Shown here piece after piece: positions 1-44,006 of a DNA stretch of 44,006 bases. The stretch is taken from NCBI RefSeq assembly GCF_012911975.1, contig NZ_SMDQ01000047.1:1-44006 (forward strand). The letters run 5' to 3'. The DNA is from Nodosilinea sp. P-1105. Its GTDB lineage: Bacteria; Cyanobacteriota; Cyanobacteriia; Phormidesmidales; Phormidesmidaceae. The translations under genes and the position numbers were made by a program. The number at the start of each line of letters is the position of its first letter. Position 1 is the stretch's first letter. A model generated the notes under the pieces. That model made no database searches. It was not told the origin of the DNA and saw nothing but the letters and a program-made list of their open reading frames with translations.

Positions 1-195
1 ACCAGTTACATCGAGCGTTTGAACAACACGTTGAGGCAGCGGGTGGCGCGACTGGTGAGAAAGACCCTGTCGTTCTCTAAAAAGCTCGAGAACCACATTG
101 GGGCCATCTGGCTATTCATCCATGACTACAATCGCTGCATCAGAGAGAAGTTGGCCAAGCAAGGTCATCCGGTCTTTTCCTCTGGCCTGCACTAA
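1..195 (+). pseudogene. IS1-family transposase, C-terminal fragment
   Basis: The frame is open from base 1 to a TAA at 193-195 and gives 64 residues beginning TSYIERLNNTLRQRV. It continues with the RLVRKTLSFSKK stretch and ends near a WLFIHDYN motif. This pattern (IERxN..LR.R..RL.RKT..FSK) is the C-terminal part of the DDE transposase of IS1-type elements. The start lies outside the window, so whether the element is intact upstream cannot be judged. I see no clear terminal inverted repeat between 196 and 300. A short palindrome (AAAATTC...GAATTTT, 194-213) follows the stop. It sits about 105 bases before proA. Confidence 0.75.
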
Positions 196-300
196 AATTC
201 ACTACCGAATTTTGAACTCTTCCCTCTTCGTTCTTCCCTTTTCCGAGTGGGTGATGGGGAGGCGGTAAACTGGATCAATGCCGGTTCGTCGAACTTTACC

Positions 301-1617
301 ATGACCGTTTCCTCTTCTCCCTCAGCTAGCCAACAATCTCTGGTGGCGGTTGCCCAGGGCACTCAACGGGCCGCCCAGGCCCTGGCCAGCCTGTCTACTG
401 CGGCCAAAAACCAGGCCATTGAGGCGATCGCAGCCGCTTTAGCGGCTAATGCCGATGAGATTTTAGCCGCTAACCAGGCAGACTGTGACGCCGCCCTGGC
501 CGATAACCTAGCCAAACCCCTATACGGTCGACTAAAGCTGGATGCGGTGAAGCTGCAAGGGGCGATCGCCGGAGTCCGTGACGTAGCCAAGCTGCCCGAC
601 CCCGTTGGTACGGTACAAATTCATCGGGAGCTCGACAAGGGGTTGGTGCTAAAGCGGGTGACCGTACCGCTGGGGGTATTGGGGGTGATTTTTGAATCTC
701 GCCCCGATGCGGTGATGCAGATTTCCTCCCTGGCAGTGAAATCGGGCAACGGGGTCATCCTCAAAGGGGGCAAAGAAGCGGTTCGATCTTGCACGGCCTT
801 AGTCAACGCCATCAAGCAGGGGTTGACCCAAGCAGGTCTGGACCCCGCCGCTGTGGAACTACTAACCACCCGGGAAGAAACCCAGGCCCTGCTGGCCCTG
901 GACGACTATGTGGATTTGATTATTCCCCGAGGATCCAACGTCTTTGTTCGGTTTGTGCAAGAAAATACCCGCATTCCCGTGCTGGGCCATGCCGATGGTA
1001 TTTGTCACTTGTATGTGGATGTCGAGGCTAACTTAGCCCAAGCCGCCACTATTGCGGTCGACGCCAAGGCGGCCTACCCATCTGCCTGCAATGCGATCGA
1101 GACCTTACTGATCCATCAGGACATCGCCGCCCCAGGCTTACCCCAATTGGCCCAGGCGTTGCAGGCAGCCCAGGTGCAGCTTAAAGGAGATGAGCAGACA
1201 CGGCAGTGGCTGCCAGAGATAGCACCAACCACCGCTGAGGATTGGGCCACGGAGTATAGCGATCTGATCCTGGCCATCAAGGTGGTCGAGTCAGTGGAGG
1301 CAGCGATCGCCCACATCAACACCTATGGGTCGCGCCACACCGATGCGATCGTCACCGAGAACCCGGCGACCGCCGCTCTGTTTATGGATCGGGTGGATGC
1401 CGCCGGGGTATATCACAATTGCTCCACTCGTTTTGCCGATGGGTTCCGCTATGGCTTTGGGGCCGAAGTGGGCATCAGCACCCAAAAAATGCCCCCCCGT
1501 GGCCCTGTGGGTCTGGAGGGACTGGTCACCTATAAATACCAGGTGGTCGGCAACGGCCACATTTCCGCCACCTACAGCGGCCCCGATGCCAAGCCCTTTA
1601 CCCACAAAGACTTGTGA
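301..1617 (+). CDS. proA: Gamma-glutamyl phosphate reductase (ProA)
   Basis: ProA makes glutamate-5-semialdehyde from gamma-glutamyl phosphate with NADPH, the second step of proline synthesis, in the cytosol. The 438-residue product has the aldehyde-dehydrogenase-like fold signatures expected: [16 protein letters not shown] near residue 120, a KGGKEA motif, and the catalytic cysteine in [11 protein letters not shown] at about residue 263. The C-terminal segment [14 protein letters not shown] is typical of ProA. The frame is open upstream to a GTG at 247, but the ATG at 301 (MTVSSSP) gives the usual family length and was preferred; the extra 18 residues look non-conserved. It is a single gene, not in an obvious operon. 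A 7-bp inverted repeat overlaps its stop codon. Confidence 0.95.
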
Positions 1618-1637
1618 GCCAGGCGAAACATGGCTCA
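1615..1637 (+). terminator. Short stem-loop at the proA stop codon
   Basis: TGAGCCA (1615-1621) pairs perfectly with TGGCTCA (1631-1637) across a 9-base loop. The left arm contains the proA stop. There is no strong T-run after it, so it is at best a weak or bidirectional terminator between the converging genes proA and the minus-strand gene ending at 1649. Confidence 0.3.
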
Positions 1638-1648
1638 ACCCCAGGGCA

Positions 1649-2125
1649 TCATTCTCCCAGGGCATCGTCTAGCACCCGCCGGGCCGACTCTGCCTGGCTC
1701 CTGGCTTCCCGAAAGCGAAAATTGCTCTGGGCAAAGGACTTCAGAACCTTGAAGCCATCTTTCAGGTCTGTGAGTTCAGTGTCGCTGATGGGGTCATCGG
1801 TAAACAGTAAGTCCACCAGCGATCGCACTCGCAGAGCCTCTGCTCGGGAGGTTTGCACCTTCAGCTTCAGGGTAGCGAGCTGATTCAACACTTGAATCGC
1901 CTGCACCACAGCATCCTCCTGCTGCTGTACCGTGGCTGAGGATGGCGGCGGCTGTACTTCCACCAACTGCTCGCCGCTAAAGCCGTCAGCCAGGGATGTG
2001 GCCAATTGCCCGTCGTCTAGCATGGCGATGAGTTGATCCATTGCCTGCTCACGGGCTTTTTTAGAGTCTTTGCCGGGTACAGTCAGCACCACATCGGGGC
2101 TTTGAGCTAACGTATATTGAACCAT
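1649..2125 (-). CDS. Conserved hypothetical protein
   Basis: A 158-residue soluble, acidic protein starting MVQYTLAQSPDVVLTVPGKDSKKAREQ. I do not recognise a named domain. The first 60 residues look like a small alpha/beta segment (V-L-T-V-P-GKDSKKAREQAMDQLIAML). The middle is Pro/Ser-rich (VQPPPSSATVQQQ), and the rest is strongly helical with many Gln, Leu, Arg and Glu (about residues 70-158), so a coiled coil is plausible. There is no signal peptide and no membrane segment. It is the last of a row of minus-strand genes and is separated from the next gene upstream by about 120 bases, so it may have its own promoter. Confidence 0.6.
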   Translation of the reverse strand: MVQYTLAQSPDVVLTVPGKDSKKAREQAMDQLIAMLDDGQLATSLADGFSGEQLVEVQPPPSSATVQQQEDAVVQAIQVLNQLATLKLKVQTSRAEALRVRSLVDLLFTDDPISDTELTDLKDGFKVLKSFAQSNFRFREARSQAESARRVLDDALGE

Positions 2126-2248
2126 CTTTAGTTCATGTGTACTATAGGTATCATAGCCGCAAATTTGCCCTGGCTCAAGCCGTTGTTACCGATCGCAATG
2201 ATGCTGACCTCAGGATAATGATCTCAACAATGTCCTCAGACCACAGGC

Positions 2249-2932
2249 CTAAGATCGCAGGCCACCCTGCACCACGGCCTTAAGCCGCTGATGTAACCCT
2301 GACACCTCCAAAGCAGGAACGAATGGCTGAATCACTTCAGTCTGCGTCCACGCAGACGAATCAGGGCTCAACGGGCGAAAATTAGGCACTGTTGCATCGG
2401 TCGAGGCCGTCTTAGTCATGTCGGTAGCCTGATTCGGAGCCCCATGACGCTCTTCACCCTCCTGATCGACTACGTTACCCGCTACATCACCAGCGGATGC
2501 AGCGGCCTGGGATGCCACCTGCTCGCCCTGCGGTGCACCCGCACCGGAGGTTAGCGACGGCTCTCTAGATGGCGGAGAGTCTCCCTGTGGAGCGTCAGTC
2601 GTGGGCATCTGTGCCTGAAGCGGAGGCATTTCCCCATACCCAGAAGGACACAACAGGGTTTGGCCTAGGATAATTGACTCAAATTCTCGATTAAAGTGAC
2701 GAATAGGATGCCCTCGCCGTTGCCACAGTTGCAAGATTTGGTCGACCGAAATCAGTTTGTAGCGCCCTTGATAGAGCGCCTCGGTAATGGCATGGCTAAT
2801 CCAGATAGTTTCGTACTGTTGCAGCCAAGCCGCAACCATCGCTTCAGCGGGGTAGGTCTCAGTATCAAAGCTAAAGTCACTCAGCAGTTGATAGAAGTGA
2901 GCCACATCTGGAGATTGGGTGGGATTCGTCAT
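2249..2932 (-). CDS. Conserved hypothetical protein, disordered C-terminus
   Basis: A 227-residue protein that I cannot assign to a function. The N-terminal 90 residues are dense and aromatic, with helices such as AHFYQLLSDF, AMVAAWLQQYE and ISVDQILQLWQRRG, and look like a folded domain. From about residue 95 the composition changes to Pro, Ser, Gln, Gly and Ala, consistent with a disordered linker, and ends with a short ordered tail containing IQPFVPALEVSGLHQRLKA. No signal peptide or transmembrane segment is seen. It lies between the DUF3769 gene and another unassigned gene on the same strand. The pattern of a short folded head, long linker and C-terminal amphipathic motif could suit an adaptor protein, but that is inference. 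Confidence 0.6.
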   Translation of the reverse strand: MTNPTQSPDVAHFYQLLSDFSFDTETYPAEAMVAAWLQQYETIWISHAITEALYQGRYKLISVDQILQLWQRRGHPIRHFNREFESIILGQTLLCPSGYGEMPPLQAQMPTTDAPQGDSPPSREPSLTSGAGAPQGEQVASQAAASAGDVAGNVVDQEGEERHGAPNQATDMTKTASTDATVPNFRPLSPDSSAWTQTEVIQPFVPALEVSGLHQRLKAVVQGGLRS

Positions 2933-3079
2933 AACATACTGGGTTTTGCAACCTACATTAGCCAGGAAAAGAAATAGCCTACCTTCCAGTTTAATCCTAC
3001 GACAAGACAGGCGATGCCATCCGTAAGGATCATTACGATTATGGGGGCAGCGTTACTCGGCGTAGACGTAAGGCTAAAC

Positions 3080-5233
3080 TTACTGCACCACAGCATCACC
3101 AGCATCGAAGGGACCGTCAAAGGGGGCTGTCCGCCCTGTCCAGTTAAAGTCGCTAATCCGAAATCCAATAAAACCAGTGTTTTGCTGGGGACTGTAGCGC
3201 AATTGCACCCCATAGGCTCGACGCCGGTATTCAAAAATCAAGTTGGTGTCAATAATTCGGCCGTTATCGACATTAAGGGAGGTTTGAAAACCCGCTAAAA
3301 ATGGACCATAAATCTGCTGCACAATTCCCCCAGACAAGATGTTTTGATCAACAATTCGATCAAACAGAAATGGGGAAGTGTCACCCGCAATAATACTCTT
3401 AGCAAAGCCGATATTGAAGGCCGTATAGTCAAAGGTATTACGCCGCAGATACCCGACCTGGCCAGACAGAGACACCCTGGCTTCTAAAATCTCTTGTAGG
3501 TCGTCGCTGGTGTAGTAAGTAGCTACTCCCCTCAGGCCAGCCGACAGTCTTAGGGAAGGGGTTAGGGGCCTGGGAGAGTAGCGTAGCCCTTCGGTAGGGG
3601 TACTGGGTAAGGGTTGTCCCTGCCACAGCAGAAAGCTCCGGCTCAGGTCAACCGCCCCCTGAAACCGGAACAAACTAGCCAGACCGGTAGAGCCCCCTGC
3701 ACCGATCAGATCAGGTTGATCGCTATTTGCGGTCACATACTGGCCAGATAGTTGATAGCGCAGGTTAATTTGAGTATCGCCCAGGGTAATGTTAGGGGAC
3801 TCGAATAGCAGACCAACGCTGTTTTGCACGTCCTGGAATCCTAGGGAGCCATTAAACAGGCGATCGCGATAGCTATATTCCAAACTTAGGCGATGGGTAC
3901 CAATTAACTGTTGGGTGCGAAAGCTGGCCCGCAGGCGGTCATCAAAATTAGCCAGGTCCAGGCCTGACAGGCCAAAAAAGCCATTAACGGATGTTCTTGG
4001 CCCCAAGGGGCCGTTGAGCCGGGCCACGACGCCAAAATTGGCAGGATCGGTCAAATTAAAGTTGGACTCATCCAACCAGCGAGAAAGGTAAACCTGGGGG
4101 GCTACCGTGAACTGCAAAGGCCCAGTGCCAGGGAGCGAAAATTCTCGCTCGATGAACAGACCACCGCGATCGCGTCCATCAATTCCAATTCCTGTGGGTA
4201 GCGGGTTAAAGGCATCGGGCGGCAGGGCTCCGCGCTGCAAAATAAATCGATTACGCCAGAGCGGAAGACTCAACCCCTGATCGAAAACTACCCTGGAATT
4301 TTCCGCCACTAGTTCGTCTTCGTCTTCATTCAAGGGCACAAAGCTGACCCGGTTGCTGCGCCACTCTATCTCGGGCGGCGAAAAGGGGTCATTGGTCAGG
4401 CGTAGATTATCTGCATACCAGCCACTGGCGTCGAAGGTAACGCGATCGCTTTCAAACCGCAAACGTCGGACAGTTCCTCTTTCAGCCCCAAATAAGTCCT
4501 GATCTGGATCGGTGGCAAACCCGACGCCCCCAGGACTGGTCACCCCAGAAATGGACCCCGGTGTCGGCCGTTGCGGATCCACAGGCACCGTACCGGATAC
4601 CAGATCATTGGGAAAGGTGGTAGAAAAATCTTCCGCCAAGGTAGCGAGCTGCAGTTCACCCCGGGCATTGTGGATAGTGCCTGCCCCCTGCAACAGGTTA
4701 TAGGTGACAACATCCCCTTCAATCACCTGGTCATTGCGGCTAAAGAAGACATTGCCTTCGGCCCGGGCATAACGATCGATTAAATTAATCCACAAGCGTT
4801 CTGCAAGGACCTGAGCATTACCAAACTGCACCAGAACGTTGCCGGTGGCAATCACCGTCTGCTGCTCTGGATCATAAACCTGGCGGTCGGCCCTGAGCAG
4901 TAGCTCAGACACCGCTTCCACCTCTAGGGGGGGGGCCTGGTCAGCCTCGTGCTCCAGGGGCAGGGTGTCTGTCTCGTCTAACTCGGTGTCTGTCTGGTCT
5001 AACCTCACCTCAGGCGCTGCGTTCACCCCCTGGGCGAGGGGCAGCCCGTCGTCGTCACCCCTCAGGAGCTGGTCGAGTAGGGGATAGGTATGCCCAGTCG
5101 CCTCCCCCTGCTGCCAGGACTGATCGTCTAAGGCAAATGGCTGAGGTACTGCACCATTGGCTGTGCCATCGCGGTAGACCTCCGTGGCTTGAACAACTGG
5201 GGGCAGTTCCGGCGGGGTAGGCAGCAAGGGCAT
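3080..5233 (-). CDS. DUF3769 family protein, LptD/OstA-like outer-membrane beta-barrel
   Basis: The 717-residue product resembles the cyanobacterial DUF3769 family, related to the LPS-assembly protein LptD (OstA). Residues about 110-200 carry the OstA-type beta-jellyroll pattern (LLRADRQVYDPEQQTVIATG, then VLAERLWINL, YARAEGNVFF and VIEGDVVTYN). The rest is rich in alternating hydrophobic strands and ends with FIGFRISDFNWTG, as expected of a large outer-membrane barrel. The N-terminus (MPLLPTPPELPPVVQA) is Pro-rich without a convincing signal peptide, so the true start might lie elsewhere or the signal may be atypical. By family analogy it would insert lipopolysaccharide into the outer leaflet. 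It is separated from psbI upstream by a strong terminator. Confidence 0.8.
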   Translation of the reverse strand: MPLLPTPPELPPVVQATEVYRDGTANGAVPQPFALDDQSWQQGEATGHTYPLLDQLLRGDDDGLPLAQGVNAAPEVRLDQTDTELDETDTLPLEHEADQAPPLEVEAVSELLLRADRQVYDPEQQTVIATGNVLVQFGNAQVLAERLWINLIDRYARAEGNVFFSRNDQVIEGDVVTYNLLQGAGTIHNARGELQLATLAEDFSTTFPNDLVSGTVPVDPQRPTPGSISGVTSPGGVGFATDPDQDLFGAERGTVRRLRFESDRVTFDASGWYADNLRLTNDPFSPPEIEWRSNRVSFVPLNEDEDELVAENSRVVFDQGLSLPLWRNRFILQRGALPPDAFNPLPTGIGIDGRDRGGLFIEREFSLPGTGPLQFTVAPQVYLSRWLDESNFNLTDPANFGVVARLNGPLGPRTSVNGFFGLSGLDLANFDDRLRASFRTQQLIGTHRLSLEYSYRDRLFNGSLGFQDVQNSVGLLFESPNITLGDTQINLRYQLSGQYVTANSDQPDLIGAGGSTGLASLFRFQGAVDLSRSFLLWQGQPLPSTPTEGLRYSPRPLTPSLRLSAGLRGVATYYTSDDLQEILEARVSLSGQVGYLRRNTFDYTAFNIGFAKSIIAGDTSPFLFDRIVDQNILSGGIVQQIYGPFLAGFQTSLNVDNGRIIDTNLIFEYRRRAYGVQLRYSPQQNTGFIGFRISDFNWTGRTAPFDGPFDAGDAVVQ

Positions 5234-5259
5234 AAGTCAGAAAATCGACCACAAAAAAC

Positions 5260-5280
5260 AAAGCCCGACAAGCGGGCTTT
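5260..5280 (-). terminator. Rho-independent terminator of psbI
   Basis: AAAGCCCG (5260-5267) and CGGGCTTT (5273-5280) form a perfect 8-bp stem with a 5-base loop. Read on the minus strand, the stem is followed by TGTTTTTTGT, the T-tract expected of an intrinsic terminator. It lies after the psbI stop and just before the DUF3769 start, so it should isolate psbI from the genes downstream. Confidence 0.85.
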
Positions 5281-5318
5281 AAGGCTACAGATGCAGAGCG
5301 AATTGCCACAGCAATTGC

Positions 5319-5435
5319 TTAGTCCATATCTTGCCGCCCGGGGTTACGAGAGGGGTCACCATTGAGGAACCCAAAGATAAAGAGGGCCACAAAGAAGGTT
5401 ACCACCAGGTAAACTACGATTTTGAGAGTCAGCAT
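5319..5435 (-). CDS. psbI: Photosystem II reaction centre protein I (PsbI)
   Basis: A 38-residue peptide reading [18 protein letters not shown], then [20 protein letters not shown]. This is the standard PsbI length and layout: a single transmembrane helix (residues about 4-24) followed by the FGFL.. DP.RNPGR tail. PsbI is a small thylakoid-membrane subunit bound next to D1 and CP43 and helps assemble and stabilise the photosystem II core. A good ribosome site (GGAG, 8 bases upstream on the minus strand) supports the start. The gene is too short to be found by simple length filters. It has its own terminator at 5260-5280. Confidence 0.96.
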
Positions 5436-5560
5436 AGTTATATCTCCGAACTGCTAGCCAGCATGGGTATAAGTTAATGTCCATCATATCGTCAAACGAT
5501 CCCCGATCTAATGCTGCTAGCAGGTCAACCCCGGTCAATCCGACGTTAACCCCCACCCAT

Positions 5561-5590
5561 ACAGTCGCTGAGGGCAGCCGAATGGTTCCC
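5561..5590 (+). repeat. 30-bp dispersed repeat, copy 1
   Basis: Identical to 15734-15763 except for one base (T/C at the fifth position). The shared core is CGCTGAGGGCAGCCGAATGG followed by TTCCC. The two copies lie about 10 kb apart, each next to degenerate sequence rather than inside a gene. Confidence 0.7.
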
Positions 5591-5681
5591 ATCTGAGAAA
5601 TCCCCGATACTGCAAGCAGCCCTGGATCAGGGGTAGCCAGCCCCCCCCGTAGGGAAGCAGCCTGCGGGAAGCGGAGTCAAT

Positions 5682-5972
5682 CTACAAAAAGATCGTGATT
5701 CCTCTGGCTATGTCCCTTTTGGTTGGCCCAGGAGCGATCGCCAATGTCATTCTCCACACCGGCGATTGTGCCGCCGACCAGCAGCACCCGCAGGCCCAGG
5801 TTGAGGCCCCCTCACCAATGAAGTAGTTTTGAAAACTGCGGGGCAGGGCGGTGCGCACATTGGCCCTAAGGCCTGGCGGCAGCCAGGTGAGCAGCAGCAG
5901 GGGCAGGGGCCAGGCGCCAGGCAGCCACTGGATGACCCGCCGGGTGAACAGGGGAGCGTTGATCTGGGCCAT
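5682..5972 (-). pseudogene. Possible decayed membrane-protein gene
   Basis: A frame starting at the ATG on 5972 gives MAQINAPLFTRRVIQWLPGA followed by a hydrophobic stretch (WPLPLLLLTWLPPGL) and RSFQNYFIGEG. After that the composition becomes Cys/Trp-rich and unnatural (STWACGCCWS). A shift of one frame at that point instead gives LGLRVLLVGGTIAGVENDIGD, which reads more like a protein. This suggests a frameshifted relic of a small membrane protein. I do not recognise the family. The repeat copy at 5975-6194 lies directly upstream of the start and may have split the gene from its promoter. Confidence 0.3.
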
Positions 5973-5974
5973 GG

Positions 5975-6194
5975 CTAGAGCATCGGTACAGTATGTCAAG
6001 ATCCCAGGGTTCTTGGGCTGATTGGTTACGACTTTTGGGGCATCCAGGCAGAGAACCCTCCTAAGAAACAGGGCTCCGATCGTAGGGTGGGCTTTGCCCA
6101 CCAACCCCAGGAACCGCCGTCACCGGGTTTCTTCCTGCTCTATCGAAGGGCACCGCCGTTAGTCAACTGCTGGGATCTGAACCGGCGTTCTAGA
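5975..6194 (+). repeat. CTAGAG/TCTAGA repeat, copy A (with nested palindrome)
   Basis: The first 46 bases are identical to the reverse complement of the copy at 25561-25668. The far end (CCGGCGTTCTAGA, to 6194) also matches that copy. It is about 110 bases longer than copy B; the extra sequence includes the palindrome GGTGGGC-TTT-GCCCACC (6086-6102), so a second repeat seems to have inserted into it. Its right end contains the TAG stop codon (6190-6192, minus strand) of the large hydrolase gene. Confidence 0.75.
6086..6102. repeat. GTAGGGTGGGC palindrome
   Basis: GGTGGGC and GCCCACC flank a TTT loop, preceded by CGTAG. It belongs to the short palindromic repeat family widespread in filamentous cyanobacteria; related copies occur at 32079-32118, 38611-38627 and 40659-40676. 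Confidence 0.7.
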
Positions 6195-9021
6195 ACCCCA
6201 GCGGGGCAATTGGTTCAATCTCGGGGACAGTGCCGCCCACCTGGGTAGTGCGCAGCACCAGCACAGTAGCCCCCCGCTGGAGAAAGGACGTGATCACCGT
6301 ATCGCTGGCGACCCGGGGCAACACCGTGCGCCAGCTCACCAGGGCCGTAGCCAGCTGCTTGAGGGGGTCGTCTTCAAGACTGCTGCCCAACACGGTCTCG
6401 TGGTGCTGCCAGTCGGCGCGGGCGGTGCCCCAGGGCAGCAAATCGCGCTTCAGCGATTGGCCAATCTGCCGCAGCTGCTGGGCCTGGGCCGCCTGGTCGG
6501 GGTGGGCCTGGAGCCAGGCAACCGGGTCGGCCATGGTGGCGGCGGCCCGATTGAGCTGCTGGAGGGCAGCGTAGAGCGCCTGGTTGGAGTCCTGGGCACA
6601 GTTGTTGGCGGGGCCGACGTAGGTGATGCCGCTGCCGTCGCCGGTGCGGTAACGGGCCATCATGATCTGGAGCTGGTGCAGCAGTCGCTCCAGGGGATGG
6701 AAAGTGACGCCGTCGATGGTGTACGACATGGTGAAGGCGTCGAGCTTGATCATGACGTCGCGCACCGGCCGCAGGTTGAGCCAGCCAAACTGGCGATCGC
6801 CCATGTAGTTTGACCAGTGGTGGCGGCAGGCAATCAGCCCGTCGCCGTTTTGGGTATAGACCTGAAAGTACTGGATCTCCAGTCGCAGGTCGCCGCTCAG
6901 GGGCTCCTGCACCACCTCCGCCAGGCCGTAGGCAAAGTGGCCAAAGTAGACCGGCCCCCGCGCCGCTGGCTCGGTCATTTGGCCGCCGACGCCGCCGTAG
7001 ACGTGGTTGAGCAGCAGTCGATCGCCCCGGTGAAAGGTGGGTGCTGCCTTTTCGCTAGCCCGCAACAGCACCGAACTGATCTTGCCTTTGGTGCCCTCCA
7101 CCGCCCAGGACTTCTGTTTGAGGTAGCGGCGGCTGGCGGTTTTGCCGACGATCTCGCGATCGGGGGTGAGGGCAAACAGGGCGCGGGGGGCCAGGGCCTG
7201 CACCACAAACCGCCCGCTGGAGTCGGGGGCACCGTAGAGGTACCAGCCCTCGCGGTTACAGGGCGATCGCTCCAGGTCTTGATCGCTGGAGGGGCGCAGT
7301 CCGTTGATGTTGGGCACCACCTGGGGCACCCACACGGCGGCCTCGGGGCCATCGAACTGGCGACTGGCACGGTTGAAGTGGCGGATGCGGTAGAGGGCGC
7401 CCTCGGGGGTGGTCTGGCTAGGGGCAACGAACTGGGCGATCGCATAGAACCGACCGCTGATTTGGGCCGGGTCTTGGTCGATCAAGATCTGCACCCCCTC
7501 GGGCCGCGACTCCACCTGCACCAGGCCGTTCAGCATGGCAATTACATTGTCTGTCGGTCTGGCCCCGGCCAGCGACTCCAGCGGCCCCACCCGCCGCCAG
7601 CCATTCAGCCGTTTGGGCAGCACCTTGCCCTGGCGGTGGCTGTACTCGGCGTCGGCACTGAAGTGCAGATCCCGGGTCACCAGGCCCAGGTACTGACGCA
7701 CCCAGGGGGTATTCTGCCAGCTCAGCCAGACCCGCTGCCCCACCAGTTGGGAGTAATCATCGGTGGCGTGGTGCACCTCGAACCAGACCCCGTCCTGGGG
7801 TTGTCGCTGCTCGGGGGTGGGCAAGATCAGCCGCCCCATCCAGGGGGCGATGGGGCGATAGTGGACGGCGTCGCCTTCGGGATATCCCTGATTCAGGGGA
7901 TAGGTCTCGGGTCGATTGACCGCCCCCTGCTGGGCCAGGCTGTAGCTGCTGGGGCTGGGGGCGATGCTAGGCCGTTGCAGCGGCAGCCGCTCCTGCAAAA
8001 TGCCCGTCACCCAGTCCACCGTCTGCTGCAGGTGAGTGCGCCCGTCCGGCAGGCGCTGGTTGGGGTCGAGCACACCCCCCGGCGTCTGGTGCCCCACCGG
8101 CCCCAGGGAAATAAACGTCACCTGGCCCCGCTTTTTGGCCCGGTTCCAGTAGGAGAGGGCCATCACCCGCCAGCGCTTGGGAAACAGCACCGGCCCGGTG
8201 CGCTCCACCGGGTCTTTGTCGCCCACCAGGTGGTAGATGTGGCCCAGGCTGAGAATGTTGTTGTGCCCGCAGAAGACTCCCGCCAGGGAAATGATGTCAA
8301 GGGGCGCATCCAGGGCCGGTTGCAGCAGCGGGGCCGCCCCCATGGAGATTTCGCCGCCGCCGCTAAAGCCCAGCAGGGTGACCGGCACCCCACTGCCGGG
8401 CCGATAGCCCTCGTCGATCAGCCCTTTGTAGATCAGCTGGGCCATGCCCCGGTTGTAGACGGGGCCGTAGCGGGTGTCCGCCGACACTACCACCATCAGC
8501 AGATTGCGAATGTTGATCAACATGCCCAGGATGGCAAAAAAGCGCTTCGTGCGCAGCCAGTCCACCAGCCGCCAGAAAGCGGACGTGGGCCGGTCGGCCA
8601 CCAGGGCTTTGTTCAGCACCGAGTAGGACATGATGCCCCGCACGATCACCATGTCGGGCAGGGCCTGCCCCAGCTCGCTGAGAAACTGTTCCGCCTCCGG
8701 GGCATAGGTGGACTTAACCTGGCCGATGCCGTCGAGATAGACGACGTAGCGGCTGGGTTGTTTTCCGGTTACGGGCTCCTCGGTGGTGCCCGGCGGCCCC
8801 TCGAGATCGACCGGATCGCCGTACCACCCGGCCCACCAACCCAGGGTCTCCAGGGGACTGAGCAGGGCGGCGACCACTAGCGCCCCCAGGCCGATCAGCA
8901 GCAGATCGACAACGACTCGCTCGGTGGCATGCTCTATCCCTCCGACCAGGGCCAGCAGGAGCAGCCGTCCGACTCCCTCCCCCACGGCCCCCAGCCCGTT
9001 CTGCCAAACCGCGTGCATCAT
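6190..9021 (-). CDS. Large membrane-anchored alpha/beta hydrolase
   Basis: A 943-residue protein. Residues about 17-60 contain two hydrophobic segments (RLLLLALVGGIE and VVVDLLLIGLGALVVAALL) that should anchor it in a membrane. An alpha/beta-hydrolase-like domain follows: strand YVVYLDGIG (92-100), nucleophile elbow LLGFSGGGEIS with Ser220, a possible acid in VGDKDPVE (Asp268/270) and a His in LGPVGHQTPGG (His311). Residues about 370-943 have no domain I know; they are rich in Trp, Gly, Arg and Gln and look beta-rich. The start overlaps the stop of the upstream Yip1-like gene (ATGA), so the two are translationally coupled. Substrate unknown; a lipase or esterase at the membrane is an inference. 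Its stop codon lies inside the end of a dispersed repeat. Confidence 0.8.
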   Translation of the reverse strand: MMHAVWQNGLGAVGEGVGRLLLLALVGGIEHATERVVVDLLLIGLGALVVAALLSPLETLGWWAGWYGDPVDLEGPPGTTEEPVTGKQPSRYVVYLDGIGQVKSTYAPEAEQFLSELGQALPDMVIVRGIMSYSVLNKALVADRPTSAFWRLVDWLRTKRFFAILGMLINIRNLLMVVVSADTRYGPVYNRGMAQLIYKGLIDEGYRPGSGVPVTLLGFSGGGEISMGAAPLLQPALDAPLDIISLAGVFCGHNNILSLGHIYHLVGDKDPVERTGPVLFPKRWRVMALSYWNRAKKRGQVTFISLGPVGHQTPGGVLDPNQRLPDGRTHLQQTVDWVTGILQERLPLQRPSIAPSPSSYSLAQQGAVNRPETYPLNQGYPEGDAVHYRPIAPWMGRLILPTPEQRQPQDGVWFEVHHATDDYSQLVGQRVWLSWQNTPWVRQYLGLVTRDLHFSADAEYSHRQGKVLPKRLNGWRRVGPLESLAGARPTDNVIAMLNGLVQVESRPEGVQILIDQDPAQISGRFYAIAQFVAPSQTTPEGALYRIRHFNRASRQFDGPEAAVWVPQVVPNINGLRPSSDQDLERSPCNREGWYLYGAPDSSGRFVVQALAPRALFALTPDREIVGKTASRRYLKQKSWAVEGTKGKISSVLLRASEKAAPTFHRGDRLLLNHVYGGVGGQMTEPAARGPVYFGHFAYGLAEVVQEPLSGDLRLEIQYFQVYTQNGDGLIACRHHWSNYMGDRQFGWLNLRPVRDVMIKLDAFTMSYTIDGVTFHPLERLLHQLQIMMARYRTGDGSGITYVGPANNCAQDSNQALYAALQQLNRAAATMADPVAWLQAHPDQAAQAQQLRQIGQSLKRDLLPWGTARADWQHHETVLGSSLEDDPLKQLATALVSWRTVLPRVASDTVITSFLQRGATVLVLRTTQVGGTVPEIEPIAPLGF

Positions 9022-9689
9022 CTTGTTTCCTCTTCAGCAGGTTTGGTAAAGCCGCTCTGCACGGTCTGCTCCAGCTGGCGTAGGTTGGTCACCAGGGTGG
9101 CCCCAGCCACGGTGTTGGAGAGCCGCTGCCCCAGGGCGATCGCCGGGCGGCCAATGGTCCGCTGCAAGATTTGAAAGACCACCCAGCCGAGGACGGCGCT
9201 GCCCAGCACCTGCCAGCGATCGAGCTCCGTCACCACGTTAAACCCCTGCACAAAGGCCAGCAGACTCCAGATCGACAGCACCACCTGGATCGGCACCCCC
9301 AGGTAGGGAATGGCCACCAAAAAGCTCCACAGCAGGGGGGCATAGGCCAGCCCCAGCACTCGGAGCACCTTCAAAAAGGAAACATCAGCCCCATACAGCA
9401 GGCGACTCACTGCCCACACGCTCAACACCCAAAAGGCGGCGCTCACCACAAACAAAATGGCCGCAATGCCCAGGCTGAGCACAAACCGAATCGGCTTCAC
9501 CTGGTTCAAAAACAGCACAATTCCCTGGCCCAGGCTCTGGGAAAACCCGGCCAGCAACATCACTGTGATCGCTAACAGGGTGCCGCCGCCATGGTCTTCA
9601 ATCGTCCGAAAGGCGTCGGGGTTGAGGGCAGTGGCCCCCCGCACCAGGGGCCAAAACTGATCCAGCCCCGCTGTCATGAGCTCAGGCAT
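9018..9689 (-). CDS. Yip1-like multi-pass membrane protein
   Basis: A 223-residue integral membrane protein with about five hydrophobic segments: LLAITVMLLAGF, FVLSLGIAAILFVVSAAFWVLSVWAV, VLGLAYAPLLWSFLVAIPYL, VQVVLSIWSLLAFVQGF, and a weaker one around LGSAVLGWVVFQIL. The arrangement and the motif VLGLAYAPLL resemble the bacterial YIP1/DUF1282 type of membrane protein, though I hold the family name loosely. The C-terminal 40 residues are soluble and charged. It is the first gene of a two-gene unit whose second gene (the large hydrolase) starts within its stop codon. The pair probably acts together in the membrane. Confidence 0.75.
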   Translation of the reverse strand: MPELMTAGLDQFWPLVRGATALNPDAFRTIEDHGGGTLLAITVMLLAGFSQSLGQGIVLFLNQVKPIRFVLSLGIAAILFVVSAAFWVLSVWAVSRLLYGADVSFLKVLRVLGLAYAPLLWSFLVAIPYLGVPIQVVLSIWSLLAFVQGFNVVTELDRWQVLGSAVLGWVVFQILQRTIGRPAIALGQRLSNTVAGATLVTNLRQLEQTVQSGFTKPAEEETR

Positions 9690-10112
9690 AGGAGCGATCT
9701 CCGTCGTGGAATGGACACCAATAGCTGGATTTTCCAGGCTTTATTTTCCAGGCTTTGGCGGCGATAGAGTAAGGCTTAGGGCGAGTGTCAACTGGCCCAG
9801 GCAATAAAGTCAGAGTTTACGATAAGCCTATTCAACCAATTTGTCGATTACGAAAATTCAAACGCAACGCCACTGATTGCCCTGTCCATGGGATCTCCTG
9901 ATACCAACTCCTGCTTGGCTACCCCCAAGTCCCCTGGGCAAATGCAATTCGCCCCTACGGTTTTGCCTGTTGGAAATCGGGGGCAGGGGTCAACCCACGG
10001 TAGACATACGCGATCGCAAAACTTAGACCAATGCTTTTAATCTAACTGCCAACTGCTGACTTCTGACCCCTGGATTTTGTATTCCTTGCCGCTAAAAACA
10101 TACTTGAGTGCT
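9690..10112. other. Intergenic region, no gene seen
   Basis: This 423-base stretch must hold the promoter of the minus-strand Yip1/hydrolase pair. It contains a direct repeat TTTTCCAGGCTTTA / TTTTCCAGGCTTTG (about 9730-9760), a fragment of the GCAAATGCAATTCGCCCCTAC repeat type (about 9938-9962) and AT-rich filler. No convincing coding frame or RNA gene is seen. Confidence 0.5.
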
Positions 10113-10424
10113 TCAGTAACCGTCTGTGGCGTCGATGTTGAACCACAGGTCGGCGTCCAGTTCCACCAGGTCCAGCAGCGCCTCGTAAATAGTGGCGGCG
10201 CGGCCCTCGATCGCCAGGTCAAACCAGCCGTCCTCCTGGCCGTTGGCCCCCAGCAGAGCACCGAGAATGTTCACCTTGAGGCCGTAGCGGTTGATCAGGT
10301 TAGAGATCACCGGGTCGGGGTGCCTCGCCTTGGGAATGCGGATTTTGACCTGGGTTTGCACCAGGCTGGCCGGGTCTTCGCGGTGCAGGGCCTCCAGGCC
10401 ATAGTCAGGGGATACAGACGCCAT
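10113..10424 (-). CDS. NIL-domain protein of the sulfate-uptake operon
   Basis: A 103-residue protein whose body (residues about 20-100: VQTQVKIRIPKARHPDPVIS, then LINRYGLKVNILGALLG, GWFDLAIEG and LLDLVELDADLWFN) matches the NIL domain, a ferredoxin-like fold found at the C-terminus of some methionine-transporter ATPases and as stand-alone proteins in cyanobacteria. It lies 26 bases downstream of cysW on the same strand and is thus probably the last gene of the sbpA-cysT-cysW operon. Cyanobacterial sulfate loci often carry such a gene. A role in sensing or controlling sulfur-compound import is plausible, but the sequence shows no ligand. Confidence 0.85.
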   Translation of the reverse strand: MASVSPDYGLEALHREDPASLVQTQVKIRIPKARHPDPVISNLINRYGLKVNILGALLGANGQEDGWFDLAIEGRAATIYEALLDLVELDADLWFNIDATDGY

Positions 10425-10450
10425 GGGGATAAATCTCCAAATTGACAGGA

Positions 10451-11323
10451 CTATTTCGCCTTGTAGCGCTGGCTGTAGAAATGCTCCAGCACCTGCTTGA
10501 TCACCAGGGTGAGGGCGGCCAGGCCAGCCAGCACCACTGCCGTAGCAAAGGCTCCCTGGGAGTCGTAGTTGCGGTAGGAGCTATCGACAAACAGGGTGAG
10601 GGTCTGGGTGCGGCCAATCAGGTTACTGGAGACGATGGCGATGGAGCCAAACTCGCCCATGGCCCGGGCGGTGGTGAGAATAATGCCGTAGGTCAGTGCC
10701 CAACGAATGGAGGGTAGGGTGACCCGCCAAAAGGTCTGCCAACCGTTGGCCCCCAGGGTGCGGGCAGCCTCCTCTTCCTCATCGCCAATTTCCTCTAGCA
10801 CTGGAATCACTTCCCGAGCCACAAAGGGCATGCCGCCCAGAATAGTGGCTAGGACGATGCCGGGAAAGGCGAAAATAATCCGTAGATCCAGGGTCTGTAA
10901 CACCGGGTGGAGCAGCCCCTGGCGACCGTAGAGAGAAACTAACATCAGACCGGCAACGACGGGGGAGATGGAAAAGGGCAGGTCGATGATGCTGAGCAAA
11001 AAGGTGCGGCCCCGAAAGCTTTTGCGGGCAATCACCAGGGCGGCACAGAGGCCAAAAATCACGTTCAATGGCACCGCCACCACCACCGCCAGCAGGGTTA
11101 GCTTCAAAGCATTCAGAAACTCACGGCTGGACAGGGTGCGCAGAAAGCCCGGCAGGCCGTTACTAAAGGCCCCGACAAATACATAGATGACAGGGACAAT
11201 CAAGATTACGGCAAAGAAAGCAAACACCAGGACAATCAACCCAATTTTGACCCAGTCCTGGGGTGCTTGGGGGCGGATTTCTGGCTCTACGGCTGGAACG
11301 TGGGTATCTAAGTTAAGCGTCAT
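10451..11323 (-). CDS. cysW: Sulfate ABC transporter permease CysW
   Basis: A 290-residue inner-membrane permease with about six transmembrane segments. It has the binding-protein-dependent transport signature: the EEAARTLGANGWQTFWRVTL loop near residue 185 (the EAA motif that contacts CysA), followed by ARAMGEFGSIAIVS, which is typical of the CysW/CysT pair. With CysT it forms the channel of the sulfate/thiosulfate importer driven by CysA and fed by the lipoprotein SbpA. Its start overlaps the cysT stop by 11 bases, indicating translational coupling. Confidence 0.95.
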   Translation of the reverse strand: MTLNLDTHVPAVEPEIRPQAPQDWVKIGLIVLVFAFFAVILIVPVIYVFVGAFSNGLPGFLRTLSSREFLNALKLTLLAVVVAVPLNVIFGLCAALVIARKSFRGRTFLLSIIDLPFSISPVVAGLMLVSLYGRQGLLHPVLQTLDLRIIFAFPGIVLATILGGMPFVAREVIPVLEEIGDEEEEAARTLGANGWQTFWRVTLPSIRWALTYGIILTTARAMGEFGSIAIVSSNLIGRTQTLTLFVDSSYRNYDSQGAFATAVVLAGLAALTLVIKQVLEHFYSQRYKAK

Positions 11324-12164
11324 AGCGGCGACCCCAGGCTTGCAGCAGGTTAATGATCAACAGCAACATTAGCGAAATCAGCAGTAGCACCAGACCCGTT
11401 ACTGTGGCCCCTGGAATATCGGCTTGCTCTAGTCGTTGAAAGACCAGGACCGGGGCAATCAAATCCTGGAAGGGAACGTTGGCGGCCACCAGCACCACTG
11501 AGCCGAATTCACCCACGGCCCGGGCAAAGGCCTGAGCGGTGCCGGTCAAGATCGCCGGAATGATCGGCGGCAGAATCACCTTCCAGAAGGTCTGGAACCG
11601 GGAGGCTCCCAGGGCCCAGGCCGCCTCTTCGACGGTGGGCTCCACCTCTTGCAGCACCGGCTGTACGGTGCGGACCACAAAGGGCAGGGAGACAAAAATC
11701 ATGGCGATCGCCACCCCAACCCGGCTAAAGGCAATCTGAATGCCGAAGGGGGTGAAAAACTGCCCCAGCCAACCGCTTTGGCTGTAGACGGTGGCCAGGG
11801 TGACCCCCGCTACCGCCGTGGGCAGGGCGAAGGGCAGGTCAACAATGCCGTCTAGAAACCGTTTACCGGGAAACTGGTAGCGCACCAATACCCAGGCGGT
11901 GAGGGTGCCCGCCAGCATATTGACAAGCCCTGCTATGGCAGCCGTACCAAAGGTGATGTTGTAGGTGGAGAGGGCGATGGGGGTGGTGGCCAGGGCCCAA
12001 AACTCTGCCGGGTTAAGCACGATCGCCCGCAGCATGAGCGCCGCCAGCGGCAGCAGCAAAATGATGAACATATGGGCAAAGACCACTATCCAGGGGATAG
12101 AGATCTTTTGCATTACATTTTGGGGCCGGTTTGGCCTTGGAAGTTCTGTGGTGGCAAGGGTCAT
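11313..12164 (-). CDS. cysT: Sulfate ABC transporter permease CysT
   Basis: The second permease of the sulfate importer. The ATG at 12164 (MTLATTELPRPNRPQ) gives 283 residues, normal for CysT. The frame is open up to a GTG at 12254, but those 30 extra residues would be encoded by an inverted repeat (12193-12277) and look unnatural. Six transmembrane segments are visible, with the EAA loop (VEEAAWALGASRFQTFWKV, about residue 175) and RAVGEFGSVVLVAANVPF following it. It overlaps cysW downstream by 11 bases and lies 123 bases behind sbpA, with the hairpin between them. Confidence 0.94.
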   Translation of the reverse strand: MTLATTELPRPNRPQNVMQKISIPWIVVFAHMFIILLLPLAALMLRAIVLNPAEFWALATTPIALSTYNITFGTAAIAGLVNMLAGTLTAWVLVRYQFPGKRFLDGIVDLPFALPTAVAGVTLATVYSQSGWLGQFFTPFGIQIAFSRVGVAIAMIFVSLPFVVRTVQPVLQEVEPTVEEAAWALGASRFQTFWKVILPPIIPAILTGTAQAFARAVGEFGSVVLVAANVPFQDLIAPVLVFQRLEQADIPGATVTGLVLLLISLMLLLIINLLQAWGRRYDA

Positions 12165-12192
12165 GGTTCGAGGGAAAGTAAGAACAAGGGTG

Positions 12193-12277
12193 ATCCCCTC
12201 CTGGGAGGCGTGCCCGGAGGGCGAGGTGGGTTGGCAGAGTTGGGGCTGACCCACCCCTGCCCCTCCCAGGAGGGGAT
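12193..12277. repeat. Long inverted repeat between sbpA and cysT
   Basis: Sixteen bases at 12193-12208 (ATCCCCTCCTGGGAGG) are the exact reverse complement of 12262-12277. Inside, GGTGGGT and ACCCACC form a second 7-bp stem. On the minus-strand operon transcript this would be a large, stable hairpin in the sbpA-cysT spacer. It lacks a T-tract. It may act as a processing site or partial attenuator giving more SbpA than permease, or simply be a dispersed cyanobacterial repeat. Confidence 0.8.
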
Positions 12278-12287
12278 GTAGCCTGAA

Positions 12288-13436
12288 TTAACGACGGGCA
12301 ACCTCGGCCTGGATCTGGTCAAAAATGGCCCCATCGGCGAAGAAGTCTGCATTAATTTGAGACCAACCGCCAAAGTCCTCAGCGGTGAACAGGTTCTCCA
12401 CCTCTGGAAACGCATCGGCAAATTCCTGCTGCACCTCAGGGATTACCGGGCGGAAGCCCACCTTGGCAAACTCCCGCTGGGCTTCGGGGGTAAACAGAAA
12501 GGCGACAAAGGCCTCCGCCGCTTCCCGGGTACCCCGCTGATCGACGTAGGTGTCTACTACCGCGATCGGGTTGGCGATGTAGATGTTGTTCTGAGGAATC
12601 ACGTAGGGCAACTCGTCCCCCTGCTGGGCCGCCAACAGCACCTCGTTTTCGTAGTTGATCAGGGCATCCCCCTGGTTTTGGGTGAAGAACACATCGGTGG
12701 CCTCCCGGGCATCCCTGGGCAGAATTGGTACGTTGGTAAAGGCGTCGGTGACAAAGGCCTTGGCCTCTTCCTCGGTGCCGCCGGTTTCAGAAATGTGGCC
12801 CCACAGGGCTAAGTAGTTCCAGCGGGCACCGCCAGAGGTCTTTGGGTTAGCCGTCACGAAGGTAACGTCGTCGCGGGTCAGGTCATCCCAATCTTGAATA
12901 TTTTTGGGGTTGCCCTCCCGGGTGACAATGACGCCGACGGAGGAGGTGACAATGCCGTCGCCGTTGGGGGTTTCAGCTTCCCAGCCGGGTTCGATCAGGC
13001 CCGCATCTTGGATTTGGTAGGTGTCGGCGGGGATCGCCAGGGCGACGATGTCGGCCTCCAGGCCATCGATTACGGCCCGGGTTTGGCTGCCGGAGCCGCC
13101 ATAGCTCTGGTCAAAGCGCACCGTCTGGCCGGTTTCTGCTTCCCACTGCTCCACGAACAGCGGAATGATGTTGCTGTAGGCCGCCTCGGTGACGGCGTAG
13201 CTGACCAGGGTGAGATCGATGGTATCGGAGCGGGCGGCCTGACCGTCTTCGCCCGTGGTGGCCTGATTGCCATTGCCACCGCAGGCAGCGATCGCCCCCG
13301 CCAGGCCCAGGCCCGCCACAAACAGCAGCGCCGACCGGCGCGAAACAGCGTTCATCCCCAGACCACGGTGCAGCTGAGACAGGATACTGGCCTGGCTTTG
13401 GCCACCCTGGCCCTGGGGTTTACGAGGTGACGTCAT
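12288..13436 (-). CDS. sbpA: Sulfate-binding periplasmic lipoprotein SbpA
   Basis: A substrate-binding protein for sulfate/thiosulfate. The start at 13436 (MTSPRKPQ) has a good ribosome site (AAGGAG about 10 bases upstream) and gives 382 residues; starts at 13490 or 13355 are also possible. The export signal has SRRSALLF followed by the lipobox LAGAIAAC (Cys at about residue 52), so it should be a membrane-anchored lipoprotein, perhaps exported by Tat. The mature part has the sulfate-binding family pattern: LTLVSYAVTEAAY, FDQSYGGSGSQTRAVIDGL (oxyanion-binding region), VTANPKTSGGARWNYLALW, DALINYENEV. It is divergent from cysA and leads the cysT-cysW-NIL operon. Confidence 0.94.
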   Translation of the reverse strand: MTSPRKPQGQGGQSQASILSQLHRGLGMNAVSRRSALLFVAGLGLAGAIAACGGNGNQATTGEDGQAARSDTIDLTLVSYAVTEAAYSNIIPLFVEQWEAETGQTVRFDQSYGGSGSQTRAVIDGLEADIVALAIPADTYQIQDAGLIEPGWEAETPNGDGIVTSSVGVIVTREGNPKNIQDWDDLTRDDVTFVTANPKTSGGARWNYLALWGHISETGGTEEEAKAFVTDAFTNVPILPRDAREATDVFFTQNQGDALINYENEVLLAAQQGDELPYVIPQNNIYIANPIAVVDTYVDQRGTREAAEAFVAFLFTPEAQREFAKVGFRPVIPEVQQEFADAFPEVENLFTAEDFGGWSQINADFFADGAIFDQIQAEVARR

Positions 13437-13664
13437 AACGGTATCGCTCCTTAATCTCCGGTATCCCGGTAGGGTTTTCGAGGTTTGCATCCAGACTGTA
13501 TCACGAAATTCTCAGGTTGAATTGAGATTGAATTTGAATTCAATTGCACAATTTTGGAGTTTACTTTGAATCTTGATTTAGATAAGCTTGCGCTTCACAT
13601 GCGCCTGGTGTAGGTTTGTCTCACGCATGGATCTGGCTGTGTCAGTTGTATTGGGAGAACGCCC
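13437..13664. promoter_or_regulatory. Divergent promoter region sbpA / cysA
   Basis: A 228-base AT-rich spacer between the divergent sulfate genes. The segment about 13505-13590 is dense in AATT and GAATTTGAATTC-like palindromes (GAATTTGAATTCAATTG around 13532-13548), as expected of an operator. In other cyanobacteria sulfate uptake genes are controlled by the LysR-type regulator CysR and similar factors; no specific site can be assigned here. Confidence 0.45.
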
Positions 13665-14702
13665 GTGGGAATTCGAGTCGAAAACGTAACTAAGCGGTAT
13701 GGAGAATTTCAGGCCCTGGAGCCCATCAACCTGGAGGTGAAGAGTGGCTCCCTGGTGGCGCTGCTGGGGCCGTCGGGGTCGGGCAAGTCCACCCTGCTGC
13801 GGGTGATCGCCGGGCTAGAGAACGCCGACACGGGCCGGATCTACATCTCCGCCCAGGACGCGACTTACAAGTCGGTGCAAGATCGCCAAATTGGCTTTGT
13901 GTTCCAGCACTACGCTTTGTTCAAGCACCTGACCGTGCGCAAAAACATTGCCTTTGCCCTAGATCTGCAAAAGTGGCCCAAAGAACGGATCAAAAACCGG
14001 GTGGATACCCTGCTGGAGCTGGTGCAGTTGAGCCATTTGGGCGATCGCTATCCCTCCCAACTCTCCGGTGGCCAGCGCCAGCGGGTGGCCCTAGCCCGCT
14101 CCCTGGCCATCGAGCCCCAGGTGTTGCTGCTGGATGAACCCTTCGGTGCCCTCGACGCCAAGGTGCGTAAAGATCTGCGCGACTGGCTGCGTCGTCTCCA
14201 CGATGATGTCCATGTCACTACGGTGTTCGTCACCCACGACCAGGAGGAAGCGATGGAAATTGCTGACGAAATTGTGGTGATGAGTAACGGCAAGATTGAG
14301 CAGGTGGGCACTCCCGAGGAAATCTACGAAAACCCCGCCACCCCCTTTGTGATGAGCTTTATCGGGGCGGTCAACGTGCTCTCCCCCGATGACACCTGGA
14401 AAGCCCACCACCGCGACGTGCCCCACCACGCCAGTCAGGTTTTCCTACGACCCCACGACATTGACATCTTGGCCACCCCTGCCGACGGCACCCTGCCCGC
14501 CAAAATCGACTACATCATTCACCTGGGCTGGACCATTCGCCTGGAGCTAACCCTGGAGAATAATGGCCAGGAGATCACCGCCCACATCAACCGCGAGCAG
14601 TACAAAGCCCTCGACATTCACCAGGGCCAGATCATTTGCCTGCGCGCCAAGCTGATCCGCAGCTTCGACAACAGCGCCAGAGCCCTACCCACCCCTGCGT
14701 AA
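13665..14702 (+). CDS. cysA: Sulfate ABC transporter ATP-binding protein CysA
   Basis: The ATPase of the sulfate/thiosulfate importer, 345 residues, starting at a GTG. All motifs are present: Walker [10 protein letters not shown] (about residue 36), Q-loop FVFQHYALF, signature [16 protein letters not shown] (about 129), Walker [13 protein letters not shown], and the H-loop [14 protein letters not shown]. The segment after residue 235 ([12 protein letters not shown]... [10 protein letters not shown]) is the CysA/TOBE-type regulatory region. It is transcribed away from sbpA-cysT-cysW, sharing the spacer 13437-13664. Confidence 0.96.
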
Positions 14703-14844
14703 GGATTCGGCACAGTGGAATAGCCAATGGATGGGATAGTGCATTGTGGCCAAGGGGATCCATCCTGAATGGGCGAAGGATGGCGGTGCCGCGAATACTC
14801 TCCACGGGCTAAACTTTTGGAATAGAGTCCTTCAGCCAAATCCT

Positions 14845-15066
14845 ATGACCATTGCCGAACAAATTTTCCAACACCTAGCGGCACTCTCTGCAAAAGAGCA
14901 GCGCGAGGTGCTGGATTTCGTTGAGTTTCTGGAAAGTCGCCATTGTAAACAGAGCCAGCGATCAGAAGACGAAAGCTGGTCAACATTTTCCTTGGAGTCG
15001 GCTATGCAAGGGATTGAAGATGATCCTATTGAATATACAGCGGCAGACTTAAAGGAAACATTTTGA
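14845..15066 (+). CDS. DUF2281-type antitoxin
   Basis: A 73-residue protein starting at the ATG on 14845 (MTIAEQIFQHLAALSAKEQR). The LSAKEQREVLDFVEFLESR pattern is that of DUF2281 and related VapB-like antitoxins, where an N-terminal helical unit binds DNA and the C-terminal tail (here SLESAMQGIEDDPIEYTAADLKE) covers the toxin. The frame is open further upstream to a GTG at 14746, but that segment looks random. The stop TGA shares its last base with the ATG of the toxin gene, a normal arrangement for a toxin-antitoxin operon. Family level only; targets unknown. Confidence 0.8.
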   Translation: MTIAEQIFQHLAALSAKEQREVLDFVEFLESRHCKQSQRSEDESWSTFSLESAMQGIEDDPIEYTAADLKETF

Positions 15067-15410
15067 TGGTTCAAGAAGGGCAAATTGTTCTTTTTCCATT
15101 TCCCAATACTGACCAAACCCGTGGGAAACTACGCCCTGCCCTCGTGTTGCGCCAGTGCCCCAGCCAATATGACGATTGGCTAATTTGCATGATCTCGTCC
15201 CGCCTGGCGCAGTGTATTGCAAATCTAAATGAAATCATTGCAGAGAGTGACTCTGACTTCAATGCTAGCGGATTGAGGCAAGCCAGCGTCATTCGGGTGA
15301 CTCGGTTAGCTGTGGTCAATCGATCTATTTTTCTCGGTTCTACTGGAGAAGTCTCAGGAAATCGATTCTCGCGAATCAAACAGAAGTTGGCAACCTGGAT
15401 ATTGGCATAG
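15066..15410 (+). CDS. PemK/MazF-family toxin
   Basis: A 114-residue protein, MVQEGQIVLFPFPNTDQTRG followed by KLRPALVLRQ. This is the PemK/MazF beta-barrel start (G.IVL..FP..D....K.RPALVL). MazF-type proteins are sequence-specific mRNA endoribonucleases held inactive by the antitoxin encoded just upstream. The remaining pattern (WLICMISSR, ASVIRVTRLAVVNRSIFLG, KLATWIL) fits the family and the length is complete. Start chosen at the ATG at 15066, overlapping the antitoxin stop by one base; a TTG one codon earlier is less likely. Confidence 0.87.
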   Translation: MVQEGQIVLFPFPNTDQTRGKLRPALVLRQCPSQYDDWLICMISSRLAQCIANLNEIIAESDSDFNASGLRQASVIRVTRLAVVNRSIFLGSTGEVSGNRFSRIKQKLATWILA

Positions 15411-15426
15411 ATAGCATATCTCCTGG

Positions 15427-15560
15427 CTACAGCCAAACCATAGCCAGGAGAAAGACTGGATAGGATGCCACTAAAAACCAGCCTGCCCCTCGTCCGATCT
15501 GTTTAGCAGGCGTTGCCAGCGCAATCACCAGTGTCGTCAGCATGGTGACCGGCAGCACCT
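15427..15560 (-). pseudogene. Possible C-terminal fragment of a membrane antiporter
   Basis: The minus-strand frame ending at 15427 reads SEVLPVTMLTTLVIALATPA, then KQIGRGAGWFLVASYPVFLL and AMVWL before its stop. Two hydrophobic helices joined by a GR..G turn resemble the end of Na+/Ca2+-exchanger-type proteins, but the match is by eye and weak. The upstream part is missing or scrambled. Confidence 0.25.
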
Positions 15561-15608
15561 CGCTAATCACAGTGCCTGTTTGGCCTCGGCCTATTGCAGG
15601 GGGTGGCC

Positions 15609-15728
15609 ATGTTCTCCAGTGCATTTCTGGGTAGGCGGGTGGGGCTGCGCCTGCCCAACCACTGGCTGCGCCGCATCTATGTCACCACTGCTATTATGCT
15701 AGCGCTAAGACTTTTGCTCAATCCCTGA
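15609..15728 (+). pseudogene. TauE/SafE-like transporter, C-terminal relic
   Basis: The frame ending at 15728 gives MFSSAFLGRRVGLRLPNHWL, then RRIYVTTAIMLALRLLLNP. The order of a small-residue helix, LGRRVGLRLP, a positively charged turn and a last helix ending ALRLLL is typical of the end of TauE/SafE (sulfite/sulfoacetate exporter family). The same frame is open only back to about 15567, so most of the gene is lost. It lies near the sulfate-uptake locus, which may be chance. Confidence 0.45.
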
Positions 15729-15733
15729 CCTAA

Positions 15734-15763
15734 ACAGCCGCTGAGGGCAGCCGAATGGTTCCC
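15734..15763 (+). repeat. 30-bp dispersed repeat, copy 2
   Basis: Matches 5561-5590 with one mismatch. It begins six bases after the stop of the TauE/SafE-like relic. Confidence 0.7.
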
Positions 15764-15841
15764 TGGGGGAACTCACTGGGATTGTGATGGCTTGCGCCAT
15801 CGTTATCGCTACTGTTAATGCTGAATGAATTTCGACGTGTA

Positions 15842-17533
15842 TTATCGAACTGCTCTGCCAACTTGTTCCCCAGGCAGGTTCACCGATCGCTGTAGAGCCG
15901 CCAAGGCACGGTTGTAGTCAAGAATGCTGCGGACCAGCCTAGTTTCGGCGTCTGTAAGGTTAGTTTGGGCGGTGGTCACTTCAAGCTGGGTGACGACCCC
16001 AGCATTAAAGCCCAGGCGCGACTGCCGTAACACCTCTTCGGCCTCGGAAACGGTAACGGCTGCGGTTTCAATGTTGGTGGCGGTGGCCTGTAAGTCGTTG
16101 TAAATCTCTTCCACCTGGAGCCAGATCTCGCTTTCAACGTCTGCGAGTCGGTTGGCCAAAATCTCTTGATTCAGCTGGGTGCGGGCGACTCTGGAGCGGG
16201 TTGCCCCGCCGTCATACAATTCCCACAGTAGGGTACCTCCCACGGCATAGCCATCGGCAAAGCCGGGATTAAAGGGGGCGTTGAGCACATTCAGCACCGA
16301 ATAGCTGGCAAATAGGCTGAGCTGTGGGCGGTTGCCGGCTCGCGCCAGATGTTCCTGGCGGCGGTTCACTGCCTGCTGGAGCTGGAGTTCATCCAGTTCT
16401 CGGCGATTTTGCAGGGCGGCTTCGATGCTTTCGTCCAGGGAGAGATCCCAGGTACCGGCGACCGCCACCGGATCTGCAGCGGTCACATCCGCCGTGATCG
16501 GTAAGCCTAGCCGCTGCACCAGTCGCCGCCGCGAGTTAGTTTGGAGCGTCAGGGCGACCTCTAGCCCCTGCCGAATATTAGCCACTAACACCTGAGTCCG
16601 CCGCACATCCAGTTGGGTACCGACCCCAGCTGACTGAAGAGCTTGGGCATCGGCCAACACCGACAGAGCATTATCTAGGGCCGCCTCGGTAATGCGCACC
16701 AGGGCATCGGCCTCCTGCAGGTTGTAGTATTCAGTGGCGATCAACAGGCGCAGATCCTCCCGCTGGCGTTCCAGCTCCAGCTTGCCCGTCTGCACTTCTA
16801 GCTCTGCGGCCTGCACAACTGCCGCCCTTGCTCCCCAAATATCTGGGTCGTAGACTACCGCCGCCGTCGCCGAAAAAGGCAGGTTGGCGGAGCGACCAAT
16901 GCTGCTCAGCCCCGCCCTATTAATAATGTCTGCTAGGGCGCGATCGGCAAAACTGTTGAGCAGGTTAATTTCCCGCTCTGCCAGGGGACGAAACTGGGGC
17001 GGCACCAGGTCTTCTACCCGCTGGTCAATGGTGTTCCTAAGGTCTCCCAGGGCATTGCCGAGCTGGCGCTCAAGAAACTCGCCCACGGCTTGCCGTTCAT
17101 AGGTAAGGTTGGCCCCCAGCACCACCCGGGGCAAGAGGGTCGATTCGGCCTCCTGTTGAATGGTTTTGAGCACCTCCACCTGGAGGCGGGCAATCTGGAG
17201 CAGACGACTGTTTTGTTCCGCCAGCTCCACAGCCTGGTCTAGGGTGAGGGACTGAGTCGATCGGTCCTCAACAGCTTCATGTTCAGCGGCCTCAGGAGAA
17301 ATTGGGAGATCACGTTCTTCTGGACTCGGGGCCTCTGGACTCAGGGGCAGAACATCAGAGGTCAACTGCTCAGACGTCAGCCGCTCAGGTGTCAGCCGTT
17401 CAGACGTCAGCTGCGAAAGGGGCAGAGGTGACTGGGCATAGCTGGGGAGGCCTGAAAGGACTGTAACAAGAGCGACACCTGTCGCAAGCTGGCAAGATGA
17501 ATTCATGGTGAAATGGCAGCGGAATACGGTCAT
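15842..17533 (-). CDS. TolC-family outer-membrane efflux protein
   Basis: A 563-residue protein with a signal peptide (hydrophobic CQLATGVALVTVLSGLPSYA before about residue 34). After a Pro/Ser/Glu-rich linker, two TolC-type helical repeats follow: LTLDQAVELAEQNSRLLQIA (about 95), LLIATEYYNLQEA, LSLDESIEAALQNRRELDEL (about 365), LSLFASYSV and TQLEVTTAQTNLTDAETRLV near the end. TolC trimers form the outer-membrane duct of tripartite exporters. It is divergent from an HlyD-FUSC operon and is surely its partner. The linker contains four 15-bp tandem repeats (LTSER/LTPER/LTSEQ/LTSD). The start at 17506 is a possible alternative. Confidence 0.92.
   Translation of the reverse strand: MTVFRCHFTMNSSCQLATGVALVTVLSGLPSYAQSPLPLSQLTSERLTPERLTSEQLTSDVLPLSPEAPSPEERDLPISPEAAEHEAVEDRSTQSLTLDQAVELAEQNSRLLQIARLQVEVLKTIQQEAESTLLPRVVLGANLTYERQAVGEFLERQLGNALGDLRNTIDQRVEDLVPPQFRPLAEREINLLNSFADRALADIINRAGLSSIGRSANLPFSATAAVVYDPDIWGARAAVVQAAELEVQTGKLELERQREDLRLLIATEYYNLQEADALVRITEAALDNALSVLADAQALQSAGVGTQLDVRRTQVLVANIRQGLEVALTLQTNSRRRLVQRLGLPITADVTAADPVAVAGTWDLSLDESIEAALQNRRELDELQLQQAVNRRQEHLARAGNRPQLSLFASYSVLNVLNAPFNPGFADGYAVGGTLLWELYDGGATRSRVARTQLNQEILANRLADVESEIWLQVEEIYNDLQATATNIETAAVTVSEAEEVLRQSRLGFNAGVVTQLEVTTAQTNLTDAETRLVRSILDYNRALAALQRSVNLPGEQVGRAVR
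17355..17414 (-). repeat. Four 15-bp tandem repeats inside the TolC gene
   Basis: Units TCAGAGGTCAACTGC, TCAGACGTCAGCCGC, TCAGGTGTCAGCCGT and TCAGACGTCAGCTGC run head to tail at 17355, 17370, 17385 and 17400. They encode a pentapeptide repeat (LTSER, LTPER, LTSEQ, LTSDV) in the periplasmic linker after the signal peptide. The unit length keeps the frame. Confidence 0.85.
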
Positions 17534-17835
17534 GATCCCAAGCGAGCTCGCTAATCAAACTAGCGTTAGCTGACCTCTGGCTATCCTAGATTCGTAACGG
17601 TGCTGCTAATGTTGCATCTGAGCAGGCATCAGCTTACCATGAGTGGCGAGTTCTGGTCGTCCCTTGAGCCAATTGTTTAGCCACCTAATTCGTGTTTAGC
17701 AGCTTACTCCCCTATGGCAGGTAAGACTGAGACTCTGCTAAGGCTCTGATAGACAGAATTTGTGACAACGTCTCAGTGTTGAACGTGTTAACTTCGGGTC
17801 AGCTTTGATAGTATTTTGATGGTTTAGTGTGGGCC
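17534..17835. promoter_or_regulatory. Divergent promoter region of the efflux locus
   Basis: About 300 bases between the TolC gene (minus) and the HlyD gene (plus), so promoters for both must lie here. No clear operator palindrome or coding frame is seen. Confidence 0.4.
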
Positions 17836-19341
17836 ATGCCATCCCCTATCCCGCCCAACGATCAGCCTAACGCCTCAGATGGCGAGCCGTTGATTTCTAA
17901 TTCAATGGATTCAGATGCTTCGCGCCCAGCTCTGGCGGAGCGAGCCGATCGCTTTAACATGACGTTGGAATCCTCAACGGATGGATTTATAGACCGCTGG
18001 CCTCGATTTGTGCCCATCGGTTTGCTGCTGGTGGCTTTTGTGGTTTGGGCCTTTGTCGGGCGCTTTCCGGTGCGAGCCAGTGGGCGAGCCGTGATTTTAG
18101 TACCCCGATCGACGGTGGCGATTCAGCCTCGCCTAGGTGGGCGGGTGGTGGAGCTCAATATCCAGCCGGGTGATGAGGTGAGTAACGGGCAATTAGTGGC
18201 GTTGATGGAGTCGCCAGAGCAAACTCAAGAACTACAAAATATGCGCGATCGCCTGGCAGATCTAGAGGCCCAGGATCGCCAAATTGCGGCTGCCGAATCC
18301 AACCGTAATCGCCTTGGCACAGCCACCGTTACCCAGCAGCGACAGGCGAATCAACAACAAATTGAAGCCCTGCAAGATCAGCTGTCTACCAACCAGAGTC
18401 AGCGGGTGGCTTTTTTAGATCACCTCCGCTATTTGCGCAGTTTTCAGGCAGAAACTGACCAGCGCATTGACACCTTTCGAGAATTGGTGGCAGAAGGCGT
18501 GGTTCCCCCGATCAACTTCCAGGCCTACTTTTTAGATGCCAACCAACTAACAGTCAACAACGCGATCAATGAAGTCCAGGTCGCTCTGGAGGAGCTAGAC
18601 AGCATCGACGAAAGCATTGTGGCCCAGATGGGTACTCTGGAAGCCGCCAGCAGCGCCCTGCTCACCGAAAGTAGTGATGTCGAGTTAGTCGATACCCTAA
18701 GTAACACGACCCGGTCTAATTTGATTGCTGATCAGCGACGAGCGATCGCCGAGATGGAAGTCCTGATTCAGACCAATAGCGAGGTGGTTAGCCCCACCGA
18801 TGGCCGAGTAGAAACAGTTACCATCAACACCGGGGAAATTGTGCTGCCGGGGGGCTCAATTGGCCAAATCATCCGCACGGCTCCAGAGGCTGAATCCAAT
18901 GTGGTGGCCCTGTTTGAGGTGGGCGAGGCCAAACAACTGGCTGCCGGTATGACCATTGACGTGGTGCCAGACTCTTTCCCCCGCGAACGCTATGGGAGCA
19001 TGGTGGCTGAGGTGGTCTCGGTCGGGGAACGGCCTGTCACCATCTCGGAGTTAGCTAATTTAGTAGGCAGCCGAGAGCTGGCCTTAAAGCTATTCCTGGG
19101 TGAGGATGAACGCGATCCTGAGATGCCCCAGGCGATTACAGCTGTTAACATCCTGGTGGAGCTCAGGCTTGACCCTGACCCCGACACCCCCAGCGGCTAT
19201 CGGTGGACTGCCAGCGACGGCCCCGCCCAACCCGTTACCGATGGCACCACAGCCGAAGCCCATGTGGTGGTGGAAGAACGAGCGTTGATTGAGTACCTCG
19301 TCTCTGCCTTTCGTGCCATCACTGGCATTTATCGAGGTTAA
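17836..19341 (+). CDS. HlyD-family membrane fusion protein
   Basis: A periplasmic adaptor of about 501 residues linking an inner-membrane exporter to TolC. After a polar N-terminus there is one transmembrane helix (FVPIGLLLVAFVVWAFVG, about residues 58-76). Next come a lipoyl half-motif (VAIQPRLGGRVVELNIQPGDEV), a long Gln-rich coiled coil (about 125-300: MRDRLADLEAQDRQIAA, QQIEALQDQLS), and the second lipoyl half (VVSPTDGRVETVTINTGEIVLPGG) with a beta-barrel. The ATG at 17836 was chosen over a GTG three codons earlier. The next small gene starts 3 bases after the stop. Confidence 0.92.
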   Translation: MPSPIPPNDQPNASDGEPLISNSMDSDASRPALAERADRFNMTLESSTDGFIDRWPRFVPIGLLLVAFVVWAFVGRFPVRASGRAVILVPRSTVAIQPRLGGRVVELNIQPGDEVSNGQLVALMESPEQTQELQNMRDRLADLEAQDRQIAAAESNRNRLGTATVTQQRQANQQQIEALQDQLSTNQSQRVAFLDHLRYLRSFQAETDQRIDTFRELVAEGVVPPINFQAYFLDANQLTVNNAINEVQVALEELDSIDESIVAQMGTLEAASSALLTESSDVELVDTLSNTTRSNLIADQRRAIAEMEVLIQTNSEVVSPTDGRVETVTINTGEIVLPGGSIGQIIRTAPEAESNVVALFEVGEAKQLAAGMTIDVVPDSFPRERYGSMVAEVVSVGERPVTISELANLVGSRELALKLFLGEDERDPEMPQAITAVNILVELRLDPDPDTPSGYRWTASDGPAQPVTDGTTAEAHVVVEERALIEYLVSAFRAITGIYRG

Positions 19342-19343
19342 CT

Positions 19344-19520
19344 ATGCGAGAGCCTAAACCTAAATCGCCCTGGTGGACCTGGTGGTTAAAGTGGTGGATT
19401 ATTGCGGCGGTTCTGGTGTTTTTGGTGCTGATCTTCAGCGAGCCGCCGCAGCTGTGGTTTTGGCTAGTCATGTTTCTGGCCCTGGTTTTGTACTCCACTG
19501 AACGCGCTATCAACGGTTAA
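19344..19520 (+). CDS. Small membrane peptide of the efflux operon
   Basis: A 58-residue peptide, MREPKPKSPWWTWWLKWWII, continuing with AAVLVFLVLIFS, EPPQLWFWLVMFLALVLYST and ending ERAING. Two hydrophobic helices (about 18-31 and 35-52) with a Trp-rich, positively charged N-terminus make it a small inner-membrane protein. It lies between the HlyD and FUSC genes with gaps of 2 and 5 bases. This is the position that AaeX (DUF1656) takes relative to AaeA/AaeB in enterobacteria, though I see no sequence likeness to DUF1656. The tight spacing supports it being real. Confidence 0.8.
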   Translation: MREPKPKSPWWTWWLKWWIIAAVLVFLVLIFSEPPQLWFWLVMFLALVLYSTERAING

Positions 19521-19525
19521 AGACT

Positions 19526-21790
19526 GTGGCCAATAGCGAGGTTTCCCAACTGATTAAGCAGGGTCTGGGCTTTGCCCTGGGGGCGGCCATCCTGACCGCC
19601 CTATTCAAAGACCGTGGCGATCTGCTCGATGACTTTGTCTATCCTATTTTTGGCTTTGTGTCGGTGGTCTATCAACCCAGCCAGGGGGGAGCTATTAATG
19701 CGGGGCTAGGGCGCTTGGGCGGCAGTGCACTGGGCGGGGTGATTGCAGCGACCCTGATCTCAGCCTATGGGGTAGAAACCCCAGCCTTCTATGGGGTACC
19801 CGCCCTCACCTTCATGCTGGCGGCCCTGTTGTGCGAAACCTATCGCTGGGAGGCGGCCTATTCCCAGGCAACGCTGATCGGGACCTACATCGCCATGCGG
19901 GCCTTGGGCACCGCTGATCAAGAAAACATCTGGCTCTATGTTCAGGCGCGACTGGTTGACAACTGGATTGGCATCATCATGGGCTTTGGGGTGGTGCTGT
20001 TATTTTGGCCCCGGGGCAGTCGTCCAGCGTTAATCTCAGGAACCCGGCAATTTTTGCAGCAGGTGCCGCTGAAGCTGGGGGCGATTGTGCAACGTTGGGC
20101 TCCTCATCCAGCCCTGGCTCACCTAAATGCCGCCAACCTGCAGCACCAGCTTGAAACCCTAGTGGAAGCCAACCAGGTCGCCCTGGAAAATGCCGAAAAT
20201 GAGTTCCAGGGCGAGGGCATTTATCAAGAAAACTGGGAGGCGATTCTGGCGGCCCAGGCGCAGATTATCCGGCAACTAGATACCCTGGATGACCTGGTTG
20301 CCCAGGATGCCCTTAATTTGTCCAGCCGCTTTGTGCACCAGCTCGATCAGTTTTTGATCCACAGCACCGCCACCTGTGATCAACTACAAGCGTCCCTGGA
20401 TCAGGGGTATCTAGAACCACCTGAGGATCTGATGCGGCTGCACCAGGATGTCACCGCGATCGCCGCCACCCTGGACCAGATGCGGGAATCTGGAGCCTTA
20501 GATCAACACAGCGCCCCAAAAGTCTTGCAAGGATTTTACCAGCTAGAACTCTGTCGCCAGCTGGTACACAGCCTGGAAGCCCTGAGCGACGGCCTCTACA
20601 AACGGGCGCAGATCATGGCCCAGCGTCGCCGCCTACCCCTCGTTAGCCTGCCCCGCTGGACGCCCCTGCCCCGCCACCGGATCATTGAGATTGTCGGCAT
20701 GGGGACGGCAATTGGTCTGCTCCTGGCGGTTATTTATCATGTCGACTACCCCTTTCCTGCTTTGCTCTACACCCGGGTCGCCAGTCTGGTGGTCGTGGCA
20801 GGGGTGTTGTTTTTGGTACAGCCCACCCTGCTGCGGGCAATCGCTGGGGTATTGGGGGGCATCGGGGTGATCCACCTGTTGCTATTTTGGATTTACCTGG
20901 TAGCCAACTCGTTTGGGTTTAACCCGGTGGGCAGCTTTCTGCTGTACTTTATTTTGTTCATGAGCTTTGCCCTACCCACTGTTACCCCTCTGGCTCAGGC
21001 AACGGAAATGATCGCTGGCCCCTTTGGCTTTCTGCCTGGCACGCCGCCCCACTCCATTGAACTGTCACGCATTGGGGCGATCATCGCGGCCCTGCTGTAT
21101 GCCGAGGGAGTAGGGCCGTTTTTTCACCAGGCGCTCCATGCCGCCTCCCTGGCTACGTTAATGGCGACCAGTGCCGCCTTCATCATCAGCCTGTTTTTTA
21201 TCAAAGGGTCAGAAGTGGGCCAGTTCACCCAAACCCTCGCAGACACTTACCGCCAGATGGGGCAGATCTATCAAGCGCTCCTGTCCGACTATTGGCGTGA
21301 TCAGCCCACCGAACCGGCCCTGGCGATTCAGACCAACAAGCTGGCAAAGTCCCTAGAGCAGCATTCTCTCCTGAGCCTGGTGGCAGGTCTGGAACTCGGC
21401 TTTAGCGCCGCCGCCAACCAGGAGAAGCGACGGTGGAAAACCTGGATTGGCCAGGAAGAACCGCTCTTGACGCAGCTAAATAATCTGCGAGAATATACTC
21501 GCACGCCGCCTCCTGATTGGATTACTCAGCGTTTTTTGGCAAATCTGCAGACGATTACTCAACAAACGACCGATCGCTTCTATCAAGTTGCTGACCAGGT
21601 CGAAGGGGGGAGACTGCCATCCCAGACGCCCCTGCTGCCCCAGCTCGAAACCCTGGAAACACAGCTTTTGGGGTTGCGGCTTGAAAGTCGGGGGTATCCC
21701 ATCGAGCCGATGGTGGCCTTTAGTGCTACCTTTGCCACCCTGAAGGCGATCGCTCAAGCCCTCGATCAATCCCTATTTGACCAACCCTAA
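19526..21790 (+). CDS. FUSC-family inner-membrane exporter (AaeB-like)
   Basis: A 754-residue protein starting at GTG. It has the FUSC layout: an N-terminal cluster of transmembrane segments (residues about 10-165, including LGRLGGSALGGVIAATLISAYG, ALTFMLAALLCE and GIIMGFGVVLLFWPRGSRP), a soluble helical region (about 170-375), a second transmembrane cluster (about 390-560, IIEIVGMGTAIGLLLAVIYH to ATSAAFIISLFFI) and a helical tail. FUSC proteins such as AaeB and YccS export aromatic acids or similar amphipathic compounds. With the HlyD and TolC proteins it should form a tripartite exporter. Substrate not deducible. Confidence 0.9.
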   Translation: MANSEVSQLIKQGLGFALGAAILTALFKDRGDLLDDFVYPIFGFVSVVYQPSQGGAINAGLGRLGGSALGGVIAATLISAYGVETPAFYGVPALTFMLAALLCETYRWEAAYSQATLIGTYIAMRALGTADQENIWLYVQARLVDNWIGIIMGFGVVLLFWPRGSRPALISGTRQFLQQVPLKLGAIVQRWAPHPALAHLNAANLQHQLETLVEANQVALENAENEFQGEGIYQENWEAILAAQAQIIRQLDTLDDLVAQDALNLSSRFVHQLDQFLIHSTATCDQLQASLDQGYLEPPEDLMRLHQDVTAIAATLDQMRESGALDQHSAPKVLQGFYQLELCRQLVHSLEALSDGLYKRAQIMAQRRRLPLVSLPRWTPLPRHRIIEIVGMGTAIGLLLAVIYHVDYPFPALLYTRVASLVVVAGVLFLVQPTLLRAIAGVLGGIGVIHLLLFWIYLVANSFGFNPVGSFLLYFILFMSFALPTVTPLAQATEMIAGPFGFLPGTPPHSIELSRIGAIIAALLYAEGVGPFFHQALHAASLATLMATSAAFIISLFFIKGSEVGQFTQTLADTYRQMGQIYQALLSDYWRDQPTEPALAIQTNKLAKSLEQHSLLSLVAGLELGFSAAANQEKRRWKTWIGQEEPLLTQLNNLREYTRTPPPDWITQRFLANLQTITQQTTDRFYQVADQVEGGRLPSQTPLLPQLETLETQLLGLRLESRGYPIEPMVAFSATFATLKAIAQALDQSLFDQP

Positions 21791-21800
21791 GCTACTCACC

Positions 21801-22955
21801 ATGACGTTTACCATCCCCTTTAACCCCGCCGATATTGCTGCCCTAGAGCGATTCAGTAACGGACCAGGATTTGGTTGCACATCACTGACCTACCTCGATG
21901 CCAACGGCAACGCCTACCACGGGCGGACAATGGAGTTGGGGCAAGACTTTCCTTACCAACTCGCCTACTTTCCGGCTGGGCAAACCTTAAAGTCTGTGGC
22001 AGGCGATGCCCCGGCCCTGACCTACACCACCGAATACGCCATGTTTGTGGTGACCATGCCAGATCGGATTCCCACGGCGGAGTCTCCCATCACCCCTGCC
22101 GATCTGAAGGTGCTAGAAGGGATTAACGAAGCGGGCCTGTCGTTTAACCTGAATGCCTATCCTTCCGTGGGCGGAGCACAGCAACAGCTCGACCTGACCC
22201 AGGCGGTGCTCTCGGTGGTTGATCTCGGTTCCTGGGCGCTGGGCAACTTTAAGACCGTTGCGGCGGTGAAGGCGGCCCTGGCCGAGCAGCCGGTGGCCCT
22301 AACACCGCTGGATATCCTCAAGGGGGCTGCCGCACCCTTTCACTACCTGTTGAGCGATCGCACCGGGGCCAGCATTGTGGTCGAGTTCCATGAGGGCACC
22401 ATGACCGTCTACGACAACCCGGTCGGGGTCATGACCAATGGCCCCCGCTTCGACTGGCACCTGACCAACCTGAACAACTACACCTATCTCAGTAATATCG
22501 ATCAATCCACCAACACATTCGGCTCCCTGCAGGTCCACCAGCCCGACTCCGGCATCGCCACCGTGGGCCTACCCAGCTCCAGCACCTCCGTGGGGCGGTT
22601 TATTCGAGCGGTCTACTACACCCAGTACACCGAAAAAGCTACCGACCCCGATACGGCAGTGCTGGCCCTGTCCCACATCATGAATAATTTTGATCGGCCC
22701 AAGGGCGTTAGCATCGACCCCCGCACTGACGGCGGCGGCGAAGGGGGCGTGCTCGCCGAGGGGGATACCGAATATACGCCCTGGACCATCTTGGCGGATC
22801 TGAACCGGGCGCGGGTGTTTTTGCGCACCTACAACGGGCTAAACTATACCCTGTTCGACCTCAAGCAGATGGCCCAAACCAAGGCCATAAAAGTCATGCC
22901 CCTGGCCCAGCTAGAGGGGCTGGCCCCCGATGGCACGGCGACTCTCCTCCAGTGA
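21801..22955 (+). CDS. Choloylglycine-hydrolase-family amide hydrolase
   Basis: A 384-residue Ntn-hydrolase of the bile-salt hydrolase / penicillin V acylase family (linear amide C-N hydrolases). The nucleophile is probably Cys26 in GPGFGCTSLTYLDANGNAYH, which would be exposed by removal of a 25-residue propeptide; no secretion signal is seen. Other family marks are HGRTMEL, SFNLNAYP, MTNGPRFDWHLTNL (the TN.P motif) and VGRFIRA with the conserved Arg. The ATG at 21801 was chosen, because the frame before it is the tail region of FUSC. It starts 10 bases after the FUSC stop and so belongs to the exporter operon. Likely reaction: cleavage of an N-acyl amide; bile salts are unlikely in this setting. 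Confidence 0.9.
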   Translation: MTFTIPFNPADIAALERFSNGPGFGCTSLTYLDANGNAYHGRTMELGQDFPYQLAYFPAGQTLKSVAGDAPALTYTTEYAMFVVTMPDRIPTAESPITPADLKVLEGINEAGLSFNLNAYPSVGGAQQQLDLTQAVLSVVDLGSWALGNFKTVAAVKAALAEQPVALTPLDILKGAAAPFHYLLSDRTGASIVVEFHEGTMTVYDNPVGVMTNGPRFDWHLTNLNNYTYLSNIDQSTNTFGSLQVHQPDSGIATVGLPSSSTSVGRFIRAVYYTQYTEKATDPDTAVLALSHIMNNFDRPKGVSIDPRTDGGGEGGVLAEGDTEYTPWTILADLNRARVFLRTYNGLNYTLFDLKQMAQTKAIKVMPLAQLEGLAPDGTATLLQ

Positions 22956-23032
22956 CTGGGAATACTGCCACCACGGTGTTGGAAAATCTTTAGCAGGAGC
23001 TGAATTGGGCCTTGCTGTCGGCCATTCATGTC

Positions 23033-24232
23033 TCACTGACTGCCGTTATGGTCCTCGGAACTGTTGTCCGAAGCTTCCTCCAGGGACTGGAACCAGGTCT
23101 GGCGAATCCTTTGCATGCTTATTTGGGAAGGCAATTGCAAAATGTAATGGTTCAGTTCCCGCGTCAGGGGGCTATTGAGGGGTAAGGCAATGCCGTAGGG
23201 CTGGGAACCTAGACTGAAGCTGGCCACTTGGTACGGTACCTTGGGATGCTGGTGCAGGTAGTACTCCAGGGATAGGCGAGTGGACACCACGCCATCGACC
23301 TGCTGGAAAGCCAGCAGGTCGATCGCAGCTTCGAGACTCTCAGTCACACTAACCCTAGCCTGGTAAAACTGCGCCCATCGCTCGGCTGCCGCCCCCCCGT
23401 CAACGACCGCAATGCGGACACCCGCCAGTTCATGGGGCTGGCTGAGCCGCTGGGAAGGTTGGTTTGAAAACGCCACTGCCAGGGTTGTTGCGATCCCCGC
23501 TGTTAGCGATGTGACGATCACCAGAGAAAGAATCATCCAGACGGCAGCAATGGTGCGTCCCAGGGGAGTAATCGGCACCCGATCGCCATAGCCGACAGTG
23601 GTGAAGGTTGTGGTCGCGCACCATATGCCCTCGCGGATCCCTTCCCTGTAGGTCTTGGGGAACTGCTCGTTGTCCTTGTGTTCTGTCCACCAGAGCAGAT
23701 TTCCCACTACAAAAAACGACAGAAAAATTCCCCCTACGGAGGACAAAAACGTCCATCCGAGGAAGGGTTGGAAAGTCCTCCATAGGGTGGGAGGCTCGCT
23801 GGGTCGGAGGACGGTCAGGTCGCCCTGGCTGATGGGTTGAGTAAAGTCGTACTTGGCAATGCGATCGCTGGTAATACTGATGCTACCTATGGCCAGATCA
23901 ACCTCCCCTTTATCCAGAGCCGCTAAGCTGGTTTCTACCGTAGAGTAAGCCACCAGTTCGTAACTGAGCATCATCTCCTGGGCGAGTTCCTGCCAGTATT
24001 CCACGATGATGCCACTGGGCTCACCTGCGGTGACAATCACGCTGGGCGGTTCTCCAGCCACCCCAACCCTGACCTGCCGTCCCTCATTGGGCAAACGTTG
24101 AGCGTAGAGTATCGCGGCTGACTGGCTTGGAATAGTGTCTGCCCTGCCGGAAAGAGCGCCATTCCCCCCGATCCAGACTGCCAAACTAATCAAACATAAA
24201 ACGTACTGTCTGGTTCTTAGATAGAAGGTCAT
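23033..24232 (-). CDS. GluR0-like ligand-gated K+ channel
   Basis: A 399-residue protein with a signal peptide (about 1-31) and an SBP_bac_3 amino-acid-binding domain split by a pore module. S1 spans about residues 53-150 (VRVGVAGEPPS, GEVDLAIGSISITSDRIAKYDFTQP; Arg124 is the expected ligand-carboxylate contact). Next come helix 157-180, a pore loop with the K+ filter TTVGYGD at 211-217, helix 226-254, and then S2 at about 260-380 (GVRIAVVDGGAAAERW, VDGVVSTRLSLEYYL). This is the topology of Synechocystis GluR0 and ionotropic glutamate receptors. Oddity: the S2 position usually holding the amine-binding Asp seems to be Thr (about residue 318). Convergent with the choloylglycine hydrolase gene, 77 bases apart. 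Confidence 0.9.
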   Translation of the reverse strand: MTFYLRTRQYVLCLISLAVWIGGNGALSGRADTIPSQSAAILYAQRLPNEGRQVRVGVAGEPPSVIVTAGEPSGIIVEYWQELAQEMMLSYELVAYSTVETSLAALDKGEVDLAIGSISITSDRIAKYDFTQPISQGDLTVLRPSEPPTLWRTFQPFLGWTFLSSVGGIFLSFFVVGNLLWWTEHKDNEQFPKTYREGIREGIWCATTTFTTVGYGDRVPITPLGRTIAAVWMILSLVIVTSLTAGIATTLAVAFSNQPSQRLSQPHELAGVRIAVVDGGAAAERWAQFYQARVSVTESLEAAIDLLAFQQVDGVVSTRLSLEYYLHQHPKVPYQVASFSLGSQPYGIALPLNSPLTRELNHYILQLPSQISMQRIRQTWFQSLEEASDNSSEDHNGSQ

Positions 24233-24415
24233 ACGTAAATAGTGCTATGGGGCGCTGTAGGCCCGGATATTTCACAAGAACAGATGAATCAGGCACAAAA
24301 ACCAGCGAGAATGCATAGCTACGAAGGGTTCAACGATTTGTAGCCCTACCCCCAATTCAACCAGAGTGTACCTCAACTGACTGATGCTCTAAAACGTGTA
24401 AATTCAATGCGTTGA

Positions 24416-24518
24416 TCAACTCGGGGCATCGGGATCCTGTTTGGCCCCTCTACCCTGGCGGCGCTGCCTCAGTTCGTAGAGGCCAAACAGCCCGGCCCCC
24501 ACCGCCAGGAAAGAAGTC
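24416..24518 (-). pseudogene. Possible PEP-CTERM-like tail fragment
   Basis: The minus frame ending with TGA at 24416-24418 reads TSFLAVGAGLFGLYELRQRR followed by QGRGAKQDPDAPS. A glycine-rich helix followed by Arg residues is like the sorting tail of PEP-CTERM proteins, but the PEP motif itself is absent because the sequence breaks into the hydrolase relic at about 24520. Confidence 0.25.
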
Positions 24519-24521
24519 AAT

Positions 24522-24713
24522 CAACCCGGTCGGGAGCGTAACCAACGGCCCCCGCTTTGACTGGCATCTGACCAACCTGAGCCACTATACTTGCCTCAGC
24601 AATGTCGATCAGCTCACCAACACCTTTGGTTCCCTGAAAGTTAGCCAGCCCGACTTCAGCATTGCCACCTCGATGGCCTAGCTCCCGATGCCACCGCCAC
24701 CCTACTCCAGTGA
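24522..24713 (+). pseudogene. Relic of a second choloylglycine hydrolase
   Basis: The translated stretch VTNGPRFDWHLTNLSHYTCL, then SNVDQLTNTFGSLKVSQPDFS, matches the intact enzyme at 21801-22955 (MTNGPRFDWHLTNLNNYTYL). After IATSMA the frame stops, and the following bases (LPDATATLLQ, stop at 24711-24713) match the extreme C-terminus of the intact enzyme (APDGTATLLQ). About 120 residues between these two parts and the entire N-terminus are missing. It is a diverged, internally deleted duplicate. Confidence 0.85.
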
Positions 24714-24726
24714 CTCCCCTGACCCC

Positions 24727-25554
24727 ATGCAGGGAGAACTCCTAGCCTTGCGCCCGGGGGTACAGCTCCAGGTCTGCCACCGGGGCGGCAGTGCTCCGGC
24801 GGTAGTTTACCTCCACGGGGGATTGGGCAATCGCTTTAACCTCAGGGCACAGTACGAGTTTGCCCTGGCCCAGGGCTGGGAAGCGATCGCCTACGACCTG
24901 GCGGGCCACGGCCAGTCCAGCCCCTATCCCCGCTACTCCCTGGGTCGTCACTGCCGCGATCTAACCCGCCTACTGGATCGGTTTCAGATTGCTCGTCCCA
25001 TCCTGTTTGCCCACAGCTATGGGGTGCCCCTGGCCTTGGAGTGGTGTCAGCGTCATCCGGTGGTGGGGCTGGTGTTGGTGGCGGGCGGCACCCACGACCT
25101 CGCTCCCTGGTGGGAAGTTCCCCTCATACAGAGCCTCGCCTGGGGTGGACGACACCTGTTTCGCTGGGAACCGCTACAGCGGCTGGTGACCCAGTCCATT
25201 AGTCGCCTCGATCACCCTACCATCCAGCAATTTATGGCCGAAAGCCCCATCCCCGTCGATGCGGCCCCCTACAAGTCGCTGCAAATCTTTTGGGGCTACC
25301 ACTTCTTTGCCCAACGTCAAACCTGGCAGCTCGATATTCCAGCCCTGGTGATCAGCGGCGGGCGCGATCCCACGTTTACCCGCGCCATGGGCGACGCCCT
25401 GACCCAGCACTTTGCCCCCGGCCAACACCTGCACCTGCCCGAGGCGGGGCATTTGATCATGGCAGAATACCCTGAACGGATCAATCACGCCCTGGCAGAC
25501 TTCAGGCAGCGTTGCGCTGTCCCGGCCAAGGACACGCCGGTTCCCAATGGGTAG
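24727..25554 (+). CDS. Alpha/beta-hydrolase-fold protein
   Basis: A 275-residue cytosolic alpha/beta hydrolase starting at the ATG on 24727 (MQGELLALRPG). The frame is open to an ATG at 24688, but those 13 codons are the tail of the choloylglycine-hydrolase relic. Motifs: oxyanion strand VVYLHGGLGNRF (about 27-38), AYDLAGHGQSS, nucleophile elbow LFAHSYGVPLALEW with Ser at about residue 98, acid in ISGGRDPTFT, and histidine in LPEAGHLIMAEYPE. The type is that of the general esterase/haloperoxidase group; no substrate can be named. A TCTAGA repeat begins six bases after its stop. The upstream relic may have donated its leader. Confidence 0.88.
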   Translation: MQGELLALRPGVQLQVCHRGGSAPAVVYLHGGLGNRFNLRAQYEFALAQGWEAIAYDLAGHGQSSPYPRYSLGRHCRDLTRLLDRFQIARPILFAHSYGVPLALEWCQRHPVVGLVLVAGGTHDLAPWWEVPLIQSLAWGGRHLFRWEPLQRLVTQSISRLDHPTIQQFMAESPIPVDAAPYKSLQIFWGYHFFAQRQTWQLDIPALVISGGRDPTFTRAMGDALTQHFAPGQHLHLPEAGHLIMAEYPERINHALADFRQRCAVPAKDTPVPNG

Positions 25555-25560
25555 GGATTC

Positions 25561-25668
25561 TCTAGAACGCCGGTACAGATCCCAGGGCAGAACCCTGGGA
25601 TACCCCAAAATTCCTGGCTAACCAGCCCAAGAACCCTGGGATCTTGACATACTGTACCGATGCTCTAG
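25561..25668 (-). repeat. CTAGAG/TCTAGA repeat, copy B
   Basis: A 108-base unit running from TCTAGAACGCCGGTACAG to CTGTACCGATGCTCTAG. The two ends are imperfect inverted repeats of each other (CTAGA.C.CCGGTACA with CTAGAGCATCGGTACA, then GATCCCAGGG on both sides), so the whole can fold on itself. The internal CCCAGGGCAGAACCCTGGG forms a further hairpin. It starts six bases after the stop of the upstream hydrolase gene. Confidence 0.8.
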
Positions 25669-25728
25669 GCATTGCATAACAGATACTGAATCCGCCTTGG
25701 TAAACCCCGATTCATCATCAGAAATCCC

Positions 25729-25773
25729 GTAGGGGCGTAGCATGTGTCACGCGCTGTCAGGGTATGCCCCTAC
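25729..25773. repeat. GTAGGGGC palindromic repeat
   Basis: GTAGGGGCGTA (25729-25739) pairs with TATGCCCCTAC (25763-25773), one mismatch, 23-base loop. It is of the type commonly scattered between genes in filamentous cyanobacteria. Confidence 0.6.
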
Positions 25774-25876
25774 AAAGCGGGTGTATTCAAATAGGATGCG
25801 GTAGTCACAGCTCTGTCGGATGTTTCTAAAATGTAGGGTAAGCCTGCCCATGAGCCAGACGTTTTTAGACAACACC

Positions 25877-27580
25877 TTACTCGTCTAGCAGGTCTAGCAG
25901 GCTATCGAGCAACTCGCGCACTAGATAGCGATTAAACGGAGCCTGGCTCACGGCTTCCACATAGGCCGACCGCAAAAACGGCTCGTAGGTCAGATCACCT
26001 GTCAGGTAGACCTTGACAAAGGCCAGGCTCACCGCACTGATAATGCCACGGTTGAGCTCGATAGCCTCGTCTATCCCCTGGGTCAGATCGCGATCGAGAT
26101 GCAAAAAACGATTGATGAGACGGGTTAACTCTGGGGTATGAGAAGACCTTTCCCCCAGGTAAAAGTATTTGTCCTCGATGGTTAACCAACGAAAAGTGCT
26201 GAGTTGCTCAGGCACTGCCGGAGTGGCGATGTCAAATTCTCCTGCCTTCAGGATGGTCGGAATCTGAATTCGGCTGATGCCTGATTGACCAAACAGGCGA
26301 GTAACCGGCGAATGGGCCAGTACAGCTTTAACACGGCGATCGCGCAGGCCCGTTTGCCCCAGGGTTTCGATCACAGCGGGATCGTCATCTAATTCTAGGG
26401 CACGACATTCCAGCAGTTCAGCCACATTCAGCACCACATTAGTTACAGGGATACACTGCTGCCGCAGCAGATCAAAATCGACCGTAGCCCCGGCCAGCGC
26501 CAAAGCAGTATAGCCGCCAAAGGAGTGACCCATAACGGCGACCTGGTCCAAGTTAAGCTTGCCCCAGTAGTCGGCCTGGTTGGTGCGGGCCAGTTCATCG
26601 AGCAGGCGGGTAATATCGAGGGGGCGATCAATAAATTCTCGAGCCCTAAAGGCTTCATTTGACAGGCCGCTAAACAGCGCTTGCTTTTGGGCGAGGTTGC
26701 TGCCAATGTGCTCGGGCAAAGCCGCTACAACCCCATAGGAGGCCAAATGGACACCAAGATCGAGGAAGTTGGTGCGAGTGTCGCCTAACCCATGGGAAAT
26801 GACCGCGATTGGCAGTGTCCCTGGCAGCTGCTCTAGATTGTCGGGGACAATGACTTCCACCGGGTAAGCGCGGTTCCGCTCTGTATCGTTAATCGTTAAG
26901 GAAATCTGCCGAGTGGAGTAGGGGCCAGGCTGAGTGATGTCAGGTAGGGCCGCTAGGTCAAAGGGAGGCGGCAGAGCGGCATCAGCCGCAGACTGCTGGG
27001 CGACGGCCTCTCTGAGGATAGCAGTGTTGTCAGCTTCAGCAATCACCTCCTGGGCAGCGGCTACGATGCGAGATAAATCAATCCGCATTCCCCCGGTCGG
27101 AAAGTTGCGAATCACCGCCAGCAGGGAAATATCGCCAGCGGCGGCGGTGGTAATTAAAGCAGACCGTAGAGCCAGTTGGCCATTCTGCGAGGCCTCAGTT
27201 TTGATTAAAGTACCGGCGAAGCGAAGCATGTCCTCGCCCATGGGGCTATAGAGCCACTGGGTCAGCGGCACCACATCAATGCTGCGGCTAGCCTGAAGCG
27301 CTGCTCGCACGCCCTGCTGCTGCTCGGCATTGATCTTTTGGAGCAATCCCCCCAGGTGGCCATCGGCTACTCCGGTGGTGGCAAAACGCTCTAGCGAAGC
27401 CGTAGAAATTGACCGACTGAAGGGGCCATACTCAATCACGATGGTTTCCACAGCCAGCCCTGGGGCAGCCAGCGCTAGGGTAGTCAGTGTGGTTAGCAGG
27501 GCGCTGAACGGAGCGATTGAGTGACGCAGCCAAGCAAACTGGGGTCGGCCCAAGGATTGAGCGAAAAAGCGACTGACCAT
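25877..27580 (-). CDS. Exported alpha/beta hydrolase with N-terminal DUF1400
   Basis: A 567-residue protein with an extended signal sequence (SALLTTLTTLALAAPGLAVE, cleaved near residue 43). Residues about 43-185 match the cyanobacterial DUF1400 domain (IVIEYGPFSRSISTASLERF, GQLALRSALITTAAAGDISL). A dienelactone-hydrolase/PAF-acetylhydrolase-like domain follows: LPIAVISHGLGDTRTNF, nucleophile elbow VAVMGHSFGGYTALALAG (about residue 350), and late segments PTILKAGEFDIATP and SSHTPELTRLINRFL with a possible acid and His. It is probably periplasmic or lipoprotein-like and acts on an ester or lipid, but the substrate is not known. Monocistronic. Confidence 0.88.
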   Translation of the reverse strand: MVSRFFAQSLGRPQFAWLRHSIAPFSALLTTLTTLALAAPGLAVETIVIEYGPFSRSISTASLERFATTGVADGHLGGLLQKINAEQQQGVRAALQASRSIDVVPLTQWLYSPMGEDMLRFAGTLIKTEASQNGQLALRSALITTAAAGDISLLAVIRNFPTGGMRIDLSRIVAAAQEVIAEADNTAILREAVAQQSAADAALPPPFDLAALPDITQPGPYSTRQISLTINDTERNRAYPVEVIVPDNLEQLPGTLPIAVISHGLGDTRTNFLDLGVHLASYGVVAALPEHIGSNLAQKQALFSGLSNEAFRAREFIDRPLDITRLLDELARTNQADYWGKLNLDQVAVMGHSFGGYTALALAGATVDFDLLRQQCIPVTNVVLNVAELLECRALELDDDPAVIETLGQTGLRDRRVKAVLAHSPVTRLFGQSGISRIQIPTILKAGEFDIATPAVPEQLSTFRWLTIEDKYFYLGERSSHTPELTRLINRFLHLDRDLTQGIDEAIELNRGIISAVSLAFVKVYLTGDLTYEPFLRSAYVEAVSQAPFNRYLVRELLDSLLDLLDE

Positions 27581-27685
27581 GACATGGCTTAATTATTGTT
27601 GTAAACAGTATAGGAGGATTAGCCCAATGGGGGGTCTCTACTGCCGTCTTACTTCTGCTCTTCTATACACTAAGGCCTGTCTTGA

Positions 27686-28303
27686 CTAAGGTCTGTCTTT
27701 GATTTCCAGGGTTAACCGCAACGGTATGGATATTTGCCAACGAATGATGGCGCTGCGCAGCCCAAAAATGATCGCTATCGCCAGCAGCCGTGCCTGGGCT
27801 TGGGGCATGAGCGACATCAGCGCCAGATAACCTACACAACCCACTAAAATAGGCGTGGCGTACAGTTCCCGCGAGAGCAGTAGGGTCGGGCGCTGAGTGA
27901 CTATATCTCGAAAAAGGCCACCCGAAATGCCGGTCACGATGCCCATCACCACGGCAACTGTCGGCACATATCCAAATGCCAATGTCTTCTCAATCACCTG
28001 TACCGAAATCAAGGCAATTCCTGCGGCATCCAGGTAGGAAATCAGACGAGGAGGTAGCCTCAGGATTAACCGAATACCCACAAACGCTAGGCAGGAAGCC
28101 CCCACCGCAACCCAGAAGTAGGTCAGATCAAACAGCCAGAACACCGGCAAGTCCAGGATCATGTCCCGCAGGGTACCGCCTCCCAGGGCCGTCAGTAAAC
28201 CCACGAAGACAATACTGATAAGGTCAAGGCGAGTGCGCGCCGCCGACAGCACTCCAGAAATGGCAAATACGCCAATACCAAGCTGAGTCAGAAAATATTC
28301 CAT
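27686..28303 (-). CDS. TRIC-type cation channel (UPF0126 family)
   Basis: A 205-residue protein with seven hydrophobic segments. It contains two repeats of the UPF0126/TRIC unit: GIGVFAISGVLSAAR...VGLLTALGGGTLRDMIL (residues about 10-50), and the second with VMGIVTGISGGLFRDIVTQRP (about 118-140). The GGG.LRD and GG..RD motifs are the signature of these trimeric cation channels; bacterial members conduct K+ and Na+. The length is normal. A hairpin (28318-28384) lies between it and the antiporter gene upstream. It is one of four ion channels in this half of the window. Confidence 0.92.
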   Translation of the reverse strand: MEYFLTQLGIGVFAISGVLSAARTRLDLISIVFVGLLTALGGGTLRDMILDLPVFWLFDLTYFWVAVGASCLAFVGIRLILRLPPRLISYLDAAGIALISVQVIEKTLAFGYVPTVAVVMGIVTGISGGLFRDIVTQRPTLLLSRELYATPILVGCVGYLALMSLMPQAQARLLAIAIIFGLRSAIIRWQISIPLRLTLEIKDRP

Positions 28304-28317
28304 ATTTCCATGGGTTT

Positions 28318-28384
28318 CATAGGATAGGCCAAGGCCGTCTGATATCTGCTGCAGGGGTAATGGAATGACTTGGCTTATCCTATG
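28318..28384 (-). terminator. Inverted repeat after the antiporter gene
   Basis: CATAGGATAGGCCAAG (28318-28333) and CTTGGCTTATCCTATG (28369-28384) are 16-base arms with one mismatch and a 35-base loop. On the minus strand they follow the antiporter stop (28409) and precede the TRIC gene. There is no T-tract. It may end or process the antiporter transcript, or be an operator for the TRIC gene. Confidence 0.45.
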
Positions 28385-28408
28385 AATTAGCTATTGGTAG
28401 CCCTCAGA

Positions 28409-29929
28409 TTAGCTATTGGCGGCAATATCCACATTGTCAAGATACTTAAGCGAAGCCGTGCTTTTCTCGATTTCATCAGATGAAACCACCTGCCACTCAC
28501 GCTTACGATTGGCATAGAAGATAAAAGGAGGAATCCCGAACAGAATCAAGCCGCCAAACAAAATGCTTTCATACAGAATCGGAGACATAGCCCTAAACTG
28601 ATTTGGTGGCACAAACCCCAGCAACAGGGCAAGGACGGATGCAATCAACCCTAGAATAGCCCAGAATTTGATGGCCGGGCAGACGAATCCACGCTGAATG
28701 TTTGGCTGGGTCTGTCGGAGTCTGAGAGCCGCTAGGAACATGAAGATGTAGACGGTTAGGTAGATTTGGGCCGCGATCGCACTCAGTATCCAAAAGGCTG
28801 TTGACACATCGGGCACCACTACATATATCAAAGCCAACAGGGTTACGATTACAGCCTGAACGATCAAAATGTTCTGCTGCACCCCCTTAGCATTGGTTGC
28901 TTGCCACCAGCGGGGCATCGCACCAGAACGGGCCACCATCAGCAGACCTGAGGATGGACCAGCGGTCCAAGTCAACACGCCACCCAGAGCCCCAAAAATG
29001 AGCAGCACAGCCATGATTTTGTCAGCCCAAAGAATATTGAACCGAGTGAAAAATTCCGTGTAGGCCTGCATTACCCCAGCGGTCAAACTTGTTGAATCGG
29101 AGGGAACGACAAAGGAGATGGCCAGGGTGGGGGGAATAAAAATTAGAACAATTAAAATGGCTGCAATGCTAATGGCCCGCGGCATCTGCTTTTGAGGATT
29201 CGCAAGCGAGCGGGCATGAATAGCGTTCATCTCAATTCCGGCATAGGCCAGAAAATTACCTACAACCAAAACTAAACCACCCAGCATCCCCGAGAACTCT
29301 TTCCAGTACTCTGCGGCATTGCGATGATGACCAGCCACCACAGTGGACGTCGAACTGAAAATATCGGGGACCAAGGCTCCTAGGGTTAGCGGAGCTGCCG
29401 AGGGGCGTCCTGTCAGCAGCCAGGTAGCGCCCAAGACAATCAGCACTGCGGCGGGGAATAGCGTCCCTAAAATCATGAACCAGGAGGATAGTTTTGATAA
29501 GGCACTGAGCCCGCCCAGGGCAACTAACGTACTGATCCAGTACAGAACGATGATGACCGTAGCGATAAAAAAACCATTGTTGGCAAGCCCTGGATTAAAT
29601 AAGTAGGCTACGGTACTAGCAGCGAAAGCCAGCACAGTCGGATACCAGGTCATTACGTTCATCCATAGGTACCAGATGGAGAAGAATCCCCATTTGTTAC
29701 CAAAGGCTTGCTTTACCCAGCCATAGAGGCCGCCATTCCATCCAGTGGCCAGTTCAGAGGCCACTAGGGCAACTGGAACGAAGAACACTGCAGCGGGCAA
29801 AAGATACAGGAATACCGAGCCCAGGCCATAGACAGCCATAGCCGGTAAAGAGCGGATGCTGGCGACCGCTGCCACCATCATGAATGATAGGGTCAGCCAA
29901 CCAATAGATTTTTCGGTTTTTGCAGTCAT
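28409..29929 (-). CDS. APC-family amino acid antiporter, GadC-like
   Basis: A 506-residue transporter starting at the ATG on 29929 (MTAKTEKSIGWLTLSFMMVA); the TTG five codons upstream is less likely. About 12 transmembrane segments are visible. The first helix has the APC unwound motif (AVYGLGSVFLYLLPAAVFFVP), followed by ELATGWNGGLYGWVKQAFG, which resembles the glutamate:GABA antiporter group, and TWTAGPSSGLLMVARSGAMP near residue 325. It lies directly downstream (about 300 bases) of glutamate decarboxylase on the same strand, which supports a glutamate/GABA exchange role. A 12-base direct repeat (ATTAGCTATTGG at 28386 and 28408) surrounds its stop codon. Confidence 0.85.
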   Translation of the reverse strand: MTAKTEKSIGWLTLSFMMVAAVASIRSLPAMAVYGLGSVFLYLLPAAVFFVPVALVASELATGWNGGLYGWVKQAFGNKWGFFSIWYLWMNVMTWYPTVLAFAASTVAYLFNPGLANNGFFIATVIIVLYWISTLVALGGLSALSKLSSWFMILGTLFPAAVLIVLGATWLLTGRPSAAPLTLGALVPDIFSSTSTVVAGHHRNAAEYWKEFSGMLGGLVLVVGNFLAYAGIEMNAIHARSLANPQKQMPRAISIAAILIVLIFIPPTLAISFVVPSDSTSLTAGVMQAYTEFFTRFNILWADKIMAVLLIFGALGGVLTWTAGPSSGLLMVARSGAMPRWWQATNAKGVQQNILIVQAVIVTLLALIYVVVPDVSTAFWILSAIAAQIYLTVYIFMFLAALRLRQTQPNIQRGFVCPAIKFWAILGLIASVLALLLGFVPPNQFRAMSPILYESILFGGLILFGIPPFIFYANRKREWQVVSSDEIEKSTASLKYLDNVDIAANS

Positions 29930-30226
29930 GACATAAAAACCCAAAGTGAAAAGTTCATCTAAGCTGCCTCCCTGGCATATCGCTCATGGGAGGCAGTATT
30001 CGAAGATCTCTCGAAGGCAATCTGTCAGCACCAGGTTATGGGCTTAGCTAGTTACCTCGGACAACCTATTTTTAGGATTTCGGGCCTGTCTCAGGCAGGC
30101 AGCAAGCTGGGAAACCTGGCTCATACCAAATCCGAATCGTATAACCCCGATTCCAAGCAGGCGGCTTGCGTAGGGGCAAACGGTGTTTTTCCAGCCCAAC
30201 CGGGGCTAGCCAAAGCGGATCTAGTA

Positions 30227-31627
30227 TTAGGCGTGCTTGTAGCCCCCTGCTTCTTGCTCTGTCAACGGCACGCTGACGGGGTGTTTGTCGAAGTGGGCGA
30301 TCGCCTGGCGGAAGTCCTGGATCATCAGCGCGGCCATATCTCGCGAGAAGCCCTGCCTCACCAGCACCCGCTGCACCGCCACGTCAGAGACATTGGCGGG
30401 TAGGGTGTAGGCCGGAACCTGCCAGCCTCGCTGCCGCATGCGATCGCCCAGGTCAAACAGCGTGTAGGGCAGCTCTACGCCATCCTTAATCTTCCAGGTC
30501 ACCGCTGGAATGCTCTGTCGAGGGTCGCCGTTGCAAATCAGTTCAAAGGGGCCAGCCTTCACCACCTCTTGACCAATCCACTGGGCCGTGTCGTAACAGG
30601 TCTGGTGAATTTTACGATAGCCCTCCTTACCCAGACGCAGAAACAGGAAATACTGGCAAATGATCTGCCCCGCCGGTCGGGAGAAATTGATGGCAAAGGT
30701 GGGCATTTCGCCGCCCAGGTAGTTCACCTTGAAGATCAGTTCTTCGGGTAGGGCCGAGGTATCGCGCCAGATAATCCAGCCGGTACCCAGGGGAGCCAGC
30801 CCAAACTTGTGGCCGGAGGTACTAATCGACTTCACCCGGGGCACCCGAAAGTCAAACTTAATGTCAGGGGCGCAGAAGGGAGCCAGAAACGCGCCGCTGG
30901 CCCCGTCCACGTGGATATCCACATCCAGTCCGGTGCGGGCTTGGAGGTCATCCAGAGCATCAGCCAGGGGTTCCACAAACTCGTAGTTACCAGAGTGGGT
31001 AACGCCAAAGGTGGGCACCACACAGATGGTGTTTTCGTCCACTCGCTTCAGCATTTCGGTGGCATCCATGAAATACCGCCCCCGATCCATCGGCACTTCG
31101 CGAATTTCCACATCCCAATAGCGACAAAACTTATGCCAGCAGACCTGCACCGGACCACACACCAGGTTAGGCTGATCAGTGGGCTGGCCCTCGGCTTTCC
31201 GTCGCGCCCGCCAGCGGTGTAGGGCCGCCATCCCCCCCAGCATGCAGGCTTCGCTAGAACCAATAGTGGAGGTGCCGATGGGGTTTTCGTGGGGTTGGCT
31301 GTTCCACAGGTCGGCCAGCATCTTGACGCAGCGGCTTTCGATTTCCGCCGTCTGGGGATACTCATCTTTGTCGACCATGTTTTTGTTGATCGACAGGGCC
31401 ATCAGCTTATGCAGGTCTTCGTTTTCCCAGGTTTGACAGAAGGTGGCCAAATTTTGGCGGGCGTTGCCATCTAGGAACAACTCATCATGCACGAGCTGAT
31501 AGATAGCATCATGGCGCGCTTCGCCATCAGGGAACTCTGCAGTGGGAGCAATCATCGAACCATAGGAGCTGCCGAAGACTTCGTCGAGCTCGCTATCGGG
31601 ATTATTTTGTTGGATATGTAGGGGCAT
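30227..31627 (-). CDS. gadB: Glutamate decarboxylase (GadB-type)
   Basis: A PLP enzyme converting glutamate to GABA and CO2, using up a proton. From the ATG at 31627 (MPLHIQQNNPDSELDE) the product is 466 residues, the same as E. coli GadA/GadB, with close resemblance throughout: LFLDGNARQNLATFCQTWE, IGSSEACMLGGMAALHRW, LVCGPVQVCWHKFCRYWDVE, VVPTFGVTHSGNYEF, HVDGASGAFLAPF and the PLP lysine in SISTSGHKFGLAPLG (Lys at about 274). The frame extends to a GTG six codons earlier. The tail ends GGYKHA, like the C-terminal tail of E. coli GadB that closes the active site at neutral pH. A GadC-like antiporter follows on the same strand. Likely role: acid tolerance or GABA shunt. Confidence 0.96.
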   Translation of the reverse strand: MPLHIQQNNPDSELDEVFGSSYGSMIAPTAEFPDGEARHDAIYQLVHDELFLDGNARQNLATFCQTWENEDLHKLMALSINKNMVDKDEYPQTAEIESRCVKMLADLWNSQPHENPIGTSTIGSSEACMLGGMAALHRWRARRKAEGQPTDQPNLVCGPVQVCWHKFCRYWDVEIREVPMDRGRYFMDATEMLKRVDENTICVVPTFGVTHSGNYEFVEPLADALDDLQARTGLDVDIHVDGASGAFLAPFCAPDIKFDFRVPRVKSISTSGHKFGLAPLGTGWIIWRDTSALPEELIFKVNYLGGEMPTFAINFSRPAGQIICQYFLFLRLGKEGYRKIHQTCYDTAQWIGQEVVKAGPFELICNGDPRQSIPAVTWKIKDGVELPYTLFDLGDRMRQRGWQVPAYTLPANVSDVAVQRVLVRQGFSRDMAALMIQDFRQAIAHFDKHPVSVPLTEQEAGGYKHA

Positions 31628-31890
31628 ACTAAATCTGAAATGCACAACAAGTCAGGGGCAGCGGGAGTGCCCTAGGCTACACCGACCACCTGCACAGACA
31701 GCTGGGCACTGTACAGACTGAACCAGCTGGGCAATGGGCTGATCTGAGGCCTATTATGATCGGCAACTTAGCTAAAATCAACCTGTTACAGACTTCAGCC
31801 TCTCATAGATATTCTTCTATGAGATGGATTCACGGCAGCTTTTCCCGTACTAGGTTCACCATGCGATTTACCTTACATGCAAAGAATAAG

Positions 31891-31917
31891 GAACTAATAA
31901 AGAACTAATAAAGAACT
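31891..31917 (-). promoter_or_regulatory. 11-bp tandem direct repeats upstream of gadB
   Basis: GAACTAATAAA occurs twice head to tail (31891-31901 and 31902-31912) followed by GAACT. Direct repeats with an 11-base period lie on one face of the helix and often bind response regulators. The site is about 265 bases from the gadB start, so it could serve either neighbour. No regulator can be named. Confidence 0.4.
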
Positions 31918-31962
31918 GTAGACTTGTCCTAAGTCGGTAGGTGCAATTAAATATAAGTTAAT

Positions 31963-32027
31963 GTAGGTTGGGTTGAGGCACGAAACCCAACGCCCGCATG
32001 GGCTACGCTACCGCTAACCCATCCTAC
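31963..32027. repeat. GTAGGTTGGGTT...AACCCATCCTAC repeat
   Basis: GTAGGTTGGGTT at the left and AACCCATCCTAC at the right form a 12-base inverted repeat with one mismatch. Inside are AAACCCAACGCCC and GGGCTACGCTACC. This is a well-known kind of cyanobacterial intergenic repeat. Confidence 0.7.
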
Positions 32028-32078
32028 AGTTGAATTGGCCTACCCACTTAAGGCAATTTTTGGATAACAAAATACCAC

Positions 32079-32118
32079 CGTAGGATGGGCACGGGCAAGA
32101 CCCTTTGCCCATCCTACG
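32079..32118. repeat. CGTAGGATGGGCA palindrome
   Basis: The arms CGTAGGATGGGCA (32079-32091) and TGCCCATCCTACG (32106-32118) are perfectly complementary with a 14-base loop. It is related to the copies at 6086 and 38611. Confidence 0.75.
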
Positions 32119-32250
32119 TAAAGGGAAAATCTTTCCTGGAGATCTCTTAAATTTGTTTCCAATTCCTCAAATAATGTTTAGGGATTTTCTCCAGATATCC
32201 TGCTAGATTTCAGACGGTACTGTGTCGTTGGGTCAGAGTCCGGCTTTACC

Positions 32251-33141
32251 ATGGATCAAGATCATCCTGCCAACAGGCACCACCATCACCTCAAGGATCA
32301 GCTAATTAGAACCGCCGGGCCGTGGCCCTTCACCACCCAGCGGGTCTATCAGCAGATTGACCAGTCCCTCGTGGTGTGGCGATCGCGCGACGATCGCAAA
32401 CACCTCGCCACCGATCGCGCTGACCGGATCGCCAGTGTCGTTACCCTGCTACGGCGCGGTCTTTGGCTACCTCAAACCCTGAACTGGTGGATTGGCCTAA
32501 TCTTCGCTCTGGGAGCGTTCCTCTTTGCCCTGGGCAGCGTACTCAGCCTCTCTCCCCATCTAGCCCAGCGCTGGGCGATATCGTCCAACAGCATCAATGT
32601 CATTTACTTTGCTGGCTCGATTCCGTTTACCACAGCGGCCTATTTGCAACTGTTCCAAGCGGCCAATGCGGCACCGCGATCGCGGCGACGGCGATCGCCT
32701 GTGTGGTTTGGTTGGTTTCCCCACAACATTGGCTGGCTGAGCTGTGCATTGCAATTTCCTGGCACGCTATTGTTTAACCTCAACACCTGGGATGCCATGG
32801 TGCCGGGGCTAACCTGGGTGCAGCAAGATTTGATCATCTGGGCACCAGACTTTGTTGGTTCAGTGCTGTTTCTGGCCTCTGGCTATCTAGGATTTATCGA
32901 AACCTGTCATGCCTACTGGGCCTGGAAGCCCTCTAGCCTATCCTGGTGGATCACCTTTGCAAACTTGCTGGGCTGTATCGGGTTCATGATTGCGGCAGTG
33001 TATGCGCTGGTGCTGCCCCGGCCACTGGTGGCCGATGCCGTCACCCTGGCCACCACGTTTACGCTGCTGGGCGCAGTTTTCTTTTTCATGGGCTCACTGC
33101 TGATGCTGCCAGAGGCCGCCAGGTCAGCCAACCAGCCGTAG
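32251..33141 (+). CDS. Multi-pass membrane protein, possibly YrhK-like
   Basis: A 296-residue protein. The N-terminus is His-rich and polar (MDQDHPANRHHHHLKDQLIR) and cytosolic-looking up to about residue 75, which might bind metal. Six hydrophobic segments follow: WWIGLIFALGAFLFALGSVLSL, NVIYFAGSIPFTTAAYLQLF, NIGWLSCALQFPGTLLFNLN, FVGSVLFLASGYLGFIE, WWITFANLLGCIGFMIAAVYALV and LATTFTLLGAVFFFMGSLLML. The repeated motif of N/F-xxGSxxF resembles YrhK-type membrane proteins, but I am not certain. No transport or catalytic motif is seen. It is convergent with the MscS gene, 138 bases apart. Confidence 0.7.
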   Translation: MDQDHPANRHHHHLKDQLIRTAGPWPFTTQRVYQQIDQSLVVWRSRDDRKHLATDRADRIASVVTLLRRGLWLPQTLNWWIGLIFALGAFLFALGSVLSLSPHLAQRWAISSNSINVIYFAGSIPFTTAAYLQLFQAANAAPRSRRRRSPVWFGWFPHNIGWLSCALQFPGTLLFNLNTWDAMVPGLTWVQQDLIIWAPDFVGSVLFLASGYLGFIETCHAYWAWKPSSLSWWITFANLLGCIGFMIAAVYALVLPRPLVADAVTLATTFTLLGAVFFFMGSLLMLPEAARSANQP

Positions 33142-33279
33142 GTCACCTAGTTCGGGGGCAGGAAAACCTTGGGCCAAGCCGTCTCAAAATCCGCTCATTG
33201 GCAGGCCTGGGCTGCTCTTCTCAGCATAGGCCGAGGTGGGGCAGGGTCAGTCGAGGCTTGCATGGCCACTCACAGTGCT

Positions 33280-35160
33280 TCAGGTATGGAAGCGATCGCT
33301 CTGATGGTCGACCTCTAATGGTGTCAGCATGGGCAAGGTGGCTTCCCGTACCCAGATTTTCTGGTGGGGCACCCCGATCGAAATGCCCTGCCGATCGAAG
33401 GCCAGCTTGAGACGGCAGCGTAACTCTCGCTCCACAGGACCCTGCTTCAGGGGCTGGGTTTTGATCACCATACGCACCGATGCTCCGCTGGCGTCGAACC
33501 CATCTACCCCCAGTAACAGGGGGGCAGCTAAAATCAGGTCACGCCAGGCCGGGTCGTTGCCCATGGCCGTGGCCGTCTGATGCATCAGCTGCATGGCTTT
33601 CGGCAGATCGCTGTCGTAAGCAATAGGCACCGACAGGATGACCTGAGCCCAATCCTTCGAGAGATTCCGCACCGAGGTAATCATACTGTTAGAAATGGTG
33701 ATTAACTCGCCGCTTTCATGGCGTAGTTGAGTGCTGCGCAGGTTCATCGTTTCAACGGTACCGAGGATGTCGTTAATGCCAACGACATCACCGACAGCAA
33801 ACTGGTCTTCTAAAAGAATTAAGACCCCCATGCTGACATCTTGCATCAAGTTTTGGAAACTCCAGGTGATCGCAAACCCCAAAATACTGGCCCCTGCCAG
33901 CAGGGGTCCCAGGGGAATACCGAGGTCATCCATAGTGAGCACAATTCCCAGGGCGATCCACAAGCAGGTGACTAACCCCGTCAGTGCCCGGGCCAGGGTT
34001 GGAATTCGTAGAGATTTGAGACGATGGGACGAGGCTCGGAGCCAGTGCCGCCTGGACCAGATTTGGATATACCAGTCGATAGCAATGACACTCAGCCGGT
34101 TGGCCACCGTCACCAGCAGCCAAATCAGCAAAATGGATAGCGGCTTAAACAGCAGCCAGTAGCCCACTGCTCTAGTGAAGGGGAACAAAATCAGACCGGT
34201 GGAAAGCCCCCCAACCCAAAGGCCAACTTGCAGCCATTGCAGCAGCAAAATTTGAAACCCAATTCGATGCTGTCGAGCCTCCTGTTGGGTCCGATCAGTA
34301 TCAGTTAGGACAGCAGTCTCTGACTCAGTCGATTCCTGAGCGATCGCCGCCGCCGTGCCATTAGAGACATCCTGTTCCTGAGCCAGTTCACGACTTTCGT
34401 TGACTGGGGTAGACAGAGATGGTTGGTTGTGTTCGTCCTCTGCAACGGTACCCTGATCATCGGTTACCCCTGAATGAGCGGTGTGTACCAAAGGTTGCTC
34501 TAGAGCCTGCCACTGTCGATGGTAACGCCGTTGAAGGTGCCAGGTCGCTATGCTCAGGCCAACAACTACCAACGTCAGTCCTGCGGCCAGCCATCCCTGC
34601 CGCCGCAGATACTCTGGCTGGCGCTCCTGCTGGGCCTGCTGCAGGCGAAGGTCGATAATGCCGGCCCACTGACCAGCCAGGTTCTCTGGGTTGACCCCAT
34701 GCAGGACACTATCTAACTCAGTGACCGTCACTAGCACCTTTTCGTCTAAAGCGGCATCATCAGAAGCTACAATTACGGTCTGATTATTGAGCCTGCTGAC
34801 CCTAATCTGTAAGGAATTGGCTTCAAAATCGCTTCTCACCAGGTTTTGCAACTGAGTTTCAATATGTCTGGCTCGATCTTGCAGGGGCAAGTGATGATCG
34901 TCATTGCCATTGGCCGACTGGCTGGCGGCCACCGATGCGATTTTAAACAGCCTGACCCCATCCAGACGCACAGGATGGTACACCACCTCGCTAACGCCCG
35001 GTTGCAGCAGACTGACAGAGTCCGCCAACGTATCTTTTAGGTCTTCCAATACCGGCAACGGTTCCTGGCCAAGGGTTAGGGGAGGATTAAGAAGGATGAG
35101 CAGTAGTGCGCCCAGACCCACCAGAACAAATTTTGAAAACCTTAAAAATCCCTTCTTCAT
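33280..35160 (-). CDS. MscS-family mechanosensitive channel
   Basis: A 626-residue protein. It has a signal sequence (FVLVGLGALLLILLNPPLTLG), a periplasmic domain of about 180 residues, one transmembrane helix (about 205-222), an acidic cytosolic or loop segment rich in Glu/Gln/Thr (about 240-305), then helices at about 310-450. The MscS core follows: pore helix GIPLGPLLAGASILGFAITW (about 420-440) and the beta domain GVLILLEDQFAVGDVVGIND, GTVETMNLRSTQLRHESGEL and ITISNSMITSVRNLSKDWAQ. Such channels open on membrane tension and release solutes during hypo-osmotic shock. The long extra N-terminal region is common in cyanobacterial members. Confidence 0.93.
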   Translation of the reverse strand: MKKGFLRFSKFVLVGLGALLLILLNPPLTLGQEPLPVLEDLKDTLADSVSLLQPGVSEVVYHPVRLDGVRLFKIASVAASQSANGNDDHHLPLQDRARHIETQLQNLVRSDFEANSLQIRVSRLNNQTVIVASDDAALDEKVLVTVTELDSVLHGVNPENLAGQWAGIIDLRLQQAQQERQPEYLRRQGWLAAGLTLVVVGLSIATWHLQRRYHRQWQALEQPLVHTAHSGVTDDQGTVAEDEHNQPSLSTPVNESRELAQEQDVSNGTAAAIAQESTESETAVLTDTDRTQQEARQHRIGFQILLLQWLQVGLWVGGLSTGLILFPFTRAVGYWLLFKPLSILLIWLLVTVANRLSVIAIDWYIQIWSRRHWLRASSHRLKSLRIPTLARALTGLVTCLWIALGIVLTMDDLGIPLGPLLAGASILGFAITWSFQNLMQDVSMGVLILLEDQFAVGDVVGINDILGTVETMNLRSTQLRHESGELITISNSMITSVRNLSKDWAQVILSVPIAYDSDLPKAMQLMHQTATAMGNDPAWRDLILAAPLLLGVDGFDASGASVRMVIKTQPLKQGPVERELRCRLKLAFDRQGISIGVPHQKIWVREATLPMLTPLEVDHQSDRFHT

Positions 35161-35291
35161 TACCCTCCACGAATACGCTATAGCATCAGTCGGTCAGCCA
35201 TCTCTGATACCTGACACCTAAAGCCTGACACCCTCACTTCAGTGATGCTCAGCGCCCGGTAAAGATTGAGTTTCTGGATACTACTGTATCC

Positions 35292-36431
35292 TTAGCACCG
35301 ATCCTGCAGCCACTGCCAAACCTGTCGTAGTCGGGTTTCCAGCCAGCACAGACCGCGATCGAGCCAGCGCAACACCCAGACCAGGGGGTGGTCCACATAG
35401 TTGACCCCAGTCACCTGGGCCTCGATCACGGCTGCCTGCCCCTGCCCTAGGTTCAGTGTGGGTTGGTTCTGCATCTGGGCAGTAAGCTGCCATGCCCCCT
35501 GGGTCGATAGCGCCCGGTTCGGGCTATCGGCTTCAGCGCCGTCGTTGACTAGCTGCGTCTGCCGCCTGGGATCAATCAGGCGATCCTCCCCGGCACCAGC
35601 CTTACCCACCAGGGGCAGTGAATGCGAAGTCACAGGGGCTACCCCAGGCAACCGCACAAATCCCTGCTCCCCTGAAGCCAGCCACATCCGCTTCATGGCC
35701 TGGGATTCGCCAAACAGGTCTGTGACCACCGCCAGGATACTGGTTTGCATCCAGGCGATGAACTGGTAAACCCACTGCACTGGCCACCACTGGGATGGCT
35801 TGACTTCCGGCAGCGGTAACCCCAATGATGTAGCCGCTGGCCCCAGAGGTTGAGCGGCACTGAGGCGACCGTAGGTATCCAGCAGTAAGGCGATCGCCTG
35901 TTGTAGCCGATCTTGCTGGGCTGTCGTTAAAACACTCAAAATCTGGTTATCCTGAGCCACCAGAACCAATTGCTGGGTCTGCAGATCAGAAGCAATGCCT
36001 TGGATTGGTTGACCTAACTTGGCCAAAGTGCGCTTCACCTGGGCCAGCCCCAGCCCAGCCGCCCTGGATTGACGCAGTAAGGCTCGATCAGCTTTGACTG
36101 ATCGCCCTGACGGTTGATGATTGGGCTGTTGCGGTTGAATAGCTGAGAGCAAGGCCCGAATCGGGCTATCGCTGGTGAGCGATCGCGGCGATGCCGTCCC
36201 CCGTAAGCGCGCTGTCCACCGTTGCCAGGCAGAGGAGGCTGCGAGTTGCCGGTGAGCCATTCTGACCGCCTGCATCGCGGCATAGACGGGGTAAACCACC
36301 ATCTGCACCCCCCACACAAGGGCGGTGCGGCCACGGCGCAGCAGTTGGCCAGTGCCATGGCGCCACTGTCGATACCCTGCCACCAGGCGAGATAGGGTCT
36401 GACTCTGAAACCGACGGGGTGAAGCGGCCAT
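35292..36431 (-). CDS. Conserved hypothetical protein, basic N-terminus
   Basis: A 379-residue protein I do not recognise. The first 80 residues are strongly basic and partly hydrophobic (TALVWGVQMVVYPVYAAMQA, about residues 36-55), suggesting membrane attachment. The middle contains LAQVKRTLAKLGQPIQGIAS, LQTQQLVLVAQDNQILSVLT and two Trp-rich helices (WWPVQWVYQFIAWMQTSI). The C-terminus has ITGVNYVDHPLVWVLRWLDR-like sequence rich in Trp. It is divergent from the alpha-mannosidase with only 44 bases between starts, so the two must share a promoter region. No catalytic motif is visible. Confidence 0.6.
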   Translation of the reverse strand: MAASPRRFQSQTLSRLVAGYRQWRHGTGQLLRRGRTALVWGVQMVVYPVYAAMQAVRMAHRQLAASSAWQRWTARLRGTASPRSLTSDSPIRALLSAIQPQQPNHQPSGRSVKADRALLRQSRAAGLGLAQVKRTLAKLGQPIQGIASDLQTQQLVLVAQDNQILSVLTTAQQDRLQQAIALLLDTYGRLSAAQPLGPAATSLGLPLPEVKPSQWWPVQWVYQFIAWMQTSILAVVTDLFGESQAMKRMWLASGEQGFVRLPGVAPVTSHSLPLVGKAGAGEDRLIDPRRQTQLVNDGAEADSPNRALSTQGAWQLTAQMQNQPTLNLGQGQAAVIEAQVTGVNYVDHPLVWVLRWLDRGLCWLETRLRQVWQWLQDRC

Positions 36432-36475
36432 AACTCTGCGTACACTGGGGAAACTGCTTCGATCATACCGGAACC

Positions 36476-39400
36476 ATGCCCTTTTCAGATCAGGCCCAGG
36501 CTGTCAATCCCGCTCTGCACCAAACCCTTAACCGCTTGCGCCATCTCAGTCAGTGCCCCGTCCAGGCCACCTGGCACCAGGCCCCTGCAAGCACAGCCAG
36601 CCCCCCTACCGACTCCCCCTGGCAGGGCTGGCCCCTGGCCCAGCTGAATCATCGGGATCACATGGCCTGGGCGCGGGGGCAGGTTCCCCTGTGGCTCCAC
36701 CAGCGGTTTACCTGGCCCACCGATCTGCACGGCTATCCCCTCCAGGGGCTCTGTGCCCGTTTAGCCCTGCGCTGGTGGGCCGACCAGGCCGAGGTTTATG
36801 TGAATGGCAACCTGGTGCATACGGGGGACATTTTCGACTGCTGGACTCGTCTAGGGTTGACGGCACAGGTGGTGCCAGGCGCCTGGGTGGATGTTTCCCT
36901 CAAGTTGGTGAGCCCAGGCCATGACGAGGGCGCCCTGGTCACCGCTCAACTGGTGTTTGAATCCCCCGACTGGGAGACCCCGGAACCCAGTTTCGTGGCG
37001 GATGAACTGACGGTCCTGGCTACCTATTTGCGGCAATTCGCTCCCCAGCACCTACCCCGACTAGAGCAGGCGGTTGGGGCGATCGCCTGGGAACAGGTCA
37101 GCGATCGCGTCGCCTTTGACCAATCCCTGGCCCACCTGCGCGCCTCCCTGCAGGATCTATCCCCCTGGCTGAAACAGCGCACCATCCACTGCCTGGGCCA
37201 CGCCCATCTGGATCTGGCCTGGCTCTGGCCCATTGCCGACACCTGGGAGGCCGCCGAGCGCACCTTTGCATCGGTGCTGGCCTTGCAAGCAGACTTCCCT
37301 GAACTCACCTTCAGCCACTCCTCCCCGGCCCTGTTTGACTGGCTGGAACAGCATCGCCCCCAGTTGTTTCAGGCCATCCAGCAGCAGGTGCAGGCGGGCC
37401 GCTGGGCAATCGATGCCGGTCTCTGGGTAGAGCCCGATCTAAACCTGCCCGGGGGAGAAGCGATCGCCCGTCAGATTCTCTATGGCCAGCGCTACTGTGC
37501 GGCAAAATTTGGTCAGATTAGCGCGATCGCCTGGCTGCCCGACAGCTTCGGGTTTTCCTGGCAACTGCCCCAGTTACTCACCCAGGGGGGAATTCGCTAC
37601 TTCGCCACCCAAAAACTGCGCTGGAACGACACCAATCCCTTTCCCCATCACCTATTCCGCTGGCAGGGGCTAGACGGCACCACCATCCCTAGCGTCACCC
37701 TGCCCCCCATCGGCACCGACATTGAACCTGTGGAGATGGCCCAATACGCCGCAGACTGGGAAACCAACACCGGCTGCATGGATGCCCTGTGGCTGCCCGG
37801 CGTCGGCGACCATGGCGGCGGCCCCACCCGCGACATGCTGCTCAAAGCCCGCCGCTGGGCCAGTTCTCCCTTTTTCCCCAGCCTAGTGTTTAGCCACGCC
37901 GTGCCACTGCTGGATCACATCCTCTCCCATTCCCCACCAGGGCGGACACATAGGTCCGCCCCTACCCACCCACCCATCCACCCCACCACCCCACCACTCC
38001 CCACCAGGGCAGATACCCAGGTTCGCCCCTCCCCATCCACCCACCCACCCATCCACCCATCCACCCATCCACTCTCTACCTGGCCCGACGAACTCTACCT
38101 GGAACTCCACCGGGGCTGCTACACCACCCACGGGGACCAAAAGTGGTACAACCGCCGCTGCGAAGATACGTTATTTCAAGCGGAGCTATGGGCCACCCTG
38201 GCGACCATCCAGGGACTACGCCCCTACCCCAGGACCGAGCTAGAAACTGCCTGGAAGCAGGTGCTATTTAACCAGTTCCACGACATTTTGCCCGGTTCTT
38301 CTATCCCGGAGGTGTTTGAGGACGCTAACCAAACCTGGCAGGCGGCGTTGGACACAGGAAATCGGCTATTACAAGAGGCTCTGGAGGCGATCGCTCAGTC
38401 CCTGCCGCTGCCAGCGGCTCCCAGCTCCGGTGCGATCCCGGTACTGCTGTTCAACCCCCTCAACTGGGAGCGGCGCCAGGTGATCACGATACCAGTGCCT
38501 GACCTGCAGGCCAATGTCACAGGCTGGCAAGCTCAGGACCACTGGGGCAATCCTCTTTCCAGCCAACGGGCTCAAGCCCCCGGTTTGCCATCTACACCAT
38601 CGACATCAGTGGTGGGCAATGCCCACCCTACACCCCTGACACAGCAGAGTGGAGTAACGGTACTGGTGGATGTGGCCGATATCCCTAGCATTGGCTACCG
38701 ACTGATCTGGCTGGTGCCCACGACTAACTCCCCGCTACAGGCCCCAGCCCCCCAGGACTGGATTCTAGAAAATTCAGTCTTAAAAGCTACTGTCGACCCG
38801 ACCACGGGTTCCATCGCTAGCCTGATTCACAAGCCCACTGGCACCGAAACCTTCTCCGCTCCTGGAAATCAGCTGCAGGCCTTTCGAGACCAGGGACAAT
38901 ACTGGGACGCCTGGAACATCGCCCCCGACTACTCGGATCATGGCCTAGACCGGTTTGAACTAAAACAGATTGAGTGGATCGACTCTGGTCCCGTTCGTCA
39001 GACGATTCGGGTGGTGCGTCACTTTCGCCAGTCCACCTTTATCCAAGACTACAATCTGGATTACCAGTCCCCTATCCTAACCATCCACACCAGCGTTGAT
39101 TGGCAAGAAACCCAGGTGCTGGTTAAAGCCGCTTTTCCGCTGACGGTGGCGGCAGACCAGGCCACCTACGAGATTCCCTTTGGGGCCATCCAGCGCCCCA
39201 CAGCCCCGGCCACCCCCCAAGACCAGGCCAAGTGGGAAGTGCCAGCCCTACGCTGGGCCGACCTCAGCCAGGGCGATCGCGGCGTTAGCATCCTGACCGA
39301 CTACAAGCACGGGTTTGATGCCAGCCCCAGCCAACTGCGGCTGACGCTATTGAAGGCTCCAGTTTGGCCCGATCCTGGATGCGATCGCGGCTGGCAGAGC

Positions 39401-39814
39401 TTTCGCTATGCCATCTACCCCCATCCCCACAGTTGGCAGCAGGCCCACACCGTCCGCCAAGCTCGGGCCTTTAACCAGCCGCTGCAGCCCTGGTTCCCGC
39501 CCCTAGTCGGCGCGTCCGCAACCCCGGCGCCGCCCACCGCCAGTTTCCTTGACCTGGGGGATAACAGCCTGGTGTTAGCCACCCTGAAGCTGGCGGAGGA
39601 CAACGACCAGCAGCTGATTCTACGCTGTTACGAAAGCCTGGGTAACCAGCCAGAACTGGCTCTCCACAGTCCCTTCCCCCTAGAAACCTGGCAGCCGGTT
39701 AACCTGCTAGAACAGCCCCAGCACACCCAGCCTGAAACGGCCACAGGTGCCATAGCGCCTTGGCAAGTGGTAAGTCTGGCGGCCACCTGGCAAGCTAAGC
39801 TTGAGACATTGTGA
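36476..39814 (+). CDS. GH38-family alpha-mannosidase
   Basis: A 1112-residue glycoside hydrolase. The GH38 zinc site is in HCLGHAHLDLAWLWPI (residues 238-253; His244 and Asp246 are the expected ligands). The nucleophile is probably Asp356 in WLPDSFGFSWQLPQLL, followed by RYFATQKLRWNDTNPFPHHL and the later GDHGGGPTRDML loop. The C-terminal half is the beta-sandwich region. GH38 enzymes remove alpha-mannose from oligosaccharides. No signal peptide, so cytosolic. Unusual: residues about 486-539 are a Pro/His/Thr-rich insert made of intergenic-type repeats, and a second repeat (38611-38627) is also read in frame. Whether the protein tolerates these is not visible. Confidence 0.92.
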   Translation: MPFSDQAQAVNPALHQTLNRLRHLSQCPVQATWHQAPASTASPPTDSPWQGWPLAQLNHRDHMAWARGQVPLWLHQRFTWPTDLHGYPLQGLCARLALRWWADQAEVYVNGNLVHTGDIFDCWTRLGLTAQVVPGAWVDVSLKLVSPGHDEGALVTAQLVFESPDWETPEPSFVADELTVLATYLRQFAPQHLPRLEQAVGAIAWEQVSDRVAFDQSLAHLRASLQDLSPWLKQRTIHCLGHAHLDLAWLWPIADTWEAAERTFASVLALQADFPELTFSHSSPALFDWLEQHRPQLFQAIQQQVQAGRWAIDAGLWVEPDLNLPGGEAIARQILYGQRYCAAKFGQISAIAWLPDSFGFSWQLPQLLTQGGIRYFATQKLRWNDTNPFPHHLFRWQGLDGTTIPSVTLPPIGTDIEPVEMAQYAADWETNTGCMDALWLPGVGDHGGGPTRDMLLKARRWASSPFFPSLVFSHAVPLLDHILSHSPPGRTHRSAPTHPPIHPTTPPLPTRADTQVRPSPSTHPPIHPSTHPLSTWPDELYLELHRGCYTTHGDQKWYNRRCEDTLFQAELWATLATIQGLRPYPRTELETAWKQVLFNQFHDILPGSSIPEVFEDANQTWQAALDTGNRLLQEALEAIAQSLPLPAAPSSGAIPVLLFNPLNWERRQVITIPVPDLQANVTGWQAQDHWGNPLSSQRAQAPGLPSTPSTSVVGNAHPTPLTQQSGVTVLVDVADIPSIGYRLIWLVPTTNSPLQAPAPQDWILENSVLKATVDPTTGSIASLIHKPTGTETFSAPGNQLQAFRDQGQYWDAWNIAPDYSDHGLDRFELKQIEWIDSGPVRQTIRVVRHFRQSTFIQDYNLDYQSPILTIHTSVDWQETQVLVKAAFPLTVAADQATYEIPFGAIQRPTAPATPQDQAKWEVPALRWADLSQGDRGVSILTDYKHGFDASPSQLRLTLLKAPVWPDPGCDRGWQSFRYAIYPHPHSWQQAHTVRQARAFNQPLQPWFPPLVGASATPAPPTASFLDLGDNSLVLATLKLAEDNDQQLILRCYESLGNQPELALHSPFPLETWQPVNLLEQPQHTQPETATGAIAPWQVVSLAATWQAKLETL
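37931..38085 (+). repeat. In-frame repeat insert in the alpha-mannosidase gene
   Basis: About 155 bases comprising GGGCGGAC-ACATAG-GTCCGCCC (37940-37961, perfect palindrome), a diverged second copy (GGGCAGATACCCAGGTTCGC, about 38007 onward) and tandem CCATCCAC units before, between and after them. These sequences look like cyanobacterial intergenic repeats, but the frame stays open and codes for THPPIHP-like peptide. The length preserves frame. Confidence 0.85.
38611..38627 (+). repeat. GGTGGGCAATGCCCACC palindrome inside the mannosidase
   Basis: A GTAGGGTGGGC-type palindrome (ending CACCCTAC) is read in frame as VVGNAHPT. It is preceded by a Ser/Thr/Pro-rich stretch (GLPSTPSTS), suggesting a surface loop. 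Confidence 0.8.
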
Positions 39815-39886
39815 TCATTGAGGTCATACACTGTGGTCACTGATTCCACCCTGAACGCTGGCGTTCTGACACTGCAAGAATTTGCC

Positions 39887-40477
39887 ATGGCCGAAGAGTT
39901 ACCCCTGGCTGTGATTCAAGCCGCCGTGCTAGAGTTTCTGCGCGATCGCCCCGATGTGGTAATTTTTGGGGCTCAGGCGGTTAATGCCTGGGTCAGCGAG
40001 CCCCGGATGACCCAAGACATTGATCTCCTTTCGCTGCAAGCAGCAGAGTTGGCCGAAGCGGTACGCCAACTCCTAGCGACTCAGTTCCAAATTGCAGTGC
40101 GGATTAGAGCGGTAAAAACTGGGTTGGGGTATCGGGTCTACCAGCTGCGCAAAACTGGCAATCGTCATCTGGTCGATATTCGACAGGTCGATACCCTGCC
40201 CCCAGCTGAATCGATAGAAGATCTACTTGTGATCGCCCCAGCTGCCTTGATCGCCTATAAGGTGGTAGCCCTACATCAGCGCCAGGGCAAACCCAAAGCC
40301 GGGACAGACTGGCGCGATATTGCCATGTTGTTACTGGCTTTTCCAGAGTTAAAGGCCGACTCTGGCCCAGTCACCACGGCCTTGCAAGCGCTTAGGGCCT
40401 CAGCCCCAGTGATGGCGGTTTGGCAGGATCTGGTGCAGCAAGATATTCAGCCTCTGGATGAAGAAGAAGATTTCTAG
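39887..40477 (+). CDS. AbiEii-like nucleotidyltransferase
   Basis: A protein of 196 residues from the ATG at 39887 (MAEELPLAVIQAAVLEFLRD); a GTG at 39833 would add 18 residues. The pattern VVIFGAQAVNAWVSEPRMTQ DIDLL (about residues 24-48), with an Asp-x-Asp pair after a G..A.... helix, is that of minimal nucleotidyltransferases of the AbiEii/AbiGii toxin family. Later segments (RHLVDIRQVDTLP, IAPAALIAYKVVAL, DWRDIAMLLLAFPEL) also fit. No antitoxin gene is seen beside it: the upstream neighbour is the alpha-mannosidase and the downstream region is repeats, so it may act alone or serve another purpose. Its TAG stop lies inside repeat copy C. Confidence 0.75.
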   Translation: MAEELPLAVIQAAVLEFLRDRPDVVIFGAQAVNAWVSEPRMTQDIDLLSLQAAELAEAVRQLLATQFQIAVRIRAVKTGLGYRVYQLRKTGNRHLVDIRQVDTLPPAESIEDLLVIAPAALIAYKVVALHQRQGKPKAGTDWRDIAMLLLAFPELKADSGPVTTALQALRASAPVMAVWQDLVQQDIQPLDEEEDF

Positions 40478-40556
40478 AGTATCGGTACGGTATGTCAAGA
40501 TTCCAGGGTTATCGGGGTATTGGCCATAATTTTTGGGGCATTTACAGCAGGTATCC
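40474..40556 (+). repeat. CTAGAG/TCTAGA repeat, copy C (diverged)
   Basis: Begins CTAGAGTATCGGTACGGT followed by ATGTCAAGATTCCAGGGTT, matching the left end of copy A with a few differences, then TTGGCCATAATTTTTGGGGC, which matches the inner part. The far end cannot be traced with certainty. Its first bases contain the stop codon of the nucleotidyltransferase (TAG 40475-40477). Confidence 0.7.
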
Positions 40557-40803
40557 CCATTCATCCTTCTGATTTTGGCCCTCTGCCTTTGGCTATAGCC
40601 CTTACAATTTAAGGCGATCGCGCCATTAAGATAACGGTTAGACAACTGGCTATCGACTGGTGGGCAATGTCCACCCTCTAAAAGCCGCGATCGCTGATTG
40701 AACCTGGGGATCTGCATTTTCTCGGAAATCACCAAAGACAATTTTGGGACCACCAGTCTCTTGCTGGCGTTCCTAACGCTTTCTAGTCAACCGTTGAGGT
40801 GTC
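40478..40803. other. Intergenic region with repeats
   Basis: 326 bases. After repeat copy C it holds a degenerate GGTGGGCAATGTCCACC palindrome (40659-40675). The K+ channel promoter should lie near the right end. No gene seen. Confidence 0.5.
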
Positions 40804-41871
40804 ATGCCCTCGCGCTCTAACCGTCCCCGCTACCGTGAAACGATCGTTGAAGAAAATTACCGGCGCACCCGACGACACCTGGTTCGGGGGGCAGTCGCCC
40901 TAGGCTTCGTCATCTTCTCGGGGGTACTGTGGTATCGGTTTGTTGAAGGCTGGAGCTGGTTGGATGCCACTTACATGTCAGTCATTACCCTGTCCACCGT
41001 TGGCTTTGGGGAAATCAACCCCCTGAGTCCTCGGGGTCGCCTGTTTACCATTCTGCTAATTTTGACTGGCGTCGGCGTCATTGCCTATATCCTGAATAAT
41101 TTCACAGAAGCCATTGTCCAGGGTCATTTCCAGGCTGGTTTTCGACTGTTAAAGCGACGTAGATTCATGGACTCCTTAACCGGACATTACATTATTTGTG
41201 GCTATGGCCGCACTGGCAGCCAGATTGCCGCCGAATTTGCCGCCGAAGCCGTGTCCTTTGTGGTGGTGGACCTGGACGATGGCTCCATCCAGGCGGCCCA
41301 GCAGGTGGGTTATACCACCATCCAGGGGGATGCCACCCACGACCAGGTTCTGTTGCAGGTCGGCATTGAACGGGCTCGCTGTCTGGTGGCCGCCCTGCCT
41401 TCCGATGCCGAAAATCTCTACACAGTCCTATCCGCTAAAAGTCTCGCTCCCACCATCCGCACCATAGCCCGGGCCAGCACCGAAGAGGCGATTCAAAAGC
41501 TGAAGCGAGGTGGAGCAGATGTGGTGGTATCACCCTACATTACGGGTGGCAAACGCATGGCGGCGGCGGCCCTGCGGCCCCAGGTCGTAGACTTTCTGGA
41601 TGGTATGCTAACTGGGGCCAATCGCACCGTCTATGTGGAAGAGTTCTTGTTAGACCCTAAGGTCTGCCCGGTGGTTGGGCAAACCCTGCGAGAAGCCCAA
41701 CTGGGTAAGCAATCGGGGGCGCTGTTGCTGGCCATTCGTCGCGAAGATGAGACCCTGATCGTCGGCCCTACCGCTGATACCCGACTGTACCCTGGCGACC
41801 TGGTGATTAGCATGGGCACCATGGATCAACTGCGGCGGCTCAGCCAAATTCTTAGCCCCATTCCGCGATAG
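40804..41871 (+). CDS. 2TM potassium channel with RCK (TrkA-N/TrkA-C) domains
   Basis: A 355-residue channel. Two transmembrane helices (about 27-44 and 78-100) surround the pore loop with filter STVGFGE (64-70). The cytosolic RCK domain starts with HYIICGYGRTGSQIAAEFA (nucleotide-binding GxGxxG, about 133-138), VVVDLDDGS, YTTIQGDATHDQVLLQVGIE and ARCLVAALPSDAEN. It ends with a TrkA-C domain (about 265-350: VGQTLREAQLGKQSGALLLA, LYPGDLVISMGT). Such channels gate K+ flow in answer to nucleotides or Ca2+. It is followed 23 bases later by the SpmA-SpmB fusion, probably in one operon. Confidence 0.94.
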   Translation: MPSRSNRPRYRETIVEENYRRTRRHLVRGAVALGFVIFSGVLWYRFVEGWSWLDATYMSVITLSTVGFGEINPLSPRGRLFTILLILTGVGVIAYILNNFTEAIVQGHFQAGFRLLKRRRFMDSLTGHYIICGYGRTGSQIAAEFAAEAVSFVVVDLDDGSIQAAQQVGYTTIQGDATHDQVLLQVGIERARCLVAALPSDAENLYTVLSAKSLAPTIRTIARASTEEAIQKLKRGGADVVVSPYITGGKRMAAAALRPQVVDFLDGMLTGANRTVYVEEFLLDPKVCPVVGQTLREAQLGKQSGALLLAIRREDETLIVGPTADTRLYPGDLVISMGTMDQLRRLSQILSPIPR

Positions 41872-41894
41872 CTCCGAACGTCCTGAACTGTCCT

Positions 41895-43238
41895 ATGGCC
41901 TCCAAAAACGTCGCCTCTCCCCTGAATGGCATTTGGTTATTCATGATTGTGTTTGCCACCCTGGTGGCGGCCTATAACGGCTTGATGGCAGAACTAACCG
42001 CCGCCACCTTTGAAGCCGCAGAAAGTGCCATTACCCTAGCCATTGGCTTGATTGGGGCCTTGGCCCTGTGGCTAGGGCTGATTAAAGTGGTGGAAGTTGC
42101 AGGGCTGATGCAGCTAATTGCCCGGGCCATTCGCCCAGTGATGGTGCGCCTGTTCCCCGAAATTCCCGCCGAACACCCGGCCATGTCAGCGATGATCCTC
42201 AACATGGCGGCCAATGCCCTGGGACTGGGCAATGCCGCCACACCCATGGGCCTGAAAGCCATGGCTGAGTTGGACAAAGTCAACCCCACCCCCGGTACAG
42301 CCACCAACGCCATGTGCCTGTTCTTGGCCATCAACACCTCGTCCCTGACGCTGCTGCCGATCAGCGCCATCACCGTGCGGGCCAGTGCCGGGGCCACAAA
42401 TCCGGGGGCGATTATTCTGCCGTCGATTATCGCTACTCTCTGCTCTACGGCAGTGGCCATCCTGGTGGCGAAGTTGCTGGCTCGTCGGGAGCCGGAGCCG
42501 GAAAGCCCTGAGTCTACCTTGCTGTCTGGGGATAATACAGAGCCACTATTTTCCCTGGAAGATGCCCCGGATTCGTTGCCGATCAATGAAGCCCTAGCAG
42601 AGCTCAACCCCCCTGGGCGCTGGGGCAAGCTATTGTTTGGCGGTCTGATTCTGGCTTTTTTAGGGGTGGTCACCTATCGGCTAACGGTGCAAGGAACCCC
42701 AGACCTGGCTGGCACCGAAGTAATGGCCGCCATCTCCGACTGGCTGATTCCGCTGCTGATTTGTACCCTGTTGCTGTTTGGCTATTTTCGGGGGGTCAGA
42801 GTCTACGAAGCCCTAACCGAGGGGGCCAAGGAGGGGTTTCAGATTGCGGTGCGGATTATCCCCTTTCTGGTGGCTATCTTTGTGGCGATCGCTATGTTTC
42901 GGGCCAGTGGAGCACTAGATTTGCTGACCACCGCGATCGCCCCGATCACGGGCTTGGTCGGCTTTCCAGCCGAGGCTTTACCGATGGCGCTGATTCGTCC
43001 CCTCTCCGGCAGTGGAGCCTTTGGGGTGATGTCTGAAATTGTTGACAACGACCCCGACAGCTTTCTAGCTTACCTCGTGTCTACCATGCAAGGGTCTACC
43101 GAAACCACCTTCTACGTCATGGCCGTTTACTTTGGTAGCGTCAACATTATCCGAACTCGTTATACCTTGCCCGCTGCCCTAGCCGCTGATGTTACTGGTA
43201 TGGTAGCCGCTCTCATTATCTGCTCCCTTACCTTTTAA
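41895..43238 (+). CDS. Nucleoside-recognition (Gate) domain protein, SpmA-SpmB fusion
   Basis: A 447-residue membrane protein. Residues about 1-200 resemble SpmA (AESAITLAIGLIGALALWLG, MSAMILNMAANALGLGNAAT PMGLKAM, NAMCLFLAINTSSLTLLP). After an acidic linker (about 200-240), residues about 245-447 resemble SpmB (GFQIAVRIIPFLVAIFVAIA MFRASGALDLL, LPMALIRPLSGSGAFGVMSE, STMQGSTETTFYVMAVYFG). In Bacillus these are separate genes needed for spore maturation. In non-sporulating bacteria such fusions are membrane proteins of unknown function, probably transport. It is the second gene after the RCK channel. Confidence 0.9.
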   Translation: MASKNVASPLNGIWLFMIVFATLVAAYNGLMAELTAATFEAAESAITLAIGLIGALALWLGLIKVVEVAGLMQLIARAIRPVMVRLFPEIPAEHPAMSAMILNMAANALGLGNAATPMGLKAMAELDKVNPTPGTATNAMCLFLAINTSSLTLLPISAITVRASAGATNPGAIILPSIIATLCSTAVAILVAKLLARREPEPESPESTLLSGDNTEPLFSLEDAPDSLPINEALAELNPPGRWGKLLFGGLILAFLGVVTYRLTVQGTPDLAGTEVMAAISDWLIPLLICTLLLFGYFRGVRVYEALTEGAKEGFQIAVRIIPFLVAIFVAIAMFRASGALDLLTTAIAPITGLVGFPAEALPMALIRPLSGSGAFGVMSEIVDNDPDSFLAYLVSTMQGSTETTFYVMAVYFGSVNIIRTRYTLPAALAADVTGMVAALIICSLTF

Positions 43239-43422
43239 GCAACTGAGTTATCTTCAGCCTCACTCTACCGGCTCTTATTCTCTCAAAAACCATTTTTCGA
43301 ACTATGAATTAAACTGTCACAGCTTCATTTACCAAGTTAAGAATAGGATCCTTCTGGACCCAATTCATTATTGAAGTTTTAGGATCTATCTTAAGTAGTC
43401 CTCAGAATTGGAGGTAATTTTC

Positions 43423-43578
43423 ATGAAAAGCATGACCTGGAAACCAGAGCCCGAGAAGGATCAAAAGAACAACGCCTACTTCGAAAAAATCAATCATGCC
43501 CCTTACATCACCATTGGGGCTATTATCCTAGGATTGTTTTGCCTGTTTACCCTTGTTGTTTTAGTTGGCGTCTTTTAG
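43423..43578 (+). CDS. Small single-helix membrane protein
   Basis: A 51-residue peptide, MKSMTWKPEPEKDQKNNAYF, then EKINHAPYITIGAIILGLFC and LFTLVVLVGVF. It has a polar N-terminal half and one C-terminal transmembrane helix (about 29-50). A strong ribosome site (GGAGGT, 7 bases upstream) supports the start. It lies 36 bases ahead of another small gene with a good ribosome site, so the two likely form an operon. It lacks the ExxNxR chlorophyll-binding motif of high-light-inducible proteins. I cannot name the family; a thylakoid role is a guess. Confidence 0.75.
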   Translation: MKSMTWKPEPEKDQKNNAYFEKINHAPYITIGAIILGLFCLFTLVVLVGVF

Positions 43579-43614
43579 ACAGCCGTTCAATCATTGAAAT
43601 TCAGGAGGAAGACA

Positions 43615-43851
43615 ATGTTTTTAAAGCATATGTCTAGTGGCAACCTAGTGGAAATTTTGGACGTCCCAGAGATTTGGGATCCCTGCCATTCAGAAGTTTT
43701 GGGGCGCTTCCATGCGGGGGAAGAACTGCAAGAAGCCGAAATGTTTTCCAAGGCCGAATTAGGTTTTCCATCGGGAGAAACCCTGCCCCGATGCTGGTGG
43801 GAACCAACCTACCAGCTATCCTCACAGCAAAAGCTACCTAGCCTAGTTTAG
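43615..43851 (+). CDS. Small conserved cyanobacterial protein
   Basis: A 78-residue soluble protein, MFLKHMSSGNLVEILDVPEI followed by WDPCHSEVLGRFHAGEELQE, then FPSGETLPRCWWEPTYQ. The ribosome site AGGAGGA 6 bases upstream is excellent and fixes the start at 43615. The layout (a K...G.LVEILD strand, an acidic middle, and KAELGFPSGE.LPRCW) is one I associate with small conserved cyanobacterial proteins of unknown role. No catalytic motif is visible. Followed by a terminator-like stem. Confidence 0.75.
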   Translation: MFLKHMSSGNLVEILDVPEIWDPCHSEVLGRFHAGEELQEAEMFSKAELGFPSGETLPRCWWEPTYQLSSQQKLPSLV

Positions 43852-43889
43852 AACTTCCCTGAATCAACGCTTAAGCGGCGGAAAGCAGT

Positions 43890-43926
43890 AAAAGGCCGCC
43901 ACTACAATTAAGCAGTGACGGCTTTT
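43890..43926 (+). terminator. Terminator-like stem-loop after the small operon
   Basis: AAAAGGCCGCCACTAC (43890-43905) pairs imperfectly with GCAGTGACGGCTTTT (43912-43926). The descending arm ends in TTTT. It lies about 40 bases after the stop of the 78-residue protein and is probably a rho-independent terminator. Confidence 0.7.
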
Positions 43927-44006
43927 GAGTAGAGCCCTGGCATCGCGCTATTTTAACAAGGGGCAACCCCCTCACTATCTTCGCCGCAGCTGCGTTTCAC
44001 AACCGA

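Follow-up and report, generated by a model that had tools for sequence, protein, structure and literature searches.

GluR0 is discussed as an ancestral form of the animal glutamate receptors, and in GluA2 the residues Pro478, Thr480, Tyr405 and Glu402 have roles in the ligand pocket. GluR0 (Slr1257 of Synechocystis) and its cyanobacterial orthologues constitute Group 1 of the prokaryotic ionotropic glutamate receptors (iGluRs) as classified in Ger et al. 2010 (PMC2950845), and that paper reports both the Arg and the Asp of the pocket to be invariant throughout prokaryotic Groups 1 and 2. Functions have also been assigned to Arg485, Asp705 and positions 653, 655 and 732 (PMC12226733), while the N and C termini of GluR0 are reported to lie outside and its Q127 is given as a dimer residue in the accessible portions of PMC13099474. 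Our literature search on GluR0, which covered few subscription papers, returned no description of prokaryotic iGluRs lacking the Arg or the Asp. The current study concerns a GluR0-type gene in the window, a 44,006-nucleotide stretch of DNA from Nodosilinea sp. P-1105, whose product retains the K+ channel layout and the Arg, and has lost the Asp together with several other residues of the pocket.

The channel protein and its ligand pocket

The gene is a single open frame of 399 codons plus a stop, with no internal stops, and its product has the S1-TM-pore-TM-S2 layout within one chain according to Pfam, an AlphaFold model and VIA-align (Table 1). Pfam matches exceeding their own cut-offs are SBP_bac_3 (residues 54-382), Ion_trans_2 (201-251) and Lig_chan (169-265), and the closest solved protein by sequence is the ligand-binding core of GluR0/Slr1257 (1ii5, E 3.4e-26). 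The AlphaFold model, built from 49 aligned proteins, has a mean pLDDT of 88.7; its top VIA-align match is likewise 1ii5 (Z 29.6, rmsd 1.9, 217 residues) and its second is NpGluR0 (2pyy, Z 27.0), while a Foldseek ranking by E-value places AMPA receptors first and 1ii5 17th. Residues 211-217 read TTVGYGD. The first-pass annotation, made from the letters of the DNA, had named a GluR0-like K+ channel with this filter, and layout, Pfam, the 1ii5 match and the trees described below all agree with it.

Table 1. Features of the channel gene, its product and the surrounding segment (positions are those of the window).
Feature	Position	Strand	Basis
GluR0-type K+ channel gene, altered ligand pocket (399 aa)	23033..24232	-	ORF, Pfam, AlphaFold, VIA-align
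N-terminal hydrophobic segment, signal-peptide-like, residues 1-32	24137..24232	-	by inspection; model helix 2-23
S1 lobe, residues 54-144	23801..24073	-	Pfam and VIA-align; limits set by hand
Ser64 in place of Phe (57/57 canonical rows)	24041..24043	-	alignment
Ser117 in place of Pro (54/57 canonical rows; remaining 3 Ser)	23882..23884	-	alignment
Arg124, carboxylate Arg, retained	23861..23863	-	alignment
TM1, pore loop and TM2, residues 156-256	23465..23767	-	alignment and model; limits set by hand
Selectivity filter VGYGD, residues 213-217	23582..23596	-	translation, alignment
S2 lobe, residues 266-382	23087..23437	-	Pfam and VIA-align; limits set by hand
Gly280-Ala281 in place of Thr/Ser-Thr/Ser loop	23390..23395	-	alignment
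Thr318 in place of amine-binding Asp	23279..23281	-	five alignments
Channel-carrying segment (1.7 kb), absent at the G013 syntenic site	22956..24664	.	synteny comparison
Remnant of a duplicate CBAH (linear amide hydrolase) gene, resembling 22415-22562 at 80%	24522..24668	+	sequence comparison

Two residues serve as criteria of a functional glutamate receptor, an S1 Arg for the ligand carboxylate, which is present in the window protein as Arg124, and an S2 Asp or Glu for the amine, in whose place it has Thr318. This combination makes the pocket non-standard. Both residues had been read in this way beforehand, and the alignment with GluR0 that had been proposed as a check puts Thr318, and no acid, at the amine-binding site. 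Thr318 stands opposite the Asp of Asp-bearing relatives, with no gap there, in five alignments (phmmer to 1ii5/2pyy, three by MAFFT, and one of 1ii5 with a profile built from the window protein and two orthologues), and residues 317-320 include no acidic residue in either the sequence or the alignment. Misalignment at the Asp site was rejected, as all five agree. Ser119, Thr121 and Tyr346 are retained in addition to Arg124. The earlier claim of an altered pocket was correct in calling it non-standard but incomplete, as positions 64, 117, 280, 281 and 318 are all changed, and changed across a clade. At 280-281 the alignment is ambiguous by one residue, with a one-residue insertion adjoining, and position 281 is also Asp in four canonical rows. 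The neighbor of the Asp site, Phe317 (54/57 canonical rows, the remaining three having Ser), is Ser in the window protein.

The canonical rows derive from an alignment of the 78 rows closest to the window protein among 164 relatives. Fifty-seven remain after removal of the six clade members, the Asp-less L064, L166, L167, L296, L169, L162, L168 and L160, as well as L066, L067, L164, L179, L293, L170b and the 1ii5 row. Phe64 and Arg124 are each found in 57/57 of these rows; Asp318 is too, by construction, because Asp-less rows were excluded beforehand. The broken-frame loci L066, L075, L107 and L109 were left out of one MAFFT alignment, and L066 re-entered the 78-row alignment as a fragment.

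A clade with changed pocket, pore and gate

Six full-length proteins from four genomes form one clade: the window protein, L149/L171, L170, L258/L286, L259/L288 and L287. Its support is SH-aLRT 100 in a quick 77-row tree, which leaves out L066, L067, L164, L179, L293, L170b and 1ii5 and adds six outgroup rows, and 100/100 in a careful 72-row GluR0 tree with the pocket columns removed, which retains L067, leaves out the other six of those rows and does not resolve the nearest neighbors of the clade. In both trees the window protein groups with Slr1257-like proteins, and in the 72-row tree it joins two copies from genome G599 with support 99/92. Among the other rows, L057/L061 match GluR0 almost exactly in their S1/S2 motifs. 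Placement of the window protein as sister to the L064-type Asp-less channels (shared one-residue insertion, REG/REA before the pore) was rejected, as the trees disagree.

In the order listed above, the clade members have S, A, E, A, A, G at position 64, S, S, S, G, G, G at 117, T, S, P, S, S, S at 318 and R, R, R, N, N, N at 124. The aromatic residue, the Pro and the Asp are thus missing in all six and Arg124 is also missing in three, which on the simplest reading suggests that loss of the Asp preceded loss of the Arg. A seventh copy, 5'-truncated and the third in G599, has Asp at site 318, so that Asp loss may be incomplete in that lineage. Gln132 is retained in 6/6 members and presumably corresponds to GluR0 Q127, an equivalence that we derive from the Arg117 numbering. 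Across the 72 tree rows, Asp occupies position 318 in 58 and is absent from 14, and its state changed four or more times, which amends the statement of total conservation as it stands in the available part of Ger et al. 2010 (PMC2950845). Three other Asp losses can be seen in the GluR0 tree, in L064/L166/L167/L169/L296, in L162 with L168, and in L160; L167 and L296 lack the Arg as well.

When examining the distribution of relatives, the channel gene was found in just 1/26 congeneric genomes. At a threshold of E 1e-45, the 63 genomes of the window's order yielded a single further match, with 35% identity. A sample of 388 genomes from the class reached at most 46%, in proteins that retain the Asp. 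Kin at 61% identity came from G599, one of 291 genomes of another order in the class, and a three-row profile run against 388 genomes of the G599 order contributed two copies in G660 and one in G657. The three G660/G657 proteins are just 45-46% identical to the window protein, and their clade membership rests on the trees. A canonical GluR0 is encoded in both of these genomes as well, which makes the altered type an additional paralogue in them. A contig scan using the single window protein as query gave no match, and a plasmid search returned 23 records, the best 15 of the 23 being 23-28% identical. The only other GluR0-like match in the window genome is L068 (G000:C174:108000-114500; gene at about 110674-111666 of C174), which has no VGYGD filter, a Tyr at the Arg site and a Pro at the Asp site. 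The Pro is common to L068 and seven relatives (L126, L131-L135 and L147), indicating that pocket alteration extends to a group devoid of the K+ filter.

The TVGYG filter is present in all six clade members, the window protein included. Conservation among canonical rows is at least 95% in 48 columns, and eight of these (F64, L169, F205, V208, L210, S241, T252 and D318) are changed in 6/6 members, while E61, I125, E201, C205 and F210 are invariant in the six clade rows and occur in none of the 57 canonical ones. The clade-specific residues of the pore and gate helices are C205, T/A208, F210, T/A241 and A/S252.

Despite these changes, the relatives show dN/dS values of about 0.2, as in canonical GluR0, which indicates proteins in use rather than pseudogenes: 0.18, 0.20 and 0.25 within the clade (three full-length pairs, two of which share a protein), 0.21 and 0.20 in two canonical pairs, and 0.29-0.30 in pairs with the truncated G599 fragment. 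In every pair that includes the window gene, dS is saturated. For the pocket itself we chose eight contact columns (64, 117, 119, 124, 280, 281, 318 and 346), partly from GluA2 contacts. They differ in 7/32 comparisons over the clade pairs, of which there are only four, versus 2/152 over 19 canonical pairs hand-picked from the tree rather than drawn, and their release measured against other differences in the ligand-binding domain (LBD) has a Fisher P of 5e-4, or 0.02 in sister pairs alone. Extended to 22 columns, the pocket of the clade still evolves more slowly than the remaining LBD, with a pocket/rest ratio of 0.49 in two sister pairs and 0.62 in two deeper pairs, and the idea that the whole pocket evolves faster than the LBD was rejected accordingly. 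Compared with canonical pairs, this wider pocket gives P 0.42 if the comparison is confined to sister pairs and 0.03 once the deeper pairs are included, and a clear release is confined to the eight contact columns. It appears from these rates that the glutamate-specific constraint is gone at the contact columns and that the domain is under normal selection.

Genomic setting

The flanks of the channel gene are 83-89% identical to those of the congener G013, in which the CBAH and hydrolase matches adjoin and the channel segment is absent. Absence of the channel from the other 25 congeners favors a gain in the window genome over a loss in G013. A CBAH-family hydrolase gene lies in the 22415-22562 region, with a decayed partial second copy beyond the channel gene, and a 51-bp repeat (78% identical) is located at both borders of the segment, at 22907-22957 and 24665-24715. 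Positions 25557-25803 hold a short dispersed repeat with many genus-wide copies, mostly 70-93% identical.

A gene for an MscS-type channel is located 0.5-2.9 kb from the GluR0-type gene in 3/5 other clade loci, and 9.0 kb away in the window. These three neighbors are 58-89% identical to each other, making them related copies that perhaps reflect one event. A custom profile found MscS-type genes in 3/40 non-clade loci, of which Pfam confirmed two and detected nothing in the truncated ORF of the third, and MscS as a conserved partner of all GluR0s was rejected on this count. MscS-type genes lie 26-229 bp from GluR0-type genes at L341 (L153), L323 (L157) and L349 (L162). Among the references of PMC13099474 are papers titled on MscS-type channels as glutamate exporters, and it is conceivable that MscS and GluR0 form an export-and-sense pair. 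The same source ties GluR0 to cell volume under KCl stress, which by analogy makes an osmotic role of the channel plausible.

Other channel genes were also encountered. In G599, a pentameric neurotransmitter-gated-type gene (Neur_chan_LBD, L171:2308-3408) is separated by about 0.9 kb from a GluR0 copy with an altered pocket and is followed by two DUF389-type genes. The window encodes a second K+ channel at 40804-41871 (Ion_trans_2 with TrkA_N/TrkA_C), a relative of which is 20 bp from the canonical GluR0 of G660.

Readings of the altered pocket

Predicted fold, filter, contact loss, clade and constraint are all computed here for the channel, and several inferences can be made regarding its function. 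It is likely that the protein no longer acts as a GluR0-style receptor for alpha-amino acids, a conclusion in which two readings join. The one that we tentatively prefer, at somewhat less than even confidence, is a derived-clade GluR0-type K+ channel gated by something other than glutamate, with its cleft retuned to another small molecule. The pocket is coherent within each half of the clade, which speaks in favor of a ligand of some kind: S117, S119, T121 and R124 are identical across the three members of the window half, and L258 and L259 differ at 0/8 contacts and at 20/178 other LBD sites.

A less probable, though still substantial, alternative is that the flytrap binds no small molecule, and either rests closed, so that the channel stays open and leaks K+, or responds to another stimulus such as tension or ionic strength. 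Contact columns evolving near the LBD-average rate, without special constraint, also fit the absence of any ligand, half of the clade has neither Arg nor Asp, and the pore and gate helices changed along with the pocket; against this, the pocket as a whole is more conserved than the remaining LBD. Glu61 (6/6 clade rows versus 0/57 canonical rows), which may be the match of the interlobe contact E402 in GluA2, could hold the cleft shut. The best precedent is placozoan AKDF1, which lacks the amine Asp and has a constitutive leak current (PMC12226733, in its available part), whereas the Asp replacements in the clade are small (Thr, Ser, Pro) and the title of the leak-receptor paper in its reference list names hydrophobic ones.

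It is considerably less probable that the protein is still an alpha-amino-acid receptor of weaker affinity, with the amine held by Thr318, Ser119, backbone carbonyls or Glu61. The four pocket residues retained in the window protein are consistent with such a receptor, but the aromatic residue, Pro, Thr-Thr and Asp are all replaced, no acid stands at 317-320, and the sister half has exchanged Arg for Asn. A decaying gene or an assembly artefact is very unlikely. The occurrence in a single congeneric genome and the draft state of the assembly (195 contigs, estimated contamination 3.7%) would allow for either, but the frame is intact, the AlphaFold model is confident, dN/dS in relatives is low (dS of the window gene itself being saturated), the flanks resemble those of G013 and the GC content of the gene matches that of the contig (0.56 versus 0.57); the open frame and the dN/dS of relatives argue against a pseudogene in particular. 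Least credible is a GABA sensor acting in concert with gadB/gadC, as suggested in the first-pass annotation, since gadB (TIGR01788, over its cut-off; 6.0 kb away) and the gene for a GadC-like antiporter (4.2 kb away; its best-matching model stays under the cut-off) have no counterpart within the available flanks of 45 other GluR0-type loci (40 outside the clade and 5 within), the channel segment is missing from the syntenic site of G013, and GABA itself has an amine. Those flanks are mostly about 7 kb and several are shorter than 1.5 kb on one side, so a more distant gad gene would have been missed.

Under the preferred reading of a retuned cleft, the periplasm-facing Venus-flytrap domain would still be folded and selected, and would have moved off glutamate and other alpha-amino acids. 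In the window half of the clade, the ligand is probably a carboxylate or other anion held by Arg124, Ser117, Ser119 and Thr121, with no need for an alpha-amine, and the Asn124 half would presumably accommodate some different ligand. Closure of the cleft would then open the K+ pore, which may serve ionic or osmotic adjustment. A clade with stepwise pocket loss, together with canonical copies in two of its genomes, provides a compact and soluble model in which to study how an iGluR pocket switches ligand or turns ligand-free, a question also relevant to placozoan receptors, plant GLRs and the IRs of insects.

With GluR0 (Slr1257) and its orthologues, the window protein shares the S1-TM-P-TM-S2 order, TVGYGD, the fold, Arg124 and the tree clade. 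It is distinct from GluR0 in the replacement of the aromatic residue at 64, Pro117, Thr-Thr 280-281 and Asp318, and in F205C, V208T, L210F, S241T and T252A of the pore and gate helices. NpGluR0 (2pyy) and the Group 2 prokaryotic iGluRs have the same S1/S2 fold, but in NpGluR0-like rows the VGYGD filter is missing and the Arg and Asp are retained. Natural loss of the amine Asp is paralleled in placozoan AKDF1 and some GluE1-alpha, and loss of the carboxylate Arg in GluE2-alpha, according to the accessible text of PMC12226733, although these are animal receptors, and in AKDF1 the Asp became Tyr. The insect and protostome IRs similarly combine iGluR-family LBDs lacking some or all glutamate contacts with a retained channel (PMC2924276, seen in part). 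It is possible, though we regard it as rather doubtful, that cyanobacteria have their own equivalent of the insect IRs, a duplicated and patchily distributed GluR0 clade that includes the window protein, has abandoned glutamate and senses other periplasmic molecules, and in which pocket residues diverge even between the copies of one genome and the pore and gate helices change alongside. The IRs are animal chemosensory receptors, and the likeness lies in the way of working, whereas among solved proteins the window protein is nearest to GluR0.
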